The notes below the pieces were generated by a model. It was not told where the DNA came from. It saw only the letters and a list, made by a program, of their open reading frames with translations, and made no database searches. Positions 1 to 64,000 of a DNA stretch of 64,000 nucleotides are shown piece by piece. Source of the stretch: a bacterium (GTDB taxonomy: Bacteria; JACRDZ01; JAQUKH01); the NCBI GenBank assembly GCA_028719205.1, contig JAQUKH010000005.1, forward strand, positions 1 through 64,000, read 5' to 3'. How positions within the stretch are numbered: position 1 is the first letter of the stretch; each line of letters opens with the position of its first letter. The translations under genes were made by a program, and so were the position numbers.

Positions 1-2181
1 TTCAATGATCGCCCACGCTATGCTTAATCCGTCAAACGTGCTCGTCCCCCGCCCGACTTCATCCAATATTATAAGGCTTTTTTCCGTAGCGTTATTCAGG
101 ATGTTCGCCGTCTCATTCATTTCCACCAGAAATGTGCTTTCCCCTTTAGCCAGGTTATCCATCGCGCCTATTCGCGTGAAAATCCGGTCCGTTAAACCGA
201 TCTCGGCCTCTTCCGCCGGCACAAAAGAACCGCAATGAGCCATAAGGGTAATTAACGCGACCTGGCGGATATACGTCGACTTCCCTGCCATATTGGGGCC
301 TGTTATGATCAATATCTGATCGGTCCCCGAATCCATCAAAGTATCATTGGAAATAAATTCTCCCAGATTGATTATTTTCTCAACAACCGGATGCCGACCT
401 TTTTTGATCATGATATTTTTATCTTTTGAAAGTTTCGGGCGAATATAATTATTCAAATAGGCCGTTAAAGCAAGCCCTGCCAATACATCCAATTCCCCGG
501 TAATATCCGCCAGCGCCTGGATAACAGCGGTATCCGGAACTATCAAAGCGCATACTTTTCTGAATATTTCCATTTCAAGGCGCGTTATCTTTTCTTCCGC
601 GCCCAGGATCTTTGACTCATAGTCCTTCAATTCGGGCGTGATGTAGCGTTCGCAATTTGCCAGTGTCTGTTTGCGGATATAATCAGCCGGTATCTGAGGA
701 AGGTTTGGATTGCTGACCTCGATATAATATCCGAATATCTGATTGAACCTTACTTTAAGGGACCTGATCTTTGATCTTTCTTTTTCTTTATTTTCATAAT
801 CGATTACCCAGTCTTTCCCTGAAGAGACGATCTCCAGAAGCTCATCCAGTTCCCTGTCATATCCTTTTTTTATTATCTTACCTTCCTTCAAACTCAGAGG
901 AACATCATCATTGATCGCGCTGTTGATAATTCCAATAATTTTTTGTATAACCCCGTTATTTTCTTCAATTTTAGTTTTAGCGTTTTTTATTGATCCGGAA
1001 CCGAATTTTTCAAGTTTGGCCGGCAGGTTACAAATGATCTTAAGTGATTCTTTCAGCGAGATCAGGTCGCGCGGGGTGACAATATTGATATTGTTCAGGC
1101 GACCTATGATCCTTTCAACATCATAGATATTTGAAATATCTTTCTGGAGGTTATCTCTTTCAATATTATTTTTTATTAACTCACCTATCGCGTCCATGCG
1201 CGCATTGATCAGATCTTCTTTAATCAGAGGATGCGTGAGCCAGAATCTCAACCTTCTTCCACCCATGGAAGTTTTTGTGTTATCCAGAATATCGAGCAGG
1301 CTTCCTTTTTTAGACCTTGTATTTACTGCCTCTGTTATCTCCAGATTTTTTTGCGTCCCGCTGTCCAGAATCATATAATCGGAAACATTGTATTCTTTTA
1401 AACCGGATATCTGCCCTAAATTTGATTTCTGGTTTTCCTGGACATAACCGAATAACGCCCCCGCGGAAGATATTGCCTCGTCCCATTCATCGCTTATTCC
1501 ATAACCTTTTAGCGAGTTTGTATGAAAGTGTTTTATTAACTTGCTATAAGCGTTTTCCCTGTCAAATTCCCAGTCATTCAGATATGTTAAAAATATTTTA
1601 GGGAAATCTTTTTGGAATTTTATCCCGAATTCTTCTTTCAGTCTTTCCGGCAGGACGCATTCGGACGGATTTAAGCGGCTTATTTCATTATTGAGTTTTG
1701 CGGATCTTTGGCTGCCTTTAAACTCAGCGCACTGGAATTCCCCCGTGGAAATATCTATAAAAGCCAAACCTGCTGAATCCTCTGAAAAAGATAATGCCGT
1801 CAGAAAATTATTTTTTGAACCATCAAGCATTCCCGATTCAAGGATCGTTCCAGGGGTTATAATCCTGACAACTTCTCTTCTTACCACACCCTTGGCCGTT
1901 TTTGGATCCTCGATCTGTTCGCATACCGCGACCTTGAATCCCTCTTTTATCAAACGCGCGATATATGAAGCCGCCGCGTGATAAGGTACCCCGGCTAACG
2001 GCACTTTACTGCCCTGCCCCGCGTCCCTGCTGGTTAACGTTATTTCTAATACTTTCGAAGCTATCTTAGCGTCTTCATTGAACATTTCATAAAAATCACC
2101 CAACCTGTACAATAATATAGCGTCCTTGTGATTATCCTTTATCTTCTGATATTGCCGCATCATCGGGGTAAGCGCTTCCAT
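1..2181 (-). CDS. mutS: DNA mismatch repair protein MutS (C-terminus cut by window edge)
   Basis: MutS recognises base mismatches and small loops and recruits MutL to start methyl- or nick-directed repair. Translating the minus strand from 2181 gives an N-terminus with LTPMMRQY, RLGDFYEMF and the LAGVPYHAA stretch of the mismatch-binding domain. Near the left edge come the Walker A motif TGPNMAGKST and Walker B/signature LDEVGRGTSTFDGLS. About 727 codons are present against roughly 850-870 in the family, so only the end of the ATPase domain is missing. The reading frame has no stop up to base 1. The ATG lies 8 bases after the stop of the upstream TPR gene, so the two are probably co-transcribed. 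The bases directly before the ATG (CCTCCT) are an anti-Shine-Dalgarno string rather than a ribosome site; reinitiation after the upstream stop is likely. Assignment is firm. Confidence 0.97.
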   Translation of the reverse strand, partial: MEALTPMMRQYQKIKDNHKDAILLYRLGDFYEMFNEDAKIASKVLEITLTSRDAGQGSKVPLAGVPYHAAASYIARLIKEGFKVAVCEQIEDPKTAKGVVRREVVRIITPGTILESGMLDGSKNNFLTALSFSEDSAGLAFIDISTGEFQCAEFKGSQRSAKLNNEISRLNPSECVLPERLKEEFGIKFQKDFPKIFLTYLNDWEFDRENAYSKLIKHFHTNSLKGYGISDEWDEAISSAGALFGYVQENQKSNLGQISGLKEYNVSDYMILDSGTQKNLEITEAVNTRSKKGSLLDILDNTKTSMGGRRLRFWLTHPLIKEDLINARMDAIGELIKNNIERDNLQKDISNIYDVERIIGRLNNINIVTPRDLISLKESLKIICNLPAKLEKFGSGSIKNAKTKIEENNGVIQKIIGIINSAINDDVPLSLKEGKIIKKGYDRELDELLEIVSSGKDWVIDYENKEKERSKIRSLKVRFNQIFGYYIEVSNPNLPQIPADYIRKQTLANCERYITPELKDYESKILGAEEKITRLEMEIFRKVCALIVPDTAVIQALADITGELDVLAGLALTAYLNNYIRPKLSKDKNIMIKKGRHPVVEKIINLGEFISNDTLMDSGTDQILIITGPNMAGKSTYIRQVALITLMAHCGSFVPAEEAEIGLTDRIFTRIGAMDNLAKGESTFLVEMNETANILNNATEKSLIILDEVGRGTSTFDGLSIAWAIIE

Positions 2182-2189
2182 AGGAGGGA

Positions 2190-3257
2190 TCACTCTTTAT
2201 TTTTTTTAATGAATATTTCATCTATCTTATTAAATATCGCCAGGGCTTCTTCTCTTTTGCCGCTTTTGATATATATCAGATATAAATTTTTATATGCCTG
2301 TCCCAAATTACTTTTATTCTTGACGACCTCAAGATATAAATTTATCGCTCTTTCTTTCTGGCCCATTTTTTCATATATCTCGCCAAGCGCGAAATTTATC
2401 TCCGGGATATTCGGATATTTCGCGAGCATTTCCTCATAAAAAGAGATCATCTTTTCAAATTCCTGTTCTTCAAAATACGCGTCCTCTAACTTTTTAGCGA
2501 TCTTAGGAAGGCTATGCGGGTCAAGATTAATTACTGTCTGCCATTCTTCAATAGCTTTATGGATCTTTTCTTCACTATAATAAATATTCCCTAGACCAAT
2601 ATGACCGTTAATGCACTCATCATGCAGGGCAATAGCCTCTTTATAACATTTCATAGCCTCTTTATGATCCTGTTTCTTCAGGTAATTATCGCCGATAGAA
2701 CTCATAATACAAGCCAATTCCTTTTTATCCTGAGAATTTTGAAGCTTCAGGATTCTTTTCTGTACTTCATACACTTCTTCCCACTTATCCAGCTTTTTAA
2801 GAATATTTTTTAATGAAATATTTGACCCGAGATCCTTAATGCCGAATCCCATAAGTTTATTTACAATATTATTGATCTTATCCCAATCTTTATTGCTTAC
2901 CAGAATATAATCGTTCAAAAGGCAGAAATACGTTTTAATAAGCATTTCCTTGGAAATTGTCTGCCTCAGGGTAATTCCTTCGTGGATCTTTATCGCTTTT
3001 TCAAGATTACCTTTTTTTCTGTAGATATCGCCTAATTTCAAATACGCCTCTACGTGATCGGTATCCAAAACCACAACCTGTTTTAAAGCGACAACCCCTG
3101 CATTGAGATTTTGTTCAATAATTAAATTCAGGGCTTTGACATAATAATCACTGGCCTCTTTTTTGTTTTTGTTCTTTAATCTCTGTATTTGCCAATTTTT
3201 ATGAAAAATGATCCAGCCGAGAAAAAAACCTAATACCAGAAATCCCAATTGAGGCAT
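2190..3257 (-). CDS. Membrane-anchored TPR protein, LapB/YciM-like
   Basis: A 355-residue protein with one N-terminal membrane helix (about residues 3-19), a basic linker, then tandem tetratricopeptide repeats to the C-terminus. Recognisable units are the 'A.Y..LG.IY...G...KAI' type near residues 70-95 and 210-300. It starts immediately after the lapA-like gene (adjacent coordinates), the same order as lapA-lapB in Gammaproteobacteria, where LapB is the assembly factor that controls LpxC and lipopolysaccharide level. Unlike E. coli LapB it has no C-terminal CxxC pairs, so the rubredoxin-like metal domain needed for LapB function there is absent. The TPR and anchor assignment is certain. The LapB role is inferred from the neighbour and topology; a general scaffold protein is the alternative. 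Confidence 0.8.
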   Translation of the reverse strand: MPQLGFLVLGFFLGWIIFHKNWQIQRLKNKNKKEASDYYVKALNLIIEQNLNAGVVALKQVVVLDTDHVEAYLKLGDIYRKKGNLEKAIKIHEGITLRQTISKEMLIKTYFCLLNDYILVSNKDWDKINNIVNKLMGFGIKDLGSNISLKNILKKLDKWEEVYEVQKRILKLQNSQDKKELACIMSSIGDNYLKKQDHKEAMKCYKEAIALHDECINGHIGLGNIYYSEEKIHKAIEEWQTVINLDPHSLPKIAKKLEDAYFEEQEFEKMISFYEEMLAKYPNIPEINFALGEIYEKMGQKERAINLYLEVVKNKSNLGQAYKNLYLIYIKSGKREEALAIFNKIDEIFIKKNKE

Positions 3258-3572
3258 TTACTCTTCTCCTTCTTTAGTGAATTCCTCTGTTTCCATAATA
3301 TCTATATTACGAAAAGATTTTAATTCTTCATTTTGTTTTTCTATCAGGTCCTCCAGGCGTTTTATCTCCCGGGACAATTTGAACTGGCGCATAACTCCGA
3401 TAAGGCTGACTATCACCATACCCACGATCATCGAAATAATTATTATAAAGACTAACGGAACTTCCGGAGAATGGTAGCCGAACATATGTATAGTAATAAG
3501 ATTTGGATTCTGGATACCTAAAACTACAAAGATCAGGACCAAAATAAATAAAAATATTACTTTTAATTCCAT
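3258..3572 (-). CDS. lapA: LapA/DUF1049-family small membrane protein
   Basis: A 104-residue protein with two hydrophobic helices (about residues 5-22 and 38-61) separated by a short loop with the typical QNPNLITIHMFG segment. A charged coiled-coil (about 65-90) and acidic tail follow. This is the layout of LapA (DUF1049), an inner-membrane partner of LapB. GGAGG stands 5 bases before the ATG, which fixes the start. The gene abuts the TPR gene with no spacer and follows topA by 32 bases. Family assignment is good from topology and the NPN/FG motif; the function outside Gammaproteobacteria is not established. Confidence 0.75.
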   Translation of the reverse strand: MELKVIFLFILVLIFVVLGIQNPNLITIHMFGYHSPEVPLVFIIIISMIVGMVIVSLIGVMRQFKLSREIKRLEDLIEKQNEELKSFRNIDIMETEEFTKEGEE

Positions 3573-3604
3573 AATTATCCTCCATTAAAACTGATTACCT
3601 TCCT

Positions 3605-5851
3605 CTAAACGCCGCTCTTTTCTGTCCATGTACAATCAGGATTTGAACATCTTGAAATATTTCCGGACTTGTTAAACTTTTCCAGAATATAAGCCGCCCC
3701 GCATACAGGACAGGGTTTTGCCACCGGTTTATCCCAGGATACGAATTTGCACGCGGGATACTTGCTGCACCCGAAAAACATCCTGCCTTTTCCTGAACGC
3801 CTCTGGATTATTTTACCGGAACATCCCGCTTCAGGGCAATTCATTCCTATTTCCTGCAATATCGGTTTTGTAGTTTTACATTCCGGGTAATTGGAACACG
3901 CCAAAAACTTCCCAAAGCGTCCTACTTTAACCACCATGGGTTTCCCGCAATTCTGGCAAACTTCCAGAGAAACCTCTTCTTTTGCCACTGTTTCGTTTTT
4001 TTCATCCCATGGTTTCGCGTTACGGCAGGCAGGAAAATTAGAGCAAGCCAGGAACTTCCCGCGCCTTCCCCATTTCACAACCATCGTCCCGCCGCATTTC
4101 TCACATACTATATCGGTAACTTTCTCCTGTTCCTTCTTAACATTTCTCATAGTATCTTCAGCTTTGTTCAAATTATTAACAAAAACTTTATAGAATTCTT
4201 CCAATACCTTCTGCCAGGGAACCTCGCCCTCCTCGATTTTATCCAGATTGCTCTCCATGTTGGCCGTAAAAGCGACCTCAACAACATCGGGGAAACTTGT
4301 CACTAATAATCCGTTAACGATCTTACCTAATTCCGCGGGGAAAAGCCTTTTTTCCTCTTTCCCGACATAACCCCTATCCTGTACCGTTCCGACTATTGAC
4401 GCGTAAGTACTTGGACGTCCGATCCCTTTATCTTCAAGCTCTTTGATCAATGTAGCTTCAGTATACCGGGAAGGCGGTTTCGTAAAATGCTGGCCGGGTT
4501 TAACATCTAACAATTTTAACAATTCATTTTTAGTTAAGACCGGAAGCCTGCCGGTTTTATCTTCTTCACTCTCATCTTTTTTTTCTTCATATAGAACAGT
4601 AAAACCCTTAAATTTTTCCACCAGTCCCGTAGCCCGGAATAAAAACCTCCCTGCCTTTATGGTTACAGTTGTCTGGTCATAAATTGCCGGGCTCATTTGT
4701 GAAGCGACAAATCTTTCCCAGATCAATTTATATATTTTGTATTGATCCTGGGACAAATATTGTTTTATTTCATCAGGAATAAACCTGCAGGATGTAGGCC
4801 TTATAGCCTCATGAGCGTCCTGAACGTTTGCTTTTTCCTTGCGTTTTATGATCTCGGTTAATACATATTCATTCCCGAATTTTTCTTTTATGAACTCAAC
4901 TGTCTCCTTAACTGCCTCAGGGGAGACCCTGATGGAATCAGTCCTCATATATGTTATAAGGCCTACAGGCCCCTGTTCCCCTATTTCCAATCCTTCATAT
5001 AAATTCTGCGCAAACAGCATTGTCTTTTTGGCTGAAAAACCAAATCTCCTGAATGCTTCCTGCTGCAGGCTGCTTGTAATGAATGGCGCAGGCGAATTTT
5101 TCTTCTTTTCTTTAATATTAATATCTTCAATTATATAAGTTTCTTTTTTTAATTCCTCAACAATTGGAGTTACTTCATCCTGTTTTGCAAGCTCGCTCTT
5201 TTTGCCGTTTATTTTATAAAGTTCAGCTTCAAATTTTTCCGCTTCTTTCCCCGAAGACGGCAGTACTGAAATCGTAATAGTCCAGTATTCCTGCGCGACA
5301 AATTTTTCTATTTCTACCTCCCGCTCGCAGATCAAACGCACCGCGACAGACTGAACCCTTCCGGCGCTTAAACCTTTCTGAACTTTTTTCCAGAGCAGCG
5401 GGCTTATTTTATAACCGACCAGCCTGTCTAAAATCCTCCTTGCCTGCTGGGCATTAACCCTGTTAAGATTTATTTCTCCGGGATTGTCAACACCCTGTAA
5501 TATAGCTTTTTTAGTTATTTCATTAAAATTCACCCGGAAAATATTTATTTTATCGCCGCCAAGCTCCTGTGCCAAATGCCAGGCGATCGCCTCCCCCTCC
5601 CTGTCAGGGTCAGGCGCTAAATAAACGTTTTTAGATTTTTTGGCCAGGGCTTTTAGTTCCTTTAAAAGCTTTTCCCTGCCCTTAATAACCTTATACTGCG
5701 GTTCAAAATTATTATCCACATCGACGCCTAATTTTGTTTTAGGCAGATCCTTTATATGCCCCATTGAAGATTTTACAATAAAATCATTGCCTAAATATTT
5801 GTTTATTGTTTTAGCCTTTGCGGGGGATTCTACGATCAATAACTTTGCCAT
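3605..5851 (-). CDS. topA: DNA topoisomerase I (type IA)
   Basis: Relaxes negative supercoils through a transient 5'-phosphotyrosyl break. The 748-residue product begins with the TOPRIM motif LLIVESPAKAKTI and has DPDREGEAIAWHL (metal-binding acidic residues). The active-site segment LITYMRTDSIRVS carries the catalytic Tyr. The C-terminal third has four Cys4 zinc ribbons in series, starting CEKCGG, CQNCGK, CPEAGC and CPVCGA. This is one more than the three of E. coli TopA, although the fourth is shorter. The gene lies 17 bases after dprA, a common topA-dprA pairing. Full length and intact; assignment is secure. Confidence 0.97.
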   Translation of the reverse strand: MAKLLIVESPAKAKTINKYLGNDFIVKSSMGHIKDLPKTKLGVDVDNNFEPQYKVIKGREKLLKELKALAKKSKNVYLAPDPDREGEAIAWHLAQELGGDKINIFRVNFNEITKKAILQGVDNPGEINLNRVNAQQARRILDRLVGYKISPLLWKKVQKGLSAGRVQSVAVRLICEREVEIEKFVAQEYWTITISVLPSSGKEAEKFEAELYKINGKKSELAKQDEVTPIVEELKKETYIIEDINIKEKKKNSPAPFITSSLQQEAFRRFGFSAKKTMLFAQNLYEGLEIGEQGPVGLITYMRTDSIRVSPEAVKETVEFIKEKFGNEYVLTEIIKRKEKANVQDAHEAIRPTSCRFIPDEIKQYLSQDQYKIYKLIWERFVASQMSPAIYDQTTVTIKAGRFLFRATGLVEKFKGFTVLYEEKKDESEEDKTGRLPVLTKNELLKLLDVKPGQHFTKPPSRYTEATLIKELEDKGIGRPSTYASIVGTVQDRGYVGKEEKRLFPAELGKIVNGLLVTSFPDVVEVAFTANMESNLDKIEEGEVPWQKVLEEFYKVFVNNLNKAEDTMRNVKKEQEKVTDIVCEKCGGTMVVKWGRRGKFLACSNFPACRNAKPWDEKNETVAKEEVSLEVCQNCGKPMVVKVGRFGKFLACSNYPECKTTKPILQEIGMNCPEAGCSGKIIQRRSGKGRMFFGCSKYPACKFVSWDKPVAKPCPVCGAAYILEKFNKSGNISRCSNPDCTWTEKSGV

Positions 5852-5868
5852 TTCTTTCCTTCCCTGAT

Positions 5869-6957
5869 TTAAATTTGCTTAACAAACATCTTACCAGCTG
5901 TTTGTTTAACCAGCCCTTTCAGTTCCAATTGCGTTAAAACACCCAAAACCTTCTGGATCGTATCATCTAATTCTCTGCAAATAAGGTCAATATGCTTTGG
6001 TTCATCTGATAAAATTGAAACGACCTTCTTTTCATCTTCATTTACCGATAAAGTTTTATTATAAACCAAATTACTTATTTGATCTTTATTAATATTAAAT
6101 TCTTCCAGAACATCAAAGACATTATCTATTAGTTTAGCCCCTTGTTTAATTAAAACATGCGCGCCTTTATTTTGCTCCGAAAAGGCTTTACCGGGAACGG
6201 CAAAAACATCCCTTCCCTGCTCCAGCGCCAATCCCGCCGTAATTAAAGACCCGCTTTTTAGCCCCGCCTCAACAACTATCGTTCCTTTTGTTAACCCGCT
6301 TATTATCCTGTTTCTCCTCGGGAAATTGGAGAAAAAAGGCCTTGTTGATAGCGGGAATTCTGAAATAACCGCGCCGCTTTCAGAAATACTATCAGCAAGT
6401 GAACGGTTTTCAGGAGGATAAATAACATCCACACCTGAACCTAACACGGCTATAGTCCTTCCTTTTGCCTTCAAAGCGCCGCTGTGCACCGCGGAATCAA
6501 TTCCTCTCGCCAGGCCGCTTACTATAGTAAATCCGCATTTAGCAAGATCATATGAAAACTTTTCCGCGACATCTATTCCGTAAGAAGAAGCCTTGCGCGC
6601 CCCTACTATACTTAATGAAAATTTATCCTCTTTTAAAAGCTTGCCTCTGATATACAGAACAACGGGAGGATCAGAGATCTCCTTTAAAAATTCGGGATAT
6701 TCTTTATCACTTAAGGCAATAAAATAAAACTTCCGCCTCTCCAGTTCTTTTAATTCTTTTTTTAAAATCGGTTCAATTTTTTCTATTCTTAAATTTTCCA
6801 ATAGGTCTTCTTTTGAACCGATTACTTTTGAAAGCTCCTTGCTATCTTTTGAAAAAATATTTTTAGCCGTTCCAAAGGCGTTTACCAGCTTTCTTATTTT
6901 ATCTACTCCTAATCCGGGAACTAAATTCAGGGACAGCCAATATTCCCTTTCATCCAT
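5869..6957 (-). CDS. dprA: DNA-processing protein DprA (Smf)
   Basis: DprA binds incoming single-stranded DNA during transformation and loads RecA. The 362-residue product has an N-terminal helix-hairpin-like region (LNLVPGLGVDKIRKL). The Rossmann-like core has the diagnostic stretches SIVGARKAS, GLARGIDSAVHSGAL, VLGSGVDVIYPPEN and FPRRNRIISGL. A C-terminal winged-helix segment (about residues 295-360) follows. It sits between the CarD-type gene (adjacent, no spacer) and topA. No competence genes appear in the window, so DprA here may serve general recombination; that is inference. Confidence 0.95.
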   Translation of the reverse strand: MDEREYWLSLNLVPGLGVDKIRKLVNAFGTAKNIFSKDSKELSKVIGSKEDLLENLRIEKIEPILKKELKELERRKFYFIALSDKEYPEFLKEISDPPVVLYIRGKLLKEDKFSLSIVGARKASSYGIDVAEKFSYDLAKCGFTIVSGLARGIDSAVHSGALKAKGRTIAVLGSGVDVIYPPENRSLADSISESGAVISEFPLSTRPFFSNFPRRNRIISGLTKGTIVVEAGLKSGSLITAGLALEQGRDVFAVPGKAFSEQNKGAHVLIKQGAKLIDNVFDVLEEFNINKDQISNLVYNKTLSVNEDEKKVVSILSDEPKHIDLICRELDDTIQKVLGVLTQLELKGLVKQTAGKMFVKQI

Positions 6958-7443
6958 CTACTTTGTCTCCCAGATAACTTTTGAAATAAACTTATTAACC
7001 AGGTTCCTGTTCGACTTCTGGATATAAGCTACTTCTTCAAGCAAATTATGATAAAGACGGGTCCATACCTCTTTTTCTTTTGTTGTAAATTCATTTTCTT
7101 CTTTATTTTGCCAGTACAGGTCTTTTATTATATCAGGTATTGCGAACGGATCGCCTTTTTTCATAAGGCCAATATAATTCGCGTACCTTTCCGTCCAGAC
7201 GGTACTTCCTGTTAAAACAACAGATTTTTTTAACTGGTCAATGAACGCCGCAAGTTCCTCTTCTGTCTTAATTGCCCTTATTCCTAATTCCGCGGAACGT
7301 TCAACGGGAGCCATTATCTTTGTTCCTTTGGTATTAAACACATAAAATTGTTCTTTTTTCCCGGAAAACTCCGTTGATTCAATTTCATCTATACGGACAA
7401 TCCCATATAACGGGTAAAATACATCCTGATCTACTTGAAACAT
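6958..7443 (-). CDS. CarD/CdnL-family transcription regulator
   Basis: A 161-residue protein whose first 60 residues form the CarD_TRCF RNA-polymerase-interacting module: FQVDQDVFYPLYGIVRIDEI, then FYVFNTKGTKIMAPVERS. The rest is mostly helical and charged, as in the DNA-contacting C-terminal domain of CarD/CdnL. Such proteins bind the RNA polymerase beta subunit and stabilise open complexes, often at rRNA promoters. An AAGGAGGAAT ribosome site precedes the ATG. It is adjacent to dprA and 22 bases from pyrE in the same run. Family assignment is good; the target promoters are unknown. Confidence 0.88.
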   Translation of the reverse strand: MFQVDQDVFYPLYGIVRIDEIESTEFSGKKEQFYVFNTKGTKIMAPVERSAELGIRAIKTEEELAAFIDQLKKSVVLTGSTVWTERYANYIGLMKKGDPFAIPDIIKDLYWQNKEENEFTTKEKEVWTRLYHNLLEEVAYIQKSNRNLVNKFISKVIWETK

Positions 7444-7465
7444 AATTCCTCCTTGAAATTTTCAT

Positions 7466-8059
7466 TTATTTTTTTCTGCTACCCGGCTTATCGACCGGTA
7501 TTCCTTTTTTACATAAGGGACATTCAGCCTGTGTAAATTTTTTAACATCTAAAGTAACTAAAACTTCTTTTCTTACCCCGAAGTCAACCTTACCGCCGCT
7601 TCGATCAACGATCGATCCGACACCGACAATTTTCGCCCCTCCATTTTTTGCTAATTCTATAACTTCCTTTATTGACCCTCCTGTCGTAATAACATCTTCT
7701 ACAACTAAAACCTTTTCTCCTTTTTTAATAGAAAATCCGCGCCGAAGGGCCATTTTATCATCCACTCTTTCAGTAAATATTACCCGCAAACCCTTCTTAT
7801 TTTTTTGGTCCAGATAATCCCCGATTGCGCACGCTATCACTATTCCTCCTATCGCAGGGGCAATAACAGCGTCAATTTCTTCATTTAAAAATCTTTCGCC
7901 GATCAACTCTCCCAGTAATCTTGCGTACTTTGGATCCTGCAAAACAAGCGCGCATTGGAAATAACTATCGCTGTGAAACCCGGAGGTTAAAGCAAAATGT
8001 CCCGACAACAACGCGTTTGTTTCCCTAAAGATTTTTAAAAGTTTATCTTGTAATTCCAT
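7466..8059 (-). CDS. pyrE: Orotate phosphoribosyltransferase
   Basis: Transfers phosphoribose from PRPP to orotate to make OMP, the penultimate step of UMP synthesis. The 197-residue product contains the PRPP-binding loop VLVVEDVITTGGS (about residues 118-130) and the N-terminal GHFALTSGFHSDSY typical of this family. The C-terminal tail has a CPLCKKG segment, a small cysteine pair seen in the longer bacterial/archaeal PyrE subgroup. pyrF follows upstream after 56 bases of repeat-like spacer, so the last two steps of pyrimidine synthesis are together. Confidence 0.95.
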   Translation of the reverse strand: MELQDKLLKIFRETNALLSGHFALTSGFHSDSYFQCALVLQDPKYARLLGELIGERFLNEEIDAVIAPAIGGIVIACAIGDYLDQKNKKGLRVIFTERVDDKMALRRGFSIKKGEKVLVVEDVITTGGSIKEVIELAKNGGAKIVGVGSIVDRSGGKVDFGVRKEVLVTLDVKKFTQAECPLCKKGIPVDKPGSRKK

Positions 8060-8069
8060 TTATTTCCTT

Positions 8070-8107
8070 CCTGACTTCGCACTTTCGCGCTTCCGTTCTT
8101 CCGAGCT
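8070..8107. repeat. Intergenic filler repeat between pyrE and pyrF
   Basis: The 56-base gap holds a low-complexity, purine/pyrimidine-skewed string built from repeats of CTTCGCAC / TTTCGCGC / TTCCGTTC / TTCCG. It is unlike the tightly packed neighbours. Strings of this kind occur as dispersed spacers in many environmental genomes. Only one copy is in this window, so calling it a repeat family rests on recognition rather than on an internal match. Confidence 0.3.
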
Positions 8108-8115
8108 GAACTTAT

Positions 8116-8829
8116 TCATACATCAGATTCTTCAATTTCATTTAATATCTTTCTTATTACCGCCAACTTATCTTTTGCTTCTAATATCGGCCTGCCGACA
8201 ACAAGATATGATGCCCCGTTCTTTATTGCCTTTGACGGCGTATCTGTTCTTTTCTGATCGTTCAATGAATCACCTGCCAGACGGATGCCCGGAGTAACGA
8301 TCTTAAAATCAGGCCCGCATTTTTTTCTTATTTCCAGGCATTCCCTGCTTGATGAAACAACTCCATCCAACCCGCATTCTTTTGCCAATCCGGCTAAACG
8401 CAATACAAATTCTTCAGATGAATAATTTATCCCCATTTCACGGAGATAATTCACATCAAGGCTTGTTAAAAGAGTAACACCAACAATCAATGGCGCTCGG
8501 CCGCTTTTTTCTCCCGCTGTTTTAGCGGCCTCCACCGCCCGGATCATCATTTCTCTGCCGCCCGTAGTATGAACAGTCAGCATATCCGCGCCGAGAACCG
8601 CCGCCTCTTTTATCGCCGACGCCACAGTATTTGGTATATCATTAAATTTCAGGTCAAGAAAAACCTTCCCGCCGTTCTTCTGTACCAGCTTAACTATAGA
8701 CGGCCCGCAGGCAGTAAATAACTGGCTTCCTATCTTATAGAACTTAATGAGATCCTTTACTTCATTAATTATCTCTTCCGCCTTTTTAAGGCTATCTGTA
8801 TCCAGCGCTAAAATTAATTTATTATTCAT
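8116..8829 (-). CDS. pyrF: Orotidine-5'-phosphate decarboxylase
   Basis: Decarboxylates OMP to UMP. The 237-residue protein starts LILALDTDSL and has the catalytic DxKxxD signature in FLDLKFNDIPNTV (about residues 66-78). It ends with the phosphate-binding TPGIRLAGD and YLVVGRPI segments. The stop lies 286 bases before pyrE ends the pair, and panB ends 2 bases upstream of this start, so the genes are one transcription unit. Standard length for the type 1 family; no unusual features. Confidence 0.96.
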   Translation of the reverse strand: MNNKLILALDTDSLKKAEEIINEVKDLIKFYKIGSQLFTACGPSIVKLVQKNGGKVFLDLKFNDIPNTVASAIKEAAVLGADMLTVHTTGGREMMIRAVEAAKTAGEKSGRAPLIVGVTLLTSLDVNYLREMGINYSSEEFVLRLAGLAKECGLDGVVSSSRECLEIRKKCGPDFKIVTPGIRLAGDSLNDQKRTDTPSKAIKNGASYLVVGRPILEAKDKLAVIRKILNEIEESDV

Positions 8830-8831
8830 AA

Positions 8832-9635
8832 TTAAAAACTATGTTTATCCTTGTCAGGAAACTTGCCATTTTTAACTTCCTGGCTGAACGCCAAAAAGGC
8901 GTTTGTTATTTCTTTATCCAGGTCCGCGTATTTTTTAACAAATTTCGGTAAAAATTTTGAAAATAAGCCCAGCATATCATAAGTAACTAAAACCTGGCCA
9001 TCACAAAATGGCCCGGCCCCGATCCCGATAGTCGGTATAGATATGCTCGCGGTGATCTTTTTAGCGAGCTCTAATGGTATCTTTTCCAGAACGATAGCAA
9101 ACACTCCCAATTTTTCAAGCTCTTTTGCGTCAGAAATAATTTTCTGAGCCTCTTTTTTATCCACTCCCCGGGTTTTATAACTTCCAAACTGATTAATAGC
9201 CTGCGGGGTTAATCCCAAATGACCCATAACCGGTATATCCGCTTTAATGATCGAAGATATGATATCGGATATTTCAGCGCCGCCTTCAACCTTAACCGCG
9301 CTTGCCCCGCCTTCCTGTATCATTCTTCCCGCGTTGCGGACTGCTTCTTCTTTTGAAATCTTATAGGACAAAAAGGGCATATCGGCTACAATCAAGCTTT
9401 TTTTATTACCCCTGACTACCGCCTTTGTATGATAAATAATATCATTAACGGTAACAGGCAGTGTATTATCATATCCAAGGACTACATTACCTAATGAATC
9501 GCCGATAAGCACCACTTCTATCCCCGCTTTTTCCGTTATATAAGATATTGGATAATCATAAGCAGTCAACATAGTGATCTTCTCACCCTTTTGCTTCATT
9601 TCCATCAAAGTTGCTGTTGTGACCTTTTTTTCCAT
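8832..9635 (-). CDS. panB: 3-methyl-2-oxobutanoate hydroxymethyltransferase
   Basis: PanB transfers a hydroxymethyl group from methylene-tetrahydrofolate to 2-oxoisovalerate, the first committed step of pantothenate and CoA synthesis. The 267-residue sequence has the metal-binding LIGDSLGNVVLGY, ADMPFLSY, AVKVEGG and GHLGLTPQ motifs and the C-terminal IPTIGIGAGPFCDGQ. panC and panD are not in the window. The gene is 1-2 bases from both neighbours (deoxynucleoside kinase upstream, pyrF downstream), indicating co-transcription. Confidence 0.96.
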   Translation of the reverse strand: MEKKVTTATLMEMKQKGEKITMLTAYDYPISYITEKAGIEVVLIGDSLGNVVLGYDNTLPVTVNDIIYHTKAVVRGNKKSLIVADMPFLSYKISKEEAVRNAGRMIQEGGASAVKVEGGAEISDIISSIIKADIPVMGHLGLTPQAINQFGSYKTRGVDKKEAQKIISDAKELEKLGVFAIVLEKIPLELAKKITASISIPTIGIGAGPFCDGQVLVTYDMLGLFSKFLPKFVKKYADLDKEITNAFLAFSQEVKNGKFPDKDKHSF

Positions 9636-9636
9636 A

Positions 9637-10281
9637 TTATCTCCTCTTTGACACCGGCACGTAATATTTCTTTCCTTTTCCCATTTCCTTTATTTCTTTA
9701 ACCAGATTATCCAGATCCTCATGGCTATTAACAAAATCTATCTCATTCGTATTAATAACAAGAAGCGGAGTTTCGCTGTAATGAAAGAAAAAATTATTAA
9801 AAGCCTGGTTTACCGCCTCAAGATATCCCTGAGAGATATTTTGCTCAAAAACTATCCCGCGTGTTTTTATCCTCTCAATCAGGTTTTCAGTGCTTACCTG
9901 TAAAAACACCACCAGATCAGGAAGTATTACTTTCTTTTTTAATAACGAATGAAGATGCCTGTACATCGACATTTCATCTTCGTCCAGATTCAAATGCGCG
10001 AATATTTCATCCCTTTCAAAAAGATAATCACTTATTGTGATCCGTTCAAAAAGATCCTGCTGTTGCAATTCCATCTGCTGCTGATAACGGCTTAACAAAA
10101 AAAACACCTGTGTCTGAAAAGCAAATTGTTCCGGATTCTTATAAAATTTTTCCAGAAAAGGATTTTCACTCGCGTTTTCCAAAACAAGTTTTGCGTGCAA
10201 TTTATCTGTCAGCAATTTTGCTAAACTCGTTTTTCCCGCGCCGATCGCCCCTTCAATAGCTATATATCTTAATTGCTCCAT
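9637..10281 (-). CDS. Deoxynucleoside kinase (dCK/dGK family)
   Basis: A 214-residue P-loop kinase: IAIEGAIGAGKTSLAKLL at the N-terminus, then the ER/DRY-type substrate segment TISDYLFERDEIFAH, and a lid region with LIERIKTRG. These place it in the deoxyadenosine/deoxyguanosine/deoxycytidine kinase family, which phosphorylates salvaged deoxynucleosides to monophosphates. It lies between panB (1-base gap) and folK (36-base gap). In several phyla a kinase of this family sits next to folK; substrate specificity cannot be read from the sequence. Confidence 0.88.
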   Translation of the reverse strand: MEQLRYIAIEGAIGAGKTSLAKLLTDKLHAKLVLENASENPFLEKFYKNPEQFAFQTQVFFLLSRYQQQMELQQQDLFERITISDYLFERDEIFAHLNLDEDEMSMYRHLHSLLKKKVILPDLVVFLQVSTENLIERIKTRGIVFEQNISQGYLEAVNQAFNNFFFHYSETPLLVINTNEIDFVNSHEDLDNLVKEIKEMGKGKKYYVPVSKRR

Positions 10282-10317
10282 AATTATTCTGCGCGATGCT
10301 AAAAATCTGTGTAATGT

Positions 10318-10776
10318 TTAATGTAAGATTTTCACCATTTCTTCTATTCTAATATCCGTCCCCGGATATACCAGATCCGGCGCTAGCTCCATTAAAGGCT
10401 CCAGTACAAAAAGCCTGTTTTTAGCCTCCGGGTGGGGAACGATCAATCCTTGTTTTTTTATAACCAGATCATTAAACAAAATAATATCGATATCAATTTT
10501 TCTCGGGCCCCATCTTAAAGATTTTACCCGGCCCATTTTCTTTTCTATAGATTTAATAAAAAAAAGCAATCCGTCCGGGGTCAATCCGGTTTCTATCTGT
10601 ATTACAGCATTAATAAAATCAGGTTGATTTTTTTCCCCTAAAGGAGATGTCTTATAAAAAGAGGAAATCTTTTTAACAGTTATCAATCCATATTTTCTAA
10701 TTTCGTTGACAGCATAATATAGGTTATTTCTTCTATCCCCAAGATTCGACCCCAGGCTTAAAAATATTCCTGCCAT
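10318..10776 (-). CDS. folK: 2-amino-4-hydroxy-6-hydroxymethyldihydropteridine pyrophosphokinase
   Basis: HPPK transfers pyrophosphate from ATP to 6-hydroxymethyl-dihydropterin in folate synthesis. The 152-residue protein has the N-terminal LSLGSNLGDRRNNL, the central FINAVIQIET and the HPPK signature RWGPRKIDIDIILFND with its two metal-binding Asp residues. It follows folB by 10 bases; the pair FolB-FolK supplies consecutive steps. Full length, clear assignment. Confidence 0.95.
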   Translation of the reverse strand: MAGIFLSLGSNLGDRRNNLYYAVNEIRKYGLITVKKISSFYKTSPLGEKNQPDFINAVIQIETGLTPDGLLFFIKSIEKKMGRVKSLRWGPRKIDIDIILFNDLVIKKQGLIVPHPEAKNRLFVLEPLMELAPDLVYPGTDIRIEEMVKILH

Positions 10777-10786
10777 ATAAGTTTAT

Positions 10787-11143
10787 TTATATTTCCCTGC
10801 AAATCTCAACTGCCACATAATCTAATTGGCCGCCGATCAAAACCTGCGGTTTTTTAATTTGTAAAAATATTTTTTTGACATTACCTTTTTTCAGGACTTC
10901 ATCTGCTATTGTATCAGCCAATGCCTCCAATAGATTATATTTTTTCCTTGCCTGAATATTATTTATTAATTTATAGATCTCCTGATAATCCACAGTGTCC
11001 TTCAGATCATCGGTTTTACCGGGTTTTTTTAAGTCTAAAAACAATTCTATTGAAATGATTATTTTTTGACCGATTTCTTTTTCAAAATCCTTTGTCCCGT
11101 GGAAACCATGGAACACCATATCTTTTAGAACTATTTTATCCAT
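10787..11143 (-). CDS. folB: Dihydroneopterin aldolase
   Basis: FolB cleaves dihydroneopterin to 6-hydroxymethyl-dihydropterin and glycolaldehyde, the substrate for FolK. The 118-residue product has the typical start IVLKDMVFHGFHGT, the central DTVDYQEIY segment and NLLEALADTIA. The C-terminus has the IKKPQ motif. Length and motifs match the family. The 27-base gap to dapL contains a short GTCACACGTCACAAGT filler. Confidence 0.94.
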   Translation of the reverse strand: MDKIVLKDMVFHGFHGTKDFEKEIGQKIIISIELFLDLKKPGKTDDLKDTVDYQEIYKLINNIQARKKYNLLEALADTIADEVLKKGNVKKIFLQIKKPQVLIGGQLDYVAVEICREI

Positions 11144-11170
11144 AATAATAAGTCACACGTCACAAGTTTA

Positions 11171-12343
11171 TTAAATTTTTAGCTTCCCGATTCTGTCCAA
11201 TGCTTCCTGCAATCTTTTTTTCTCTGTGGTCAGAGAAAAACGAATATAGCCTTCGCCCGCGCTTCCAAATCCCGCTCCCGGGGTAGCAACAATTCCGCAT
11301 TCTTTTATCAACGCAGTAGTTAATTCTCTGGAGGTCAATCCTTTTGGAACCGCAACCCAAACATAAAAAGTGGCCTCCGGATAAATTACATCCCATTTCA
11401 ATTTTTTTAAGCCATTAACGAAAAGGTTCCGTCTTTCCTGATAGACGTTGACTATCTCTTTTTTTATCTGTTTAGGCGACCTTAAAGCCTCAACAGCCGC
11501 TAATTGAACCGCCTGAAATATACCGGAATCCAGGTTGGTCTTGATCTGTCCCAGCCCGCTTAAGATATCTTTATTGCCGGCGGCAAAACCTATTCTCCAG
11601 CCGGCCATATTATATGTTTTAGAAAATGAATGAAACTCTATGCCTACATCCTTTGCTCCGTCAACCTCAAGAAAACTGATAATTTTCTTATCGTAATAAA
11701 TTTCGGAATACGCCGCATCATGGCATACAATAATATTATTTTTTGACGCGAATGCGACTACCTCCTCAAAAAATTCTTTATTCGCGACAGCGGTAGTCGG
11801 ATTATTCGGGTAATTAATGAACATTAATTTAGCTTTTTTTAAAACTTTCGGATCTATTTTTTTAAAATCCGGAAAGAAATTATTTTCTCTTAAAAGCGGC
11901 ATAAAATATGGAACCCCGCCCGCGAAAACAGTTCCTGCCTGATAAACAGGATACCCGGGATCAGGAACAAGAACAACATCTCCTTCATTAATAAAAGCTA
12001 ATGGAATATGTCCGATCCCCTCTTTTGAACCAATAAGCGCGAGAATTTCTGTTTCAGGATCCAAATTTACATTAAACCGTTCTTTATACCAGGAAGCCGT
12101 AGCTTTACGAAATTCGATCATCCCGATATATGACGGGTATCCGTGATTATTTTTATCAGCTATTTCATCCTGCGCCCTTTTAATTATATTGGACGGCGCA
12201 GGCAGATCCGGGCTTCCAACTCCAAGATCAATTATATCAATACCCTTTTTTTTTGCCTCTGTCTTTAAATTATCAAGTTCAGCAAAAAGGTAAACCGGCA
12301 ATTTTTTTAAACGCTCAGCCTTCTCAATTCTAATATTCACCAT
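11171..12343 (-). CDS. dapL: LL-diaminopimelate aminotransferase
   Basis: Converts tetrahydrodipicolinate directly to LL-diaminopimelate, bypassing the succinylase or acetylase steps. The 390-residue class I/II PLP enzyme has the N-terminal IDLGVGSPDLPAPS, INYPNNPTTA (PLP contact Asn), and the PLP lysine in SFSKTYNMAGWRIGF. The C-terminal Arg lies in YIRFSLTT. Assignment to DapL rather than a general aminotransferase rests on these motifs plus its position with dapB, dapA, dapF and lysA and on the absence of dapC/D/E or a dapH-type gene here. The DapL pathway needs DapF, which is present. Confidence 0.88.
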   Translation of the reverse strand: MVNIRIEKAERLKKLPVYLFAELDNLKTEAKKKGIDIIDLGVGSPDLPAPSNIIKRAQDEIADKNNHGYPSYIGMIEFRKATASWYKERFNVNLDPETEILALIGSKEGIGHIPLAFINEGDVVLVPDPGYPVYQAGTVFAGGVPYFMPLLRENNFFPDFKKIDPKVLKKAKLMFINYPNNPTTAVANKEFFEEVVAFASKNNIIVCHDAAYSEIYYDKKIISFLEVDGAKDVGIEFHSFSKTYNMAGWRIGFAAGNKDILSGLGQIKTNLDSGIFQAVQLAAVEALRSPKQIKKEIVNVYQERRNLFVNGLKKLKWDVIYPEATFYVWVAVPKGLTSRELTTALIKECGIVATPGAGFGSAGEGYIRFSLTTEKKRLQEALDRIGKLKI

Positions 12344-12367
12344 TTTCTCCTATATTATAAAAATACA

Positions 12368-12413
12368 CCACCCCTTTGTCCCCTCCTTAATAAGGAGGGG
12401 ATTCAGGGGAGGT
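12368..12413. repeat. Palindromic intergenic repeat (CCCCTCCTTA type)
   Basis: Bases 12380-12400 form a perfect 10-base inverted repeat with a one-base centre (arms CCCCTCCTTA / TAAGGAGGGG), flanked by further CCCCT and AGGGGAGG strings. Its right end overlaps the stop codon of the diguanylate cyclase gene. It resembles the dispersed CCCCTCCT...AGGAGGGG palindromes common in environmental genomes and may also act as a weak transcript-processing or termination hairpin between the cyclase and dapL genes. Confidence 0.6.
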
Positions 12414-13651
12414 TATGAATAAACTACAAAACAATTTCTGCCCTTATTTTTGGCTTTATATAAAGCGACATCGGCATTTTTGATCAATTCAACAGCATTT
12501 AAAGAATTCTTCGGATAATTGCTTATCCCAATACTTACACTGACTTTCCTTTTATCATTTCCCCTGACAAAAAGATGGTTATCGATCTTTTTAACTATCC
12601 TGTCCGCGATAGGATGAATTTTAGATTCTTCTAACTGCGGCATAATCACGGAAAATTCATCGCCACCATAACGGCATAAAATATCTATATTACGGATACT
12701 CGCCTTCACAACTTTAACCAGTTCTGTCAATAAGGCATCCCCTTCAGGATGGCCGTGAGAATCATTATATTTTTTAAAATAATCAACATCGATCAACATA
12801 ACACTTAAGGGAATATTATGCCGCTCCGACCTGTCAAACTCCTCTTTTATCCTGCTCTGAAAATAACCAAAGTTATAAACATTAGTCATCGCGTCGATGA
12901 TCATTGACTTTTTTGCCTGCTCATATAACCTTGTATTTTCTAATGCCACCATTGTATGAGCCGTCAAGGTTGAAAGAAGCTGGATATTTTCTTCAGAATA
13001 ATCAACTCCCGCTTCTTCAATAAATTTACTGAGAAAATGAGGTTCGTTTAAATAATTCTTATCGGATTCCAGTTTGTGCAATGAGCCAGTCGCGTGAAAT
13101 TGGCAGTATTTGTCTCCCAACCCCCAGCATTTAGTCTCCTTAACAGACATCTTTTTCTTAAAAATATTCTCGGTAATACCCGCGATTATACCGGATTCAA
13201 AATAACAAATCGGCCTGCCGATCGGGAGCAATCCGGCGCAAGTGGCCGATTCATATAAATTAACCACCATCTTTTCGTCATCAAATTCTACGACTTCCAT
13301 GCGGCCTAATTTAAGCTTTTCAATAAATTCTATCATCTCCCTGATAGACCTTATAGGAAGCCTTACGCCTAACTGCTTGCCGCCATGATAACTAAAACTT
13401 GAGAAACTCTCTCCTAAAATACCCTTTAAACCAAGAAGCCTTATAAAACGATACAACAGAACAGATGTATCGTTCCCTAATTCTTCACGAGTTATCTGTT
13501 CAATATTATCAATATCCAGCCTTAAGATATTGTCTGTTTTTTCCATTTTTTCCACCCCCCCAGTATTTACCTTTGCCGTCCCGTCAGCAATTATAGTAAA
13601 AAGCCGGTTTACCGCGCTTTTTTTGTCCTGATCCCTGATATCCCCGTTCAT
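12413..13651 (-). CDS. V4R-domain diguanylate cyclase (GGDEF)
   Basis: A 412-residue protein. Residues about 75-200 match the V4R (4-vinyl reductase) small-ligand domain, ending with the pattern CWGLGDKYCQFHATG. A short GAF-like helix region follows (about 215-245), then a GGDEF domain. The catalytic motif is intact in RYGGDEFSVIMP (about residue 326), and an RxxD inhibitory site (RNID) lies exactly five residues before it. The protein should therefore make cyclic di-GMP and be product-inhibited. The first ATG overlaps the dapB stop by 4 bases (ATGA), so translation is coupled to dapB. A second possible start at 13546 follows a G-rich ribosome site. A signalling enzyme inside a lysine operon is unusual; the ligand of the V4R domain is unknown. 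Confidence 0.88.
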   Translation of the reverse strand: MNGDIRDQDKKSAVNRLFTIIADGTAKVNTGGVEKMEKTDNILRLDIDNIEQITREELGNDTSVLLYRFIRLLGLKGILGESFSSFSYHGGKQLGVRLPIRSIREMIEFIEKLKLGRMEVVEFDDEKMVVNLYESATCAGLLPIGRPICYFESGIIAGITENIFKKKMSVKETKCWGLGDKYCQFHATGSLHKLESDKNYLNEPHFLSKFIEEAGVDYSEENIQLLSTLTAHTMVALENTRLYEQAKKSMIIDAMTNVYNFGYFQSRIKEEFDRSERHNIPLSVMLIDVDYFKKYNDSHGHPEGDALLTELVKVVKASIRNIDILCRYGGDEFSVIMPQLEESKIHPIADRIVKKIDNHLFVRGNDKRKVSVSIGISNYPKNSLNAVELIKNADVALYKAKNKGRNCFVVYS

Positions 13652-14457
13652 AGCTTTTTGATGCCCAGCACATCCTGCATATTATATAACCCGGGTTTCG
13701 CGTTAAATATAAACCTTGCCGCTTTTATCGCGCCAAAAACAAAAACCTCACGGTTGTGAGCTCTATGCGTAACCTCTATCCTCTCACCTGGCCCGGCAAA
13801 AACTATAGTGTGGTCCCCGACAATATCTCCTCCCCTGACCGCGTGGATCCCTATTTCATTTTTATTACGCGCGCCTGTAATTCCGGACCTGCCATAGACC
13901 CCGCATTCTTTGAGATCCCTGTTTAAACCGTCAGCAAGAAGTTCGGCAAGTTTCAAAGCTGTTCCTGACGGCGCGTCTTTCTTGAGATTATGATGCGCTT
14001 CAATTATTTCAATATTATAATCATCCCCAAGCATCTTCGCCAATTTTGGAGCAAGATAAAAAAGCGCGTTAACTCCTATACTCATATTTGGAGATAGAAC
14101 ACAAGGGATATTTTTTGAAATATTATTAATAATTGTAAGTTCAGGTTCGCTGAAACCTGTAGTCCCGATAACGATCGGTTTTTTAAAAGAATCAGCTATT
14201 TTTAAATGGCCAATGGACGTTTTCGGATTAACGAATTCAATAACTACATCCGCCCTGTCAATAACCTTTTCTAAAGACGGAGAAATATCTATACCCGACC
14301 TGCCTATACCAAGTATTTCGCCAATATCTTTATTAATATTTTTATGCTGTGGATTTTCAACCGCGCCGGATAATTTCATATCAGGCTGATCCGATAAATG
14401 CCGGATAATAGCTGAGCCCATGCGTCCACAGGCACCTGTAACAACAACATTGATCAT
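13648..14457 (-). CDS. dapB: 4-hydroxy-tetrahydrodipicolinate reductase
   Basis: Reduces hydroxy-tetrahydrodipicolinate with NAD(P)H in lysine/DAP synthesis. The 269-residue product has the N-terminal dinucleotide motif VVTGACGRMGSAI, VIGTTGFS, SPNMSIGVN and the signature IEIIEAHHNLKKDAPSGTA with the catalytic His and Lys. It lies 18 bases downstream of dapA and overlaps the cyclase gene by 4 bases. Intact and of normal length. Confidence 0.97.
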   Translation of the reverse strand: MINVVVTGACGRMGSAIIRHLSDQPDMKLSGAVENPQHKNINKDIGEILGIGRSGIDISPSLEKVIDRADVVIEFVNPKTSIGHLKIADSFKKPIVIGTTGFSEPELTIINNISKNIPCVLSPNMSIGVNALFYLAPKLAKMLGDDYNIEIIEAHHNLKKDAPSGTALKLAELLADGLNRDLKECGVYGRSGITGARNKNEIGIHAVRGGDIVGDHTIVFAGPGERIEVTHRAHNREVFVFGAIKAARFIFNAKPGLYNMQDVLGIKKL

Positions 14458-14475
14458 ATAAATCTCCTTCCTCCC

Positions 14476-15351
14476 CTACGAAATCAATCCGTTTGCCTTT
14501 AATGCCAGTTTAAGGGCATTAATATTTTCATCAGTCATCGGGCAAAGAGGAAGCCTCAATTCAGGCGATACCATACCCATCATTGATAATGCCGTTTTAA
14601 CCGGAATAGGATTAGTTTCTAAAAAACACGCCTTCGTTAACGGAAATATCTTATAATGTAATTCTTTCGCCTTCTTTGTGTTGCCGCTGATAAATTCCTC
14701 TATGAGCCTGCTGACCAATCCGGGAACAATATTAGCAACGACCGATATCACGCCATGGCCGCCGATAGATAAAAACGGCAAAATCGTATAATCATCGCCG
14801 GAGAGCATAGTAAATCTGTCACCGCATAATTTAATGATCTCCGATGCCTGTTTTAAATCACCTGTGGCTTCTTTGATACCGACAATATTCTGGATCTTTG
14901 ATAATTCATAAACCGTCTGAGGTAAAATATTTGTTCCTGTCCTTGTCGGAACATTATAAATAATGATCGGAATATCCACGCTTTTCGCGATCTTTTCATA
15001 ATGCATAAATAATCCGCGCGGCGTCGGGCGGTTATAATAAGGAGTTATCAATAACGCTCCGTCAGCTCCTATACTCTTGGCAAATTTTGTTAATTCCAGA
15101 GCCTCTTCGGTATTATTTGATCCCGCGCCGGCAATTACCGGTACTCTTTTATTTACCGTAGATACTGTTATTTCCACTACCCGCTTATGTTCCGCGAAAG
15201 CGAGAGTAGCCGATTCTCCTGTCGTACCGCAGGGGATAATGCCTTTTATACCGTTTTTAAGCTGAAATTCTATTAATTTTTGTAATGCACCTTCATCAAC
15301 TTTTCCCGCTTTAAAAGGGGTAACGATAGCTGTCATCGCGCCTTGAAACAT
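14476..15351 (-). CDS. dapA: 4-hydroxy-tetrahydrodipicolinate synthase
   Basis: Condenses pyruvate with aspartate semialdehyde, the first step of the DAP branch. The 291-residue TIM barrel has GTTGESATL, the Tyr-containing PYYNRPTPRGL, IIYNVPTRTG and the Schiff-base lysine in VGIKEATGD. It follows dapF after an 82-base spacer that is almost wholly a palindromic repeat. Clear assignment. Confidence 0.97.
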   Translation of the reverse strand: MFQGAMTAIVTPFKAGKVDEGALQKLIEFQLKNGIKGIIPCGTTGESATLAFAEHKRVVEITVSTVNKRVPVIAGAGSNNTEEALELTKFAKSIGADGALLITPYYNRPTPRGLFMHYEKIAKSVDIPIIIYNVPTRTGTNILPQTVYELSKIQNIVGIKEATGDLKQASEIIKLCGDRFTMLSGDDYTILPFLSIGGHGVISVVANIVPGLVSRLIEEFISGNTKKAKELHYKIFPLTKACFLETNPIPVKTALSMMGMVSPELRLPLCPMTDENINALKLALKANGLIS

Positions 15352-15372
15352 TTTTAAACCTCCTGTGTTTTT

Positions 15373-15438
15373 GTAGGGGCAGCCCTGCGTGGCTGCCCTC
15401 TTTCTATTTCAGGGCGACCACATAGGGTCACCCCTATA
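15373..15438. repeat. GTAGGGGC...CCCCTA(T)AC double-palindrome repeat, copy 1
   Basis: An element of about 66 bases with ends GTAGGGGC and CCCCTATAC. It contains two internal inverted repeats, GGGCAGCC/GGCTGCCC and AGGGCGACC/GGTCACCC. The same architecture and ends recur at 45056-45117, so this is a dispersed repeat family in this genome. Its right end supplies the stop codon (TAG, minus strand 15436-15434) of dapF. No terminal site duplication can be judged from one copy. Confidence 0.8.
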
Positions 15439-16243
15439 CCTGTATTATACCTTCATAAACAACTGACGCTTTTCCTTCCAGCAAAACATTATATATTTTC
15501 CGGTCCTTTTCTTTAAAATGCACGCGTAACATGCCGCCTTTAGTTATAACACTGACCGGAGCCGTTAAATTTTTCTTTAAAAATGAAATGATCGCGCTTG
15601 CCACGGAACCTGTCCCGCAGGCTAAGGTCTCATCCTCAACGCCGCGTTCGTAGGTCCTTACTTTTATAACATTATCCGAAATGACCTGAACAAAATTTAC
15701 ATTTGTACCGTGAGGGGAAAACTCCGGATAATTCCGTATTTCTTTTCCCAATTTGTTTACATCGACTTTGTCCAGATTATCAGTAAAAAATACCACATGA
15801 GGCACGCCGGTGTTAATAAAAGATACCTCTTTCGTCATCTCCCTGAATTTCAAATTTAAATTCAGCCTGATCTGTTCAGGTTCAGGCATTGACAGGCTGA
15901 TCATATCTTTTTTTACCTGCGCTTTTATCGGCCCGGCTTTCGTCTCCATGGATATATTTTGTTTTTTACAAAATTTTAAATGCGCGAACCTGGCCGCGCA
16001 GCGGGCACCGTTACCGCACATTTCCGCTTCACCGCCATCAGGATTAAAAACCCTCATCTTAAAATCACCGGTTTCAGAACGCTCTATCAAAAGCATCCCA
16101 TCAGCCCCTATCGACCAGCGGCGTAAACATAATGTTTTCGCGAGATTAGATTTATCCTTTTCTAAAATACCATCATCCCGGTTGTCTACAACCACGAAAT
16201 CATTTCCTGTACCGACCATCTTGGTAAAATTTATTTCTACCAT
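15434..16243 (-). CDS. dapF: Diaminopimelate epimerase
   Basis: Interconverts LL- and meso-diaminopimelate by a two-cysteine acid/base mechanism. The product (269 residues from this start) begins MVEINFTKMVGTGNDF. Both catalytic Cys are visible, in MCGNGARCAA and ETLACGTGSVAS. I chose the ATG at 16243 because AAGGA stands 6 bases before it and it gives the standard family N-terminus. An in-frame ATG at 16267 overlaps the lysA stop as ATGA and is the alternative. With DapL producing LL-DAP, this enzyme is required to reach meso-DAP for peptidoglycan and for LysA. The stop codon lies within the adjacent palindromic repeat. Confidence 0.94.
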   Translation of the reverse strand: MVEINFTKMVGTGNDFVVVDNRDDGILEKDKSNLAKTLCLRRWSIGADGMLLIERSETGDFKMRVFNPDGGEAEMCGNGARCAARFAHLKFCKKQNISMETKAGPIKAQVKKDMISLSMPEPEQIRLNLNLKFREMTKEVSFINTGVPHVVFFTDNLDKVDVNKLGKEIRNYPEFSPHGTNVNFVQVISDNVIKVRTYERGVEDETLACGTGSVASAIISFLKKNLTAPVSVITKGGMLRVHFKEKDRKIYNVLLEGKASVVYEGIIQV

Positions 16244-16263
16244 CAATTTCCTTTTTATTGCTT

Positions 16264-17523
16264 TCATACTCCAACCGCTGTTTTCTGATTAACCAGTAAA
16301 TCACTCAAATTTTCCCTGTCCCGGATCAAATAATATTTATCACCTTTTACTAATACTTCCGCCGGCTTTAAACGAAAATTATAATTTGAAGCCATGGAAA
16401 ACCCGTAAGCACCGGCTGACCTTACACAAAGATAACTATTATTATTAACAAACGGCATGGCCCTTTCCTTTGCCAGAAAATCACCTGATTCACAAACTGG
16501 CCCGACTATGTCCGCCTTGATCATCTTGTTACTTTTATTTACACACGGAATGATTTCATGATACGCGTCATATAATGAAGGGCGTATAAGATCGTTCATC
16601 CCCGCGTCAATAATGACAAAATTTTTATTGCGTTTATTTTTCAAATATAAAACCTTTGTCAGAAGCACCCCTGTATTGCCGACTATAGACCGCCCGGGCT
16701 CCAATATTAATGTTACACCTAATTCCTCAATTAAAGGTAATATTCTTTTAGCAAGCATTGAGAGCGCCGGCACTTTTTCATTTTTATAAGTGATACCGAG
16801 CCCGCCGCCCAGATCCAGTAAACTTATCTTTATACCTTTTTTATTCAGTTTTTTTACCAGGCCAACCAGTTTATGGGCCGCTTCAATAATCGGTGAAAGC
16901 TTTGTTAATTGCGATCCAATGTGCATCTGGCACCCGACAACCTCTATTCCTTTTAAACGGGCCGCTTTTTGATAAAGCTTCTCTGCCTCTTTTATATCGA
17001 TCCCGAATTTGCTGAGTGCTAAACCTGTGGCAATATAATGATGTGTTTCAGGGTCAACATCAGGATTTATCCGGAAACTTATCCTGGCTTTTTTATTCAG
17101 GCTTATCGCAATCCGGTTTATCTCCAAAAGCTCTTCCTCGGACTCAACATTAAACATAAGAATATCCGAATTTAAAGCGTAAAGGATCTCATCCCCTCTC
17201 TTACCGACACCGCTATAAACGATCTTTTTCGGGGAAATCCCGGCTTTCAAAGAAACAAATAACTCTCCGCCGGAGACGATATCAGCCCCAAAACCTGATC
17301 TTCCTATTATCCGTAAAAGTTCAAAATTACTGTTAGCCTTGCAGGCATAACAAAACAGTGTTTTACAGGAAGAAAATGCTTCCTGATATGCCTTAATATT
17401 TTTTGTTAATTCGGAAAAACTGTAAACATAGAGAGGTGTTCCAAATTTATTAACCAGTTTTTCAAAATCAACATTCTCAATAAATAATCTTTTATTTCTA
17501 TAATTTAAATATTCTTCTGCCAT
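16264..17523 (-). CDS. lysA: Diaminopimelate decarboxylase
   Basis: PLP enzyme that decarboxylates meso-DAP to lysine. The 419-residue protein carries the PLP lysine in FCYACKANSN, GVGKRGDEI, the HIGSQ motif, the glycine-rich LDLGGGLGI and EPGRSIVG, and the second active-site motif GPVCESGDF. It is the first gene of the lysA-dapF-dapA-dapB-cyclase-dapL series and lies just behind a strong promoter. Normal length. Confidence 0.96.
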   Translation of the reverse strand: MAEEYLNYRNKRLFIENVDFEKLVNKFGTPLYVYSFSELTKNIKAYQEAFSSCKTLFCYACKANSNFELLRIIGRSGFGADIVSGGELFVSLKAGISPKKIVYSGVGKRGDEILYALNSDILMFNVESEEELLEINRIAISLNKKARISFRINPDVDPETHHYIATGLALSKFGIDIKEAEKLYQKAARLKGIEVVGCQMHIGSQLTKLSPIIEAAHKLVGLVKKLNKKGIKISLLDLGGGLGITYKNEKVPALSMLAKRILPLIEELGVTLILEPGRSIVGNTGVLLTKVLYLKNKRNKNFVIIDAGMNDLIRPSLYDAYHEIIPCVNKSNKMIKADIVGPVCESGDFLAKERAMPFVNNNSYLCVRSAGAYGFSMASNYNFRLKPAEVLVKGDKYYLIRDRENLSDLLVNQKTAVGV

Positions 17524-17549
17524 TTTAATACTATTTTACTTAATTATTG

Positions 17550-17578
17550 ATTTTATTAAAAAAATCTACTACTGTCAA
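17550..17578 (-). promoter_or_regulatory. Sigma70-type promoter of the lysA operon
   Basis: On the minus strand a perfect -35 TTGACA (17578-17573) is followed after exactly 17 bases by TAAAAT (17555-17550). Transcription would start about 17543, some 20 bases before the lysA ATG. It lies just beyond two terminators that close the upstream transcript, so it is well placed to start the lysine operon. Confidence 0.8.
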
Positions 17579-17595
17579 ATAAATAATGCCAAAAA

Positions 17596-17630
17596 TAAAA
17601 AACCTTCGAATATCAAATCGAAGGTTTCTT
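17596..17630 (-). terminator. Rho-independent terminator (second of tandem pair)
   Basis: Inverted repeat AACCTTCGA / TCGAAGGTT (17601-17609 and 17618-17626) with a short loop. On the minus strand it is followed by a T-rich run. It ends the transcript of the 52-residue membrane protein gene, behind a first terminator. Confidence 0.8.
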
Positions 17631-17632
17631 CT

Positions 17633-17664
17633 AAAAAAAAAGCCGACGATTAGTCAGCTTTTTC
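17633..17664 (-). terminator. Rho-independent terminator (first of tandem pair)
   Basis: Inverted repeat AAAAAGC-GAC / GTC-GCTTTTT around a 5-base loop, with nine T on the minus strand immediately after. It lies 24 bases beyond the stop codon of the small membrane protein gene. Confidence 0.85.
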
Positions 17665-17687
17665 TATTAATCAGATAATAAAAATTT

Positions 17688-17846
17688 TTAGTGGTGCGCT
17701 GCGCCGATCCCCAGATACACGACAACCACGTGTTTAACCATTCCGACTAAAAAATAACCTAAGAGAGATCCGTAACTGACAAGTTCAATCCATATCAAAG
17801 CTTTTTTGCCTGAACTCAATTCACCATGATGAGCGTTTTCTGACAT
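17688..17846 (-). CDS. Small single-span membrane protein, 52 residues, unknown
   Basis: A short reading frame: it starts at an ATG preceded by AGGAGG at 7-8 bases and codes for 52 residues ending in His-His. The N-terminal 15 residues are hydrophilic (MSENAHHGELSSGKK), then one or two hydrophobic stretches (about 16-35 and 37-49) run to the tail IGAAHH. It has its own TTGACA/TATGAT promoter upstream and two strong terminators downstream, so it is a well-marked single-gene transcript. The paired His at both ends could bind metal or haem edges; that is a guess. I do not recognise the family. A small accessory subunit of a respiratory complex is one possibility. Confidence 0.8.
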   Translation of the reverse strand: MSENAHHGELSSGKKALIWIELVSYGSLLGYFLVGMVKHVVVVYLGIGAAHH

Positions 17847-17900
17847 ATCCTTGTCCTCCTATTTGGATTAACATTTTTTACTTTTCAAAATCCTCAAAAT

Positions 17901-17928
17901 ATCATAACACAAAAGAACACATTGTCAA
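17901..17928 (-). promoter_or_regulatory. Promoter of the 52-residue membrane protein
   Basis: Minus strand TTGACA (17928-17923), 16 bases, TATGAT (17906-17901), with TGTG just before the -10 as in extended -10 promoters. The predicted start near 17894 leaves a leader of about 48 bases before the ATG. It sits immediately after the iscU-like stop codon. Confidence 0.75.
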
Positions 17929-17949
17929 GAATTTTTTAGTATAATATTT

Positions 17950-18336
17950 CTACTTTGAAGTACCGGGATTTTTTTTCTTATAATCTTCTATTGCTTTATG
18001 CAGGGCGTCCGCGCCGAGATTAGAGCAATGAAGTTTGCTCGGAGGCAAACCTCCTAATTCATCTGCAACCATCTGGTTGTTTAATTTTAAAGCCTCTTCT
18101 ATGGTTTTACCTTTTGCCAATTCACTTACTATACTGGAAACCGCTATAGCCGCGCCGCAGCCGAAGGTCTTGAATTTTACATCCACCAAAATATTGTCTT
18201 TTACTTTGATATAAAAAGTCATCAAATCCCCGCAAACAGGATTTCCTACCGTACCCACGCCGTCGGCATCAGGTATCTCTCCGACATTTCTTGGGTTTTT
18301 AAAATGATCTAAAACTTTTTCTGTATATTCAAACAT
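17950..18336 (-). CDS. Iron-sulfur cluster scaffold protein, IscU/NifU N-terminal type
   Basis: A 128-residue scaffold on which Fe-S clusters are assembled before transfer. The three conserved cluster-ligand Cys are in GNPVCGD, FGCGAAIA and LHCSNLGADAL; the Asp of CGD needed for cluster release is present. The N-terminal YTEKVLDHFKNPRNVG is the typical NifU/IscU start. It follows cysE by 3 bases. The usual cysteine desulfurase partner (iscS/nifS) is not beside it, so it must be supplied from elsewhere. Confidence 0.93.
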   Translation of the reverse strand: MFEYTEKVLDHFKNPRNVGEIPDADGVGTVGNPVCGDLMTFYIKVKDNILVDVKFKTFGCGAAIAVSSIVSELAKGKTIEEALKLNNQMVADELGGLPPSKLHCSNLGADALHKAIEDYKKKNPGTSK

Positions 18337-18339
18337 GAT

Positions 18340-19050
18340 TTATATTCCTCCGCCGTCTATCCACGTATTTGTCTCTCTTTTATAGCCGGTCAGCATATCA
18401 GATGAAAATATATTGTGATCTTTTTCCATCCGCTTTATTCTGTCTTCCAATTCTTCCTGCATTTTCAAAATGATTTTCACTACATCAGCGATAGGGTCAG
18501 GCAAAACCCCGTGATCCAAATCTAATGGGTGCGCCTTAGGGTATTCAATGATCCTGCCCGGGACACCGACCACCGTAGCATCATTAGGAACTGATTTCAC
18601 AACCACTGAGTTGGATCCGATCCTGACATTATCCCCTATTGTAATCGCCCCTAAAACACAGGCATTTGAACCGACTACAACATTCTTGCCGAGAGTAGGA
18701 TGCCTTTTTTTCTTTTCTAAACTGACACCTCCAAGCACAACCCCCTTGTAGATCAGACAGTTTTCCCCTATCTCAGCTGTTTCCCCGATAACAACACCCA
18801 TCCCATGATCTATAAAAACTTTTCTTCCTATCTTTGCACCCGGATGTATCTCTATTCCTGTCAAAAATCTTGCAAAGTGCGATATCAAACGGGCTAAAGT
18901 ATAAAAATTATTATTATACAAAAAATGCGCTATTTTATGGAACCAAATAGCATGCAGCCCGGGATAACAAAACAAAACTTCTATAATATTTTTAGCAGCC
19001 GGGTCTTTTTCAAAAACTGATTTAATATCTTCTTTAATTATCTGAAACAT
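18340..19050 (-). CDS. cysE: Serine O-acetyltransferase
   Basis: Makes O-acetylserine, the precursor of cysteine. The 236-residue protein has an N-terminal helical region and a left-handed beta-helix with hexapeptide repeats ([22 protein letters not shown], then [27 protein letters not shown]). The catalytic His/Asp lie in FIDHGMG. It overlaps rpsA by 17 bases and leads into the iscU-like gene. The cysE-nifU pair links cysteine supply with cluster building. Confidence 0.94.
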
Positions 19051-20902
19051 CGCTTGCTTCTTCTAATTCCTCGATATTATCCTTTTTGGATTTTTTACCT
19101 TTTTTCTCTTCCTCTTCGGAATGCTCCCCTACTTTTTTAGTCCTCTTTTTCTTCAACGATTTTTTAACCGCGTCGGCAAGAGTAATTTCTGTTGACCCAT
19201 GAGTTTTGTTATATTCTTCTACTATTCTTGCTTCTTCTTCTTTGGCAAATGCCTTCTGGCTTAAAATGATCTGTCTTGCTATCAGGTCTACTTTTACAAC
19301 TTTTGTCTCTAATGTTTTCCCTAAAAGTTCAGATTTGTCTTTTTTTATCAACCCGTCTAAAACTTCGCTGAATGACAAAAATCCTGAAAATTCATTTTCA
19401 AGTTCAACTACATAACCGTTGGAAGTTATTTCATTAACTTTAGCATTAAATATCTGCTTGTCTTTGTAGGTCTTCTCAAATTCAGCAAGAGGATCTTCTG
19501 TAAGCTGTTTGACTCCCAGAGATATTTTTTCTTTTGCTTTATCGACATTCAAGATCAAAGCTTCGATTTGCTGTCCTACTTTATAAACCTCATTCGGATG
19601 GTTTATTTTTTTGGTCCAGGAAATATCAGTTATATAAATTAATCCCTCCAACCCTTCTTCCAGCTCCACAAAAACTCCAAAATCCGTAATGTTGGAAACT
19701 TTACAATTAACCCTGGATCCTATCGGGTATTTTCTGTCTATTGTTTCCCAGGGATTTGGCTGAGTTTGTTTTAAACCAAGCGACAACCGCCTGTTATCTT
19801 TATCAATAGATAAAATAGCGACCGGTGTAATTTGCAAAACTTTCAGAACCTGGGACGGATTTGTGATCCTTTTCACCCATGACATATCCGAATTATGGAT
19901 AAGCCCTTCAATACCTTCTTCAATTTCCACAAAAGCCCCGTAATCCATAAGGTTAGTTACTTTGCCGTTCACAATCTGGCCTACCTGGTATTTCTGTCCG
20001 ATTATTTCCCATGGATCAGATGTTTTCTGTTTCAAGCCCAAAGATATTTTATTTTTTTCACGGTCAAAACTGATTATTTTGACTTCTATTTTCTGGCCGA
20101 GTGAAACTTTATCCGATGGATGTTTGATCTTTCCCCAGGACATATCTGTAATGTGTAATAATCCATCCATGCCGCCAAGATCCACAAACGCGCCAAAGGC
20201 AGTAATATTTTTAACAATACCTTCTTTTATCTGGCCTTCCTGTAAAGTAGAAATAATTTCTCCGCGTTTAGATTCTCTATCTTCCTCCAAAACTATCCTT
20301 CTGGAAAGAACTATATTATTTAATACTCTGTTAACCTTTATAATTCTCATCGGGAAAACTTTCCCGACAACATCTTCAATGCGCGATATCGGCCTTACGT
20401 CAAGCTGTGAAGCCGGAAGAAAGGCTTTAACTCCGATATCCACCTCAAAACCACCCTTTATCTGTTTAATGATCTTACCATCCACCATTTTCTGGTTGTC
20501 ATAGGAATCAACAATTTTATCCCACGTAACCATATACGCGGCTTTTTCCCGTGACAGGACCACTAACCCATTTTTGTTCTCTATTTTTTCCAGGAATACA
20601 TTTACTTCATCCCCTTCCTTTATCGTAAGCTTTCCTTCACGGTCAAGAAATTCGGTTTTAGGGACAACACCTTCCGATTTATAACTAATATCTATGATCA
20701 CTTCATCACTCTTGATCTTTACAACCTTCCCCTTAATGATATTCCCTTCTTTTAGAGATGCCATTGATGAATAATAAGCCTGTTCTAATCCCAGACTATC
20801 AACATCCATTAACACCTCCTGCATACCTTCTCTCTTCCCTTCCATAGCCGTATCCACACTTTCTTTTTCAACTGTTTTTACTGCTTTTCTGCCTCGCTCC
20901 AT
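19034..20902 (-). CDS. rpsA: 30S ribosomal protein S1
   Basis: S1 brings mRNA to the small ribosomal subunit. The 622-residue protein has six S1 (OB-fold) domains at about residues 50-120, 135-205, 220-290, 305-378, 392-465 and 480-548. The third to fifth carry the classic 'GxVxNIxxFGAFVDL...GLxHITDMSW' pattern. An N-terminal extension of some 45 residues and a very charged Lys/Glu-rich tail make it longer than E. coli S1 (557). GGGGAGG precedes the first ATG by about 10 bases. It follows plsC and cmk, a common cmk-plsC-rpsA cluster, here without ispH. Confidence 0.96.
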
Positions 20903-20980
20903 TAAAAAAATACCTCCCCTTTCCTAGAATTAGCCCCGCTCTTTTTTATACTTCAAGAAGGGCTATTTGTAAATTTTTTA

Positions 20981-21595
20981 TTACTCATTTTCTCTTAACG
21001 CTTTTATGGCTGACATTATATCATTTCCAATTTGCGAATAAGTTTCTTTTGACCCCTTTTGCGAAAAATAACTGTCAAAGTATACCGGTTTACCAAAAAT
21101 AACCTTAACTTTTTTCGGCCTCGGTAACCATGCGCCTTTAGGAAGCGCTTTATCTGTCCCTTTCACCAAAACGGGAACTACAGGGACTTTGCTATGATAA
21201 ACAATAAAACCTATCCCTGGTTTTGCCTCATGAATATCTCCGTCAAGGCTTCTAGTCCCCTCCGGAAATAATAACAGAACATCTCCGCCTCTTAAAACAT
21301 TTATAGAATTTTTAAGAGCCGCCATATCTAATGAGCCTCTTTTAACCGGAAAGGCCCAAAATTTTTTCATTAACCATCCCAGAACCGGAACATTAAACAA
21401 TTCTGCTTTTGCCATGGAATGCATACGGCGACTGCTTGCAGTAGGAATAATCATCGGGTCAAGGAAGCTGATATGATTAGACGCTAAAATCACCGGCCCT
21501 TTTTCAGGAAAATTCTTAATCCCTATTTTTTCCAATCCAAACAATATATGGGCTAATATATTAAAAACTATATGTACAAATTTATAATAAATCAA
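20981..21595 (-). CDS. plsC: 1-acyl-sn-glycerol-3-phosphate acyltransferase
   Basis: Acylates lysophosphatidic acid to phosphatidic acid at the membrane. The 204-residue protein has the acyltransferase motifs NHISFLD (HX4D catalytic pair) and FPEGTRS, and a hydrophobic N-terminus. The likely start is a TTG overlapping the cmk stop (TTGA), which suggests translational coupling. Standard family length for the short bacterial PlsC. Confidence 0.92.
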   Translation of the reverse strand: MIYYKFVHIVFNILAHILFGLEKIGIKNFPEKGPVILASNHISFLDPMIIPTASSRRMHSMAKAELFNVPVLGWLMKKFWAFPVKRGSLDMAALKNSINVLRGGDVLLLFPEGTRSLDGDIHEAKPGIGFIVYHSKVPVVPVLVKGTDKALPKGAWLPRPKKVKVIFGKPVYFDSYFSQKGSKETYSQIGNDIMSAIKALRENE

Positions 21596-22254
21596 GAATT
21601 TATTACCCTCAATGCCTCTTCCACCATTTCAGGGATATTTAAATTCGTTGTGTCAAGATAAACAGCATCATCAGCTATTTTCAGCGGCCCATATAATCTG
21701 GTTTTATCTTTTTTGTCTCTTTCAGCCAGTTCTTGTTCAATTTTCGAAGTTGTATATTCAAAGCCTTTTGCTTTGAATTCTTTAAATCTGCGATTAACCC
21801 GCTCGCTCAATTGCGCGTCAAGATATATTTTTTTATCTGCCTCAGGAAATACCACAGTCCCGATATCCCTGCCTTCCATAATAACCCTGTTCTCTTTCAC
21901 AAAACTTCTTTGCTTCTTTACCATCTCTTCCCTGACCTCTTTGATCTGGGCAACATAAAAAGTGTTTTCTGTCACTTCAGGGGTTCTTATTAGATCCGTT
22001 ACTTCATCTCCATTAATAAATATTTTAAGGTCTTTACCATTAGGCCTTAATATAATATCAACTTTTCGGGATAAATCTATTACCAAATCTTTATTGTTAA
22101 AATTAATACCAAGTTGCAGGATCTTCCATGTCAAAGAACGATACATTGCCCCTGTATCAATATACAACAATCCCAGTCTTTCCGCTAATAATTTGGCTAA
22201 CGTAGTTTTACCCGCGCCTGCCGGGCCATCAATGGCAATTACTGTACTTTTCAT
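21592..22254 (-). CDS. cmk: Cytidylate kinase
   Basis: Phosphorylates CMP and dCMP. The 220-residue protein has the P-loop IDGPAGAGKTTLAK, the substrate segment DTGAMYRSLTWK, EGRDIGTVVFPEAD and a C-terminal YLDTTNL. It starts a cmk-plsC-rpsA run. No ribosome site is obvious before the ATG; the intergenic region to the divergent HydG-type gene is 97 bases and very AT-rich. Confidence 0.96.
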   Translation of the reverse strand: MKSTVIAIDGPAGAGKTTLAKLLAERLGLLYIDTGAMYRSLTWKILQLGINFNNKDLVIDLSRKVDIILRPNGKDLKIFINGDEVTDLIRTPEVTENTFYVAQIKEVREEMVKKQRSFVKENRVIMEGRDIGTVVFPEADKKIYLDAQLSERVNRRFKEFKAKGFEYTTSKIEQELAERDKKDKTRLYGPLKIADDAVYLDTTNLNIPEMVEEALRVINS

Positions 22255-22312
22255 AATAAATTTATTTTATTGCATTAGATTATATCATTTAGTAAATAAA
22301 AGTCAAGATTAT

Positions 22313-22339
22313 TTGACAAATTTAAATAAATGATATAAC
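22313..22339 (+). promoter_or_regulatory. Promoter of the HydG-type/thiS unit
   Basis: Plus strand TTGACA (22313-22318), 15 bases, TATAAC (22334-22339). The predicted start, near 22345-22347, is only about 5-7 bases before the ATG, and no Shine-Dalgarno string is present. The message may be leaderless or nearly so. The 15-base spacer is short of the usual 17, which lowers confidence. Confidence 0.5.
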
Positions 22340-22351
22340 ATCTGACAAATA

Positions 22352-23668
22352 ATGGCCATATCTTTATCAAAAATACTTAATAACTCACTTAAAGGAATAG
22401 TTCCAAATGAAGAGGAAATAAAGCTTCTTTTGGATATCGAAGATGAAGGATCTTTAAATGAACTGACTTTTATCTCAGGTAAAATAAAGGAGTTAATTTA
22501 CGGCAAAAGGATCGTTCTTTTCACTCCCCTTTATTTAAGCAATGAATGCCTTAATAATTGCCTTTATTGCGCTTTTCGACGCGATAATAAGGAAATACAA
22601 CGAAAAACACTTTCCACTGATGAAATAATTTTGCAGGCACAAACGCTTGAAAAAACCGGTTTTAAACGTGTCCTTCTTGTTGCCGCCGAACATCCAAAAA
22701 AATGTTCCCTTGATTATTTAATAAACGCCGTTAGGACAATTTACGAAAATACCGGTTTGCACATAGTGCATCTCAATGCCGCGCCATATTCAGAAGAGGA
22801 ATTTATAAAATTAAAAAGTTCCGGGATCGGTGTGTTCCAGCTTTTCCAGGAAACTTATCACCGCGAAACATATAAAATAATGCATCCCGGAGGTAAAAAA
22901 AATGATTTTGACTGGCGCAGGCTCGCGATGGATCGCGCTATTTCTGCCGGCATAAAAGATGTCGGAATAGGCGCTCTTTTGGGTTTATTTGATTACAAAT
23001 ACGAAATACTTGAACTTATACGCCACAGCCGCGAACTGGAGGCAAAATTTGGTTTCGGGCCTCACACTATCTCTGTACCGCGCCTGAGGCCGGCTCATGG
23101 CTCAGCATTACTAACTCCGCCATATCCTGTTTCTGACTTCGATTTCAGAAAAATTGTCGCGATACTCCGTTTGGCCGTACCTTATACCGGTATTGTTGTA
23201 ACTACAAGAGAACATTCTTTATTGCGGGATGAAATTATTTCTGCCGGCGCGTCACAGATCAGCGCGGGCTCTCATACGGAACCCGGTGGTTACAGTGAAA
23301 AAGGTTCCTCCCTCACCTCTGAAGACGGCCAATTTTCAACTGCCGATAAACGCACCCTTGAAGAAATTATCAAAATTATTATAGAAAAAAAACTTGTTCC
23401 CAGCCTTTGCACCTCCTGCTACCGCGCGGGACGAACCGGGGAAAATTTTGTAAACAAGGCAAAAAACGGTGAGATCCAGGGATATTGTCTCCCAAACGCG
23501 TTGTTGACACTTGAAGAGTACGCCTTGGATTTTGCCCCGGCCGGAACAAAACAAATAATAGATAAAATGATCAACGATAATATGAAAAATATCCCGGATA
23601 AATTATTTAACCAGTTTAATTTAAAACTAAAAAGAATAAAAAATGGTGAAAGAGACCTATATTTTTAG
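22352..23668 (+). CDS. HydG/ThiH-family radical SAM tyrosine lyase, HydG type
   Basis: A 438-residue radical SAM protein that should cleave tyrosine to p-cresol and dehydroglycine. The SAM-cluster motif is CX3CX2C (C66, C70, C73 in NECLNNCLYCAF). The C-terminus has CX2CX22C (C353, C356, C379; CTSCYRAGRTG...), the second cluster motif that marks HydG and is absent from ThiH. HydG uses it to make the Fe-CO-CN unit of the [FeFe]-hydrogenase cofactor. Yet the gene is 8 bases upstream of thiS and within 1 kb of thiG, with no ThiH elsewhere in the cluster. It may therefore supply dehydroglycine for thiazole synthesis, for the hydrogenase, or for both. A HydE-like gene lies 5 kb away; no HydF or hydrogenase is in the window. 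Confidence 0.85.
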   Translation: MAISLSKILNNSLKGIVPNEEEIKLLLDIEDEGSLNELTFISGKIKELIYGKRIVLFTPLYLSNECLNNCLYCAFRRDNKEIQRKTLSTDEIILQAQTLEKTGFKRVLLVAAEHPKKCSLDYLINAVRTIYENTGLHIVHLNAAPYSEEEFIKLKSSGIGVFQLFQETYHRETYKIMHPGGKKNDFDWRRLAMDRAISAGIKDVGIGALLGLFDYKYEILELIRHSRELEAKFGFGPHTISVPRLRPAHGSALLTPPYPVSDFDFRKIVAILRLAVPYTGIVVTTREHSLLRDEIISAGASQISAGSHTEPGGYSEKGSSLTSEDGQFSTADKRTLEEIIKIIIEKKLVPSLCTSCYRAGRTGENFVNKAKNGEIQGYCLPNALLTLEEYALDFAPAGTKQIIDKMINDNMKNIPDKLFNQFNLKLKRIKNGERDLYF

Positions 23669-23676
23669 GGAGTTAA

Positions 23677-23877
23677 ATGAAAATAATTTTAAATGGTGAA
23701 GAAAAAGTAATAAGTGAAGGTAAAAACATTTTACAATTACTTGAGGAGTTTAAGCTTTCCCCAATGATGGTTGCCGTAGAACTTAACGAGAAAATAATCA
23801 AAAGGGAATATTTTAGTTCTACCGAAATAAAAAAAGATGACAAAATTGAAATTGTCCGTATGATGGGCGGGGGATAA
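23677..23877 (+). CDS. thiS: Sulfur carrier protein ThiS
   Basis: A 66-residue ubiquitin-fold protein that carries thiocarboxylate sulfur for the thiazole ring of thiamine. It has the expected MKIILNGEEK start, the NEKIIKRE middle and the C-terminal Gly-Gly (ending RMMGGG) that becomes adenylated and thiolated. AGGGAG stands before the ATG, 8 bases after the HydG-type stop. ThiF, which activates this tail, is not in the window. Confidence 0.93.
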   Translation: MKIILNGEEKVISEGKNILQLLEEFKLSPMMVAVELNEKIIKREYFSSTEIKKDDKIEIVRMMGGG

Positions 23878-23884
23878 AAAAATA

Positions 23885-23932
23885 CAGGCTCCAGGATCTA
23901 ATGGGAAAAAATCCATTCATCCACGGAGCCTG
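23885..23932. terminator. Two-tier hairpin between convergent thiS and lipoprotein genes
   Basis: Outer arms CAGGCTCC / GGAGCCTG (23885-23892, 23925-23932) enclose inner arms AATGG / CCATT. The structure is symmetrical, so it can form in either transcript and probably separates the convergent genes. No long T run follows on either strand, so termination may be weak. Confidence 0.45.
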
Positions 23933-23959
23933 AAATTCTTATAACTATATCTTTAAAAA

Positions 23960-24406
23960 TTATTCAGCGGCTACTGTAGCGTTTTCAATAATTACCGCGT
24001 ATTTGTATCCGGATCCAAAATCTTTATCTGTAACAACTGTCCCGGTAACAACTATTTTATCCTCAACTTTAGCCTGTCCGTCTGTCGTTATAGTAATATC
24101 GTTTGTTCCTGCCGCGCCGGTACCATCCTGTAAATGTATCCAGTTTTTGCCCATGATACCCATATTAACTTTCACAACTTTTCCGTGCACAGTAATATTT
24201 TTGCCGTTAAGTTCACCTTTTTTAGCGAAAATATCAGCAACTTTTACTAACTCAGCGGGACCTGCCGCAGGCGCTGAAGCCGCTACTTGTGCTTCCTGGG
24301 TAACTGGTGCTTCCTCTGTTTTCTCAGCTTTCTTCTCTCCGCCCTTACATCCCGCGACCAATACCCCTGCGAAAATTACACTTAACACTGTTTTGAAGAT
24401 TTTCAT
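23960..24406 (-). CDS. Lipoprotein with OB-fold-like domain
   Basis: A 148-residue protein with a lipoprotein signal (VLVAGCKGG; lipid Cys about residue 20). An Ala/Glu/Lys-rich linker follows to about residue 52, then an OB-fold-like domain (VKVADIFAKKGELNGKNITVHGKVV...GKNWIHLQDGTG...). The 'NWIHLQDGTG' and 'VTGTV' pattern is that of the small periplasmic OB-fold proteins annotated as DNA-binding-like or cytochrome-associated. AAGGAG stands 8 bases before the ATG. It separates thiS from thiG on the opposite strand and has no evident role in thiamine synthesis. Its ligand is unknown. Confidence 0.75.
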   Translation of the reverse strand: MKIFKTVLSVIFAGVLVAGCKGGEKKAEKTEEAPVTQEAQVAASAPAAGPAELVKVADIFAKKGELNGKNITVHGKVVKVNMGIMGKNWIHLQDGTGAAGTNDITITTDGQAKVEDKIVVTGTVVTDKDFGSGYKYAVIIENATVAAE

Positions 24407-24581
24407 GAAAATAACTCCTTATTTAAATTGTTAGAAAAATTTTGCTTTATTATAACAAAATTTAAAAAAAAAGAAAGAAAATAATTTTAAAAATTTTTTT
24501 TCTTTCTTTTCTATAATTTATCAAAGATTGCTGTATAATATTAAATGGAAAAAATAAGATATTATTCAAGGAGAAAAAGAA

Positions 24582-25361
24582 ATGTTGAAAAATGATTTTC
24601 TGGAAATCGGCGGGAAAAAATTCAAGTCACGGCTTTTAGTCGGTACCGGGAAATACCCGACTTTTAAAATAATGGCTGAAGCACTTGAGATATCAGGCGC
24701 GGAAATTGTTACTGTCGCGGTCCGCAGGGTAAATCTTACTGACAAATCCCAGGAATCACTGCTTGACTATATTGACACAAAAAAATATACGATCTTGCCG
24801 AATACCGCCGGATGTTTTAACGTTGAAGATGCAGTCCGCACCGCCCGTTTGGGCCGTGAAGTCGGATTATCCAATATGGTTAAACTCGAAGTTATAGGTG
24901 ACCCTAAGACACTTTTCCCCGATACAGCGGGTTTGATCGAGGCTACAAAAATCCTTGTCAAGGAAGGTTTCATAGTTATGCCCTATACTAATGACGATAT
25001 TATCGCCGCGCGTAAATTAGTCGACGCGGGTGCCGCCTGCATTATGCCTTTAGCCGCGCCTATCGGTTCAGGACAGGGAATCCTGAACCGCAATAATATT
25101 ATGATAATCCGGGAACTTATTAAGATCCCGATCATTGTTGATGCCGGAGTTGGTACCGCGTCAGATGCCGCCATCACTATGGAATTAGGCGTAGACGGGG
25201 TTTTAATGAATACCGCGATTGCCGGCGCGAAAGATCCGGTCCTGATGGCCGAGGCGATGAAACAAGCCGTAGAAGCTGGGCATAAGGCATTTATGGCAGG
25301 AAGAATACCTAAAAAACTTTACGCGAACGCGTCCAGTCCAATGGATGGAAAAATAAACTAA
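24582..25361 (+). CDS. thiG: Thiazole synthase
   Basis: Forms the thiazole phosphate of thiamine from deoxyxylulose phosphate, dehydroglycine and ThiS thiocarboxylate. The 259-residue TIM barrel has [11 protein letters not shown], the Schiff-base region [23 protein letters not shown], and the phosphate site [18 protein letters not shown] lies 8 bases before the ATG. The stop overlaps the thiE start by one base (TAATG). No TPP riboswitch is visible upstream. Confidence 0.96.
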
Positions 25362-25996
25362 TGTTTTCAAAAAATTATTTTTTAAAATCTAGGCTCTGTC
25401 TGGTTACAGACAGAAATCTATCAAAATATCCGTTAATTAATGCAATAGAAGAAGCTGTCAGCTCCGGCATTGATATGGTACAATTGCGCGAAAAAGATAT
25501 GCAGACAAAAGAATATTTTGAACTTGCGCGCCAGATAAAAATTATTTGTAAAAAATATTCAGCCCTTTTTATTATTAACGACCGTATTGATATAGCCCTG
25601 GCCGTTGAGGCGGACGGCGTTCATCTCGGCTGGAAATCTTTACCTTTTCATATCGCGAGACACCTTTTAGGCAAAGAAAAGATCATTGGGCTTTCCGCGC
25701 ATTCCAAGGATGAGGCTGTCGCGGCGCAGGAAAAGGGCGCGGACTATATTACTCTTGGCCCTGTATTCCCTACTGCTTCAAAAAATGGATTAATTGAACC
25801 GCTCGGCTGTAATATTTTTTCTGATATTAGAAAATCTGTTCGTTTGCCGGTATTCGCGATAGGCGGCATAAAAGAAAATAATATTGGAGAAATAATCAAG
25901 GCTGGTGCTAACGGTATAGCGGTAATTTCGGCGATTTTACAGGCAGACAATATTAAAGAAACAGTAAAAAGATTAACTCCCCCAGGGGGCGTTTAA
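25361..25996 (+). CDS. thiE: Thiamine-phosphate synthase ThiE
   Basis: Joins the pyrimidine and thiazole halves of thiamine. The 211-residue TIM barrel has LVTDRN, MVQLREKDM, FIINDRIDIALAVEADGVHLG, GLSAHS, YITLGPVFPTASK and FAIGGIKENN, all characteristic. It overlaps thiG by one base and leads into the thiD-thiN fusion 10 bases later. The fusion carries a second, unrelated thiamine-phosphate synthase domain, so the step is potentially encoded twice. Confidence 0.95.
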   Translation: MFSKNYFLKSRLCLVTDRNLSKYPLINAIEEAVSSGIDMVQLREKDMQTKEYFELARQIKIICKKYSALFIINDRIDIALAVEADGVHLGWKSLPFHIARHLLGKEKIIGLSAHSKDEAVAAQEKGADYITLGPVFPTASKNGLIEPLGCNIFSDIRKSVRLPVFAIGGIKENNIGEIIKAGANGIAVISAILQADNIKETVKRLTPPGGV

Positions 25997-26006
25997 AATA
26001 TTCACA

Positions 26007-27368
26007 ATGAAACAAAAAAACATTCTCCCAGTTGTTTTAACCATCGCAGGCTCTGATCCCAGCGGCGGCGCGGGTATTCAGGCTGACCTGAAAACATTTA
26101 CCGCGCTGGGAGTTTATGGAATGAGCGTTATTACGGCTATAACTTCACAAAACACCCGGAAAGTAAACTCGGTTTATCCCCTTCCCGCGAAAATAGTCAG
26201 GGATCAGCTTGAGGCAGTTATGTCCGATATTAAACCGGATTTTATTAAGATCGGCATGCTTTCTAACATTGAGATCATAGAGGCGGTCACAAATATACTG
26301 AAAAAATATAAATTTAAAAATGTTATTCTTGACCCGGTAATGGCCTCCAAAAACGGAGACTGCCTTTTGGAAAAAAAGGCCTTTAATATCCTTAAAGAAA
26401 AATTGATACCGCTGACTTTTTTAATTACTCCCAATATTATTGAAGCTGAGATCCTTACCGGTATAAAAATAACCGGGTTCGAATCAATAATAAAAACTGC
26501 TGAAAAATTAGTAAAGATGGGCTCAAAAAATGCCCTCATTAAAGGCGGCCATTTAAAAGATGATAATTGTAAGGATTTATTATTAACCGGAAATAAATAT
26601 GTTATTTTGTCCCGCCGGAGAATTAATACAAAAAACACACACGGAACAGGATGCACTTACAGCTCAGCTATCTCGAGTTTCCTGGCTAAGGGAGAAAAAC
26701 TGGAGATCGCGGTCCAAAAGGCCCGGGATTATCTGCACCTTGCGATAAGAAATTCTATTACGTTAGGAAAAGGCAATGGCCCTGTTAATCATCTCGCGCT
26801 ATTACAAAGACAGGAAGAAATTTCATTAATTCGGGAAGAAATGAAGAACGCGGTCATAAAATTAAATAATTCTAAAATAGCCGGATTGATCCCGGAAGTT
26901 CAATCGAACTTTGCCTATGCTTTAAAAAACGCGGATAATTTAAACGAAGTTTTTGGCTTTCCCGGACGGATCATCCGTTTTAAAGAAGAAATACAATACC
27001 TCGCCGAACCGGATTTAGGCGCGTCAAAACATATGGGTAAGGTCGTCCTGACAGCAATGAGGTATAACCCTTCTTACCGGGCTGCCATGAATATAAAATT
27101 TTCAGATGAAATAATCGGTATTTGCAGAAACGTAAAATTCAAGATAGCGGAGTTTGACCGCAATAAAGAACCTTTGATAATAAAAAATAAGGAAGGCCAG
27201 ACTCTCGAATGGGGAACAGATATCGCTATTAAAAGATCAAAAACAGTTCCTGACATTATTTTTGACCGCGGCGCGAACGGCAAAGAACCGATGATCCGCG
27301 TGCTTGGGAAAGATCCGGATGATGTCGCGAATAAAATTATAAAAATCATTAAACAGGAGCAATCATAA
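26007..27368 (+). CDS. thiDN: Bifunctional HMP-P kinase / thiamine-phosphate synthase (ThiD-ThiN)
   Basis: A 453-residue fusion. Residues 1-265 are ThiD: TIAGSDPSGGAGIQADLKTF, DPVMASKNGD, LITPNIIEAEILTG, and the anion-hole motif NTHGTGCTYSSA. It phosphorylates hydroxymethylpyrimidine phosphate. Residues about 280-450 match ThiN, the archaeal-type thiamine-phosphate synthase: IPEVQSNFAYAL, FPGRIIR, the GASKHM segment and AMNIKFS. ThiDN fusions are known mainly in archaea and some bacteria. It is followed directly by thiC (adjacent coordinates). Confidence 0.92.
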   Translation: MKQKNILPVVLTIAGSDPSGGAGIQADLKTFTALGVYGMSVITAITSQNTRKVNSVYPLPAKIVRDQLEAVMSDIKPDFIKIGMLSNIEIIEAVTNILKKYKFKNVILDPVMASKNGDCLLEKKAFNILKEKLIPLTFLITPNIIEAEILTGIKITGFESIIKTAEKLVKMGSKNALIKGGHLKDDNCKDLLLTGNKYVILSRRRINTKNTHGTGCTYSSAISSFLAKGEKLEIAVQKARDYLHLAIRNSITLGKGNGPVNHLALLQRQEEISLIREEMKNAVIKLNNSKIAGLIPEVQSNFAYALKNADNLNEVFGFPGRIIRFKEEIQYLAEPDLGASKHMGKVVLTAMRYNPSYRAAMNIKFSDEIIGICRNVKFKIAEFDRNKEPLIIKNKEGQTLEWGTDIAIKRSKTVPDIIFDRGANGKEPMIRVLGKDPDDVANKIIKIIKQEQS

Positions 27369-28634
27369 ATGACTTTAAGAGAAAAAGCTATTAATAAAAT
27401 AATTACACAGGAAATGATAAAACTTTCTAAGATCGAAAAAAGAAATCCTGAGGAATTGCGCAAAAAGATCGCTGAAGGCAAAATCGCGGTTCCGCGTAAC
27501 CGGAAACGAAAAACAAAGATCTGCGGTATCGGCGAAGGGTTACGCACAAAGGTTAATGCCAACATAGGCACTTCACCGCTTGCTTCTAACCTGAAGATCG
27601 AAATAAAAAAACTGGAAACAGCGATTCGGGCCGGGACCGATACGATCATGGACCTAAGCTGCGGCGGGAATGTGGATAAAATAAGAAAAGAATTAATTTC
27701 AAGATGCCCGATCCCGTTTGGAACAGTTCCAATCTATCAGGCCGCACAGGAAACTACAAAAAAAGGGAAAAAAATTACTGAGATACCCGTAGAATTATTT
27801 TTTGAAGTAATAGAAAAACAGGCTGAAGACGGCGTGGATTTTATGACCATACACTGCGGTGTAACCCGGCACGTCCTTGAAAAACTGGCTTCGAAAAAAC
27901 GGATCACGGGAATCGTAAGCCGCGGCGGCGCGATCATGGCTTCCTGGATGAAACAAAATAAAAAAGAAAATCCATTTTTTGAAAATTATGACCGTTTATT
28001 AAAGATCACAAAAAAATATGACCTTACCTTGAGCCTGGGCGACGGATTAAGGCCCGGATGCCTCGCCGACGCTACTGATCCCGGACAGATCGAGGAATTA
28101 AAAACACTGGGCAAACTCTGCAAGAAAGCTTGGAGTGAAGGAATTCAGGTCATTATCGAAGGGCCCGGACATGTTCCTATCGATCAGATCAAAAAAAATG
28201 TGGAATTAGAAAAGAAATATACTAACGGCGCCCCTTTTTATTGCCTAGGGCCTTTAGTCACGGATATCGCTCCCGGTTATGACCATATTACCTCGGCCAT
28301 CGGAGCCGCGCTTGCCGCGAGTTATGGCGTGGATTTTATTTGTTATGTTACTCCCGCTGAACATTTAAAATTACCATCGATAAATGATGTAAAAGAAGGC
28401 GTGATTGCGAGCCGTATCGCGGGACACGCCGCTGATATCGCGAAACGTGTTCCGTTCGCTTTAGAATGGGATAAAAAAATGGCGCGCGCGCGAAAAAACC
28501 TTTCATGGAAAGACCAAATGAGGCTGGCTATCGATCCGGAAAAGGCTAAATTACTTCATTCGTTATCTCAGGGAACAAATGGGGAAGAATGCTCAATGTG
28601 CGGAGAATTTTGCGCGATGAAGGTAAAAATATAA
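27369..28634 (+). CDS. thiC: Phosphomethylpyrimidine synthase
   Basis: Radical SAM enzyme that rearranges aminoimidazole ribotide to hydroxymethylpyrimidine phosphate. The 421-residue protein has the C-terminal cluster motif CX2CX4C in CSMCGEFCAM, plus MDLSCGGN, TIHCGVT, SRGGAIMASWM, SLGDGLRPGCL, EGPGHVPI and GPLVTDIAPGYDHI. It is the short (archaeal/anaerobe-type) form without the long N-terminal domain of E. coli ThiC. It ends the thiG-thiE-thiDN-thiC operon. Confidence 0.97.
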   Translation: MTLREKAINKIITQEMIKLSKIEKRNPEELRKKIAEGKIAVPRNRKRKTKICGIGEGLRTKVNANIGTSPLASNLKIEIKKLETAIRAGTDTIMDLSCGGNVDKIRKELISRCPIPFGTVPIYQAAQETTKKGKKITEIPVELFFEVIEKQAEDGVDFMTIHCGVTRHVLEKLASKKRITGIVSRGGAIMASWMKQNKKENPFFENYDRLLKITKKYDLTLSLGDGLRPGCLADATDPGQIEELKTLGKLCKKAWSEGIQVIIEGPGHVPIDQIKKNVELEKKYTNGAPFYCLGPLVTDIAPGYDHITSAIGAALAASYGVDFICYVTPAEHLKLPSINDVKEGVIASRIAGHAADIAKRVPFALEWDKKMARARKNLSWKDQMRLAIDPEKAKLLHSLSQGTNGEECSMCGEFCAMKVKI

Positions 28635-28647
28635 AGTGATCCTGAAT

Positions 28648-29661
28648 TTATTCAGGCGTAACTGAAAGAAGATCAGGATAACACTCAAGGCCGGCCCGAG
28701 CGACAGTTTTAATTAAAATATCTTTTGGCTTGTAACGTTCTTTTCTATATATAACAAATTCCGCTTCGTCATTTTCAGGAGTACCGTCATGCAATGTTAC
28801 GGCATTAGCCCCTGCCATTAATCCTAAATATTGCCCGTCTTTAATAAGTAATTCCAAAGAACTGGTGGAGGGAATAAGCATATTCGGGCACAGAATTCTC
28901 AATATCGCCATGGAATTAAGCGCCGTCAAAATATCGCCCGGCGGGCAATTCGCGTAATTTGACATATCATTTGGAATAAATACAGAAGTACTGCCCATAG
29001 GAATATCCAATTTTTTCATCAGCAAAAGGTCATCGGCCATGCTATCCGTTGTCTGTCCCGGCAAACCCGTGATATTACCGGAACTTACCTGGAAACCAAA
29101 CTTTTTCAACATTTCTATATGAGCTAATCTATTTTCAAAACTATCAGAAGGTTTTATCTTTTTATAAAGTTTTGGGTCCGATGTTTCAAATTTAAGCAAA
29201 TATCTTTCGACACCGGCCTCTTTCAACTTTTTGTATTTATCCGCGGACAGGTTCCCAAAACTGCAGATAAAAGTCAGATCCAAATATTTAGCCTTCACTT
29301 CTTTGAGTAATTTATACAGCCTTTGGAAGTAAATATCCGCAGATATCTCTCCCGCCTGGATCATTATCACTCTGCGCCCGTTGCAATAAAGTTTTTCAAT
29401 CTCTCTTAATAATTCACTGTCGCTTAAAATATACCTTTTTATACTCGAATATTTATTCATACCGCAATAATTACATGCCTGCTCGCATATATTTGAATAT
29501 TCAATAACGCTTCGGACTTCAACTTTTTTCCCAAAGACTTCATCCCTTATTTTTCGCGCGTATTCAAATAAACCTTCCTGCTCACCGCCGCGGAATAGCA
29601 AAGCTTTTACAATATTCGTTTTTTTATTAAGATCATTAAATATATTCTTTTCTGATCGCAT
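28648..29661 (-). CDS. HydE/BioB-family radical SAM protein
   Basis: A 337-residue radical SAM protein with CX3CX2C in ICEQACNYCGMNKY. The layout is that of HydE and biotin synthase: a GGE-like segment in QAGEI, LKFETSDPKLYKKI, TGLPGQTTDSMADDL, and the C-terminal LIPSTSSLELLIKDGQYLGLMAGAN. HydE helps build the [FeFe]-hydrogenase cofactor. The C-terminal TLHDGTPENDEAEF stretch departs from the HydE pattern I know, so a related function is possible. I chose the ATG at 29661 because AAGGA precedes it; an in-frame TTG at 29721 lacks a ribosome site. It is convergent with thiC, with 13 bases between the stops. Confidence 0.75.
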   Translation of the reverse strand: MRSEKNIFNDLNKKTNIVKALLFRGGEQEGLFEYARKIRDEVFGKKVEVRSVIEYSNICEQACNYCGMNKYSSIKRYILSDSELLREIEKLYCNGRRVIMIQAGEISADIYFQRLYKLLKEVKAKYLDLTFICSFGNLSADKYKKLKEAGVERYLLKFETSDPKLYKKIKPSDSFENRLAHIEMLKKFGFQVSSGNITGLPGQTTDSMADDLLLMKKLDIPMGSTSVFIPNDMSNYANCPPGDILTALNSMAILRILCPNMLIPSTSSLELLIKDGQYLGLMAGANAVTLHDGTPENDEAEFVIYRKERYKPKDILIKTVARAGLECYPDLLSVTPE

Positions 29662-29749
29662 TATGTCCTTGACTAAATTTCCGAATTTAAGTATATTCGA
29701 TCGGAATGTTTGATTATACAATAAATTTATATTAATTTATTTTTTTATT

Positions 29750-30646
29750 ATGATGCAATCTCATTTAATTTATGGAATGCTTGGGGGGCTAGCCGCTTTA
29801 GGTTCAGCCGTCGCGTGGGCCTTCGGTTCGATCTTATTCGAAAAACTCGGGAACGATGTTTCTCCGCTCGGCATGAACCTTGGGAAAGGAATAATAGGTA
29901 TTTTGTATCTTGGAATACTTCTTTTGCTGATCGGCATGGAACCGATAAACAACCGTGATTTTTTATTTCTTGCGCTAAGCGGCTTATTAGGAATTGCACT
30001 TGGAGACACCTTTTTTTTCAAAGCCTTAATGCATTTAGGCCCGCGCTTAACGATCCTCCTGGAAACTCTGGGCCCCGTACTCACGGTTATTATGGCAGTC
30101 CTTTTTTTACATGAAAGGCCGTCTTCTCTTGCATGGACGGGAAGCATATTTACGATCGCAGGAGTTACATGGGTACTTTTTGAATCCGCTCCTATGGAAA
30201 AACTAAAAGAAAACTGGATATCCGGAGTCAAATACGCGCTGTTATCTTCTTTCTGCATGTCACTGGGAATAATTTTCGCAAAAATAGGCGTATCATCAAC
30301 TTCCGCGCTGCAAGGTACATTAATCCGGTTTTTGTTCAGTGTTATCGGCCTTACGCTCTGGGGAACAGCAACCAGAGAAATCAAGAACTGGCTTCTGCCT
30401 TTTAAAAATATCCGGTCGTTAAAACTGCTTCTTCTTACGGTTTTCATCGCGGTTTTCGGAGGTTTCTGGCTTTTTCTTGTCGCCCTTAAATATATTGATG
30501 CCTCTATCGCCACGATACTTAATTCAACCACCCCGTTATTTATCCTTCCGATGGTTGTATTTATATCAAAAGAAAAAATATCTCCCAGGGCGATCATAGG
30601 AGCAGTTATCGCAATAGCGGGGATCGGATTAATATTTGTCGGATAG
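29750..30646 (+). CDS. EamA/DMT-family permease
   Basis: A 298-residue membrane protein with about ten hydrophobic helices in two homologous halves (EamA repeats at about 8-145 and 158-298). Typical motifs include ALGSAVAWAFGSILFEKLG, LLETLGPVLTVIMAVLFLHE and ATILNSTTPLFILPMVV. This family exports or imports metabolites; the substrate cannot be predicted. The first ATG has no clear ribosome site, so the start may be a few codons downstream. It is convergent with the HemN-like gene (6 bases apart). Confidence 0.9.
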   Translation: MMQSHLIYGMLGGLAALGSAVAWAFGSILFEKLGNDVSPLGMNLGKGIIGILYLGILLLLIGMEPINNRDFLFLALSGLLGIALGDTFFFKALMHLGPRLTILLETLGPVLTVIMAVLFLHERPSSLAWTGSIFTIAGVTWVLFESAPMEKLKENWISGVKYALLSSFCMSLGIIFAKIGVSSTSALQGTLIRFLFSVIGLTLWGTATREIKNWLLPFKNIRSLKLLLLTVFIAVFGGFWLFLVALKYIDASIATILNSTTPLFILPMVVFISKEKISPRAIIGAVIAIAGIGLIFVG

Positions 30647-30652
30647 GATCAA

Positions 30653-32074
30653 TTAAGGCTGAAAATCGTCATACGGATTTAATTTGCCTTGCGCGTATGC
30701 CGTTCTTGCAAATGGCATATAGTCAGGATGGTGAAACTGGTGGCATATTTCGTCCGCAAAAAGGATCCCAAGCGGGGTAAGACCAAGCATTTTATCGTTT
30801 TCATAAAGTAAATTGAATTCTTTTAATTTTTCTATCTTCTTCCTGAAAATTGTATCCAATGACACTCCGGTTATTCTCTGGTAATATTTCTTGTTAACTT
30901 CCCGGTTTTTTAAAGGTAATATAAGCGCCCAACGCAATTGGGCATCCCTGTTTCTTACCAGCCCCCTGTCAACGGGCAGTTTACCCTGGTTTATCAAATA
31001 ATAATATTTATCAAAATACTGGGTATTCAGGCCGAATCTGTCTCTCAGGCTGCTGAACGCGGTCAGCCCAAAACCTATCTCATCAAAAAGGTTGCAGCAC
31101 TGGTTATTCGCATAGTGGGAAAAATCATCTTGTGTTTTACTGAAAACACGCCTCAAATTTTCATTATACCCGTTTTGAGATAAAAGTAAGATCGCAATTT
31201 CTTTCATCATAATTGCCCGTTTGAGCCCAAAATATTCCTTTCTCTCTTTAACGGATTTTTTCAAGATCGATCCCATATGATCCCCATATGGAATAATTTT
31301 GAGGCGATATAACTGGATCTCATCCGCACCAAGGGAAACAGCTTTTTCCACCGTCTCGATCCAGGCTTCAATTGTCTGTCCGGGATACCCATAAATAAAT
31401 TCTATATTAACCTTAAATCCCATTTTTTTTGTAATATCGATAGCTTCAATTGCTTCTTTCACGGTATGCGGACGGTTCATCTTTTTTAGTATTTCATCAT
31501 CAAGTGACTGGATCCCTATAGTTAACCGGTCCACACCAAATGATTTTAATATTTTAAGCCTCTCCCCTCCTTCCTTCCCGAGAAGCGTTAAAGGATCTAC
31601 GTCATAAGAAAATTGAGTGCATGAGTTCAAATCCACCCTACTTGAAAATGAACGCAGAAATTTTTCAAGCCTTGCAGGAATCAGGTAGGTGGGAGTCCCG
31701 CCGCCTATAAGGATTGAACGGGGTTTGATCGTTTTTAAACCCAGGCGGTTCATATAAATATCCATTTCCTTCTCCAGCATATTCAGGTAATGGTCTTTTT
31801 CCTCATCAGGGGCCCCGATCTTAACCGGATAGTGGCAAAAAACACAATATTTCATACAAAAAGGAATATGAACATAAATGTCAAACAAATTACCGGATGG
31901 GTTGGCATATCCTTTAAACAAGGTTTTTTCATCAATGGGCGGATACATATTGATCGGAGGGTAATGGACAGAAGGGAAAAATTGCCCGTCGAGACAAATA
32001 AGCCCTTCTTTCTGCAATTTATTTAAATCTTTTATTCGTTCTTCCGCGTCTTTAAGCAGCTTTGCCTTTATCAT
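30653..32074 (-). CDS. HemN-like radical SAM protein
   Basis: A 473-residue protein. After a 64-residue N-terminal extension comes the core: YVHIPFCMKYCVFCHYPVK (CX3CX2C), the SAM-binding GGGTPTYL, and LTIGIQSLDDEILKKMNRPH. A HemN_C-like winged-helix region follows (about 375-460; LTPLGILFADEI). The HemN-like group includes heme chaperone HemW, class C methyltransferases that act on peptides and other substrates, and heme-degrading ChuW/HutW. True HemN features for coproporphyrinogen cannot be confirmed. The gene is preceded, on the same strand, by a terminator-like hairpin and a 21-residue peptide gene with an excellent ribosome site. That arrangement suggests a peptide-modifying enzyme, though this is inference. 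Confidence 0.8.
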   Translation of the reverse strand: MIKAKLLKDAEERIKDLNKLQKEGLICLDGQFFPSVHYPPINMYPPIDEKTLFKGYANPSGNLFDIYVHIPFCMKYCVFCHYPVKIGAPDEEKDHYLNMLEKEMDIYMNRLGLKTIKPRSILIGGGTPTYLIPARLEKFLRSFSSRVDLNSCTQFSYDVDPLTLLGKEGGERLKILKSFGVDRLTIGIQSLDDEILKKMNRPHTVKEAIEAIDITKKMGFKVNIEFIYGYPGQTIEAWIETVEKAVSLGADEIQLYRLKIIPYGDHMGSILKKSVKERKEYFGLKRAIMMKEIAILLLSQNGYNENLRRVFSKTQDDFSHYANNQCCNLFDEIGFGLTAFSSLRDRFGLNTQYFDKYYYLINQGKLPVDRGLVRNRDAQLRWALILPLKNREVNKKYYQRITGVSLDTIFRKKIEKLKEFNLLYENDKMLGLTPLGILFADEICHQFHHPDYMPFARTAYAQGKLNPYDDFQP

Positions 32075-32108
32075 AATTCCTGCTATGTAATAACTATTTC
32101 ACAAAAAA

Positions 32109-32196
32109 AACCCCCATATCAAACACGACAAAACTTTTGTCCATCTTTAAAACTAAGCATAATGAAAACGGACATAATCTGTTTGATATGGAGGTT
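32109..32196 (-). terminator. Terminator/attenuator between the 21-residue peptide gene and the HemN-like gene
   Basis: Minus strand: arms AACCTCCATATCAAACA (32196-32180) and TGTTTGATATGGGGGTT (32125-32109) pair over 17 positions with one G-U pair and are followed by a run of T. The long loop contains a second, smaller stem (TGTCC/GGACA). Placed 25 bases after the peptide stop and about 35 before the radical SAM start, it would let the peptide be made in excess over the enzyme. Confidence 0.75.
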
Positions 32197-32220
32197 ACTT
32201 ATAACTGCCTGGCATAAAAA

Positions 32221-32286
32221 TTAACAAGGATGAACATAAGAACTAGCTACAATTTTTGGAGCAAAATACTTAATTTTATTTTTCAT
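32221..32286 (-). CDS. 21-residue peptide, candidate RiPP precursor
   Basis: A very short frame starting at an ATG with GGAAGGAG six bases upstream, coding for 21 residues. The sequence is MKNKIKYFAPKIVASSYVHP followed by a final Cys. The Lys-rich N-terminal part (KNKIKYFAPKI) would be a leader and the C-terminal ASSYVHPC a core with Ser, Tyr, His, Pro and terminal Cys. It resembles short PqqA-type precursors only in size and in an aromatic-Pro centre. It is followed by a terminator hairpin and then a HemN-like radical SAM gene on the same strand. A -10 box (TATAAT) lies 38 bases upstream. A chance short frame cannot be excluded, but the ribosome site and context argue for translation. Confidence 0.6.
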   Translation of the reverse strand: MKNKIKYFAPKIVASSYVHPC

Positions 32287-32323
32287 TTACTACTCCTTCC
32301 TTTTAAAAAACTCTTTCTAAATG

Positions 32324-32329
32324 ATTATA
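32324..32329 (-). promoter_or_regulatory. -10 box upstream of the 21-residue peptide gene
   Basis: Perfect TATAAT on the minus strand (32329-32324) giving a predicted start near 32317 and a 30-base leader containing the strong ribosome site. No good -35 is present at 17 bases, so the promoter may need an activator or another sigma factor. Confidence 0.45.
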
Positions 32330-32466
32330 CTTAATTACAAGAAAAAAGTTTCCTTCTTATTTGTTTTATTTATCGTCACATTTGTCAATTATTTTATACA
32401 TAAAAAAGCATTCGGTTTATTATTATAATATGTTTTATTACCTTTAGTCAAGGAAAAATATGGGAC

Positions 32467-34131
32467 CTAATAGGGATATGGAATCAGTATACGCTCAGCA
32501 TCTTTTCCCTTATCCTTAGCTTTGTGTTTTTCAATATAGCTGTCCCACTCCAGCAATTTTTCCTTCAGTTTTGCTGTTATATCAGGTTTTTCAGAAGCTA
32601 TGTTTTTTTGCTCAAATGGATCATTTTTTAAATCATAAAGTTCAATCTCATCTATAGCTATTTTCTTCCTGGAAATAAAACTCCACCATGAAACCCTTTC
32701 CAGAAGAGATTTATCTTTGCGCAATATTAATTTCCAATCATTGGTTCTTATCGCAATATCATTGGGAGGATATTGCGGGTCATACTTTTCAAAATTTTGT
32801 CTAAGTATATTCCCATATTCCAGTTTTTTTTCATTTCCAAGGGATTGATCCATTTTCCACCTGAAATCCGTTCCCTTAAAGAACATATATTCCCAAAATG
32901 GAGTCCTTGTAGAATAAACAAATTCATTCAACCCGGCGCTTTTATCATTTTCAATCAAAGGCATTAAATTAATGCCCTGGGCCTCATGATTAATGGGAAT
33001 ATCCAGATAATCAAGCAGTGTAGGCATAATATCAAGACCCTGGGCCTGTGCAAGAATTCTCTTCCCTTTAAATTTACTTCCGGGAAATTTAATAATTAAG
33101 GCATTCTTTACTTCGGTATCATATATATCATAATGAGTAAAATATCCATGTTCACCTAAATCTTCACCATGAATGGAATGCAGAACAATAATAGTATTAT
33201 CGCTCAGGCCCAAACTCTCAACCAGAGAAAATAACCTTCCAATAAATTCATCGGTATAATATATACCCGCGTCATATCTTCCGATTATATGTTGAATATC
33301 TTTTTCCGATAAATTGTAACTGTCGGAAGAATCAAAATAATAAACATTTTTATAAATATGTGATATCAAATTGTAACTGATACTGCCATCTTTAGGCCAA
33401 ATATCCTGTTCATTGCCAAAACGGTAAAAAAACGGAGTGTAATCCGGAGCATCAAATTTGTTTTTATAAGAGGGAGGTATATCTCTGGCATACGGCCAAT
33501 GGACTGTCCCTATTGGTATCCATAAGAAAAATTTCTTATCTTTATTATCCTTAAGCCATTGCAGTGCTCCTTCGGGATTTTCTCTTTCACCTGCAAATTT
33601 TATTTTTCCCCCGGGAATTCCTGCTCTAGTGGTATCCGCAGGCTCAAAAACGTCAAACGATTTCCCAAATATTTTTTTAGATTGTATGACAAGCCCGTCT
33701 TTTCTTGTTACTTCAACAATAAATTCAGGACAACCTAAAAAAGCCGCATTTGTATAACCATAGTATTTCAAAATAGAAGGAAGTGTTTTTTCTGAAACAT
33801 TCGCCGATAATGCTTCATATGAAGTCATCCCGTTCACGCGGGGCTCCTGTGATGTAAAAATACTCATTTGGCTTATAGGTGTAAAAGCGGCTTGAGTTAT
33901 AAAATTTTCAAACAATACCGATTTTTCAGCAAAATCATCGATATTTTTACTTGTTTCCCTCTTATAACCATAACAGCCCAGATGGTCGTTCCTGAGAGTG
34001 TCTATGGAAATAAATATAATATTTGTATTTTCGTATTTTGGGCTGACCGCTTTTTCATTCTTTTCCCCATTAACAGACACACCGTTTAATAAAAAAAGAA
34101 TTGTTAAAAACAGAAATACGATCTTTTTCAT
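32467..34131 (-). CDS. Sulfatase-fold protein (alkaline phosphatase superfamily), altered active site
   Basis: A 554-residue secreted protein (signal peptide about 1-22) of the sulfatase/alkaline phosphatase fold, beginning TNIIFISIDTLRNDHLGCYGY. At the nucleophile position the Cys/Ser of sulfatases is Thr (T84 in AAFTPISQMS), so no formylglycine can form. The C-terminal metal motif, normally SDHGE, reads HSIHGEDLGEHG (Ile320 in place of Asp). The N-terminal Asp (D44) is kept. It overlaps the upstream paralogue by 4 bases (ATGA). It may be a phosphodiester or phosphonate hydrolase with weakened metal binding, or a non-catalytic binding protein. Substrate unknown. Confidence 0.85.
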   Translation of the reverse strand: MKKIVFLFLTILFLLNGVSVNGEKNEKAVSPKYENTNIIFISIDTLRNDHLGCYGYKRETSKNIDDFAEKSVLFENFITQAAFTPISQMSIFTSQEPRVNGMTSYEALSANVSEKTLPSILKYYGYTNAAFLGCPEFIVEVTRKDGLVIQSKKIFGKSFDVFEPADTTRAGIPGGKIKFAGERENPEGALQWLKDNKDKKFFLWIPIGTVHWPYARDIPPSYKNKFDAPDYTPFFYRFGNEQDIWPKDGSISYNLISHIYKNVYYFDSSDSYNLSEKDIQHIIGRYDAGIYYTDEFIGRLFSLVESLGLSDNTIIVLHSIHGEDLGEHGYFTHYDIYDTEVKNALIIKFPGSKFKGKRILAQAQGLDIMPTLLDYLDIPINHEAQGINLMPLIENDKSAGLNEFVYSTRTPFWEYMFFKGTDFRWKMDQSLGNEKKLEYGNILRQNFEKYDPQYPPNDIAIRTNDWKLILRKDKSLLERVSWWSFISRKKIAIDEIELYDLKNDPFEQKNIASEKPDITAKLKEKLLEWDSYIEKHKAKDKGKDAERILIPYPY

Positions 34132-36119
34132 TTTTTGTAATCCTCCCCTATAGACTTAAGGTGTTTAAATAGTTTTTGCTCAAGTTCATAGGCGATCCTT
34201 TTTTCTTTTTCAGCCAGATTATTCAACTCTTTCGGATCATCTCTTAAATTATACAACTCTCTTTCCCGTGTGTCTATTGAATGTATATATTTCCATCCAT
34301 CGCTTGTCCTTAACGAACGTTTAAATGTATACGATAAATAATCGGTTTCAGAAAAAGCATCTAATTTTAAATCCTCTCCATTCATTAAAGGAACCAGGGT
34401 AACACCCTGCATTTGATCTTTTATGATTTCATTATATTTAATATCCAGCATATCCAGCACAGTCGGCATAATATCGAGTGTTCTTACCTGGTTTTCTATT
34501 ACACTCCCTTTCTTGTCCGGAACTTTGATTATCAAAGGGACTCGAATTAATTCTTCATAGAGGCTGAATCCATGGTCAAATCTTTTATGTTCGTAAAACT
34601 CATTTCCTGAACCGGATGAAACAACTATTATTGTTTTATTCCCCAATCCCATTTTATCAAATTCATCAAAAAAAGTACCTAATTTTTTATCCGCTTCATA
34701 TATTTTCGCGTCATACCACGATTCCCAAAACTTTATATCTTCATCTGCCATATTTAAAAATCCCTCATTTACGCTTAAATCCCTTAATTTCCAATACTCA
34801 TCCACTGTACCTTTATATTTTCCCTTGTAGTTTGGATCAGCAAATTGGTTCTTGAAATCAGCGGGAAGTTGATAACGTCCGTGTACATCATAGCCCTGAA
34901 TAAATAAGAAAAAATTTTCATCCCTGTTTTTATTGATCCATTCTAAGGCCATAGGTAAAACGAGATCAAACCCCGCAAAAGTAATCTTATCATAATAAAT
35001 ATCAAACCCTAAATTATATCCGAAATTCCCGGCTACTCCGGCATCTCCGGTAAAACCGGCAGTTGAGTAACCGTTTTTTTTCAAAACTTGCGCCAGAGTA
35101 ACAGCGGAAGGAGAAAGTTCAGACAGATTAGAAAAAACCTTCTCTTTATCCGTATATATGCTATATTTATTAAGGATCTTATGTTGTGAAGGATATAAAG
35201 ATGTAAACCATGACATAAACGAAGGCAGCGTCCAACTGGAAGGGCTGACAGCATTTTTAAACAAAAAAGCGTTTTTAGAAAATTTATCGAGATTGGGCGT
35301 AGTATCTCTAAAATAACCGGAGGCTCCTGTATGATTTACCCCCAGAGGTTCAAATCCAATTATAATCAAATTATAATTTTTATTCGCATTCCTGTCTTTT
35401 TTAATGTCAGATGATTTTTCTTGTACGGTTTCAACTTTTGAACGGCGGACAATCGACCCGAAGATGCTTAAAACATCTTTTTTATCAAATTTCTCTTTAG
35501 GAATAAATAGCTCGATCTGATACAATTTTTTTTCTTTTTCGTTATAAATGAATATTAAAGCTCCGCGGTATGCTATAAGTTCCTCCGCACCGACTCCATA
35601 TGTAAACCTGGATGTACTCGACAAAATGAGGAAAGCAGTCTTTACCCCCTCTATTTCAATATATTCAACTTTGGGTTTAAACTCATCCGGGTATTCTATG
35701 GTATTTGAAATCATCCCCGGATAGGGGGAAGGTGTTTGATAATAGAGTGAATTTATTATATACTTTTTTTCTTCGATGCGCCTTTCCGCGGAATTGTTAT
35801 CAATATTATTTATAACTTCAATTTTAATTACACTCCCGTTTTTTTCCGCGGAAACCGTAAAAAAAGTATTTTCCCATTCATACATTGATATATTTTTTTG
35901 AATGACAAAGTCATCCGCTTTGCTTATTGATATCCCAAGCTGATCAAAAACTTCTCCTAAACTTGAGTTAAACGGTCCCGATTTATCGGGATCGCTTTTA
36001 CTCATTGTTATCCTCGGAGGGGATAATTTCTTTGTATCACAGTCTGTCCTGCTTAAGAAAGTATGTATAATTAAAAAAAATACGAACAATGGAATAGCAG
36101 TTCTATTTTTTTTCTTCAT
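34128..36119 (-). CDS. Sulfatase-fold protein with N-terminal extra domain, altered active site
   Basis: A 663-residue protein with an N-terminal hydrophobic signal, an unassigned domain of about 200 residues (40-240), then a sulfatase-like domain (about 248-655). Several catalytic positions differ from the family: the first metal Asp motif reads IIGFEPLGVNH (Glu in place of Asp), the nucleophile position is Thr in SSWTLPS, and the SDHG motif reads SSGSGNEF. With at least three metal ligands changed it is unlikely to be a normal hydrolase. Translation is coupled both upstream (17-base overlap with the phosphodiesterase gene) and downstream (4-base overlap). The N-terminal domain was not recognised. 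Confidence 0.8.
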   Translation of the reverse strand: MKKKNRTAIPLFVFFLIIHTFLSRTDCDTKKLSPPRITMSKSDPDKSGPFNSSLGEVFDQLGISISKADDFVIQKNISMYEWENTFFTVSAEKNGSVIKIEVINNIDNNSAERRIEEKKYIINSLYYQTPSPYPGMISNTIEYPDEFKPKVEYIEIEGVKTAFLILSSTSRFTYGVGAEELIAYRGALIFIYNEKEKKLYQIELFIPKEKFDKKDVLSIFGSIVRRSKVETVQEKSSDIKKDRNANKNYNLIIIGFEPLGVNHTGASGYFRDTTPNLDKFSKNAFLFKNAVSPSSWTLPSFMSWFTSLYPSQHKILNKYSIYTDKEKVFSNLSELSPSAVTLAQVLKKNGYSTAGFTGDAGVAGNFGYNLGFDIYYDKITFAGFDLVLPMALEWINKNRDENFFLFIQGYDVHGRYQLPADFKNQFADPNYKGKYKGTVDEYWKLRDLSVNEGFLNMADEDIKFWESWYDAKIYEADKKLGTFFDEFDKMGLGNKTIIVVSSGSGNEFYEHKRFDHGFSLYEELIRVPLIIKVPDKKGSVIENQVRTLDIMPTVLDMLDIKYNEIIKDQMQGVTLVPLMNGEDLKLDAFSETDYLSYTFKRSLRTSDGWKYIHSIDTRERELYNLRDDPKELNNLAEKEKRIAYELEQKLFKHLKSIGEDYKK

Positions 36120-38142
36120 ATATTTCTTCTAATTTTTGCCCTTCGACAAAATCAGGTATTTTCATACCCATAAGTTGCATGATAGTAGGATACTGGTCCA
36201 CCATTTTGATCGGGTTTTTTAGTTCATAGTTCTTTTTAACTCCCGGACCCATTATTACAAAAGGCGTCCACACAGCTTTTGTGTCATTTGGTAAGATCCC
36301 CTGTTTATAACCGGTTATTAAAGGAGTTTCAAAAACAGTTAAGCCTGAATTTACCTCTTCATTCCAGCCAAAACCTTCTTTATTTGCAACTGTCAAATCT
36401 CCAACCCTATCTGTAGGAAGATCATAAAATTTTCTGGCGTCTTCCCATTTTACGACAGCAGCCACGGGCTTTTTGCCATCTTCATCTTCGAGATTATTGA
36501 GCATCTTTATAACTCTATTTCTTAACTCTTCATATTCCGCGCCGCTTGCCCTTGTCCATTTCCCGGCCAAACCTTTGGGGCTGATATAAATATTATACAT
36601 ATTTAAATATATGACTTTGGAATTTTCCCAATCAATTACAGGTTCTCCTGTTTTTTCATTTATAGTAAATTTTAAAAGGCCTTCTTTAGCAAACAGGCTG
36701 TTAAGATGCACCAGCCTGTTGAGAGGCGACATACCGTGATCCGAGCTTAAAACAATTAATGTATTTTCGTCAGCCTTTTTCAAATACTCTCCTAAAATAT
36801 CATCAAGCCTCTTATACATATTTAAAACTTCGTTCCAAAGATCCTTTCTCTGGTCGTTATCAACCATTTCATACCGTTTACTCGCCGGATCTATTGAACC
36901 AAGCCACCATCGGCTGCTGAGCATCTGGTTTGGCGTATAAATATCCTGGATAAATACATCCGGCCGGTATTTTTCCAGAATAAACTTTGCCGCTTTTGTA
37001 TGCCATTCAAAAGACATATCCGCTTCTTCCTTAAATGTTTCCTTATCTTCAGGATAATATATAAGCTGGGCGGGGAAATTGTCGGCAAAATCAACCATAG
37101 GCCCTGCATTATTTACAAGTTCATCAGAAACTTCAGGCGGTTTTGTTATATATTTATTCAAATTATTGTAAAAATATCTTACCCTGAAAAAAACCTTATC
37201 ATCCAACTCGTCTTTCTTTAATTTAATTATTTTTATCTTAAAATCAGAATTGACATCAAGCTCTCCCCATTTGAGCTGGATAGGATTCCACTGGCTCCAT
37301 TGCCCCTGGGCAAGATCAGCAATCACATTTTTTTTATCCAGAGAAAAAGCGATCCTGTTGTAATCTACTTTATTGTCATCCACACTGTCATATATATAAG
37401 CAAAAATATCCGTCCCCCAGCCTTTCATCTTTGCCTCTAACGGCTGGCTGAACGAGGCCGGTATATTATTCCAGCCTTCAGCAGGTTTAGCATCAACGTA
37501 CATAGTCAGTTCCGGCCCGAAATAAAATAATCTGACGGAACGGCCTTGTTTTTTTCGCTCCGATAGGTCTCTTTCTGACTGGAAATTCAGCGCGTGAAAA
37601 TCAGCTCCCCAACCTCCCCATCTTCCCCTTATGGTAATACCTTCATCAAGCTCGGGTGGAGTAGACCCGGGAATAGAAAGTAAAACAACTTTCTTGCCGC
37701 TTTTTTCCAGATTTATCCAGATAGGAGGAACCTTTTTCGCCGTTGAACTGAATCCCCCAATCGCCACTTTGTCTAACGGACGCCCTTCTATGTGCATCGG
37801 GCCGTCAGCAACACCATGCGTCTTAGGATAACTTCCTGTAAGAAGAGTGGCAAAATTAATCGGAGTATGCGAGGGGAACACAGGGATACAATACCCGTAA
37901 GAACCATTATCCATCATTTTCTTAATATTGGGAAGCTTTCCCTCTCTTGCCCATTCAAAAATTTTAAATAAGTCAGGCTCTGCCCTTACACCATCGGGAA
38001 TAAACCAATATAACTTTTGGGCCTTCGGAGAATCAGAGGTCGAATCTTCCGAAACGGCTATTACCCGTGGGGGGAAAAACTGAAACACCATAAAAAAACT
38101 TAAAAATAACATTTCTGTTATTATTCTGAAAATACTTTTCAT
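36103..38142 (-). CDS. Type I phosphodiesterase/nucleotide pyrophosphatase family protein
   Basis: A secreted protein of 679 residues from the ATG at 38142 (GGAGG 8 bases upstream; an in-frame ATG at 38157 is less likely). It keeps the family active site: WFIPDGVRAE (metal Asp), the Thr nucleophile in VFPSHTPINFATLLTGSYP, and VLSSDHGMSP near the C-terminus. The 250-470 region is an insertion relative to small NPP enzymes. Members cleave nucleotide or other phosphodiesters in the periplasm. It is the only member of this four-gene set with an unaltered site. It is followed by the two sulfatase-fold genes and preceded by the porin gene (gap of 16 bases). Confidence 0.88.
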   Translation of the reverse strand: MKSIFRIITEMLFLSFFMVFQFFPPRVIAVSEDSTSDSPKAQKLYWFIPDGVRAEPDLFKIFEWAREGKLPNIKKMMDNGSYGYCIPVFPSHTPINFATLLTGSYPKTHGVADGPMHIEGRPLDKVAIGGFSSTAKKVPPIWINLEKSGKKVVLLSIPGSTPPELDEGITIRGRWGGWGADFHALNFQSERDLSERKKQGRSVRLFYFGPELTMYVDAKPAEGWNNIPASFSQPLEAKMKGWGTDIFAYIYDSVDDNKVDYNRIAFSLDKKNVIADLAQGQWSQWNPIQLKWGELDVNSDFKIKIIKLKKDELDDKVFFRVRYFYNNLNKYITKPPEVSDELVNNAGPMVDFADNFPAQLIYYPEDKETFKEEADMSFEWHTKAAKFILEKYRPDVFIQDIYTPNQMLSSRWWLGSIDPASKRYEMVDNDQRKDLWNEVLNMYKRLDDILGEYLKKADENTLIVLSSDHGMSPLNRLVHLNSLFAKEGLLKFTINEKTGEPVIDWENSKVIYLNMYNIYISPKGLAGKWTRASGAEYEELRNRVIKMLNNLEDEDGKKPVAAVVKWEDARKFYDLPTDRVGDLTVANKEGFGWNEEVNSGLTVFETPLITGYKQGILPNDTKAVWTPFVIMGPGVKKNYELKNPIKMVDQYPTIMQLMGMKIPDFVEGQKLEEIYEEKK

Positions 38143-38158
38143 TACAATATCCTCCATC

Positions 38159-39178
38159 TTAGAATTGGCAAGTCACCTGACCTGTTAAGGCATTATTGCT
38201 GATTTCAGTCCCGCGCTCATTTTTAAGTTCATAATTAACCTGTAAAAATACTGATTTGTTAAAATACAGGTTAATACCATAAGTGTAGATATCCGTTTCA
38301 TCCCCGTCTATTCCCGTATCCGGGTCATAAGTATCGAATTTGATAATATTCTGAAATTTACCGGGTATAATAAAATAACCCGCTTGTACGTACCAGCCGT
38401 CTTTTTTCGTTACACTATCTTTACCTTTAAGATATTCCGCCTTTAACGAAACTGTATCTTTTACATAGCAAATTTCCGCGCCAATTCTATCGCGGGTATT
38501 TTTGCTTAACGTGGTATCCGTACTTAAAGTGTATTTTCCTGTATAATAAGAACCGCCTATTGATAAATTCTTTAATGGATGAAAAACCAGCCTTCCAGCT
38601 ATGTCTTTATGATTATTGGTATCGGGAGTGCTTATCCCTGAACCGTTAAAAACTCCTATGGCATAATCAAACAGGCCTCTTCCCTCAACCTGGATTCCAA
38701 CATCACGGACGCACTGGTTACCGATAACATCTTTGCTCCTTGATACCAAAGCCTCCACTACTTGCGAAAAATTGATAGTTTCCAGTTTCACGCTCGGGGT
38801 TAAATTTTCCTGGCTGATCGGAATTAAAAATTGGCCTACCTTTAACTTAAACTGTGAATTAAATTTATAACCAACCCACTGATCAAGAAGTTTAGCGGAA
38901 GAACCGCCAAAAATTGCGTGAAACTGATAATCAAAGCCTTCAATATCTCCTGTAATGACCAATCCTGCCAGCTTAATATCAAAGGAATCATTAATACTTT
39001 TATCCTGACGGTAACGTATGTGAGTATACCCGCTTAATTTAACAGGGTTGCCTGTAATTACATAAAACTTATCAGCAGTATCTTTTTTAACAACCGCGCT
39101 ATCCATACCAGGTTCTGCCGCAAAGGACAACGATACAACAACTAAAAAACAAACTGCTAACCAACTGAACATTTTCAT
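38159..39178 (-). CDS. OprO/OprP-type porin
   Basis: A 339-residue outer-membrane protein with a signal peptide (cleavage near AEPG, residue about 21). Alternating beta-strand segments of the phosphate-selective porin O/P family follow, e.g. GYTHIRYRQD, FHAIFGGSS, KLKVGQFLIPISQENLTPS, GRLVFHPLKNLSIGGSYY, and it ends in a terminal Phe (VTCQF), the outer-membrane sorting signal. Such porins pass phosphate or other anions. Its place amid phosphodiesterase and sulfatase-fold genes suggests uptake of the released anion. AGGAGAAGGC precedes the ATG. Confidence 0.9.
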   Translation of the reverse strand: MKMFSWLAVCFLVVVSLSFAAEPGMDSAVVKKDTADKFYVITGNPVKLSGYTHIRYRQDKSINDSFDIKLAGLVITGDIEGFDYQFHAIFGGSSAKLLDQWVGYKFNSQFKLKVGQFLIPISQENLTPSVKLETINFSQVVEALVSRSKDVIGNQCVRDVGIQVEGRGLFDYAIGVFNGSGISTPDTNNHKDIAGRLVFHPLKNLSIGGSYYTGKYTLSTDTTLSKNTRDRIGAEICYVKDTVSLKAEYLKGKDSVTKKDGWYVQAGYFIIPGKFQNIIKFDTYDPDTGIDGDETDIYTYGINLYFNKSVFLQVNYELKNERGTEISNNALTGQVTCQF

Positions 39179-39225
39179 TAAAGCCTTCTCCTTTTTTATT
39201 CTTTTTTAAAATTTGTTATAATATT

Positions 39226-40830
39226 TTACCAATAACCATGTTCTCTGGCATCCTTAATAATTTTCTCCGGGATTTCTTGAGTCGATGGACGGGCCGAGCT
39301 AAACTCTTTTGACCATTTAGCCCACTTTTCCATCTCTTTTTGTAAATTTTCTTTTATCACCGGATGTTTATCAGTAAGATTGATAAGCTCATCAGGGTCA
39401 TTTTTAATATCGTATAATTCGTAGGTCTCTTCATTTACTTGTTTATCTTTGTTTTTATCGGAACCCGAAAACTGAATCTCGTGGATCAGCTTCCATTTAT
39501 AATCTCTTATAGATTCATTTATACTCTGTAATATAGGCCGCGGCGGCGCCGATACGGCTGTTGTTGTGCTATCATGAAAAGGGCTATTCATGTTAAACTC
39601 TGAACCTGCATAGACATAATCATTAACGGAAATATTGCTCTTTATCAACGGAATTAAAGTCTTTCCCTGCATCCCCCCGGTAAAAGGAATATCCAATAAT
39701 TCCAATACCGTAGGCATAACATCAATTAACTGCGCCAGGCCATTTATTCTTTTACCTTCTCTCTGCGGTATCTTGATCATTAATGGAACATGGACGACGT
39801 CATCGTAGAGAGTGCCTCTTGCTATGCCGCCGCGGCCAAACCGGCCATGCAGAGCAAACATCTCTCCGTGTTCAGAAAAAATAATAATAATCGTCTTTTT
39901 AAGAACATTCTCATCGAGAGAACTTAAAAAATCGCCAACCTTAGAATCCACAGACAAAACCTCTTCATCATAGAGATCCCTCAGATAATCAATATCGTCC
40001 TGAGTCAAAATAACTGTCATTTTCTCGGGTTTGGGGATCGCCGGCTTTTGTATTCTTGCAGGTTGAGTCCCTGCAAAAGGGTCAGCTAATGATATATAAG
40101 AGGCAACATACTTATTATCAGAATTCTTAATGCCTATTAGGCTAAATCCGGAGTAAACGATGATATTTTTCCCTTTAGGATCGCTGAATATACCTTTAAA
40201 TTTTTCAGGAGGGGTAAAGGGAGGATGTGCATCATAACCATGAATAAATAAAAAGAATTTTTTATCCGAATTTCTGGAAAGCCAATCCCTGGCTTGAGTT
40301 AACGTTACGTCAAATCCCGTAAAATTAGGGTTATTGTCCGTTTCTTCAAATCCCAACATATGGCCAAATTCTTTATAATAGTCCAATCCACCGGTAAAAG
40401 CCGCTGTTTTATATCCGCTTTTTTTTAAAATATCCGGCAAGGTACTGATACTCTTATTAAGCAGGTCCGTCCTGTAACGCTGCATAACTTTATGGGTATA
40501 GGGATATAAGGACGTAAAAAGAGATGTTGCAACCGGTAGTGTCCACGAATCAGGGGAAAATGCATTATCGAAAACTGCCGCATTTTGTGACCATTTATCA
40601 AGATAAGGGGTCGTGTTCCTTTTATAACCGTAAAGGCTCATATGCTTTACGCCAACGTTGTTTATCGAAATCATGATAAGATTATAACCGCCATAGCGGC
40701 AGGATCCAATTTCTTCTTTTTCAATCCCTAAACTGATTGTCGTAACAACGAAGAAATTAGATAAAAAAACTACCATGAATATTTTTGACAAAACCGCCGT
40801 CTTTAAATTTCCCGTTATCAATAATTTCAT
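39226..40830 (-). CDS. Sulfatase-fold protein, altered active site
   Basis: A 534-residue sulfatase/alkaline-phosphatase-fold protein with an N-terminal membrane or signal segment (about 12-34). The first metal motif reads LIMISINNVGVKH (N57 in place of Asp), the nucleophile position is Thr (T97 in PDSWTLPVATS), and the later SDHG motif reads FSEHGEMFALHG (Glu for Asp). The global fold motifs (FLFIHGYDAHPPFTPP, PLMIKIPQ, DVMPTVLELLDIP) are preserved. It is the first of the hydrolase-like set, 33 bases downstream of the epimerase. Function is uncertain: metal use may be changed rather than lost, because Glu can replace Asp as a ligand. Confidence 0.85.
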   Translation of the reverse strand: MKLLITGNLKTAVLSKIFMVVFLSNFFVVTTISLGIEKEEIGSCRYGGYNLIMISINNVGVKHMSLYGYKRNTTPYLDKWSQNAAVFDNAFSPDSWTLPVATSLFTSLYPYTHKVMQRYRTDLLNKSISTLPDILKKSGYKTAAFTGGLDYYKEFGHMLGFEETDNNPNFTGFDVTLTQARDWLSRNSDKKFFLFIHGYDAHPPFTPPEKFKGIFSDPKGKNIIVYSGFSLIGIKNSDNKYVASYISLADPFAGTQPARIQKPAIPKPEKMTVILTQDDIDYLRDLYDEEVLSVDSKVGDFLSSLDENVLKKTIIIIFSEHGEMFALHGRFGRGGIARGTLYDDVVHVPLMIKIPQREGKRINGLAQLIDVMPTVLELLDIPFTGGMQGKTLIPLIKSNISVNDYVYAGSEFNMNSPFHDSTTTAVSAPPRPILQSINESIRDYKWKLIHEIQFSGSDKNKDKQVNEETYELYDIKNDPDELINLTDKHPVIKENLQKEMEKWAKWSKEFSSARPSTQEIPEKIIKDAREHGYW

Positions 40831-40863
40831 CTGCTATCCGGATCAGCCCCTCCTCTGATTATT

Positions 40864-41790
40864 TTAAGACCGGAAATTTCTGAACCATTCTGTTGTTTTA
40901 CTAAGCCCCTCTTCAAAAGAAACTTTTGGATACCATCCTAATTCCTTAGCCGCAAGGCTTCCATCAATAAATATTTTATTTATTTCCCCCAGCCTGGCAG
41001 GGGCATATTCAGGTTTTTCGGAAAATTTAATTATCTTTTGGAGAGTAGAATATATCTGGTTTACGGAAATACCTATCCCCCAACCCAGATTACAAAATTT
41101 TTTATCTCCTTTTTTTAAAGCAAGAATATTCGCGTCAACTACATCGCTGACATAAACATAATCCCTTAACTGCTCGCCGTCTCCATAAATAACCGGTATC
41201 TCTCCGCTCAGCATCTTCTTAATGAAAATCGCGTTTACTCCGGCCTCACCATGAGGATTTTGCCTGGGGCCAAATACATTCGGGTAACGCAGAACGGTAA
41301 AATTCAAATTATAAAGATAATTATATAAAAAAAGGTAATGTTCAACGGTATGTTTCGAAACACCATAATGGCAGACAGGATTGATAGGATGTTTTTCGTT
41401 TACAGGAAAATATTCAGGTTCTCCATATATAGCCCCGCCGGTAGAAATATAGATAATCTTTTTTACTTTATGTTTTCTGCAGTTTTCAAGGATATTAATT
41501 GAACCTAAGATATTTACATCCGCGTCATACTCGGGATTCTCGATGGATTTACGGACATCCATCTGCGCGGCATGATGGTCAACATAATCCGGTTTTTCTT
41601 TCGCGAAAATTTCATCTATTTTTTTGTCACGGATATCGATCTCGTAGAACCTGGCCTTTTTATTGATATTCTCTTTAAAACCGGTTGTCAAATTATCAAT
41701 AATTACTACTTCATGCCCTTCCGCAATCAAACGATCCACCAGGTTAGAAGCGATAAATCCGGCACCGCCGGTGACGAGGATTTTGGACAT
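40864..41790 (-). CDS. NAD-dependent sugar epimerase/dehydratase (UDP-glucose 4-epimerase type)
   Basis: A 308-residue extended SDR protein with the NAD motif [23 protein letters not shown], the catalytic STGGAIYGE and [11 protein letters not shown] (YxxxK), and [18 protein letters not shown]. It belongs to the GalE/WbpP-like epimerases for nucleotide sugars. The ATG is 22 bases after the encoded CCA of tRNA-Glu with no terminator in between and no ribosome site, so message start or processing by the tRNA enzymes may set its 5' end. Exact substrate cannot be given. Confidence 0.9.
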
Positions 41791-41812
41791 AGGATTTTAT
41801 TTTTTGAAAATG

Positions 41813-41888
41813 TGGCGTCCCCAATCGGATTTGAACCGATGCCGTCGCCGTGAAAGGGCGATGTCCTAGGCCACTAGACGATGGGGAC
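41813..41888 (-). tRNA. tRNA-Glu (anticodon TTC)
   Basis: A 76-base cloverleaf on the minus strand: acceptor GTCCCCA/TGGGGAC, discriminator G, encoded CCA, anticodon loop CTTTCAC (TTC), and T-loop GGTTCAAATCC. Only 15 bases separate it from the preceding tRNA-Lys, so both are probably cut from one transcript, which also runs into the epimerase gene. Confidence 0.97.
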
Positions 41889-41903
41889 GCAAAAAAAATT
41901 AAA

Positions 41904-41979
41904 TGGTGAGCCATGTTGGAATCGAACCAACGACACTCTGCTTAAAAGGCAGATGCTCTACCAACTGAGCTAATGGCCC
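41904..41979 (-). tRNA. tRNA-Lys (anticodon TTT)
   Basis: A 76-base cloverleaf on the minus strand: acceptor GGGCCAT/ATGGCTC with one G-U pair, discriminator A, encoded CCA, D-arm AGCTCAGTTGGTAGAGC, anticodon loop CTTTTAA (TTT), and T-arm GTTGGTTCGATTCCAAC. It follows purA by 90 bases of AT-rich sequence. Confidence 0.97.
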
Positions 41980-42069
41980 TGCATACAATAAATTAAAATA
42001 AAAATAAAATATAAAAAATTCAGTTTTATCTTTTTCTTTTATTTAAAAGCAAACAGTGTACTACACTTT

Positions 42070-43344
42070 TTAGTCTTTGTCAATACTTTGTTCACGCCCT
42101 TCGCCTACAGAGATAAGCGAAACTTTTACTCCGACTAATTCTTCTATTTTTTTTATATATTTCTTCGCGTTTTCCGGCAGTTCATGATAAAACTTTTTTC
42201 CGACCAGACTTTCTTCCCATCCCGGAACTTCTTCATAAACAGGCTTACTCCGTAAAAGAACCCCCATCTGGCTTGGAAATTCTTTCAGAATTTTATTTTT
42301 ATAACGATACCCCGTACATACCTTTATTTTTTTCAATTTATCTAAAATATCCAGTTTTGTCAGGCAAATTTCATTTATACCGTTGATTCTCACCGCGTAA
42401 CGAACTACTACCGCGTCAAACCAGCCGCATCTGCGCGGACGGCCTGTTGTTGCTCCGAATTCTTTACCTTCATCACGCATTACCTCCTGCATCCCCGATG
42501 GAAATTCAGTAAGCATAGGCCCCTCACCCACTCTGGTCGTATAAGCCTTGGCTATCCCCATGATCCTGTCAATCTTGCGAGGATCTATCCCAAGGCCAGT
42601 GAATAAACCGCCGATAGTTGAATTAGAAGATGTTACGTAAGGATATGTCCCCCAATCTATATCGAGCATTGTGCCCTGCGCGCCTTCAAAAATAATATTT
42701 TTCCCGTCATTCATGAAATTATTCAGCAGCAGAGAAATGTCACAGGCAATTTCCTTCATCCTTTTGGCATATCCCATATACTCATCCATAATTTTCTTTT
42801 TGCTGAATCCGGGGTGAAGATACATTTTTCTCAATAAAAAATTTTTCATATTGAGGTTAAGGTCAAGTCTTTCCTCAAAACCATCTTTGTCAAACAGGTC
42901 CCCTATACGTATACCGGTCCGCGCGTATTTATCAGTATAAGCCGGCCCGATACCCAACCCTGTTGTACCGATCTTTTTACCTTTTTTTGCTTTCTCAGTC
43001 AAAATATCAAGCGCCTGATGATAAGGCATAATAACATGAGCTGAATCACTCACAAAGATCCTGCCTTTAAGATCAATACCCCTTTTTGTAAGCATGTCAA
43101 TTTCATTAAATAAAGCCTTAGGGTCAATTACAGCGCCGCTGCCGATAAGGCAGATCCTGCCTTTATGCATTATTCCGGAAGGTATAAGATGAAGAACATA
43201 TTTTTCACCTTTTATGACGACAGTATGCCCGGCATTATGCCCGCCCTGATAGCGAACTACGCAATCCGCGCCTTCTGTAAGCAGATCAACGATCTTGCCT
43301 TTTCCTTCATCTCCCCATTGAGTTCCAATTACTACAGTATTCAT
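42070..43344 (-). CDS. purA: Adenylosuccinate synthetase
   Basis: Joins IMP and aspartate using GTP, the first step from IMP to AMP. The 424-residue product from the ATG at 43344 starts MNTVVIGTQWGDEGKGK (P-loop) and has GHNAGHTVV, GTTGLGIGPAYTDKYAR, EGAQGTMLD, and TTGRPRRCGW. I place the start at 43344 (GGAGG 3-4 bases before it) rather than an in-frame ATG eight codons upstream. It has its own promoter and a leader with a terminator-like hairpin. Confidence 0.96.
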   Translation of the reverse strand: MNTVVIGTQWGDEGKGKIVDLLTEGADCVVRYQGGHNAGHTVVIKGEKYVLHLIPSGIMHKGRICLIGSGAVIDPKALFNEIDMLTKRGIDLKGRIFVSDSAHVIMPYHQALDILTEKAKKGKKIGTTGLGIGPAYTDKYARTGIRIGDLFDKDGFEERLDLNLNMKNFLLRKMYLHPGFSKKKIMDEYMGYAKRMKEIACDISLLLNNFMNDGKNIIFEGAQGTMLDIDWGTYPYVTSSNSTIGGLFTGLGIDPRKIDRIMGIAKAYTTRVGEGPMLTEFPSGMQEVMRDEGKEFGATTGRPRRCGWFDAVVVRYAVRINGINEICLTKLDILDKLKKIKVCTGYRYKNKILKEFPSQMGVLLRSKPVYEEVPGWEESLVGKKFYHELPENAKKYIKKIEELVGVKVSLISVGEGREQSIDKD

Positions 43345-43370
43345 ATTCCTCCAAACACCCTTATACACAG

Positions 43371-43407
43371 AAAAAAACTCTGAGTAATAATTTATACACC
43401 CAGAGTT
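43371..43407 (-). terminator. Hairpin plus T run in the purA leader (attenuator or serA terminator)
   Basis: Minus strand: AACTCTG (43407-43401) pairs with CAGAGTT (43382-43376), followed by a T run to 43371. It lies after the serA stop and also between the predicted purA promoter and the purA ATG. It may end serA transcripts, attenuate purA, or both. Confidence 0.6.
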
Positions 43408-43418
43408 CCTTAGATCTT

Positions 43419-43447
43419 ATAATATACTATCTTTTTATGCTTGTCAA
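43419..43447 (-). promoter_or_regulatory. purA promoter
   Basis: Minus strand TTGACA (43447-43442), exactly 17 bases, TATTAT (43424-43419). The -35 box begins 6 bases after the serA stop codon. The predicted start near 43412 puts the T-tailed hairpin inside the purA leader. Confidence 0.8.
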
Positions 43448-43452
43448 GACAT

Positions 43453-45036
43453 CTACAAAATAACAAGTTTTATTTTAGTAATTCCTTCCACTTGTTCGAT
43501 CTTTTTCAAAATGGCCGCGGAAATATCGTCATCAACATTAAAAACAGCAATTGCCTGCCCGCCGTTTTGTGTCCGGGCATATTTCATACCGGCAATATTG
43601 ATTGAATTTTCACCCAAAATCGTACCGATCTTCCCTATCACCCCGGGCTTATCGATATTAAAACAAACCAGCATATATTTTGAGAATGTCGCGTCGATCA
43701 TAAAGTCATCTATTTTAACCAGCCTGGGTTCAGTTTGAGAGATCAGAGAACCTGCCACTTTCATTGTCCTTTTATCTGTAGTCACTTTTACCAAAACTAA
43801 ATTTGCAAATGAATTCGCCTCACTGCTTTTGCTTTCCACGATCTTTATCCCGCGTTCCTGAGCGATTACCGGCGCGTTAACTAAATTTATCGTCTCAGAA
43901 AGCATCGGTTTTAAAAGGCCTATTAAAACTGAAAGTGTTATAGGGGAAAGATCATAACAGGTTATTTCACCGCTATACTCAACATAAACCTCTTCAATAT
44001 GGCCTTCATTTATCTGAGAAATAAACTTGCCGATCTTTTCAGCCAGATCAATATACGGCCTGAGTTTATTTAATATTTCAGGTTCCAATGTAGGAATATT
44101 TACGGCGTTGCGTATCATTTTACCATTAAAAGCGTCAACCATTTGTTCAGCGATCTGAATTGCCACATTCAACTGGGCCTCTTCTGTCGACGCGCCCAAA
44201 TGAGGCGTTACCAGGATCTGAGGCGATAAAATAGCCGGGCTGTTAAATGGCGGTTCCTCTTCAAAAACATCCAGCGCCGCGCCTGCGACCTTTCCGCTTT
44301 TGATCGCCTCACATAAAGCTTTTTCATCCACAACTCCGCCGCGCGCGCAATTAATTATCCGCACTCCTTTTTTCATCATGTCAAATTCCTTTGCCCCGAG
44401 CAAATATTTTGTCTCGGTAGTTAACGGAATATGAAGAGAAATATAATCAGCCTGCGGTAAAATATCCCGCACGCTCATCAAAGTAATACTTAAATTTTTT
44501 GCCTTCTCGACTGACAGTACCGGATCATATCCGATAACCTGCATGCCTAATCCCTGCGCCCGCTTGGCCACTTCACGGCCGATACGGCCCAATCCGATAA
44601 CCGCGAGTGTTTTCTTATAGACCTCTGTTCCCGTAAACTTTTTACGTTCCCATAATTTATTTTTCATTGAGGCATCTGCCGCCGCGATATTCCGGGACAT
44701 CGCTAAAAGCAGAGTAATTGTATGTTCCGCCGCGGAAATAGTATTCCCGCCCGGTGTATTCATCACAACAATACCCTTTTTAGTCGCTGCCTCAACATCA
44801 ACATTATCCACGCCGACACCCGCCCTGCCGATAACCTTCAGTTTATGGGCCGCGGCAATAATTTCTTTTGTCACTTTAGTTTCACTGCGGACGATCAAAC
44901 CTTCATATTCACCAATGATCTTTATTATTTCATCCTGAGGAAGTTTTAATTTAACATCCACTTCAAGGTTTTTATCACTCTTGAGGATCTTTATTCCTTC
45001 TTCTGATATCGGATCTGTAACTAAAATTTTCGCCAT
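43453..45036 (-). CDS. serA: D-3-phosphoglycerate dehydrogenase
   Basis: Oxidises 3-phosphoglycerate to start serine synthesis. The 527-residue long form has a substrate/NAD domain (LVTDPISEEG; VIGLGRIGREVAKRAQGLGM; INCARGGVVDE; VTPHLGASTEEAQ with the catalytic His). An intervening domain (about 315-450) and a C-terminal ACT domain (about 455-527; LVCFNIDKPGVIGKIGTIL) for serine feedback follow. It is paired with a class V aminotransferase 88 bases upstream on the same strand. Confidence 0.97.
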   Translation of the reverse strand: MAKILVTDPISEEGIKILKSDKNLEVDVKLKLPQDEIIKIIGEYEGLIVRSETKVTKEIIAAAHKLKVIGRAGVGVDNVDVEAATKKGIVVMNTPGGNTISAAEHTITLLLAMSRNIAAADASMKNKLWERKKFTGTEVYKKTLAVIGLGRIGREVAKRAQGLGMQVIGYDPVLSVEKAKNLSITLMSVRDILPQADYISLHIPLTTETKYLLGAKEFDMMKKGVRIINCARGGVVDEKALCEAIKSGKVAGAALDVFEEEPPFNSPAILSPQILVTPHLGASTEEAQLNVAIQIAEQMVDAFNGKMIRNAVNIPTLEPEILNKLRPYIDLAEKIGKFISQINEGHIEEVYVEYSGEITCYDLSPITLSVLIGLLKPMLSETINLVNAPVIAQERGIKIVESKSSEANSFANLVLVKVTTDKRTMKVAGSLISQTEPRLVKIDDFMIDATFSKYMLVCFNIDKPGVIGKIGTILGENSINIAGMKYARTQNGGQAIAVFNVDDDISAAILKKIEQVEGITKIKLVIL

Positions 45037-45055
45037 TTGTTCTCCTGTTGTTAAC

Positions 45056-45117
45056 GTAGGGGCGAACCCATGTGTTCGCCCTTCATATATTGGGCAGACA
45101 CGCGGGTCTGCCCCTAC
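45056..45117. repeat. GTAGGGGC...GCCCCTAC double-palindrome repeat, copy 2
   Basis: A 62-base element with perfect inverted ends GTAGGGGC / GCCCCTAC and two internal palindromes, GGGCGAAC/GTTCGCCC and GGGCAGAC/GTCTGCCC. It has the same plan as 15373-15438 but differs in the internal bases, and the arms co-vary. It fills most of the space between serA and the aminotransferase gene. Confidence 0.85.
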
Positions 45118-45124
45118 AATAAAT

Positions 45125-46261
45125 TTATGCCATTAAAACTTTTTGCGCCGCGCCTACACCTTTGCCCAGTTCAAGTTTATATCCCATTTCAACGAGTACC
45201 ATTTCCATCGCGGAAATAACTATTACAATATCAAACACATCCATATATCCGAGATGCGCGATCCTGAATATTTTGCCTTTCACATGATCCTGTCCGCCGA
45301 TTATAGTAACGTCATATTTGCTTTTCAATTTTTTGATAAATAAACCGCAGTCAATTCCGGCAGGAGATTTTACCGGCGTTACAGCATTGCTTGGAGCATC
45401 AGGCGCAAAAAGTTCCAAACCCATTGCCTTAGCCGCTTCACGAACTGCTCTTCCCATTTTTTCGTGTCTTTTGATCACGTTATCCAGGCCTTCTTCCAGT
45501 ATCATTGATAAAGACTTGTTTAAACCGATAACAAGGGAGATTGCTGAAGTAAAAGGCGTCTCTCCGTCTTCCAGAGATTTTCTGGCCTTTTTCAAACTGT
45601 AATAAAATTTAGGCAGTTTGGATTTTTCGGTCATTTTCCATGCCTTATCGCTTACTGAAATAAAAGCAAGGCCTGGAGGAAGCATTAAAGCCTTCTGAGA
45701 ACCTGTTACCGCTATATCAACATGCCAATCATCCGTACGGAATTCTTCAGCGCCAAGCCCGCTGATAGCATCAACAACGAGTATCGCGTCTGTATCTTTA
45801 ACTATATTCCCAACCGCCTGAATATCCGTTCTCGCGCCGGTTGAAGTTTCAACTAAAGTTGTAAAAACAGCTTTTATAGCTTTATTTTCCTGCAAGTGCT
45901 TCTTAATATCATTCGGATTTACCGCCTTACCCCATTCTATATCTATATAAACTACATTTACGCCGTAAGCTTCCGCTATTTTGCCCCATCTTTCCCCAAA
46001 TTTTCCGCCTTTTACCACAAGAACGGTATCTCCGGCAGAAAGGGTATTAACCACAGCCGCTTCCATCGCGCCCGTACCGGAAGAGGTCATTACAAAAACA
46101 TCGTTTTTAGTTCTGTAAACTTCCTTTAAAGCAACGTTCACCTTTTTAAATAATTCAATATAAACAGGTGTCCGGTGATGAATTATCGGCTTTGCCATTT
46201 CTAAAGAAACTTCCGGCGGAATCATCGTCGGCCCGGGTGTTAATAGATAATTTTTTCTCAT
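45125..46261 (-). CDS. Class V aminotransferase (serine-pyruvate/alanine-glyoxylate type)
   Basis: A 378-residue PLP enzyme of the subgroup that includes serine-glyoxylate, alanine-glyoxylate and the non-classical phosphoserine aminotransferases. It begins LTPGPTMIPPEV, has HHRTPVY, TSSGTGAMEAA, ETSTGARTDI, VDAISGLGA and the PLP lysine in VTGSQKALMLPPGLAF. Beside serA it is most likely the phosphoserine-forming (SerC-substituting) aminotransferase, as in organisms that lack classical serC; this is inferred from context. A consensus promoter lies upstream. Confidence 0.9.
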   Translation of the reverse strand: MRKNYLLTPGPTMIPPEVSLEMAKPIIHHRTPVYIELFKKVNVALKEVYRTKNDVFVMTSSGTGAMEAAVVNTLSAGDTVLVVKGGKFGERWGKIAEAYGVNVVYIDIEWGKAVNPNDIKKHLQENKAIKAVFTTLVETSTGARTDIQAVGNIVKDTDAILVVDAISGLGAEEFRTDDWHVDIAVTGSQKALMLPPGLAFISVSDKAWKMTEKSKLPKFYYSLKKARKSLEDGETPFTSAISLVIGLNKSLSMILEEGLDNVIKRHEKMGRAVREAAKAMGLELFAPDAPSNAVTPVKSPAGIDCGLFIKKLKSKYDVTIIGGQDHVKGKIFRIAHLGYMDVFDIVIVISAMEMVLVEMGYKLELGKGVGAAQKVLMA

Positions 46262-46295
46262 ATCGCAGTCTCCCTTTTTATTATATTAAGTGTAT

Positions 46296-46324
46296 ATTAT
46301 ATCTTAGAGGTAAATGTATGGCAA
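46296..46324 (-). promoter_or_regulatory. Promoter of the aminotransferase-serA unit
   Basis: Minus strand TTGCCA (46324-46319), 17 bases, TATAAT (46301-46296). The predicted start near 46289 is about 28 bases before the ATG at 46261, with AAAGGGAG as ribosome site between. Confidence 0.75.
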
Positions 46325-46334
46325 GCACTTTTCT

Positions 46335-47555
46335 TTAATCTTTTTTTATCAGTTTCAAGAACTTTCTTTTTCCAACTTTCAAAAGAGATTCTTTCTTATT
46401 TCCAAAATCATATTTGTCTTCTGATACTTTTATCCCGTCGATACTTACTCCACCCTGCTCTATAAGTCTTCTTGCCTCGCCTTTACTAGATACTAGTTCA
46501 TTTTGCACCATTATTTCACCCAGACTGCATCTTGAACTTGATGAAGATGATGATATAATAAATTCAGGAATTTCATCCGGCTGGCCTTTTTTCGAGAAGA
46601 TCTCGTTAAACTCCCTTTCCGCGTTATCCGCCTCCTCTTTCGGGTAATAATCAGTTATTATAAGTTTAGCGAGCCTGCTTTTTACAAATTTTGGATTGAT
46701 CGCGCCTTCTTTCATCTGGCTTTTTAATTCATTTAATTCTTCTTCAGGAACATCCGTCAAAAGCTTGTAATATTTCATCATCATTTCATCAGAAACAGAC
46801 ATTAGCTTACCGTATATTTCTCTCGGCGGTTCGTTTATTCCTATGTAATTCCCGTAACTTTTACTCATTTTTCTGACACCGTCTGTTCCTTCAAGCAAAG
46901 GCATTGTAAGAACAACCTGCGATTCCTGTCCGTATTCTTTCTGCAGGGCGCGCCCGACCAGCAGATTAAATTTCTGGTCTGTCCCGCCTATCTCGATATC
47001 CGCCTTAAGTTCCACTGAATCATATCCCTGTGCTAACGGATACAAAAATTCATGGATGCCGATCGGTTCCTCTTTTTTATACCGGTTGGAAAAATCATCG
47101 CGTTCCAGAACCCTCGCGACTGTGTAGTGCGATGCCAGTTTTATCACATCGCTGAAATTCATCTGGTTCAGCCAATGGCTGTTATAAACGATCTCAACTT
47201 TATCGAGGTCAAGGATCCTGCCGATCTGTTTCACATAAGTTTTTGAATTATTTTCCACGTCTTCTTTTGACATGGGCGGGCGTGTCACTGACCTGCCGCT
47301 TGGATCGCCGATCATTGCCGTAAAATCACCTATCAAAAAAATTATCTTGTGCCCCAGGTCCTGAAACTGTCTTAATTTTCTGAGAACTACCGTATGCCCC
47401 AGATGAATATCCGGCGCGGTCGGATCAGCCCCGAACTTTACTTTGAGAGGCCTTTTCTCTTTTCTGCACAATTCCAATTTTTTCAGGAGTTCTTCTTTTG
47501 AAATTATTTCTTCCGCCCCTCGTTTAATTATTTCTAATTGTTTATTAACATCCAT
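46335..47555 (-). CDS. tyrS: Tyrosyl-tRNA synthetase
   Basis: Class I aminoacyl-tRNA synthetase, 406 residues. The HIGH motif reads HLGHTV, the second motif [12 protein letters not shown] (KMSKS), and a C-terminal S4 RNA-binding domain ([24 protein letters not shown]) is present. It is of the TyrZ-like type with [14 protein letters not shown] near residue 80. It starts 4 bases after the rhomboid gene ends. No T-box leader is visible. Confidence 0.95.
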
Positions 47556-47559
47556 AATT

Positions 47560-48237
47560 TCACCTCTTCGTTTTTTTACCTAACAATTTAATTAAAACAA
47601 TTCCCGCGATAAATCCCCCGATATGCGCGAACCACGCAATACCCTGGGTTTCTCCGATCCCTAAAGATGTGAATCCATTCAAAAACTGAATGACTATCCA
47701 AAACCCTATAACAAAGAATGCCGGGACCTGAATAAATTTTAAGAATATAATGATCGGGACAACCACTAATATTTTAGCGCGGGGATAAAGTAAAAGATAC
47801 GCGCCCAGGATCCCTGAAATAGCGCCGCTCGCTCCGATTACAGGCACGTTAGAACTTATATTTACAACAGTATGCGTTACCGTAGCTAGGATACCACACG
47901 CGAAATAAAAAAGCAAAAATTTTGTATGGCCGAGATAATCCTCAATATTATTCCCGAAGATCCAAAGGTAGAGCATATTTCCCAGAAGATGCATCAGGCT
48001 CGCGTGCAAAAAAATCGATGTAACAATATTTACATATACAGGAAGAGAACTTTTTATTAATATATGCCTGCCATGTAAAAGTTCAGACGGGATCAATCCC
48101 ATTTTATCGATAAAAACACGCCCGCCTTCACCCCCCAGAGACATCTCATAAATAAAAACTCCGATATTCAATAAGATCAATAAAATCGTAAAAAACGGAA
48201 ATGTCTTTGTCGGGTTATCGTCTTTTAAAGGAATCAT
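47560..48237 (-). CDS. Rhomboid family intramembrane serine protease
   Basis: A 225-residue, roughly six-helix membrane protein with the catalytic Ser in [20 protein letters not shown] and the His in [14 protein letters not shown]. The [18 protein letters not shown] segment is the conserved oxyanion-region helix. It is the form with a long first loop ([10 protein letters not shown] start), common in many bacteria. Substrates are unknown. Same strand as tyrS, 4-base gap. Confidence 0.93.
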
Positions 48238-48371
48238 TTTCCACAGTTTTGAATTTAAATATTAAATAATTCTATATTTTATATTAAATCCAACTAAAAT
48301 GATAATAAAATATTAATTGATAAATAAATAATTTATTGATATATTCAGGCAAATAACAGAAAGGAAATATT

Positions 48372-50081
48372 GTGCCCCTGAAAAAATATTCGATATTATT
48401 ACTTTTATGTATTTTTTACACTTATTATTTTACCGCTGCCCTTTACGCTGACCAGACGGAAGAATTGTTATTTTCTGCCGGTAATGGCGATACAAAAGAA
48501 ATGAAAGCTGTCCTGGATAAAGACCCAAATATAATAAACTCAAAAAGCAGTGAAGGGATAACAGCTTTAATGCTGGCGGCTCAGGAAGGACATTTAGAAA
48601 ATGTCAAGGTCTTACTGGAGAAAGGGGCGGATTTTAATATTAAATTCTCTGACGGCAGGGATGCTTTAATGATCGCGGTCCAGCATAACCATACTGAAGT
48701 AGTTAAAGTTTTGCTTGATAAAGGTATGAACGTGAATACTATGTATAATGACGGAATAACTGCCCTGATCAGCGCGGCATGGGAAGGATATAATGAAACT
48801 GTAAAAGCGTTACTGGAAAAAGGAGCGGATTTTAATATTAAATTGCCTGACGGCAGAGATGCTTTAATGATCGCATCTCAACAAGGTCAAACTGAAACAG
48901 TCAAGATTTTGCTTGATAAAGGTATGGCCGTGAATACTATGAATAATGACAGGATAACTGCCCTGACCAGCGCGGCATGGGAAGGACATACTGAAACTGT
49001 AAAAGCGCTGCTGGACAAAAATGCTGATATAAACATGCAATCCAAAAACGGTTTAACACCTTTGATAGCCGCAACCCAGAACGAACATGCTGAAACAATA
49101 AGAACATTAATAGATAAAGGAGCAAACCTGGATTTAGAAGCTAATGGAATGACTGCATTTCTGACTGCCGTACAAAAAGGGAATATTAATATCATCCAGA
49201 TATTTTTAGATAGAAATATAAACATTAATAAACCAAGCAAAAATGGCCTGACTGCTTTAATTGCCGCGATACAAGCAGGTAATACCGATACCGTAAAATT
49301 ATTGATCAAAAAAGGGGTTGACCTGGATATTACATACGGCAGAAGTAAAACAGCTTTAATGGTTGCCTCTGAAGAAGGCCGTACTGAAATAGTAAATCTG
49401 TTATTGCTGAATAAAAACTCAGATATAAACGCGCAATTCGGACAAGGTATTACCGCATTAATATTGGCAGTCCAGCAGGGCCATACGGAAACTGTAAAAG
49501 TCCTGCTGGCAAACGGTGCGGATGTTTACGCGGTATGCGGCAATAATACTTCTGCTTTAATGTTCGCTTCACTGTTCAACCATGTTGAAATAATAAAACT
49601 ATTATTAGATAAAGGCGTTGATATAAATGCTGTTGATAATGAAGGATTTACAGCCTTAATGTTTGCCGCGCAAAAAGGCAGTACCGAAGCTTTTAAGATC
49701 TTATTGGATAACGGCGCTAAAACAAATATTGAATCGCATAACGGCATGACAGCTTTTTCAATCGCAGTTACGGAAGATCACACTGAATGTATCATAGCGC
49801 TTTTGGAAAAAATAAATGAAAAAGATTTTATTAAGATCGAGGAAGACCTGATCCGCAAATTGTCTGATGATGATATAAATGTTATTTTATACGCCGCAAA
49901 AGCGTTAGGAGTAATAAAAGGCACCTTAGCCATTAAATTTTTAATAAACGCCTTAAGCCATGAAAATCAGGAAGTTAAATATGAAATATCAAGATCTTTA
50001 AGAAAGATTACAGGCGTGAGTTTTGGCTCAGATCAGGCAAAATGGCAGGAATGGTGGAAAGAAAAAAATAAAAAACAGTAA
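48372..50081 (+). CDS. Secreted ankyrin-repeat protein with C-terminal HEAT-like segment
   Basis: A 569-residue protein starting at GTG (AAAGGA 8 bases upstream) with a signal peptide (about 1-26). Some fourteen ankyrin repeats of 32-33 residues run to about residue 475 ('G.TALM.A...GH.E.VK.LL..GAD.N'). The C-terminal 90 residues look like one or two HEAT repeats ending in GSDQAKWQEWWKEKNKK, a tail often seen on HEAT proteins. Two successive 198-base units (48621-48818 and 48819-49016) are nearly identical, showing recent tandem duplication of an ankyrin pair. It probably binds proteins at the cell envelope. Confidence 0.9.
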   Translation: MPLKKYSILLLLCIFYTYYFTAALYADQTEELLFSAGNGDTKEMKAVLDKDPNIINSKSSEGITALMLAAQEGHLENVKVLLEKGADFNIKFSDGRDALMIAVQHNHTEVVKVLLDKGMNVNTMYNDGITALISAAWEGYNETVKALLEKGADFNIKLPDGRDALMIASQQGQTETVKILLDKGMAVNTMNNDRITALTSAAWEGHTETVKALLDKNADINMQSKNGLTPLIAATQNEHAETIRTLIDKGANLDLEANGMTAFLTAVQKGNINIIQIFLDRNININKPSKNGLTALIAAIQAGNTDTVKLLIKKGVDLDITYGRSKTALMVASEEGRTEIVNLLLLNKNSDINAQFGQGITALILAVQQGHTETVKVLLANGADVYAVCGNNTSALMFASLFNHVEIIKLLLDKGVDINAVDNEGFTALMFAAQKGSTEAFKILLDNGAKTNIESHNGMTAFSIAVTEDHTECIIALLEKINEKDFIKIEEDLIRKLSDDDINVILYAAKALGVIKGTLAIKFLINALSHENQEVKYEISRSLRKITGVSFGSDQAKWQEWWKEKNKKQ

Positions 50082-50151
50082 AAGGGCATAATAATAAAAT
50101 ATCCATTGACTTTAAAAGAATAATTGATAAAATGACTGATAATCAAAATAC

Positions 50152-50238
50152 GCCGGAGTGGTGAAACTGGTAGACGCAGAGGACTCAAAATCCTCCGGAC
50201 GCAAGTTCATGTCGGTTCGATTCCGACCTCCGGCACCA
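50152..50238 (+). tRNA. tRNA-Leu (anticodon CAA)
   Basis: An 87-base class II cloverleaf: acceptor GCCGGAG/CTCCGGC, discriminator A, encoded CCA, anticodon stem GAGGA/TCCTC with loop CTCAAAA (CAA), a long variable arm, and T-arm GTCGGTTCGATTCCGAC. Its 3' half is repeated at 51396-51450 and, more degenerately, at 52014-52033 and 57155-57168. It therefore looks like an integration site. Confidence 0.96.
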
Positions 50239-50319
50239 TCAAATGTTGTTTATTTTCAATGAGTTGTGTCTTCCCAAGGTCTTTCTTATTCATCACTTAT
50301 TTCGGCTGTTTTATCCAAA

Positions 50320-50423
50320 CTGTGCCCAAAACGTGCCCATCAGAACACAAATGGACACATTTCCACACAACACATACCTCATAAAGATACATCCTTTACC
50401 CACAACATTATTGAAATTTCAAA
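50320..50423. repeat. Direct repeat A with GTGCCCA boxes (possible recombinase arm site)
   Basis: About 100 bases, starting TGTGCCCAAAACGTGCCCAT at 50321, that match 51246-51346. Both copies carry two GTGCCC/GTGCCT boxes 5 bases apart and end in ATAAAGATA-ATCCTTTA. They lie 82 bases after the tRNA-Leu end, and in the second copy about 130 bases before the tRNA tail. Closely spaced short repeats near a tRNA integration core resemble tyrosine-recombinase arm sites; this is inference. Confidence 0.55.
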
Positions 50424-50425
50424 AT

Positions 50426-51031
50426 TTAAAATCTATGATTTAAGGAAATTCCAATTGAAGGCATTCCTTTTGAATCGGGAAGCATTGCAAAACCCACCCG
50501 TGTGTTTTTCTCGTAAGGAGCATAAGCAAGTTTTGGACCTTCAATCATTCCAAATCCAAGACCTGCAATAGAACCACCTATATATCCCCAAGCCATACTT
50601 TGCCAAATATGTCTAGAATTGTTTGTATTAGAATAAGATATTCCCCCAACTGCTGTACCAACTGCCAGCCCAAGAGCCCCACCTAACCACATATCTCTAA
50701 TAAGAAATGCTCCAAAACCTGTTTGATCGTTATGAAAATCATAAAATCCAATACCTAAACCCAATGCTGTTCCACCAATTACGCCATATAATGCACCGTT
50801 TGTAATACGTTTTCTTTTTCCTTCACTGTTTAGTTTGTCTCTTCCCTCATATACCCGGATACTTCCAATTGATAAACCAAGAAGTGCCCCATGCTGCAAC
50901 TCTGCCCATCCATAGTTAATTATTGAGGGTCTATCTTTTGGATCAATAGTTCCAAAAAAATCATTGCCTGCCCTTGCATATCCTGTTAAAACAAAGATAA
51001 TAACGATTACAACTAAAGATTTATTTATCAT
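50426..51031 (-). CDS. Hypothetical secreted/outer-membrane glycine-rich protein
   Basis: A 201-residue protein with a signal peptide (about 1-21, ending GYARA). Repeated Gly-rich membrane-like segments follow (GALLGLSIGS, GALYGVIGGTALGLGIGF, GGALGLAVGTAVGG, GYIGGSIAGLGFGMIEG), resembling glycine-zipper stretches. The C-terminus ends SLNHRF, a plausible outer-membrane sorting signal. AGGAGGAGAA precedes the ATG. It is the only gene in the first cassette of the tRNA-Leu island. No family recognised; function unknown. Confidence 0.75.
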   Translation of the reverse strand: MINKSLVVIVIIFVLTGYARAGNDFFGTIDPKDRPSIINYGWAELQHGALLGLSIGSIRVYEGRDKLNSEGKRKRITNGALYGVIGGTALGLGIGFYDFHNDQTGFGAFLIRDMWLGGALGLAVGTAVGGISYSNTNNSRHIWQSMAWGYIGGSIAGLGFGMIEGPKLAYAPYEKNTRVGFAMLPDSKGMPSIGISLNHRF

Positions 51032-51245
51032 TTCTCCTCCTAATAGTTACTTTTATATTTATCGTGATTTTATAATCATGATCCACTTAAGTCAATATAA
51101 ATATTGTAAATTATTTATAAAACTACACAAAAAATCGGTATATTCCTAAAATAGACATTATAATATGGAATACTTATAATTATTAAGATTTATTATTTCC
51201 CAATGATATTCAATAAAAAAAGGAGAGCATTTCGCCCTCTCTTTT

Positions 51246-51346
51246 CTGTGCCTAAAACGTGCCCATCATTACAAAAAAAGGCACGTTTTCACAAATCTCC
51301 AGCCAACATGTTTCATAAAGATATATCCTTTATCAACAATATTTTG
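51246..51346. repeat. Direct repeat B, second copy of the GTGCCCA-box element
   Basis: Matches 50320-50423, beginning TGTGCCTAAAACGTGCCCAT at 51247. An extra inverted box, GGCACGT, follows at about 51280. See copy A. The stretch 51032-51245 between the glycine-rich gene and this repeat holds only AT-rich sequence and presumably the promoter of that gene. Confidence 0.55.
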
Positions 51347-51395
51347 CCTTATTTATTAAGCACTTACTTGAACCTCAAAAACACCCTGATTAGGG

Positions 51396-51450
51396 CTCAA
51401 AATCCTCCGGTCGCAAGATCATGTCGGTTCGATTCCGACCTCCGGCACCA
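51396..51450 (+). repeat. Duplicated 3' end of tRNA-Leu (attachment-site-like tail 2)
   Basis: These 55 bases match tRNA-Leu positions 50184-50238, from the anticodon loop through CCA, with only two differences. The 5' half of a tRNA is missing, so it is not a functional tRNA gene. Such tails mark the far end of elements that integrate into tRNA genes. Confidence 0.85.
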
Positions 51451-51585
51451 AAAATTTTCGTTTCACTCAAATTTTTATGTATTTAGTAATTTGTAATTAG
51501 TATTTTGGACGTGGAATAAGATTTATTAAAACGAAAATTTTTTCCTAAATACAAATTACACACACTCACACAAACTATATTTCCT

Positions 51586-51933
51586 ATGTTCGATTTTGAA
51601 AATCTGGAAGTCTACAAAAAAGCTAAAGAACTTAATAAGGAAATTTTAAGTTTTTAAGAAAAAACAAACAGATCGATTACTATTTGCGTGATCAATTACG
51701 AAGAGCATCAATAAGCATGGTTATTAATATTACAGAAGGAAGCGACCGATTTTCCAAGCGGATAAGAAAAACTTCTATATTATTGCCAGAGGTTCAACTT
51801 ATGAATGTGTTTCTTGCTGGAAATAATTTTAGAAGAAAAACATTTAACAGTACAAATATTTAAAAGTTTCTATCAAAAATTTGAAATTATATCTAAAATG
51901 CTTTTAGGCTTAATAAATAGTCAAAAGATTTGA
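51586..51933 (+). pseudogene. Four-helix-bundle protein of the 23S rRNA intervening-sequence family, broken
   Basis: The first frame gives MFDFENLEVYKKAKELNKEI and stops after about 23 codons. Shifting frame gives DYYLRDQLRRASISMVINIT, then EGSDRFSKR. After another shift comes NFYIIARGSTYECVS, followed by a C-terminal stretch ending with TGA at 51931-51933. This succession is the S23/IVP four-helix-bundle family, split by at least three frame changes or stops. These short proteins are common in mobile or rRNA-intervening contexts. It is the sole content of the second tRNA-tail cassette. Confidence 0.75.
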
Positions 51934-51974
51934 TGGTTTTCTTTAAGTGGTGACAAACACCAGCCTTCCGCCGC

Positions 51975-52033
51975 AGGAGTAAGGGGCAAAGCCCTATGTA
52001 GAGCGCATAGCTAGATTCCAACCCCCGGCACCA
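51975..52033 (+). repeat. Degenerate tRNA-Leu tail 3 with GGGGCAAAGCCC hairpin
   Basis: Bases 52014-52033 match 18 of 20 positions of the tRNA-Leu 3' end (GATTCCAACCCCCGGCACCA). The preceding AAGGGGCAAAGCCCTATGTA string recurs in similar form at 57115-57168, and similarity continues past both CCA ends (CTTTATGT.../CTTAATGT...). This pair brackets the four-gene operon at 52412-57003. Confidence 0.7.
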
Positions 52034-52115
52034 TTCCTTTATGTGTTTTTTCTTTTAAAATTTCAAGTTTATTTCTTGGCTGATTCTTGTTTTAATTATT
52101 GTTTCCCTTAAAATT

Positions 52116-52205
52116 TTATTCACCATGCGTCATGGGTTTACCTTTAACTTTGCGAAGATGATAAATCTCCGGTATCAATTCCTCTGCAATCTTGGGACTA
52201 TACAT
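52116..52205 (-). CDS. Short 29-residue frame, remnant of a CopG/antitoxin-like small protein
   Basis: Minus strand, ATG with AAGGTG upstream; codes for MYSPKIAEELIPEIYHLRKV and nine more residues, KGKPMTHGE. The start resembles small MYSPKI...LIP.IY.LAK..G.PMT.LVN proteins of DNA-binding, antitoxin-like type. The frame ends where the LVNEIL-like continuation would begin, so it may be a truncated remnant. The rest of the 380 bases between tail 3 and the membrane gene is AT-rich and otherwise empty. Confidence 0.4.
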   Translation of the reverse strand: MYSPKIAEELIPEIYHLRKVKGKPMTHGE

Positions 52206-52411
52206 TTTTTCACCTTCTTTTTTTTAAATTTAAATAACCATTGTCACTATAGGCCGTTGTAATGAGAGTGAAAAGAGAGGAAAGTTGATAAAAATAATAA
52301 ATAAAACAACTAACCTAGGATTAATTAAAATTTAGTTGGCAATTCTTTTAGATTAGGTGTAAAATTTTGTATTATTTAAATAATTAATGTTTACAGAATT
52401 ACCAAAAATCC

Positions 52412-52966
52412 ATGGAAGATCATCTTGTTGTAGACTTCTTAAATGATTTAAGACTCGAAATTCGTGAAACAAAAAAAGAGCGAGCAGATTTTATACGTCA
52501 GAAGTTTACCTATGTGATAGGATTATTAGGAATTGGAAGCATTTCAATTGGAAGTTTCAAACCCCTGATTCTTCTATATCTTGCTCCGATTATTGCGTTT
52601 ACTTTCGACCTATATATTGTTGGTGCAAGTTTTAAAATCAAAAGAGCAGGTGGTTTCCTTTGTCGGGAAGATTCTAAATCATCAAGTGAAGAAAAAAAAT
52701 GGGAGGAATGGGTTAGACAAAACAGGGATCCATTCCCCCAATTAGCAGGCTTGCTTGTGTCAATTATGGTACTCTTCGTATCAATGATAGTGCTTTGGTT
52801 AGAAGACAAAAATAATCTTTTTTATTGGGCATGGATCATAATTAATCTCCTGATTCTTATAGGAGTGTGGACATATAGTTATATACTTAATGAAGCAATT
52901 CACAAATTTGAAATAAAAAAAATAATAATTTTATTTATATCAATTTTTAAATCGAGGGGAAAATGA
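52412..52966 (+). CDS. Small four-helix membrane protein A of the island operon
   Basis: A 184-residue protein with a charged N-terminal helix (LRLEIRETKKERADFIRQK), a pair of membrane helices (about 32-50 and 50-72), and a cytoplasmic-type charged loop (about 75-108; EDSKSSSEEKKWEEWVRQ). A second helix pair (about 110-129 and 136-158) precedes a basic tail. Topology resembles small membrane sensor or effector-anchor proteins. Its last bases overlap the next gene by 4 (ATGA). No ribosome site is obvious. No family recognised; together with protein B it may form a membrane complex. Confidence 0.75.
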   Translation: MEDHLVVDFLNDLRLEIRETKKERADFIRQKFTYVIGLLGIGSISIGSFKPLILLYLAPIIAFTFDLYIVGASFKIKRAGGFLCREDSKSSSEEKKWEEWVRQNRDPFPQLAGLLVSIMVLFVSMIVLWLEDKNNLFYWAWIIINLLILIGVWTYSYILNEAIHKFEIKKIIILFISIFKSRGK

Positions 52967-53520
52967 TCGATTTATTGGAATATATAAAAATTCAATGGGA
53001 AGATATACATCATTCTCGAAATCAAGAATGGAGAGTTCTAGCAATAATTATTGGAATTTTTTATGCCCTTTTTAATATAAATCCAGCAAGCTACAACGAA
53101 TTACATATAGCAATTACAATTTTAGGATTAATTGCATGTGGAATGGGTGTATATATGAGTGTTATTCATTGGTTTCTTTTTTATAATAAACTGCATGTAA
53201 TTTCGGCTTGTGAAAAAGAATTAGGCCTTGAAGTAAATTTTTATAAACCACCCTTTGCCGTTCAAGGGCTAATATTATTAAGCTATTTTTTTGTTGCAAG
53301 TATTTTAATCGGATGGTTAACATGGCTAATATCAGAAACAATTTGGATTTCTTATTTCATTTTTACTTTATGTTTTTTAATCGGTTTTAGCATTTGTATC
53401 ATTATTAAAATCAGGATTCAAAAGAAAATAGAAGAGAATACATCGATTACTTTCAAAAAAGGGAAAAAAAATGAGGAAAAACCAAAAACAACAGTTTCCA
53501 TTAATAGCGGAATTGAATGA
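52963..53520 (+). CDS. Small four-helix membrane protein B of the island operon
   Basis: A 185-residue protein with GAGGGG before its ATG. After about 25 polar residues (YIKIQWEDIHHSRNQEWR) come four hydrophobic segments in two pairs (about 26-42, 47-70, 102-123, 128-150), then a Lys/Glu-rich tail. Its N-terminal IQWEDIHHSRNQEWRVL pattern, just ahead of the first membrane pair, looks like that of other small membrane proteins in defence-type operons, but I cannot name a family. It overlaps A by 4 bases and the cupin-like gene by 50 bases. Confidence 0.75.
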   Translation: MIDLLEYIKIQWEDIHHSRNQEWRVLAIIIGIFYALFNINPASYNELHIAITILGLIACGMGVYMSVIHWFLFYNKLHVISACEKELGLEVNFYKPPFAVQGLILLSYFFVASILIGWLTWLISETIWISYFIFTLCFLIGFSICIIIKIRIQKKIEENTSITFKKGKKNEEKPKTTVSINSGIE

Positions 53521-53965
53521 TTTGACTAATTGCCTCAATCAAATGGGAACAAAACCGCTTAAACTAATTGCTAATAAAGTTTATAGAGAAGTTAAAGAAA
53601 CCAAATGGGATGTTCCTATGTGGAGTTTTATAAGCAACAAAGGAATTATTAAAGATAAAAAGCTACTCACCAATCCAGAAGATACTTTTCAATTCTCACT
53701 TGCTAATCAACATTCAAAACAAGATTTTCATGTGCACAAAAAAATATTTGAGATTTATGTCTCTTATTCAAAAATAGAAATATTGTATATCAATAAAGAG
53801 AAAACAAAAGAATCCTTAAAAATTTTCAGAGGGATATTAATTGTCCCTCCTATGTTGATACATAAAATTAAATTGCACGGTATCACCTTTGTTTTCCAAG
53901 TTGGGGCTAAAGGATCTAAAGTCCATAATGATAAAAAAATATTAAAATCTTCAGCTTATAGATAG
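53471..53965 (+). CDS. Cupin-like protein of the island operon
   Basis: A 164-residue soluble protein. The segment FHVHKKIFEIYVSYSKIEIL has the His-x-His...Glu order of cupin motif 1, and IVPPMLIHKIKLHGITFVFQV resembles motif 2 with its His. A metal-binding beta-barrel is therefore plausible; role unknown (sugar or small-molecule binding, isomerase, dioxygenase). The ATG lies in the last 50 bases of gene B with a GGG ribosome string. A 170-base AT-rich gap, possibly with its own promoter, separates it from the large fusion gene. Confidence 0.7.
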   Translation: MRKNQKQQFPLIAELNDLTNCLNQMGTKPLKLIANKVYREVKETKWDVPMWSFISNKGIIKDKKLLTNPEDTFQFSLANQHSKQDFHVHKKIFEIYVSYSKIEILYINKEKTKESLKIFRGILIVPPMLIHKIKLHGITFVFQVGAKGSKVHNDKKILKSSAYR

Positions 53966-54135
53966 TATTGTTTTGCAACATAGGCTATCTTTTAATATAA
54001 AATTATATTTTATAAACTTAATATATTTGATCATTTGGCAATAATTTGCTTATAGCTATTTTCCAAATTATAAATAATGATGTTTGTTTTTTGTTTTTTA
54101 TAGTAAAATTATAATATCCAATTAAAGGGGTGTTC

Positions 54136-57003
54136 ATGTCTAGTTTAACATTTATTCACCTTTCTGATCTTCATATTGGGCAAAAGGACGAAAAGGGAAA
54201 TGAGCCGCCACAGGATTGCGCCGGACTTAATGCAAAAAAACTAATTAATGATTTACTAAAAATACGAGAAGAAAAATCTATCTCATTTCGTCCAGACGAA
54301 ACATTTTTTTTAATCTCTGGGGACATTACGAATACATGTAAGTGGGATCAATTCGAAATTGCAATAATGTTTATTGAGCAAATTCGGAAACAATATTCTC
54401 TTAAATTTGGGGGATTTGAGCTATCTTCTGATCACTTCATTTGCATTCCAGGAAACCATGATTTAAAATTAGCTGAAATAAAAAATCCCAAAGTATCTTT
54501 TTTTGAAAAATACTTGCCATTTAAATCTTTTTTGGATTTTGTAACAGACTATTCATCTTTTGCGCGTAGTTTTACTCACGAAAATCCATTTATTAATATA
54601 AGATTTGATACTCCACTTAGTACACAAATAATTTGGATTGATACTTGCAGGACTATAGATTATTTTGACTCTCGCCCCAAAGAAAAACGAAAATCTTTAT
54701 TACAGGGGACTTTCGGATATATAACAGAAGATTACTTAAGCTCCTTAGAAAAGACTCTTTTACTCGAAGATCAAAAAGTCCTCAGAATTGCTTTAATGCA
54801 TCATCCATTAACAGACTTATCTACTGGGGATAGTACCCCATCGGATGGAATTTCTATTAGTAAATTAATTTCTTGGCTAACAAAACATAAATTTGCTTTA
54901 ATTTTCTCTGGACATATTCATTATACCGAGGCAACTGGATATTCAAAACCTGATCATAAAATGCCAGAATACCCTGGAAGCATTAGTGAAAACAGTGTTG
55001 GGCATTCATTTCCAACAAAACCTTCTGTTGAACCAATTAGTTATGAAATAATTCAGATTGAAGAACACTTTGGAAAAACAGTTAGCAGGAAATATACCAG
55101 GCAGTTCTCATGGAGCACAAACACATTGGCAGATGAAAAAAACAAATGGACTGATAATAGCGAATCGAAAAATCCTATAAATCTACCAAAAATTTATAAT
55201 ACAAAAGATTTTCTAGGTATTAAAGGATCAAATGTATGGCACGTAATATCACATTGCAAACCGGGAAAATTTGAAAATTACGGAGCACAATCACCTGGTG
55301 AAGTCGTTAATAGTTTGATGCTTCACTTACTTAGCCAACCACAAAATGATTTAATTCATGTAACAGAAAAAACCAAAATTAATTGGAATATTTTTGCAGG
55401 AAACAATCTGCTATTTGTTATAGATTCTCCACATTTTAATCCTTATACAAGACAATTACTAACAGACTATAAAACCTATTTAGCTGGCGGGAATGTTGAA
55501 TTCATTGATGAACCGAATCAATTAAATGTTAAACAAAGAATTCAAATCGGCAACCAACCTCCTTTAGCTTCAACTAAACAACCTGAGCAAACTCTTTTTG
55601 ATTGTTATGAAGATTACTTACTGATTATGCGCCTTCCTGGCTTTGAACCTCATAAAAAAACCAAGAAGTTGGAAATAAAAGATCTTGACGAGAATAAAGT
55701 TATTTGGATAATTGCAGGTATCCATAGCAAAGCTAGCTATGCTGGAACACAGATATTTAATGCAGATAATTTGCAAAAATTCACTTCCAGTCTAAACAAA
55801 TTAAGTAATGGTAAAATTCCTAAATATTTTGAAATTGTATACAAAGTCCCTCAGGAAAAACCCAAAATAACTGATTTTTCCTCACTGGAACGCGTATATT
55901 TCAATGTTTTACGTCTAAAAAAAGATGTTGCAATGGGAGATGATTTACCATCCGGAGTTGCTGTTATCTTATCCTCTAATAAGAATGTTTGGGCAAAAAC
56001 TCCGGTCCATATAGTTCATTTAGATCCAGTTGCAGGATGCAATTATTCATGCCCAGAATGTATTGAAAATGAAATGAAAAATAAAAATTTATTTTTATCA
56101 ATTAAAAGTTGTATACGTATTCTTTGTGATTTAAAAAAAATTGGCTGTGAACGTATAAATTTTTATGGTGGTGAACCGACTCTTCATCCAGAATTTCCCG
56201 AGTTATTAAATGCTACTTCTGCAATGGGATATAATTCACTTCTAGTAACTAACGGTTCACAATTGCATAATCAAGATATAACTAATTCATTAATTTATGC
56301 TTCTTCCAAAATTCATATTCGGGTTTCCTTAGATGCACATAATCAAAATACTTACGAAAAGATTCATGGAATCAATAAAAATACAGCTGACGTTGGAGTG
56401 ATTAAAGATACGATTAAGTTTTTAATTAATCAGGGAATCCCTGTTAGTATTTCTATTTTGGTAAGGCCAGAAATTGTAAACGAATTAGAATCTGCCGTTA
56501 ACTTTTGGAGAAATGCCCATGCAACAGCAATAATACTTCGTCCCCTTACCGCAAGAAATGGCAAAGGACCTATCTTACCGAGTAAAACCGATGATTCTCA
56601 AACAATACTAAGTATACTGAATAAAAACAAGGGATTTGTTCTCACACCTTTTTGGTTTCATAATTTACTTCAAAATCACCCAGAAACTCAGAAAAAAGAT
56701 TATTATACGTGTTATTCTGGTTATTATCGTATAGCCATATCTCCATATAATGAATCATGTCCAAAAGCGGAAAAGGAAATAGAGAGTATCCCACTTACGC
56801 AAACCAACGATGCATGGATTTCCCTTTGCACATATCGCCGTTTTGACCCCAATTTTGGTTGTAAATACCCCTCAGATTTAAATCAATGGCTTAAAGATTA
56901 CAGACAGCAAATTTTAAATAAAATTGATCCTTCAAAAAACTGTAACGAAATATTTTGTTGCAGAGATGGATATAATCGCCAGATATCCTCTCTTACAAGG
57001 TAA
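54136..57003 (+). CDS. Metallophosphoesterase / radical SAM fusion protein
   Basis: A 955-residue protein. Residues 1-335 are a complete calcineurin-like metallophosphoesterase: SDLHIG (about 10-15), SGDITN (62), GNHD (106-109), ALMHHPL and GHIH (259-262). Residues about 340-620 form a middle region I cannot assign, with SPHFNPYTRQLL and IIAGIHSKASYAGT. From 625 a radical SAM domain: C635-C639-C642 in AGCNYSCPEC (CX3CX2C) and the SAM-contact FYGGEPTLHPEF (678). The C-terminal 150 residues are Cys-rich (YYTCYSGYY, ESCPKAE, SLCTYRRF, FGCKYP, NCNEIFCC), suggesting auxiliary cluster(s). Start chosen at the ATG with AAAGGGG 5 bases upstream; a GTG two codons earlier lacks this spacing. I know no characterised protein with this fusion. 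Confidence 0.88.
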   Translation: MSSLTFIHLSDLHIGQKDEKGNEPPQDCAGLNAKKLINDLLKIREEKSISFRPDETFFLISGDITNTCKWDQFEIAIMFIEQIRKQYSLKFGGFELSSDHFICIPGNHDLKLAEIKNPKVSFFEKYLPFKSFLDFVTDYSSFARSFTHENPFINIRFDTPLSTQIIWIDTCRTIDYFDSRPKEKRKSLLQGTFGYITEDYLSSLEKTLLLEDQKVLRIALMHHPLTDLSTGDSTPSDGISISKLISWLTKHKFALIFSGHIHYTEATGYSKPDHKMPEYPGSISENSVGHSFPTKPSVEPISYEIIQIEEHFGKTVSRKYTRQFSWSTNTLADEKNKWTDNSESKNPINLPKIYNTKDFLGIKGSNVWHVISHCKPGKFENYGAQSPGEVVNSLMLHLLSQPQNDLIHVTEKTKINWNIFAGNNLLFVIDSPHFNPYTRQLLTDYKTYLAGGNVEFIDEPNQLNVKQRIQIGNQPPLASTKQPEQTLFDCYEDYLLIMRLPGFEPHKKTKKLEIKDLDENKVIWIIAGIHSKASYAGTQIFNADNLQKFTSSLNKLSNGKIPKYFEIVYKVPQEKPKITDFSSLERVYFNVLRLKKDVAMGDDLPSGVAVILSSNKNVWAKTPVHIVHLDPVAGCNYSCPECIENEMKNKNLFLSIKSCIRILCDLKKIGCERINFYGGEPTLHPEFPELLNATSAMGYNSLLVTNGSQLHNQDITNSLIYASSKIHIRVSLDAHNQNTYEKIHGINKNTADVGVIKDTIKFLINQGIPVSISILVRPEIVNELESAVNFWRNAHATAIILRPLTARNGKGPILPSKTDDSQTILSILNKNKGFVLTPFWFHNLLQNHPETQKKDYYTCYSGYYRIAISPYNESCPKAEKEIESIPLTQTNDAWISLCTYRRFDPNFGCKYPSDLNQWLKDYRQQILNKIDPSKNCNEIFCCRDGYNRQISSLTR

Positions 57004-57114
57004 TATTTTATAGAAAATTACTCAACTTTACCCCCCATAGCCTTAAAATAGAAGGACTATGAATAAAAACAATAACTACAATCTAATCACCTTCTTTGCT
57101 GAAACTAATTTCCG

Positions 57115-57168
57115 CGGGGGGCAAAGCCCCTATGGAGAGCTAAGCGAAGATTAGGACCTCCGACACCA
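57115..57168 (+). repeat. Degenerate tRNA-Leu tail 4, end of the operon cassette
   Basis: Contains GGGGGGCAAAGCCCCTATGG, matching the string before tail 3, and ends GACCTCCGACACCA, 13 of 14 matches to the tRNA-Leu 3' end. The rest of the 385-base gap to the protease gene is AT-rich with no reading frame I can support. It marks the right boundary of the metallophosphoesterase-radical SAM cassette. Confidence 0.65.
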
Positions 57169-57388
57169 TACCTTAATGTATTTTTCTTTCAAATCAATAA
57201 TCATAAAAAAAGAAAATACTTTCAAATTTGATAAATAGTCCAAAATATTAGTTTTCATTTCTTCTCTTTATATTCATCAATATTACTTGACTAATATTAA
57301 ATACAGGATTAGAATTTTAATAATTTGTTTGAGCTTCTCAACAACAAAGAATTTCATATATTAATTGTTAGTACTATAAATAAAAAAA

Positions 57389-58420
57389 ATGAATAAATAT
57401 ATTTTATATTGTATTTTAATAATATCTTTGTTAATCATTCCAAAATTTATTTGGGCTAGAAGAGAAATACCCGATAACAATCTTGATTATCCTGTTCTTA
57501 TTACTTTATCTAATAAATATACTGGAAGTGGATTTTTTCTCCTATCCAAGAATATAGTTTATTTTGTAACAGCAAGACATGTATTATTTAGCGATCTTCC
57601 GAAACAGATATATAAGAAATATTTGCTTCCGAAAGATAAAATATTGCCAAACAACATCGATAAAATAAGTTATGATAATTATAATAAATCAATTATATTT
57701 AACGGACGAATGACAGAAGATGAGTTACGTACCCTAATTGATTGGGCAACAGATATCGAATTGAAAAATATTATTCAAGAAATTTATAATGAAACACAAT
57801 TTAAATTAATTTCTGATTCAGCCGAATTGCTTTATTATTCAAATAATAATCAAAAGGTAATAGATATTAACCTTTTAAACCTTTTTAATTCAAAAAAATT
57901 AAAGTATTCCGATAGTTGTGATATTGCTGTTGCAGAAATTGTTCAGTTTGCCAATGAAACAACTATTGTATGGAATACGAAAAATGTATCGATAAAGAAT
58001 ATAGAACCAGACATTAAAAAGGCAAGTGCGGTAACTAAATATGATTCTATCTTAGTTAGTAATGAAATTTATGTTTTTGGATACCCTACATCTTTAGGTT
58101 TAAAGGATTTACCTCAATTAGACAAGAAAAAACCTTTGCTTCGCAAGGGAATAATAGCCGGGAAAAATGATAAATTAAAAACTATAATAATAGATTGTCC
58201 AATTTATTATGGCAACAGTGGAGGTCCTGTTATCCAAATAGAAGATGTTGATGCTAGCATGAAAGTCTTTACTGTTATTGGAATAATTAGCGAATTTGTT
58301 CCTTTTGTTGAAGAGCTACATAGTTCAAAATACGGTTACACAAATACTAATATTTCAAATTCTGGTTATGCAATAGTTGTTCCAATAGATTTTATTCTCG
58401 AACTAATTGAGTCAAAATAA
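57389..58420 (+). CDS. Secreted trypsin-like serine protease
   Basis: A 343-residue protein with an N-terminal signal (about 1-23). The chymotrypsin-fold triad is visible: His in VTARHVLF, Asp in DSCDIAVAEI, and Ser in YGNSGGPVIQ (about residue 277). A long insertion (about 70-170) lies between the His and Asp regions. The ending, with the segment VVPIDFILELI, lacks a PDZ domain. Base composition is as AT-rich as the island operon, so it may be part of the same acquired region. No ribosome site is clear before the ATG. Confidence 0.85.
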   Translation: MNKYILYCILIISLLIIPKFIWARREIPDNNLDYPVLITLSNKYTGSGFFLLSKNIVYFVTARHVLFSDLPKQIYKKYLLPKDKILPNNIDKISYDNYNKSIIFNGRMTEDELRTLIDWATDIELKNIIQEIYNETQFKLISDSAELLYYSNNNQKVIDINLLNLFNSKKLKYSDSCDIAVAEIVQFANETTIVWNTKNVSIKNIEPDIKKASAVTKYDSILVSNEIYVFGYPTSLGLKDLPQLDKKKPLLRKGIIAGKNDKLKTIIIDCPIYYGNSGGPVIQIEDVDASMKVFTVIGIISEFVPFVEELHSSKYGYTNTNISNSGYAIVVPIDFILELIESK

Positions 58421-58553
58421 ATTTTGGCCTCACAATTCATCTGAATATTAACCACCTTTTGGTGTCGGTAACCGGCAGGCAAGCTTAAATATTATTTGCT
58501 CATTGTAAAGTTTGTAAAATATGGAATTATATAATAATTATAAAAGGAGGCTA

Positions 58554-59612
58554 ATGTTGCCTAGCTATAAGAAATTGTTTTCACTCTTTCTTTTCTTGAT
58601 TTTGATACAAGTCAATTGTGCCCATACTCCCCAAACCTTAAAAGATTGGGTAAAAGAAAGGGGCTATACTTATTACACAGACTATTCAACAATAAACATT
58701 TTAGGTTACGAAGACCAAAAAGGCAAATTACAAAGCAATCCATACTTATCTGTATCTTCTGAAAAAGGAAATGTCCCAGATGTTTCGCAAGAAAAAAAAC
58801 ATATATTTAAAATTGAAGGTAAAGCCGAAATTGAACGCTTTTTAAATACTGCTACAGAAGGCAATATAACAGGCAAATTTGAAAGAAGTGCCGAAGCAGA
58901 GATAAAATTGGAAATGCCCTTCAAAAAAGAGGCATCAGCCTTTATTCCACTCGGCCCCTGTGATAATCGAGTAATATCAATTGTTACTAAGGTATTAAAC
59001 ACAGGGAGCATGAAATTAAGGATTAAGGATAAAAGCGGTATTGATATAACAAGCACATTTAAGCCAATACTTGCTAAAACTGAGAGTGGAGTTCTAATTG
59101 AATCTGGAGATGAAATAACCATTTCCGGGAATAACTTCTATGTTGGTTATCAAACAGAGTTAAAACATTGTTATTTGGTTAAAGAAAAAGAAATAATCCT
59201 TAAACTAAGGGAACAATATCATGACAGTGAACTTGGTATTTATGCATTACTTTCTGATTACAGGGAGGAAAATTTTAGGGGAGAAGCATTAGTATATATA
59301 ATCCCAAGTAATTTTACTGATTCTAAAGCAATTGGGGAAAATATAAACTGGACACCTTTTGGTGAAATAAATGTAAAGGCAGGGAATCCATGGGAAGATG
59401 CTATAAACCTTTCTGATAAAAAAGGCAACGAAGAGCCTTGGAGGTTTACAACTTCAAATGGATTTAAATTAAAATTTGGAGACCATTTAGGCCTTCCAGG
59501 AATTTCTGGGATATCAGGATTTTACATAGAGGTTGTATCATTGAACAAGGAAGAGGTAAAATTAAAAGTGCAACATATAAAATATGAAGTTGTAGAGAAA
59601 AAGGAGAAATGA
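58554..59612 (+). CDS. Hypothetical secreted protein, probable lipoprotein
   Basis: From the ATG at 58554 (AAAGGAGG just upstream) the 352-residue product starts MLPSYKKLFSLFLFLILIQ and reaches a possible lipobox Cys in IQVNCAHTP. The -1 residue is Asn rather than Gly or Ala, so lipidation is uncertain. The mature part is soluble and rich in beta-type segments (GKAEIERFLNTATEGNITGKF; SGDEITISGNNFYVGYQTEL). No family recognised. It follows the protease by 134 bases on the same strand; the spacer contains only low-complexity filler. Confidence 0.7.
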   Translation: MLPSYKKLFSLFLFLILIQVNCAHTPQTLKDWVKERGYTYYTDYSTINILGYEDQKGKLQSNPYLSVSSEKGNVPDVSQEKKHIFKIEGKAEIERFLNTATEGNITGKFERSAEAEIKLEMPFKKEASAFIPLGPCDNRVISIVTKVLNTGSMKLRIKDKSGIDITSTFKPILAKTESGVLIESGDEITISGNNFYVGYQTELKHCYLVKEKEIILKLREQYHDSELGIYALLSDYREENFRGEALVYIIPSNFTDSKAIGENINWTPFGEINVKAGNPWEDAINLSDKKGNEEPWRFTTSNGFKLKFGDHLGLPGISGISGFYIEVVSLNKEEVKLKVQHIKYEVVEKKEK

Positions 59613-59727
59613 GCATAAAGTCGATCCAAAAATTATTTAAACAAAAATGACCGCAATGGTAGATGACACAAAAATACAAGACCACAAGTGACATAATATT
59701 TTTTGCCAAAGCAGGTAACAAAAACAA

Positions 59728-59856
59728 TCATTCCTCAGGAGGAGATCTTTTAGCCGGTTCTAAAAGAAAGCAATATATAACAATCCAGACTATCATTGCC
59801 AACAACACCTTACCCCCCTCCTTCCAATGACGAAACCTGTTTATTATGTATTCCAT
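59728..59856 (-). CDS. Possible small membrane peptide (26-42 residues)
   Basis: Minus strand frame of 42 codons from ATG at 59856 (MEYIINRFRHWKEGG...) with one hydrophobic span (LLAMIVWIVIYCFLL) and tail EPAKRSPPEE. A GTG inside it follows a strong GGAGG string, giving a 26-residue form beginning directly at the membrane span. It lies in the 319-base gap between the lipoprotein and the histidine kinase; nothing else is seen in that gap. Function unknown. Confidence 0.35.
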   Translation of the reverse strand: MEYIINRFRHWKEGGKVLLAMIVWIVIYCFLLEPAKRSPPEE

Positions 59857-59931
59857 AATATTTTAATCGTCAATTAGAATTCAGGATTTTTGGCAGGCCA
59901 AATGCAGCAGCAAACTAAAATTTAACAAATT

Positions 59932-61728
59932 TTATGATTCTTTTCGATCTTTAACAGGCAGATAAACAGTAACGATAGTCCCTTTCCCGATTCCCTTAGA
60001 AAACACTTCAATTTTCCCGTTATGCATTTCAACTATTTCTTTACTAATTGTAAGGCCGAGGCCCGTGCCGGGCACCGCGGGATGGCGTTTAAAATAACGT
60101 GTAAAAATATTTTCCTTAATTTCAGGCGATATTCCGCATCCGGTATCTTTAACCTCAATTTTTATAAATTCACCTGCTAAACTTACTGATACAGTTATAA
60201 AACCTTTCTCAGTAAACTTTATCGCGTTATCAATAATATTATTTAAAAGAATTTTTATTTCCAGCGGATCGGCAAAAATATTTTCTGCTTCTTTTTTGAT
60301 ATCTATTTTAAATCTAAGCTTTTTTTCATATAATATATATTGATTATTTTTTAATATCTCTTCTATCAGTTTTTTTACCGAAAAGATAATTTTATTTAAG
60401 CCTTTTTTCCTTTTTAACACAAAAGTTGCTAATATATTATTCACATCTTCGCTTAAACGTTTCAGATTATTTGATATTATTTCCTGAGTTTTCATTATCT
60501 TATTCATATCATTATTTTTTATTGCCTGCTGGTTTATATCCTGAGCCATCTTGATCATCGCGATCGGAGTTTTTAATTCATGTGATACTTCACGGAACGC
60601 GTTTTCTTTCATTATTTCTATTTTTTTCCGTTCAGTAATATCAGCACCGTACAAATTGATATACTTCTGATCTAATATGGGCTTTAAGGTATATGAATAT
60701 ATTTTATTTCCGACTACAGTTTCCAGGTCACTAATAGTTGTTTTATTTTTAAAAGCCTTATTGACCATATTGATTATATTATTCGGAAGTATATTAAATA
60801 TATCTTTTTCTGAAAATCCTATTTTTTTCAAAAGCTTTAACGTCGCGGGATTTTTATATAAAATTTCACCTTTTTCGTTCATTCTTAAAACAGGATTTGG
60901 ATTTTCAAAAGGGAATTTAGAAGCCTTAGATATTTCATCTTCTATTTGCTTGCGGCTGGTAATATCTTCAATAACAGCTACTAAATATTTAATACTGCCT
61001 GAAGAATCGTGTATTGCGGAAACTGTTAGATCAACCCAGACAATTGAACCGTCTTTGCAAATATATCGTTTATCTCTTTTGTAATGATCTATTTTTTTAC
61101 TGATCAACCGTTTAAAATTCTCATAGTCGATATTAATATCATCAGGGTGAGTTATATCCTTAAATGTTTTTTTTACAAGCTCATCATGTGTATAACCGAC
61201 AATATCACAATATTTCTGGTTAATAAAAATCCATTTGCCGTCAAGCCCTACATGGCTCATTCCGACCACGGCTTGTTCAAATGTGTTACGAAAACGTTCT
61301 TCACTTTCTTTTAATGCCTCTTCTATCTGCCTGCGGTCAGTAATATCCACGATGGTGCCGGATACAACATCACCTTCTATCCGCATGCATAAATATGTGA
61401 ATATCTCTTTTCCTGTCTTGCTGACAAATTCAACTTCATTACCCTCAACATAATGCTTTTTATTAAGCAAACTAACGATTTCATCCCGCTCTTTAGGATT
61501 TTTATATAAAATCCTGGCTCCACCGCGCTTATTTATTTCCTCTATGGACTTATATTCAAGCATTTTAAGCAATGGTTTATTCATAAACAATACTTTCCCT
61601 CTCTTACTGCTCTTAAAAACCCCCACTAATGTATTATCGATAATACTGCTTACTATTATTTCTTCGGGTTGTTTATGTTCAGCTTTGTCAACTATTAATT
61701 CTTTTACTTTTTTTTTCATATCAGTCAC
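59932..61728 (-). CDS. Multi-PAS sensor histidine kinase
   Basis: A 598-residue soluble protein. PAS modules lie at about 23-130, 138-262 (EESEERFRNTFEQAVVGMSHVGLDGKW... with a PAC end at ITDRRQIE and ITSRKQIE), and 270-370. The kinase core has the H-box SHELKTPIAMIKMA (His about 386), N-box NNIIDNAIKF, and G-boxes DTGCGISPEI and GTGLGLTISKEIVEMH. No membrane helices. No response regulator is adjacent, so its partner is elsewhere. It lies 3 bases downstream of an outer-membrane-like gene on the same strand. Confidence 0.93.
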   Translation of the reverse strand: MTDMKKKVKELIVDKAEHKQPEEIIVSSIIDNTLVGVFKSSKRGKVLFMNKPLLKMLEYKSIEEINKRGGARILYKNPKERDEIVSLLNKKHYVEGNEVEFVSKTGKEIFTYLCMRIEGDVVSGTIVDITDRRQIEEALKESEERFRNTFEQAVVGMSHVGLDGKWIFINQKYCDIVGYTHDELVKKTFKDITHPDDINIDYENFKRLISKKIDHYKRDKRYICKDGSIVWVDLTVSAIHDSSGSIKYLVAVIEDITSRKQIEDEISKASKFPFENPNPVLRMNEKGEILYKNPATLKLLKKIGFSEKDIFNILPNNIINMVNKAFKNKTTISDLETVVGNKIYSYTLKPILDQKYINLYGADITERKKIEIMKENAFREVSHELKTPIAMIKMAQDINQQAIKNNDMNKIMKTQEIISNNLKRLSEDVNNILATFVLKRKKGLNKIIFSVKKLIEEILKNNQYILYEKKLRFKIDIKKEAENIFADPLEIKILLNNIIDNAIKFTEKGFITVSVSLAGEFIKIEVKDTGCGISPEIKENIFTRYFKRHPAVPGTGLGLTISKEIVEMHNGKIEVFSKGIGKGTIVTVYLPVKDRKES

Positions 61729-61731
61729 TCC

Positions 61732-62694
61732 TTAAAAAACCCCGTCTATCCCAAGCCGTAGACCGTATATTTTCCTGAAATTTTCATCCGCGGGGAATTC
61801 CAGTTGAGGCGCAATGTCAAAAAACATCCAGGGATCGATCAATTGCACTCTGTAAACAATATCTGTCCTGTATTTATCAACATCATAAAAAGGTTCAGTA
61901 TGCGCAAACCCGCTAACCCGCCAGAAAATAATCCTCTCCCTTTTTACCAAGTCATAACTTAATATAAAACTCTGTTCCAGCGCGAATCCCTTTGTCGTCT
62001 TTGAATATAAACCGGCTGTGATCGCCCTGAAAAGCATTTTTTCTGAAAACGGATAATCAAAGTCAACCTGGGTTAATTCTCCAAAACCATTATCACTATA
62101 CCAGAAAACAGACTGGTGGAAATTCGCCGTCCAGCTTTTGATCTTAATACTGCTTCTTAACAATTTCACACGGCTGTATACAACTGTCCTTTTATCACGG
62201 ATAGTAATTCCGGTTCCGAGAGAAAGTACTAATCTTTTTAATTTAAGTAAATAAAATTTTATTCCTGTGCTTACTTCTTCAGCATTTCCGTCAAGAAGCT
62301 CCGAACTGGGTAAATTATCCCTTTCATTGTTATTTATTAATATCGATAAATACGGAAAATACAAACTAACATTTATTTTTGTCTTGAATTCCGGATCTTT
62401 CCCCTCTTCCTTAAGGCCCTCATACCTGAGCAGGAACTTATCTTCCTGCTGTATATCATCGTATTCCTTATCCTGAAAAAGGTATTCATCTATTTTCTGG
62501 GTAATTGACCTGAAATTTTTTCCGATATTTTCTCTTTGCCTGCTTAAGAACCTGGAGGTATTTGTTTTGTTATTGGTATTGTTAATTACCGGTTCTTCTT
62601 GAGCATCGGTAATGCAATTAAATATAATTATAAAAACTAAACCAAAAAATATGATTATTTTTTTATTTTTTATATCTTCCCAAGAATGTCCCAT
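61732..62694 (-). CDS. Hypothetical outer-membrane beta-barrel protein
   Basis: A 320-residue protein with an N-terminal signal (about 12-31; ends ITDAQ), a polar helical stretch (32-100), then many amphipathic strands (VSLYFPYLSILI, VLSLGTGITI, FHQSVFWYSDNG, ITAGLYSKTT, IFWRVSGFAHTEPF) and a terminal Phe after LGIDG. This matches a small outer-membrane barrel with a periplasmic N-terminal segment. No family recognised. It probably shares a transcript with the histidine kinase. Confidence 0.75.
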   Translation of the reverse strand: MGHSWEDIKNKKIIIFFGLVFIIIFNCITDAQEEPVINNTNNKTNTSRFLSRQRENIGKNFRSITQKIDEYLFQDKEYDDIQQEDKFLLRYEGLKEEGKDPEFKTKINVSLYFPYLSILINNNERDNLPSSELLDGNAEEVSTGIKFYLLKLKRLVLSLGTGITIRDKRTVVYSRVKLLRSSIKIKSWTANFHQSVFWYSDNGFGELTQVDFDYPFSEKMLFRAITAGLYSKTTKGFALEQSFILSYDLVKRERIIFWRVSGFAHTEPFYDVDKYRTDIVYRVQLIDPWMFFDIAPQLEFPADENFRKIYGLRLGIDGVF

Positions 62695-62736
62695 ATTTTT
62701 GGATTATACCAAATATTCAAGGATATTTAATATAAT

Positions 62737-62774
62737 AAAAAAAGCAGCACAATAAAAATCTGCTGCTTTTTTTT
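62737..62774. terminator. Bidirectional rho-independent terminator
   Basis: Arms GCAGCA / TGCTGC flanked by seven A on one side and eight T on the other, with a 12-base loop, so it can stop transcription from both sides. A further inverted repeat (CCAGCATA / TATGCTGG) lies about 30 bases to the right. It closes the transcript of the CxxC protein gene on the minus strand. Confidence 0.85.
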
Positions 62775-62816
62775 CCAGCATACACTCACGTTTATGCTGG
62801 ATTTATATTTCTTTAT

Positions 62817-63551
62817 TTAACTGTTAAAAATAATCTTTCTTTTATGCCTTATTCCTCTTAAATTAAATCTTTCAATACGCATTTTTTTATGCACAATAAC
62901 CGTCATTACGCCATTATCACAATTATTTTCTTCAATAAAATCCCTTATTGATTTAAGCTGGACCCATGTCAGGAATTTCTGGCATTCACGAAGTATCTCT
63001 CTGATCTCCTGGAAACCCAGTTTAGCCAGGACAACCATTGAATCACCTGTATCCCAAAAACATTCTTCCATCGCGCTCAAATCCATTTTTTCAACACTAT
63101 GCGCCGCTATTTCGACAAATCTTTCAATTTTGCCATTGTCCATCCACACGAACTGTTTCTTTAAATGGATCCTGATCAGGTCAGCCTGGCAAGTAACTTT
63201 CACATTTTTAACTTTTAGACGGCTATCTTCCATAATTTTATAATGCAGCGGTTCATTAATATTATTGCGCCACTTTTTTATCAAAAAAACTTTTTTACCA
63301 TTGGTAGCTTTAAAATATCCGACTTGCGCCTTATCCCTGCAGGACATTTTGCTGATGGATGAATCTTCTAAAACACTTAATTCCCGTAAATGATGGCCCT
63401 TATGTTCAATTGTAAAATCTTTATAATCATCTTTGGGAACCGAAATAAAATCATTTAAATTCTTATCAAAAACAAAAATCGGAGCATTATCATGATCTGT
63501 CTTTCTCAAGATCTTATTGCATTCCAGACAATGTATAATATCTTTATTCAT
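62817..63551 (-). CDS. Hypothetical protein with N-terminal CxxC
   Basis: A 244-residue soluble protein. The N-terminus MNKDIIHCLECNKILRK has a CxxC pair, likely half of a zinc site, with KMSCRDKA possibly adding to it. The rest is mixed alpha/beta, with a C-terminal basic region (HKKMRIERFNLRGIRHKRKI). No family recognised. It overlaps the HD-GYP stop by 8 bases and is the downstream member of that pair, so it may be a partner or target of cyclic di-GMP signalling; inference only. Confidence 0.7.
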   Translation of the reverse strand: MNKDIIHCLECNKILRKTDHDNAPIFVFDKNLNDFISVPKDDYKDFTIEHKGHHLRELSVLEDSSISKMSCRDKAQVGYFKATNGKKVFLIKKWRNNINEPLHYKIMEDSRLKVKNVKVTCQADLIRIHLKKQFVWMDNGKIERFVEIAAHSVEKMDLSAMEECFWDTGDSMVVLAKLGFQEIREILRECQKFLTWVQLKSIRDFIEENNCDNGVMTVIVHKKMRIERFNLRGIRHKRKIIFNS

Positions 63552-64000
63552 TAATCATCCTCCTTTTATCGGAATTATTGTCTCCCTCTTCTTCTTCCAG
63601 CAGAATTTCAATAAATACTGCTGCGGCATTAGGATCAAACTGTGTGCCTGAACAGCGCTTAAGCTCCATAATTGCCTCTTTTCTGGTTTTTGCCTTGGAA
63701 TATGGCCTATGGCTCGTCATCGCGTCATAAGAATCAACTATATTTATAATTCTTGCCCCCAACGGTATATCTTCACCCTTTAATCCAAAAGGGTATCCGG
63801 TTCCATCATAGTTTTCATGATGATGTAAAACAATCCGGATAACTTCTCCCGAACCAAACATAGGTTCGAGTATATGCGCGCCTTCTTCCGGATGTTTTCT
63901 TATAATTTTCCATTCTTCAGGATTCAAAGCCCCGCGCCTGAGAAGAATATCATTATTAATTCCAAGCTTGCCAATATCATGAAGAAAACTGGCCCTTTGA
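63544..64000 (-). CDS. HD-GYP domain phosphodiesterase (N-terminus cut by window edge)
   Basis: The frame stays open to base 64000. The last 152 codons show FLHDIGKLGI, the HD-type metal motif, then HPEEGAHIL, LHHHENYDGTGYPFGLKG (HHE and GYP motifs), IINIVDSYDAMTSHRPY and a C-terminal acidic tail. HD-GYP proteins degrade cyclic di-GMP. All motifs of the C-terminal half are intact. The sensor or receiver part, if any, lies outside the window. With the V4R-GGDEF protein at 12.4 kb, the window holds both a maker and a degrader of cyclic di-GMP. Confidence 0.93.
   Translation of the reverse strand, partial: QRASFLHDIGKLGINNDILLRRGALNPEEWKIIRKHPEEGAHILEPMFGSGEVIRIVLHHHENYDGTGYPFGLKGEDIPLGARIINIVDSYDAMTSHRPYSKAKTRKEAIMELKRCSGTQFDPNAAAVFIEILLEEEEGDNNSDKRRMINE

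Follow-up and report, generated by a model that had tools for sequence, protein, structure and literature searches.

A conserved 21-residue peptide ending in His-Pro-Cys is a probable unlinked precursor of the GeoRSP radical SAM/SPASM system

Introduction

The window analysed here, a stretch of 64,000 nucleotides of a bacterial contig (JAQUKH010000005.1, positions 1 to 64,000), contains a very short gene with a ribosome-binding site, followed by a hairpin and then by a gene for a HemN-like radical SAM enzyme. All four features were present as given in a preliminary description of the locus, which took the peptide to be the precursor and the adjacent enzyme to be its modifying partner. The question raised by the locus is which enzyme, if any, acts on the peptide. 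Comparison with related genomes points to a probable answer away from the site, in the GeoRSP radical SAM/SPASM system, which is encoded on another contig of the same genome.

Results

The peptide gene and its signals

The minus-strand open reading frame (ORF) at 32286-32221 encodes the 21-residue product MKNKIKYFAPKIVASSYVHPC and is accompanied by a Shine-Dalgarno (SD) sequence, a likely -10 element and a predicted intrinsic terminator (Table 1). The terminator hairpin was missed by a simple terminator scan because its loop is long and branched; the fold of the 246-nt leader is more stable than those of its shuffled counterparts (z = -2.42), with one of 200 shuffles folding equally well. NCBIfam and Pfam scans of the peptides returned no match at E values up to 10, with HMMER filters that are weak on queries as short as these, and an Rfam search of 30500-34500 gave one match, far under its gathering score and outside the peptide feature. 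By single-sequence search, the window peptide is the sole match in its own genome (G000, 92.7% complete).

Table 1. Coordinates of the features discussed in the text (window positions, except for the last row)
Feature	Position	Strand	Remarks
21-codon peptide gene	32221-32286	minus	YxxPxxVxxSxVHPC family; candidate GeoRSP radical SAM/SPASM precursor
Shine-Dalgarno sequence AAGGAG	32298-32293	minus	6 bases 5' of the ATG of the peptide gene
TATAAT, likely -10 of the peptide gene	32329-32324	minus	predicted promoter, from sequence
Intrinsic terminator of the peptide gene	~32197-32103	minus	long stem, branched loop, T8; predicted by folding
HemN-like radical SAM gene	30653-32074	minus	Radical_SAM 89.6 bits, HemN_C 33.5 bits (Pfam)
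EamA transporter gene	29750-30646	plus	
thiC	27369-28634		window flank
Epimerase gene	40864-41790		window flank
GeoRSP radical SAM/SPASM gene of the window genome	G000:C8:41193-42167		TIGR04303, 408 bits vs cut-off 400

A family of short peptides ending in His-Pro-Cys

A search of 290 relatives with the window peptide gave matches at E values up to 1 in 15 genomes, nine of which hold a true member (G000, G001, G002, G003, G110, G141, G150, G278 and G288, with two each in G001 and G288). The matches in G115, G116, G135, G162, G179 and G253, which do not have HPC followed by a stop, were rejected as chance. A second sample, 12 genomes from the phylum of G110 (two of which also belong to the first sample), was searched with a profile of 11 peptides and yielded members in G110, G290, G291, G293, G295 (four copies), G296 (two) and G299. 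Four further rows of this search were set aside as chance because they are short partial matches within long frames: both of those from G246, the weaker one from G293 and the weakest one from G296. The G296 row was checked in the sequence, and the remaining three were assessed from the match table. The only plasmid match, at E 9, was a chance one, and phages had none. All peptides were collected by similarity to that of the window, and a negative genome is one with no close relatives of it.

The resulting family comprises 21 loci in 15 genomes, with up to four copies per genome. Its members have 17-21 residues and the consensus MKxxYxxPxxVxxSxVHPC, and an SD-like sequence is found at all 21 loci. 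Tyr, Pro, Ser, His, Pro and Cys are invariant in an 11-row alignment, the rows of which were picked from matches ending in HPC-stop, so that the invariance of HPC is partly by construction; the regular expression that defined the 21 loci demanded both HPC and YxxP, and only the Ser at -6 is independently invariant. Members of the predicted family come from several families and phyla, and all keep HPC and the SD sequence. As the preliminary description had anticipated for a genuine precursor, the amino-acid sequence of the short frame is conserved at these loci, and the C-terminal His-Pro-Cys is retained. A 21-codon ORF of the congeneric genome G001 is 81% identical to the window peptide over 21 residues.

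The family tracks the GeoRSP maturase

The GeoRSP radical SAM/SPASM family, TIGR04303, was found in 10 of the 290 genomes, and the peptide is present in nine of these 10 versus none of the 280 maturase-negative genomes. Fisher's test gives 2.8e-16 for this first sample with the genomes treated as independent and phylogeny uncorrected; four of the first 10 positives come from the window's phylum, and two pairs share a family. Each of the nine peptide genomes has one TIGR04303 match, in contrast to G179, the source of one chance hit, which has none. Nine of the 12 genomes from the phylum of G110 have TIGR04303, with the peptide in seven of the nine versus none of the three maturase-negative genomes (Fisher 0.045). 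The two remaining maturase-positive genomes of that phylum, in which no peptide was detected, are G246 (a single contig, 100% complete) and G298 (78% complete); the surroundings of the G246 cassette were searched for a divergent peptide, and they contain none. Altogether, 17 genomes, the window's included, have a TIGR04303 relative, and 15 of the 17 also have the peptide. These computations show the predicted peptide to be a conserved coding gene that tracks GeoRSP.

Three genomes join the two physically. Immediately 5' of the peptide gene in G002, G141 and G278 are genes for a PqqD-like protein and the TIGR04303 enzyme, with stop/start overlap in two of these genomes. TIGR04303 (cut-off 400) is the best family for all three enzymes, at 410 bits in G278, about 386 (385.6) in G141 and about 359 (358.2) in G002, the latter two being under the curated cut-off. 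The peptide gene is part of the GeoRSP cassette in three of the 15 peptide-bearing genomes and lies outside it in 12. A copy is on the cassette contig, 21-23 kb off, in G110, G290 and G296, and in the remaining genomes the gene is far from the cassette or on another contig.

The cassette of the window's genome has PqqD-like and SPASM-domain neighbours whose best matches are TIGR04302/TIGR04304, under the curated cut-offs (61.3 vs 100 for the PqqD-like protein and 100.9 vs 300 for the SPASM protein). The 12-kb stretch round this cassette has no HPC peptide, and the window peptide is on another contig. Because none was found near the cassette and the single-sequence search of the genome gave no other copy, the window peptide is the best, and perhaps the only, precursor candidate in its genome.

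The peptide could depend on GeoRSP without being its substrate, for example as a signal or regulator that stays unmodified and has coevolved with the system, and the mostly unlinked positions and the multiple copies, up to four in a genome, would suit such a role. PqqD-like domains, by family, bind precursor peptides. The presence of such a domain, the invariant C-terminal Cys and the position of the peptide gene directly behind the maturase in three genomes argue for a substrate, and we regard the non-substrate role as unlikely.

The site in the window and in a congeneric genome

In G001 the gene order is serA-purA-epimerase-peptide-thiC, with thiC downstream of the peptide gene on the opposite strand (purA, serA, thiC, epimerase and porin are names assigned by eye from protein sequences). 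The window shares these flanks, and further genes lie to either side of its peptide gene: a BioB/EamA/HemN block on one side and, on the other, genes for sulfatase-like, phosphodiesterase-like and porin-like proteins. The 8-kb G001 stretch contains no counterpart of any of them. The signals of the peptide gene are retained in G001, where the aligned -10 is TATATT, inside a conserved stretch, and the SD sequence is AAGGAGG, conserved with respect to the AAGGAG of the window. Both terminator arms and the T run are also conserved, with no radical SAM gene behind them, and no HemN-like gene was found in G001 (98% complete) at E values up to 1e-40. Most simply, the transcription unit of the peptide would be the older occupant of the site and the terminator its own, since G001 keeps both peptide and terminator without the HemN-like gene. 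The hairpin had earlier been read as a partial terminator, or attenuator, between precursor and enzyme, and the G001 arrangement speaks against that.

The stretch at 32467-40830 of the window has three sulfatase-like genes, one phosphodiesterase-like gene and one porin-like gene, the first four belonging to the sulfatase/alkaline-phosphatase superfamily. Sulfatases related to those of the window also sit near the HemN-like gene at two other loci, L016 and L019.

A short ORF followed by a terminator, with Tyr, His, Pro and Cys codons near the ORF end, is also what one would see if translation of a regulatory leader peptide controlled the hairpin and, through it, the downstream gene. However, the downstream gene varies (the opposite-strand thiC in G001, other genes elsewhere), and the family follows GeoRSP and not any downstream gene. 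Moreover, five of the nine codons that differ between the window and G001 are synonymous, and the C-terminal half is almost unaltered. A leader peptide is thus very improbable.

Orthologues of the adjacent HemN-like gene

The best NCBIfam match of the HemN-like protein is the STM4012 family, at 175 bits versus a cut-off of 380, and because this score is far under the cut-off, the predicted protein fits no named subfamily. A contig scan gave a set of 20 orthologous HemN-like loci, 54-70% identical to the window's gene, with one at 44% (best segments). The motif CxxxCxFCHYP is present in all 19 proteins examined; the 20th locus, L029, is cut off. A peptide of the VHPC family was found at none of the 20 loci. 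Likewise, no upstream SD-led ORF of the window type was seen at the 19 of 20 loci examined, and no PC-ending ORF of that type at the orthologue loci. HPC-stop, looked for in all frames of all 20, gave no family member; the single instance, in L020, lacks YxxP and has no start codon within range. At L014, L015 and L016 there is no room for a peptide gene, because the methyltransferase gene upstream overlaps the match or stops no more than about 20 bp short of it. A peptide match in L018 (E 0.12) sits within a methyltransferase gene and was rejected as chance. TIGR04303 is absent, at E values up to 1e-60, from five HemN-orthologue genomes (those of L015, L016, L019, L021 and L028).

The recurrent partners of the HemN-like gene are a BioB/HydE-like radical SAM gene (16 of 20 loci), an EamA transporter gene (15 of 20) and, by clustering, a class I methyltransferase gene (18 of 20). 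EamA recurs at HemN-like loci that do not have the peptide, and the suggestion that the window's transporter exports the peptide finds no support. No such methyltransferase is beside the window's genes; the closest relative that the genome encodes lies on a different contig. An LTXXQ/Spy-like protein occurs at 10 of the 20 loci, and several of the class I methyltransferases have, by eye, a signal-peptide-like start. Window positions 28648-32074 and loci L014-L033 represent a recurrent gene set, matching no named system, in bins labelled cyanobacteria, Omnitrophota, Verrucomicrobiota, Desulfuromonadales, Methanothrix and others.

Position gives the adjacent HemN-like enzyme, with the hairpin as an attenuator between the two genes, some claim to the peptide: the genes are on the same strand, separated by 146 bp, and passages of PMC5682303 describe class C HemN homologues that methylate RiPPs. 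However, with no family peptide at any of the 20 orthologue loci, with peptide and terminator but not the enzyme in G001, and with five HemN-orthologue genomes devoid of the GeoRSP protein, we give this pairing hardly any credence. The best reading is that the HemN-like gene would be a mere physical neighbour, outside the peptide system. Thus, the association with a radical SAM peptide-modifying system made in the preliminary description holds, whereas its choice of the adjacent gene as the enzyme does not, the family's short frame being missing from the very orthologue loci proposed for comparison. As for a chance ORF, which the shortness of the frame and its lack of a family-model match might suggest, conservation of HPC and the SD sequence over several families and phyla refutes it almost beyond doubt.

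Neighbours of the cassettes and of the peptide genes

At 17 cassette loci of unequal length, clustering (with clusters named from their representatives) identified PqqD-like proteins at 14, YedE-type proteins at nine, cysteine-desulfurase-like proteins at nine and phosphonate-binding-type proteins at six. YedE-type and cysteine-desulfurase-like genes lie beside GeoRSP at L075, L076, L058, L100 and L104 and in other cassettes; YedE is proposed as a selenium transporter in a passage of PMC5322559. GeoRSP may be connected with the handling of selenium or sulfur. Beta-helix proteins are found beside cassettes and also beside some unlinked peptides.

Unlinked peptide genes at two loci, L050:1-3642 and L051:3-2987, lie about 40-55 bp behind genes for large CxxCH proteins; the large protein ahead of the peptide has 21 and 16 CxxCH motifs in G001 (second copy) and G003. 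At L053, L080, L083, L084, L102, L105 and L108 the peptide gene is flanked by two genes that recur together, one for a membrane protein and the other for a protein that is probably secreted; this site is shared by seven genomes of one family, a conserved location unlike that in the window.

Together, the neighbours of cassettes and peptides hint at an extracytoplasmic redox or selenium/sulfur role. One could go further and picture GeoRSP as a trans-acting maturation system that turns scattered, multi-copy HPC peptides of only 17-21 residues into a peptide-derived cofactor, or into a metal, selenium or sulfur ligand, for surface redox proteins. The hints are that YedE-type, cysteine-desulfurase-like and phosphonate/selenate-type binding proteins recur at the cassettes and that some peptide genes adjoin genes for multihaem or beta-helix proteins; we offer this only as speculation, and rather doubt it.

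Discussion

The 21-residue peptide is, in our view, quite likely an unlinked precursor, that is, a substrate, of the GeoRSP radical SAM/SPASM system, and would be modified in trans. The peptide gene would form a transcription unit by itself, with a promoter and a terminator of its own. Its translated product may be bound by the PqqD-like protein of GeoRSP, which is a small peptide-recognition domain, and modified by the radical SAM/SPASM enzyme from the other contig, with the companion SPASM-domain protein assisting. We infer that the chemistry would fall on part of the invariant set (Tyr, Pro, Ser, His, Pro and Cys), for which the simplest bond would be a cross-link made either to Tyr or to the Cys at the C-terminus. 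The downstream HemN-like/EamA/BioB-like block would come into the picture only through its location at the site in this genome.

Searches by family names of NCBIfam and of the literature (open-access texts only) returned no GeoRSP substrate, and one may have been proposed elsewhere. The literature search for GeoRSP itself gave one unrelated use of the letters in ecology, that for "geopeptide" gave nothing, and that for VHPC gave only neuroscience abbreviations among the matches listed. If the assignment is correct, a named maturase system gains a concrete substrate family, and its chemistry becomes testable by co-expression, for which the three genomes with adjacent peptide and enzyme are helpful. 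It would also mean that for scattered peptides such as these, neighbourhood-based RiPP mining assigns the wrong enzyme, as the preliminary description reasonably did.

Several known systems invite comparison. The class C radical SAM methylases NosN and TbtI resemble the HemN-like neighbour in the window, but differ in that the window's gene has no peptide partner across 20 orthologue loci. PQQ biosynthesis (PqqA/PqqD/PqqE) is similar in its very short precursor, PqqD-like chaperone and SPASM radical SAM enzyme. The GeoRSP enzyme is also a weak match to PqqE, though far under the cut-off (128 bits vs 381), and the peptide family, in which the invariant residues are Tyr, Pro, Ser and the C-terminal His-Pro-Cys, lacks the Glu/Tyr pair that defines PqqA. 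The precursor of mycofactocin differs from the family at its C-terminus. The mycofactocin system (MftA/MftB/MftC) is similar in that its precursor is short and in the use of phylogenetic profiling against a radical SAM maturase (PMC3023750), but its genes are clustered, whereas the peptides described here are mostly scattered. For bacteriocin systems, PMC3023750 places precursors near their maturases usually, though not always. The GeoRSP system itself (TIGR04302, TIGR04303 and TIGR04304) came with no precursor model in NCBIfam scans of seven peptides, and most peptide genes found here lie outside its cassette; nevertheless, 15 of the 17 maturase genomes carry the peptide, three of them with peptide and maturase genes side by side.

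What the first reader, a model, noticed from the sequence alone, without database searches (positions are those of the whole stretch)
54136..57003. Metallophosphoesterase-radical SAM fusion, 955 residues, with an unassigned middle region
The sequence directly shows all five metallophosphoesterase motifs (DLH, GD, GNHD, HH, GHIH) and, in the same frame, a radical SAM CX3CX2C with GGEP and a Cys-rich C-terminus that could bind further clusters. About 280 residues between them fit no domain I recognise. Joining a phosphoester-cleaving metal enzyme to a radical enzyme in one chain suggests that a phosphorylated substrate is processed in two steps, or that a nucleotide signal gates the radical reaction. 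I know of no characterised example.
Basis: partly seen in the sequence, partly recalled or inferred. Interest (0 to 1): 0.9.

Follow-up and report, generated by a model that had tools for sequence, protein, structure and literature searches.

The report
Defence-type phosphoesterase fused to radical enzyme
A single bacterial protein joins a phosphate-bond-cutting enzyme of a kind known from anti-virus defence, a sensor-like middle part, and a radical-making enzyme; this combination was found in no other genome searched and sits in a recently acquired stretch of DNA, so it may be a new sort of bacterial immune protein, though that is not proven.

Summary
One intact 955-codon frame (54136-57003, +) carries an N-terminal calcineurin-like metallophosphoesterase (MPE, residues 5-262), a middle region and a C-terminal radical SAM domain (632-789) with seven C-terminal cysteines. 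Coding signal is uniform, so it is not an assembly join. (2) The 'unassigned' middle is homologous to the C-terminal domain of about 420-residue winged-helix/membrane regulators of KSB1, Neomarinimicrobiota, Ignavibacteria and Calditrichaceae (HHalign 1.5e-7; 60 shuffles far below). (3) The gene is accessory: 90-bp direct repeats ending in a tRNA-Leu 3' end flank its four-gene segment, and the same-genus genome lacks it. The radical SAM part is not a viperin; it resembles proteins with an auxiliary-cluster C-terminus. No second copy of the three-part architecture was found, within limited searches. Best reading: a single-chain biological-conflict (anti-phage-like) effector; defence itself is inferred, not shown. 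New variant of a known kind.

The parts
54136..57003 (+). The three-part gene, 955 codons (ATG 54136, TAA end 57003)
   Evidence: Open frame, ribosome-binding site, uniform codon-position GC
54148..54921 (+). Metallophosphoesterase domain, residues 5-262, DS-8/DS-9-like
   Evidence: Pfam 2.6e-14; only NCBIfam matches are DS9_1_antiphage 1.9e-22 and DS8_antiphage 1.1e-14
55156..55995 (+). Middle region, residues 341-620; residues 407-572 homologous to the C-terminal domain of winged-helix/membrane regulators
   Evidence: HHalign prob 93.9, E 1.5e-7, score 54.9 against 60 shuffles at most 19.4; HMM without the window E=3.3e-4 in 2135 sequences
56029..56502 (+). Radical SAM core, residues 632-789 (CX3CX2C 635-642, GGEP 678-681)
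   Evidence: Pfam 5.5e-14; motifs
56710..56961 (+). Cys-rich C-terminus, residues 859-942, probable auxiliary Fe-S cluster (twitch-like); candidate ligands C859, C875 or C898, C936, C941
   Evidence: Alignment with rSAM proteins L014 and L019, which keep four cysteines there
52412..52966 (+). Hydrophobic, probable multi-span membrane protein, 184 aa, first gene of the flanked segment
   Evidence: ORF; no family match; no tblastn hit in plasmids
52963..53520 (+). Second hydrophobic, probable membrane protein, 185 aa, overlapping the first by 4 nt
   Evidence: ORF; weak, sub-threshold Pfam 8xMP match, E=0.0038
53471..53965 (+). 164-aa protein, cupin-like by eye only
   Evidence: ORF; no family match
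51966..52060 (+). Left direct repeat, contains a degenerate tRNA-Leu 3' end (GATTCCAACCCCCGGCACCA)
   Evidence: Local alignment score 81 against 57110-57194, 0 of 1000 shuffles reach it
57110..57194 (+). Right direct repeat, degenerate tRNA-Leu 3' end (GACCTCCGACACCA)
   Evidence: Same test; related repeats lie beside tRNA-Leu genes elsewhere in the genome
50152..50238 (+). tRNA-Leu(CAA), presumed original integration target
   Evidence: ARAGORN
51396..51450 (+). 55-nt copy of the tRNA-Leu 3' half (96%), att-like
   Evidence: blastn

Best explanation
The gene encodes a single-chain biological-conflict (anti-phage-like) effector carried on a horizontally acquired segment. Shown here: domain make-up, the DS-8/DS-9 affinity of the phosphoesterase, the sensor-domain homology of the middle, and the accessory-island setting. 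Inferred: the middle domain senses an infection-linked ligand or protein and switches the two enzymes on; the N-terminal phosphoesterase cleaves a nucleotide or nucleotide signal (the role predicted for its relatives); the C-terminal radical SAM enzyme, with one auxiliary Fe-S cluster, chemically changes a second target, most likely a peptide/protein or nucleotide. The middle and radical parts take the place held in DS-8-type proteins by a NACHT/STAND NTPase.
For: MPE region matches only DS9_1_antiphage (1.9e-22) and DS8_antiphage (1.1e-14) among 18,950 NCBIfam models at E<=0.01. The best plasmid relatives include DS-9A itself beside Hachiman and a restriction gene (DS9 model 4.5e-172), an MPE-AAA/STAND protein (DS8 model 4.6e-56), an MPE-GAAD protein next to a GASH gene and an MPE with a pYEATS-like end near a SIR2 gene. 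In 386 diverse genomes, 21 (the window's own included) hold a DS9-model match; the four other matches in frames over 1000 aa are all MPE-NACHT or MPE-STAND, two with a C-terminal FGE-sulfatase domain, one beside a type I restriction enzyme (read by eye). MPE active-site mutations abolish DS-8 and DS-9 defence (PMC13092281). Calcineurin-type phosphoesterases are the commonest effector of GAP1-N1 conflict systems (PMC7159879). Middle domain homology. Accessory island: absent from same-genus G001, GC 0.26-0.33 against 0.38-0.44 to the left, flanking direct repeats.
Against: No known defence gene was recognised among the genes scanned beside it. The two enzyme matches are domain-level only: every NCBIfam equivalog cut-off is missed by a wide margin. 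The middle domain's relatives are regulators, not defence proteins, and lack the MPE and rSAM. Only one example of the architecture is in hand, so co-evolution of the three parts cannot be tested. Not every plasmid MPE hit had a defence setting (L095).
Confidence: 0.5

Rival explanations
1. A two-step tailoring or maturation enzyme: the radical SAM domain modifies a peptide, nucleotide or cofactor precursor and the phosphoesterase removes or opens a phosphate on the same substrate; the middle domain binds the substrate.
For: Radical SAM proteins with auxiliary-cluster ends are typically maturases (general knowledge); the closest NCBIfam model to the rSAM part is a tungsten-cofactor maturase (2.5e-18, far under its cut-off). 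The genome has 65 radical SAM matches. A cupin-like small protein lies upstream (by eye).
Against: The MPE clade is associated with conflict proteins; no substrate peptide or pathway gene is recognisable next door; the gene is accessory and cassette-like.
Confidence: 0.25
2. A signalling enzyme: the middle domain senses a ligand and tunes the phosphoesterase, which degrades a nucleotide messenger, while the radical SAM domain serves as a redox or SAM-level sensor and does no modification.
For: The middle domain's relatives sit behind a winged-helix domain and a hydrophobic (probable membrane) segment, i.e. as sensors. DS-8 MPE is likened to a cGAMP-degrading human enzyme (PMC13092281).
Against: The rSAM active-site motifs are intact, which a mere sensor would not need.
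Confidence: 0.15
3. A viperin-like antiviral: the radical SAM part makes a chain-terminating nucleotide and the phosphoesterase trims it to the active form.
For: PADLOC viperin models match the rSAM core at 5.5e-20; nucleotide chemistry would suit the MPE.
Against: NCBIfam viperin cut-off (180 bits) missed at 59.8; viperins compared have CNYHCRFCF and no C-terminal cysteines, the window has CNYSCPECI and seven; in the tree the window sits with auxiliary-cluster proteins, though weakly (84/87).
Confidence: 0.06
4. A chance or decaying fusion, or an assembly join, with no joint function.
For: Single genome; no orthologue found.
Against: Uniform coding bias and intact motifs in all parts; a homologous domain, not a ragged seam, lies between the enzymes; host-flanked contig.
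Confidence: 0.04

Closest known systems
DS-8 anti-phage protein (MPE-NACHT; NCBIfam NF053861, PMC13092281)
   Same: Long single chain that begins with the same type of metallophosphoesterase; a switch/sensor-like part follows
   Different: DS-8 has a NACHT NTPase; the window has a different middle domain and a radical SAM enzyme and no recognised NTPase
DS-9 anti-phage system (MPE plus HAD gene; NCBIfam NF053862)
   Same: Closest MPE family by score (residues 4-271, 79.8 bits)
   Different: DS-9A has an N-terminal Pua-like domain and a HAD partner gene; neither was seen here; score far below the 420-bit cut-off
Calcineurin-type effectors of GAP1-N1 GTPase-centred conflict systems (PMC7159879)
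   Same: Phosphoesterase used as a variable effector domain with exchangeable partners
   Different: No GAP1, GASH or DO-GTPase gene recognised beside the window gene, and no GAAD adaptor
Prokaryotic viperins
   Same: Radical SAM core similarity
   Different: Single cluster, no auxiliary cysteines, other motif
Auxiliary-cluster (SPASM/twitch) radical SAM proteins such as L014 and L019
   Same: Similar core and a cysteine-bearing C-terminus ending in a C-x3/4-C pair
   Different: Stand-alone 350-430 aa proteins without MPE or the middle domain
Winged-helix/membrane regulators of KSB1, Neomarinimicrobiota, Ignavibacteria and Calditrichaceae (no Pfam family)
   Same: C-terminal domain homologous to the window's residues about 407-572
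   Different: There it follows a winged-helix domain and a hydrophobic segment; the window has extra residues around 432-439 and 504-518

Membership tests
Calcineurin-like metallophosphoesterase (PF00149) | Score over gathering cut-off and the five metal/phosphate motifs | tested here: met
   54.5 bits against 21.5; motifs
Radical SAM superfamily (PF04055) | CX3CX2C, GGE-type motif, score over cut-off | tested here: met
   53.1 bits against 29.5; C635, C639, C642
SPASM/twitch radical SAM | C-terminal cysteines binding at least one auxiliary Fe-S cluster | tested here: inconclusive
   Seven cysteines; four align with those of L014/L019, but the strict SPASM spacing CX2CX5CX3C is absent
DS-8 anti-phage protein | NACHT domain after the MPE; NF053861 cut-off 790 bits | tested here: not met
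   53 bits; no NACHT by Pfam
DS-9 anti-phage system | NF053862 cut-off 420 bits, N-terminal Pua-like domain, HAD partner gene | tested here: not met
   79.8 bits; neither Pua-like nor HAD found
Viperin (prokaryotic) | NF038283 cut-off 180 bits; CNYxCxFC motif; no auxiliary cluster | tested here: not met
   59.8 bits; CNYSCPEC; seven C-terminal Cys
GAP1-N1 GTPase-centred conflict system | GAP1, GASH and DO-GTPase genes next to the effector | tested here: not met
   None recognised by Pfam, PADLOC or NCBIfam in the six genes 52412-59612; farther genes not scanned for these
Anti-phage defence system (functional class) | Protects cells from phage | not testable with these tools
   Needs a plating experiment
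Unnamed sensor-like domain of winged-helix/membrane regulators | Sequence homology over the domain | tested here: met
   HHalign 1.5e-7 over 135 columns, controls far below

The most novel reading that the evidence does not exclude
A new type of bacterial immune protein in which a sensor domain directly couples a DS-9-type nucleotide-cleaving phosphoesterase to an auxiliary-cluster radical SAM enzyme that is not a viperin, so that radical chemistry acts as a second, physically linked effector of defence.
Probability: 0.3. Interest if true: 0.8.

Novelty: new variant of a known kind. Interest (0 to 1): 0.6.

Why it matters
Metallophosphoesterases were only recently shown to be needed in anti-phage defence (DS-8, DS-9), and their targets are unknown. 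A relative fused to a radical SAM enzyme narrows the options: the fused enzyme's product or substrate would be a direct clue to what this class of phosphoesterase works on. It would also add, if confirmed, a second radical SAM route beside viperin in bacterial immunity. Independently, it shows a middle domain shared between such an enzyme and membrane-bound regulators.

Tried and rejected
(1) Assembly join or two merged genes: rejected by uniform codon-position GC, host flanks and the homologous middle domain. (2) Viperin: rejected on motif, cut-off and cysteines, although PADLOC lists viperin first. (3) Methylglyoxal synthase similarity of the middle (E=0.028): taken as chance. (4) Streptomyces plasmid hit H1 (query 605-950) and phage-record hit H18: read in full; both are stand-alone radical SAM proteins. 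(5) Full-architecture relatives: none in plasmids or phages by tblastn, in 60 genomes (full length), 300 genomes (residues 1-620), 386 genomes (middle by BLAST) or 290, 82 and 366 genomes (middle by profile). The genome sets overlap. Pattern scans of IMG/VR and GTDB confirmed nothing, but they see only sequences sharing short motifs. (6) The first profiles A1 and A2 were artificially varied copies of the window's own middle region, partly steered by remembered motifs; A11 was likewise a steered bait. They served only as bait; the hit L024 was weak (E=0.005 per genome over 290 genomes, i.e. expected by chance once or so). The homology claim rests only on later tests with real sequences. (7) Structure: the window's middle region folded poorly (mean pLDDT 53) and its Foldseek result is meaningless. 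The family model is good (pLDDT 88.4, pTM 0.87) but has no PDB match below E=0.06; the only leads with probability over 0.7 were BcsB and an archaeal S-layer domain. (8) The three upstream genes have no plasmid relatives by tblastn. (9) Small ORFs after the gene as a peptide substrate: nothing convincing.

Full report
WHAT IS THERE. The ORF at 54136-57003 (+) is intact, 955 residues, with a ribosome-binding site (AAGGGG) and an ATG start. Pfam finds Metallophos at residues 5-262 (2.6e-14) and Radical_SAM at 632-789 (5.5e-14). All named motifs are present. The third-codon-position GC is 0.13-0.26 in every block of 106 codons, so one reading frame is under one coding regime.

THE PHOSPHOESTERASE IS OF THE DEFENCE TYPE. 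Given alone, the MPE region matches only two NCBIfam models at E<=0.01: DS9_1_antiphage (1.9e-22) and DS8_antiphage (1.1e-14). Both are far under their equivalog cut-offs, so the protein is neither DS-8 nor DS-9. In the source paper, mutation of the MPE catalytic residues abolished protection by both systems, and the targets remain unknown (PMC13092281). Plasmid relatives found by tblastn are largely modular conflict proteins: a true DS-9A next to a HAD gene, Hachiman and restriction genes (L022), MPE-AAA/STAND (L094), MPE with pYEATS-like end near SIR2 (L021), MPE-GAAD next to GASH (L098), TPR-MPE near an integrase (L097). One (L095) has an ordinary neighbourhood. A survey of 386 diverse genomes with the DS9 model rang in 21, the window's own included. 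The four other matches lying in frames over 1000 aa are MPE-NACHT-FGE (two) and MPE-STAND (two); one of these lies beside a type I restriction enzyme, read by eye. None of the surveyed loci holds a radical SAM relative or the middle domain (many of these loci extend only about 1.5 kb to each side). Kaur et al. describe calcineurin-superfamily phosphoesterases as the commonest effector of GAP1-N1 GTPase-centred conflict systems and predict nucleotidyl phosphodiesterase activity (PMC7159879).

THE MIDDLE REGION IS A SENSOR-LIKE DOMAIN WITHOUT A NAME. No Pfam or convincing PDB-sequence hit was found, and no NCBIfam match covers it among those listed. A bait profile led to L024, a 419-aa protein with a winged-helix N-terminus (weak Trans_reg_C) and a hydrophobic segment. 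Its family was collected from 31 of 82 genomes of one phylum and, in GTDB, from 15 loci labelled candidate division KSB1, Neomarinimicrobiota, Ignavibacteriae, Calditrichaceae or unnamed bacterium. Because the bait was steered, I tested the homology with real sequences only. An HMM of the family without the window ranks the window protein first among 2135 sequences (E=3.3e-4; best of 2000 shuffles 0.0077). HHalign of 15 family members against window residues 341-625 gives probability 93.9, E=1.5e-7, score 54.9 over residues 407-572; MPE 13.7, rSAM 15.6, best of 60 shuffles 19.4. The shared marks are W-x2-F, DYxLIxxLPG, IIAG and GKxPxYFE in the same order. The family domain is predicted with confidence as an alpha/beta fold (pLDDT 88.4) with no convincing PDB match. 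In the regulators it follows a hydrophobic segment, so it is probably an input domain; that role in the window protein is an inference.

THE RADICAL SAM PART IS NOT A VIPERIN. PADLOC's best model is viperin, but the NCBIfam viperin cut-off is missed (59.8 of 180 bits), the motif differs, and two Nostocales viperins have no C-terminal cysteines where the window has seven. Alignment with L014 and L019 indicates an auxiliary-cluster end: C859, then C875 or C898, then C936 and C941. A tree of 14 sequences places the window with such proteins with weak support (84/87) and long branches. The substrate class cannot be read from sequence.

SETTING. tRNA-Leu(CAA) lies at 50152-50238. A 55-nt copy of its 3' half is at 51396-51450. 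Two direct repeats of about 90 nt, each containing a degenerate tRNA-Leu 3' end, lie at 51966-52060 and 57110-57194 (alignment score 81, best of 1000 shuffles 44). They flank exactly four genes: two hydrophobic, probably membrane proteins, a 164-aa protein and the MPE-rSAM gene. The same kind of repeat occurs beside tRNA-Leu(GAG) and tRNA-Leu(TAA) elsewhere in the genome. GC is 0.26-0.33 here against 0.38-0.44 to the left. The same-genus genome G001 has the flanking genes but no match to this segment; its tRNA-Leu(CAA) is followed directly by the four-helix (S23-like) gene that lies downstream of the 55-nt copy in the window. The gene is therefore accessory and probably mobile. No integrase was seen in the segment.

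HOW IT PROBABLY WORKS. Shown: an intact phosphoesterase site, an intact radical SAM site, a sensor-like domain between them, and an accessory location. Inferred: the middle domain responds to a trigger and releases or aligns both enzymes; the phosphoesterase cleaves a nucleotide or nucleotide signal; the radical enzyme modifies a second target. The order MPE-switch-enzyme parallels MPE-NACHT-FGE proteins of the same MPE clade. I give this conflict reading about 0.5. The main rival is a two-step maturase (0.25).

LIMITS. One example only. The pattern-based GTDB and IMG/VR scans are insensitive, the sampled genomes are a small share of known diversity and the sets overlap, so 'unique' means 'not found here'. 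No function has been tested. The organism's name was not available.

Noticed in passing
window 50152-52060 and 57110-57194; G000 contigs C7 and C15: Degenerate tRNA-Leu 3'-end repeats with a shared GGGGC-AAGCCCC stem occur beside at least three tRNA-Leu genes of this genome, suggesting an integrating element family that targets tRNA-Leu; no integrase was seen next to the copies in the window.
   Followed up: partly
window 51580-51940; L078 2394-2820: A four-helix-bundle (S23-like) gene follows tRNA-Leu(CAA) directly in the same-genus genome; in the window its copy lies behind the duplicated tRNA 3' half, displaced by about 1.2 kb, and looks frame-broken.
   Followed up: partly
window 57389-58420: Trypsin-like protease with an apparent signal peptide (Pfam Trypsin_2 9.3e-8; PADLOC PDC-S45 3.2e-10), followed by a 363-aa lipoprotein-like protein without family match.
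   Followed up: no
L079-L093 and L026-L055: A large, unnamed family of winged-helix/membrane/sensor proteins of about 420 aa in KSB1, Neomarinimicrobiota, Ignavibacteria and Calditrichaceae, up to nine matches per genome, with a confidently predicted alpha/beta C-terminal domain lacking a PDB match.
   Followed up: partly
L124 4981-8283 and L125 5322-8519: MPE-NACHT-FGE-sulfatase proteins; L125 also carries a second NACHT/FGE-type protein (methyltransferase-like N-terminus, read by eye) just upstream.
   Followed up: partly
whole genome G000: 65 radical SAM domain matches in a 2.6-Mb genome (Pfam PF04055), a high number for its size.
   Followed up: no
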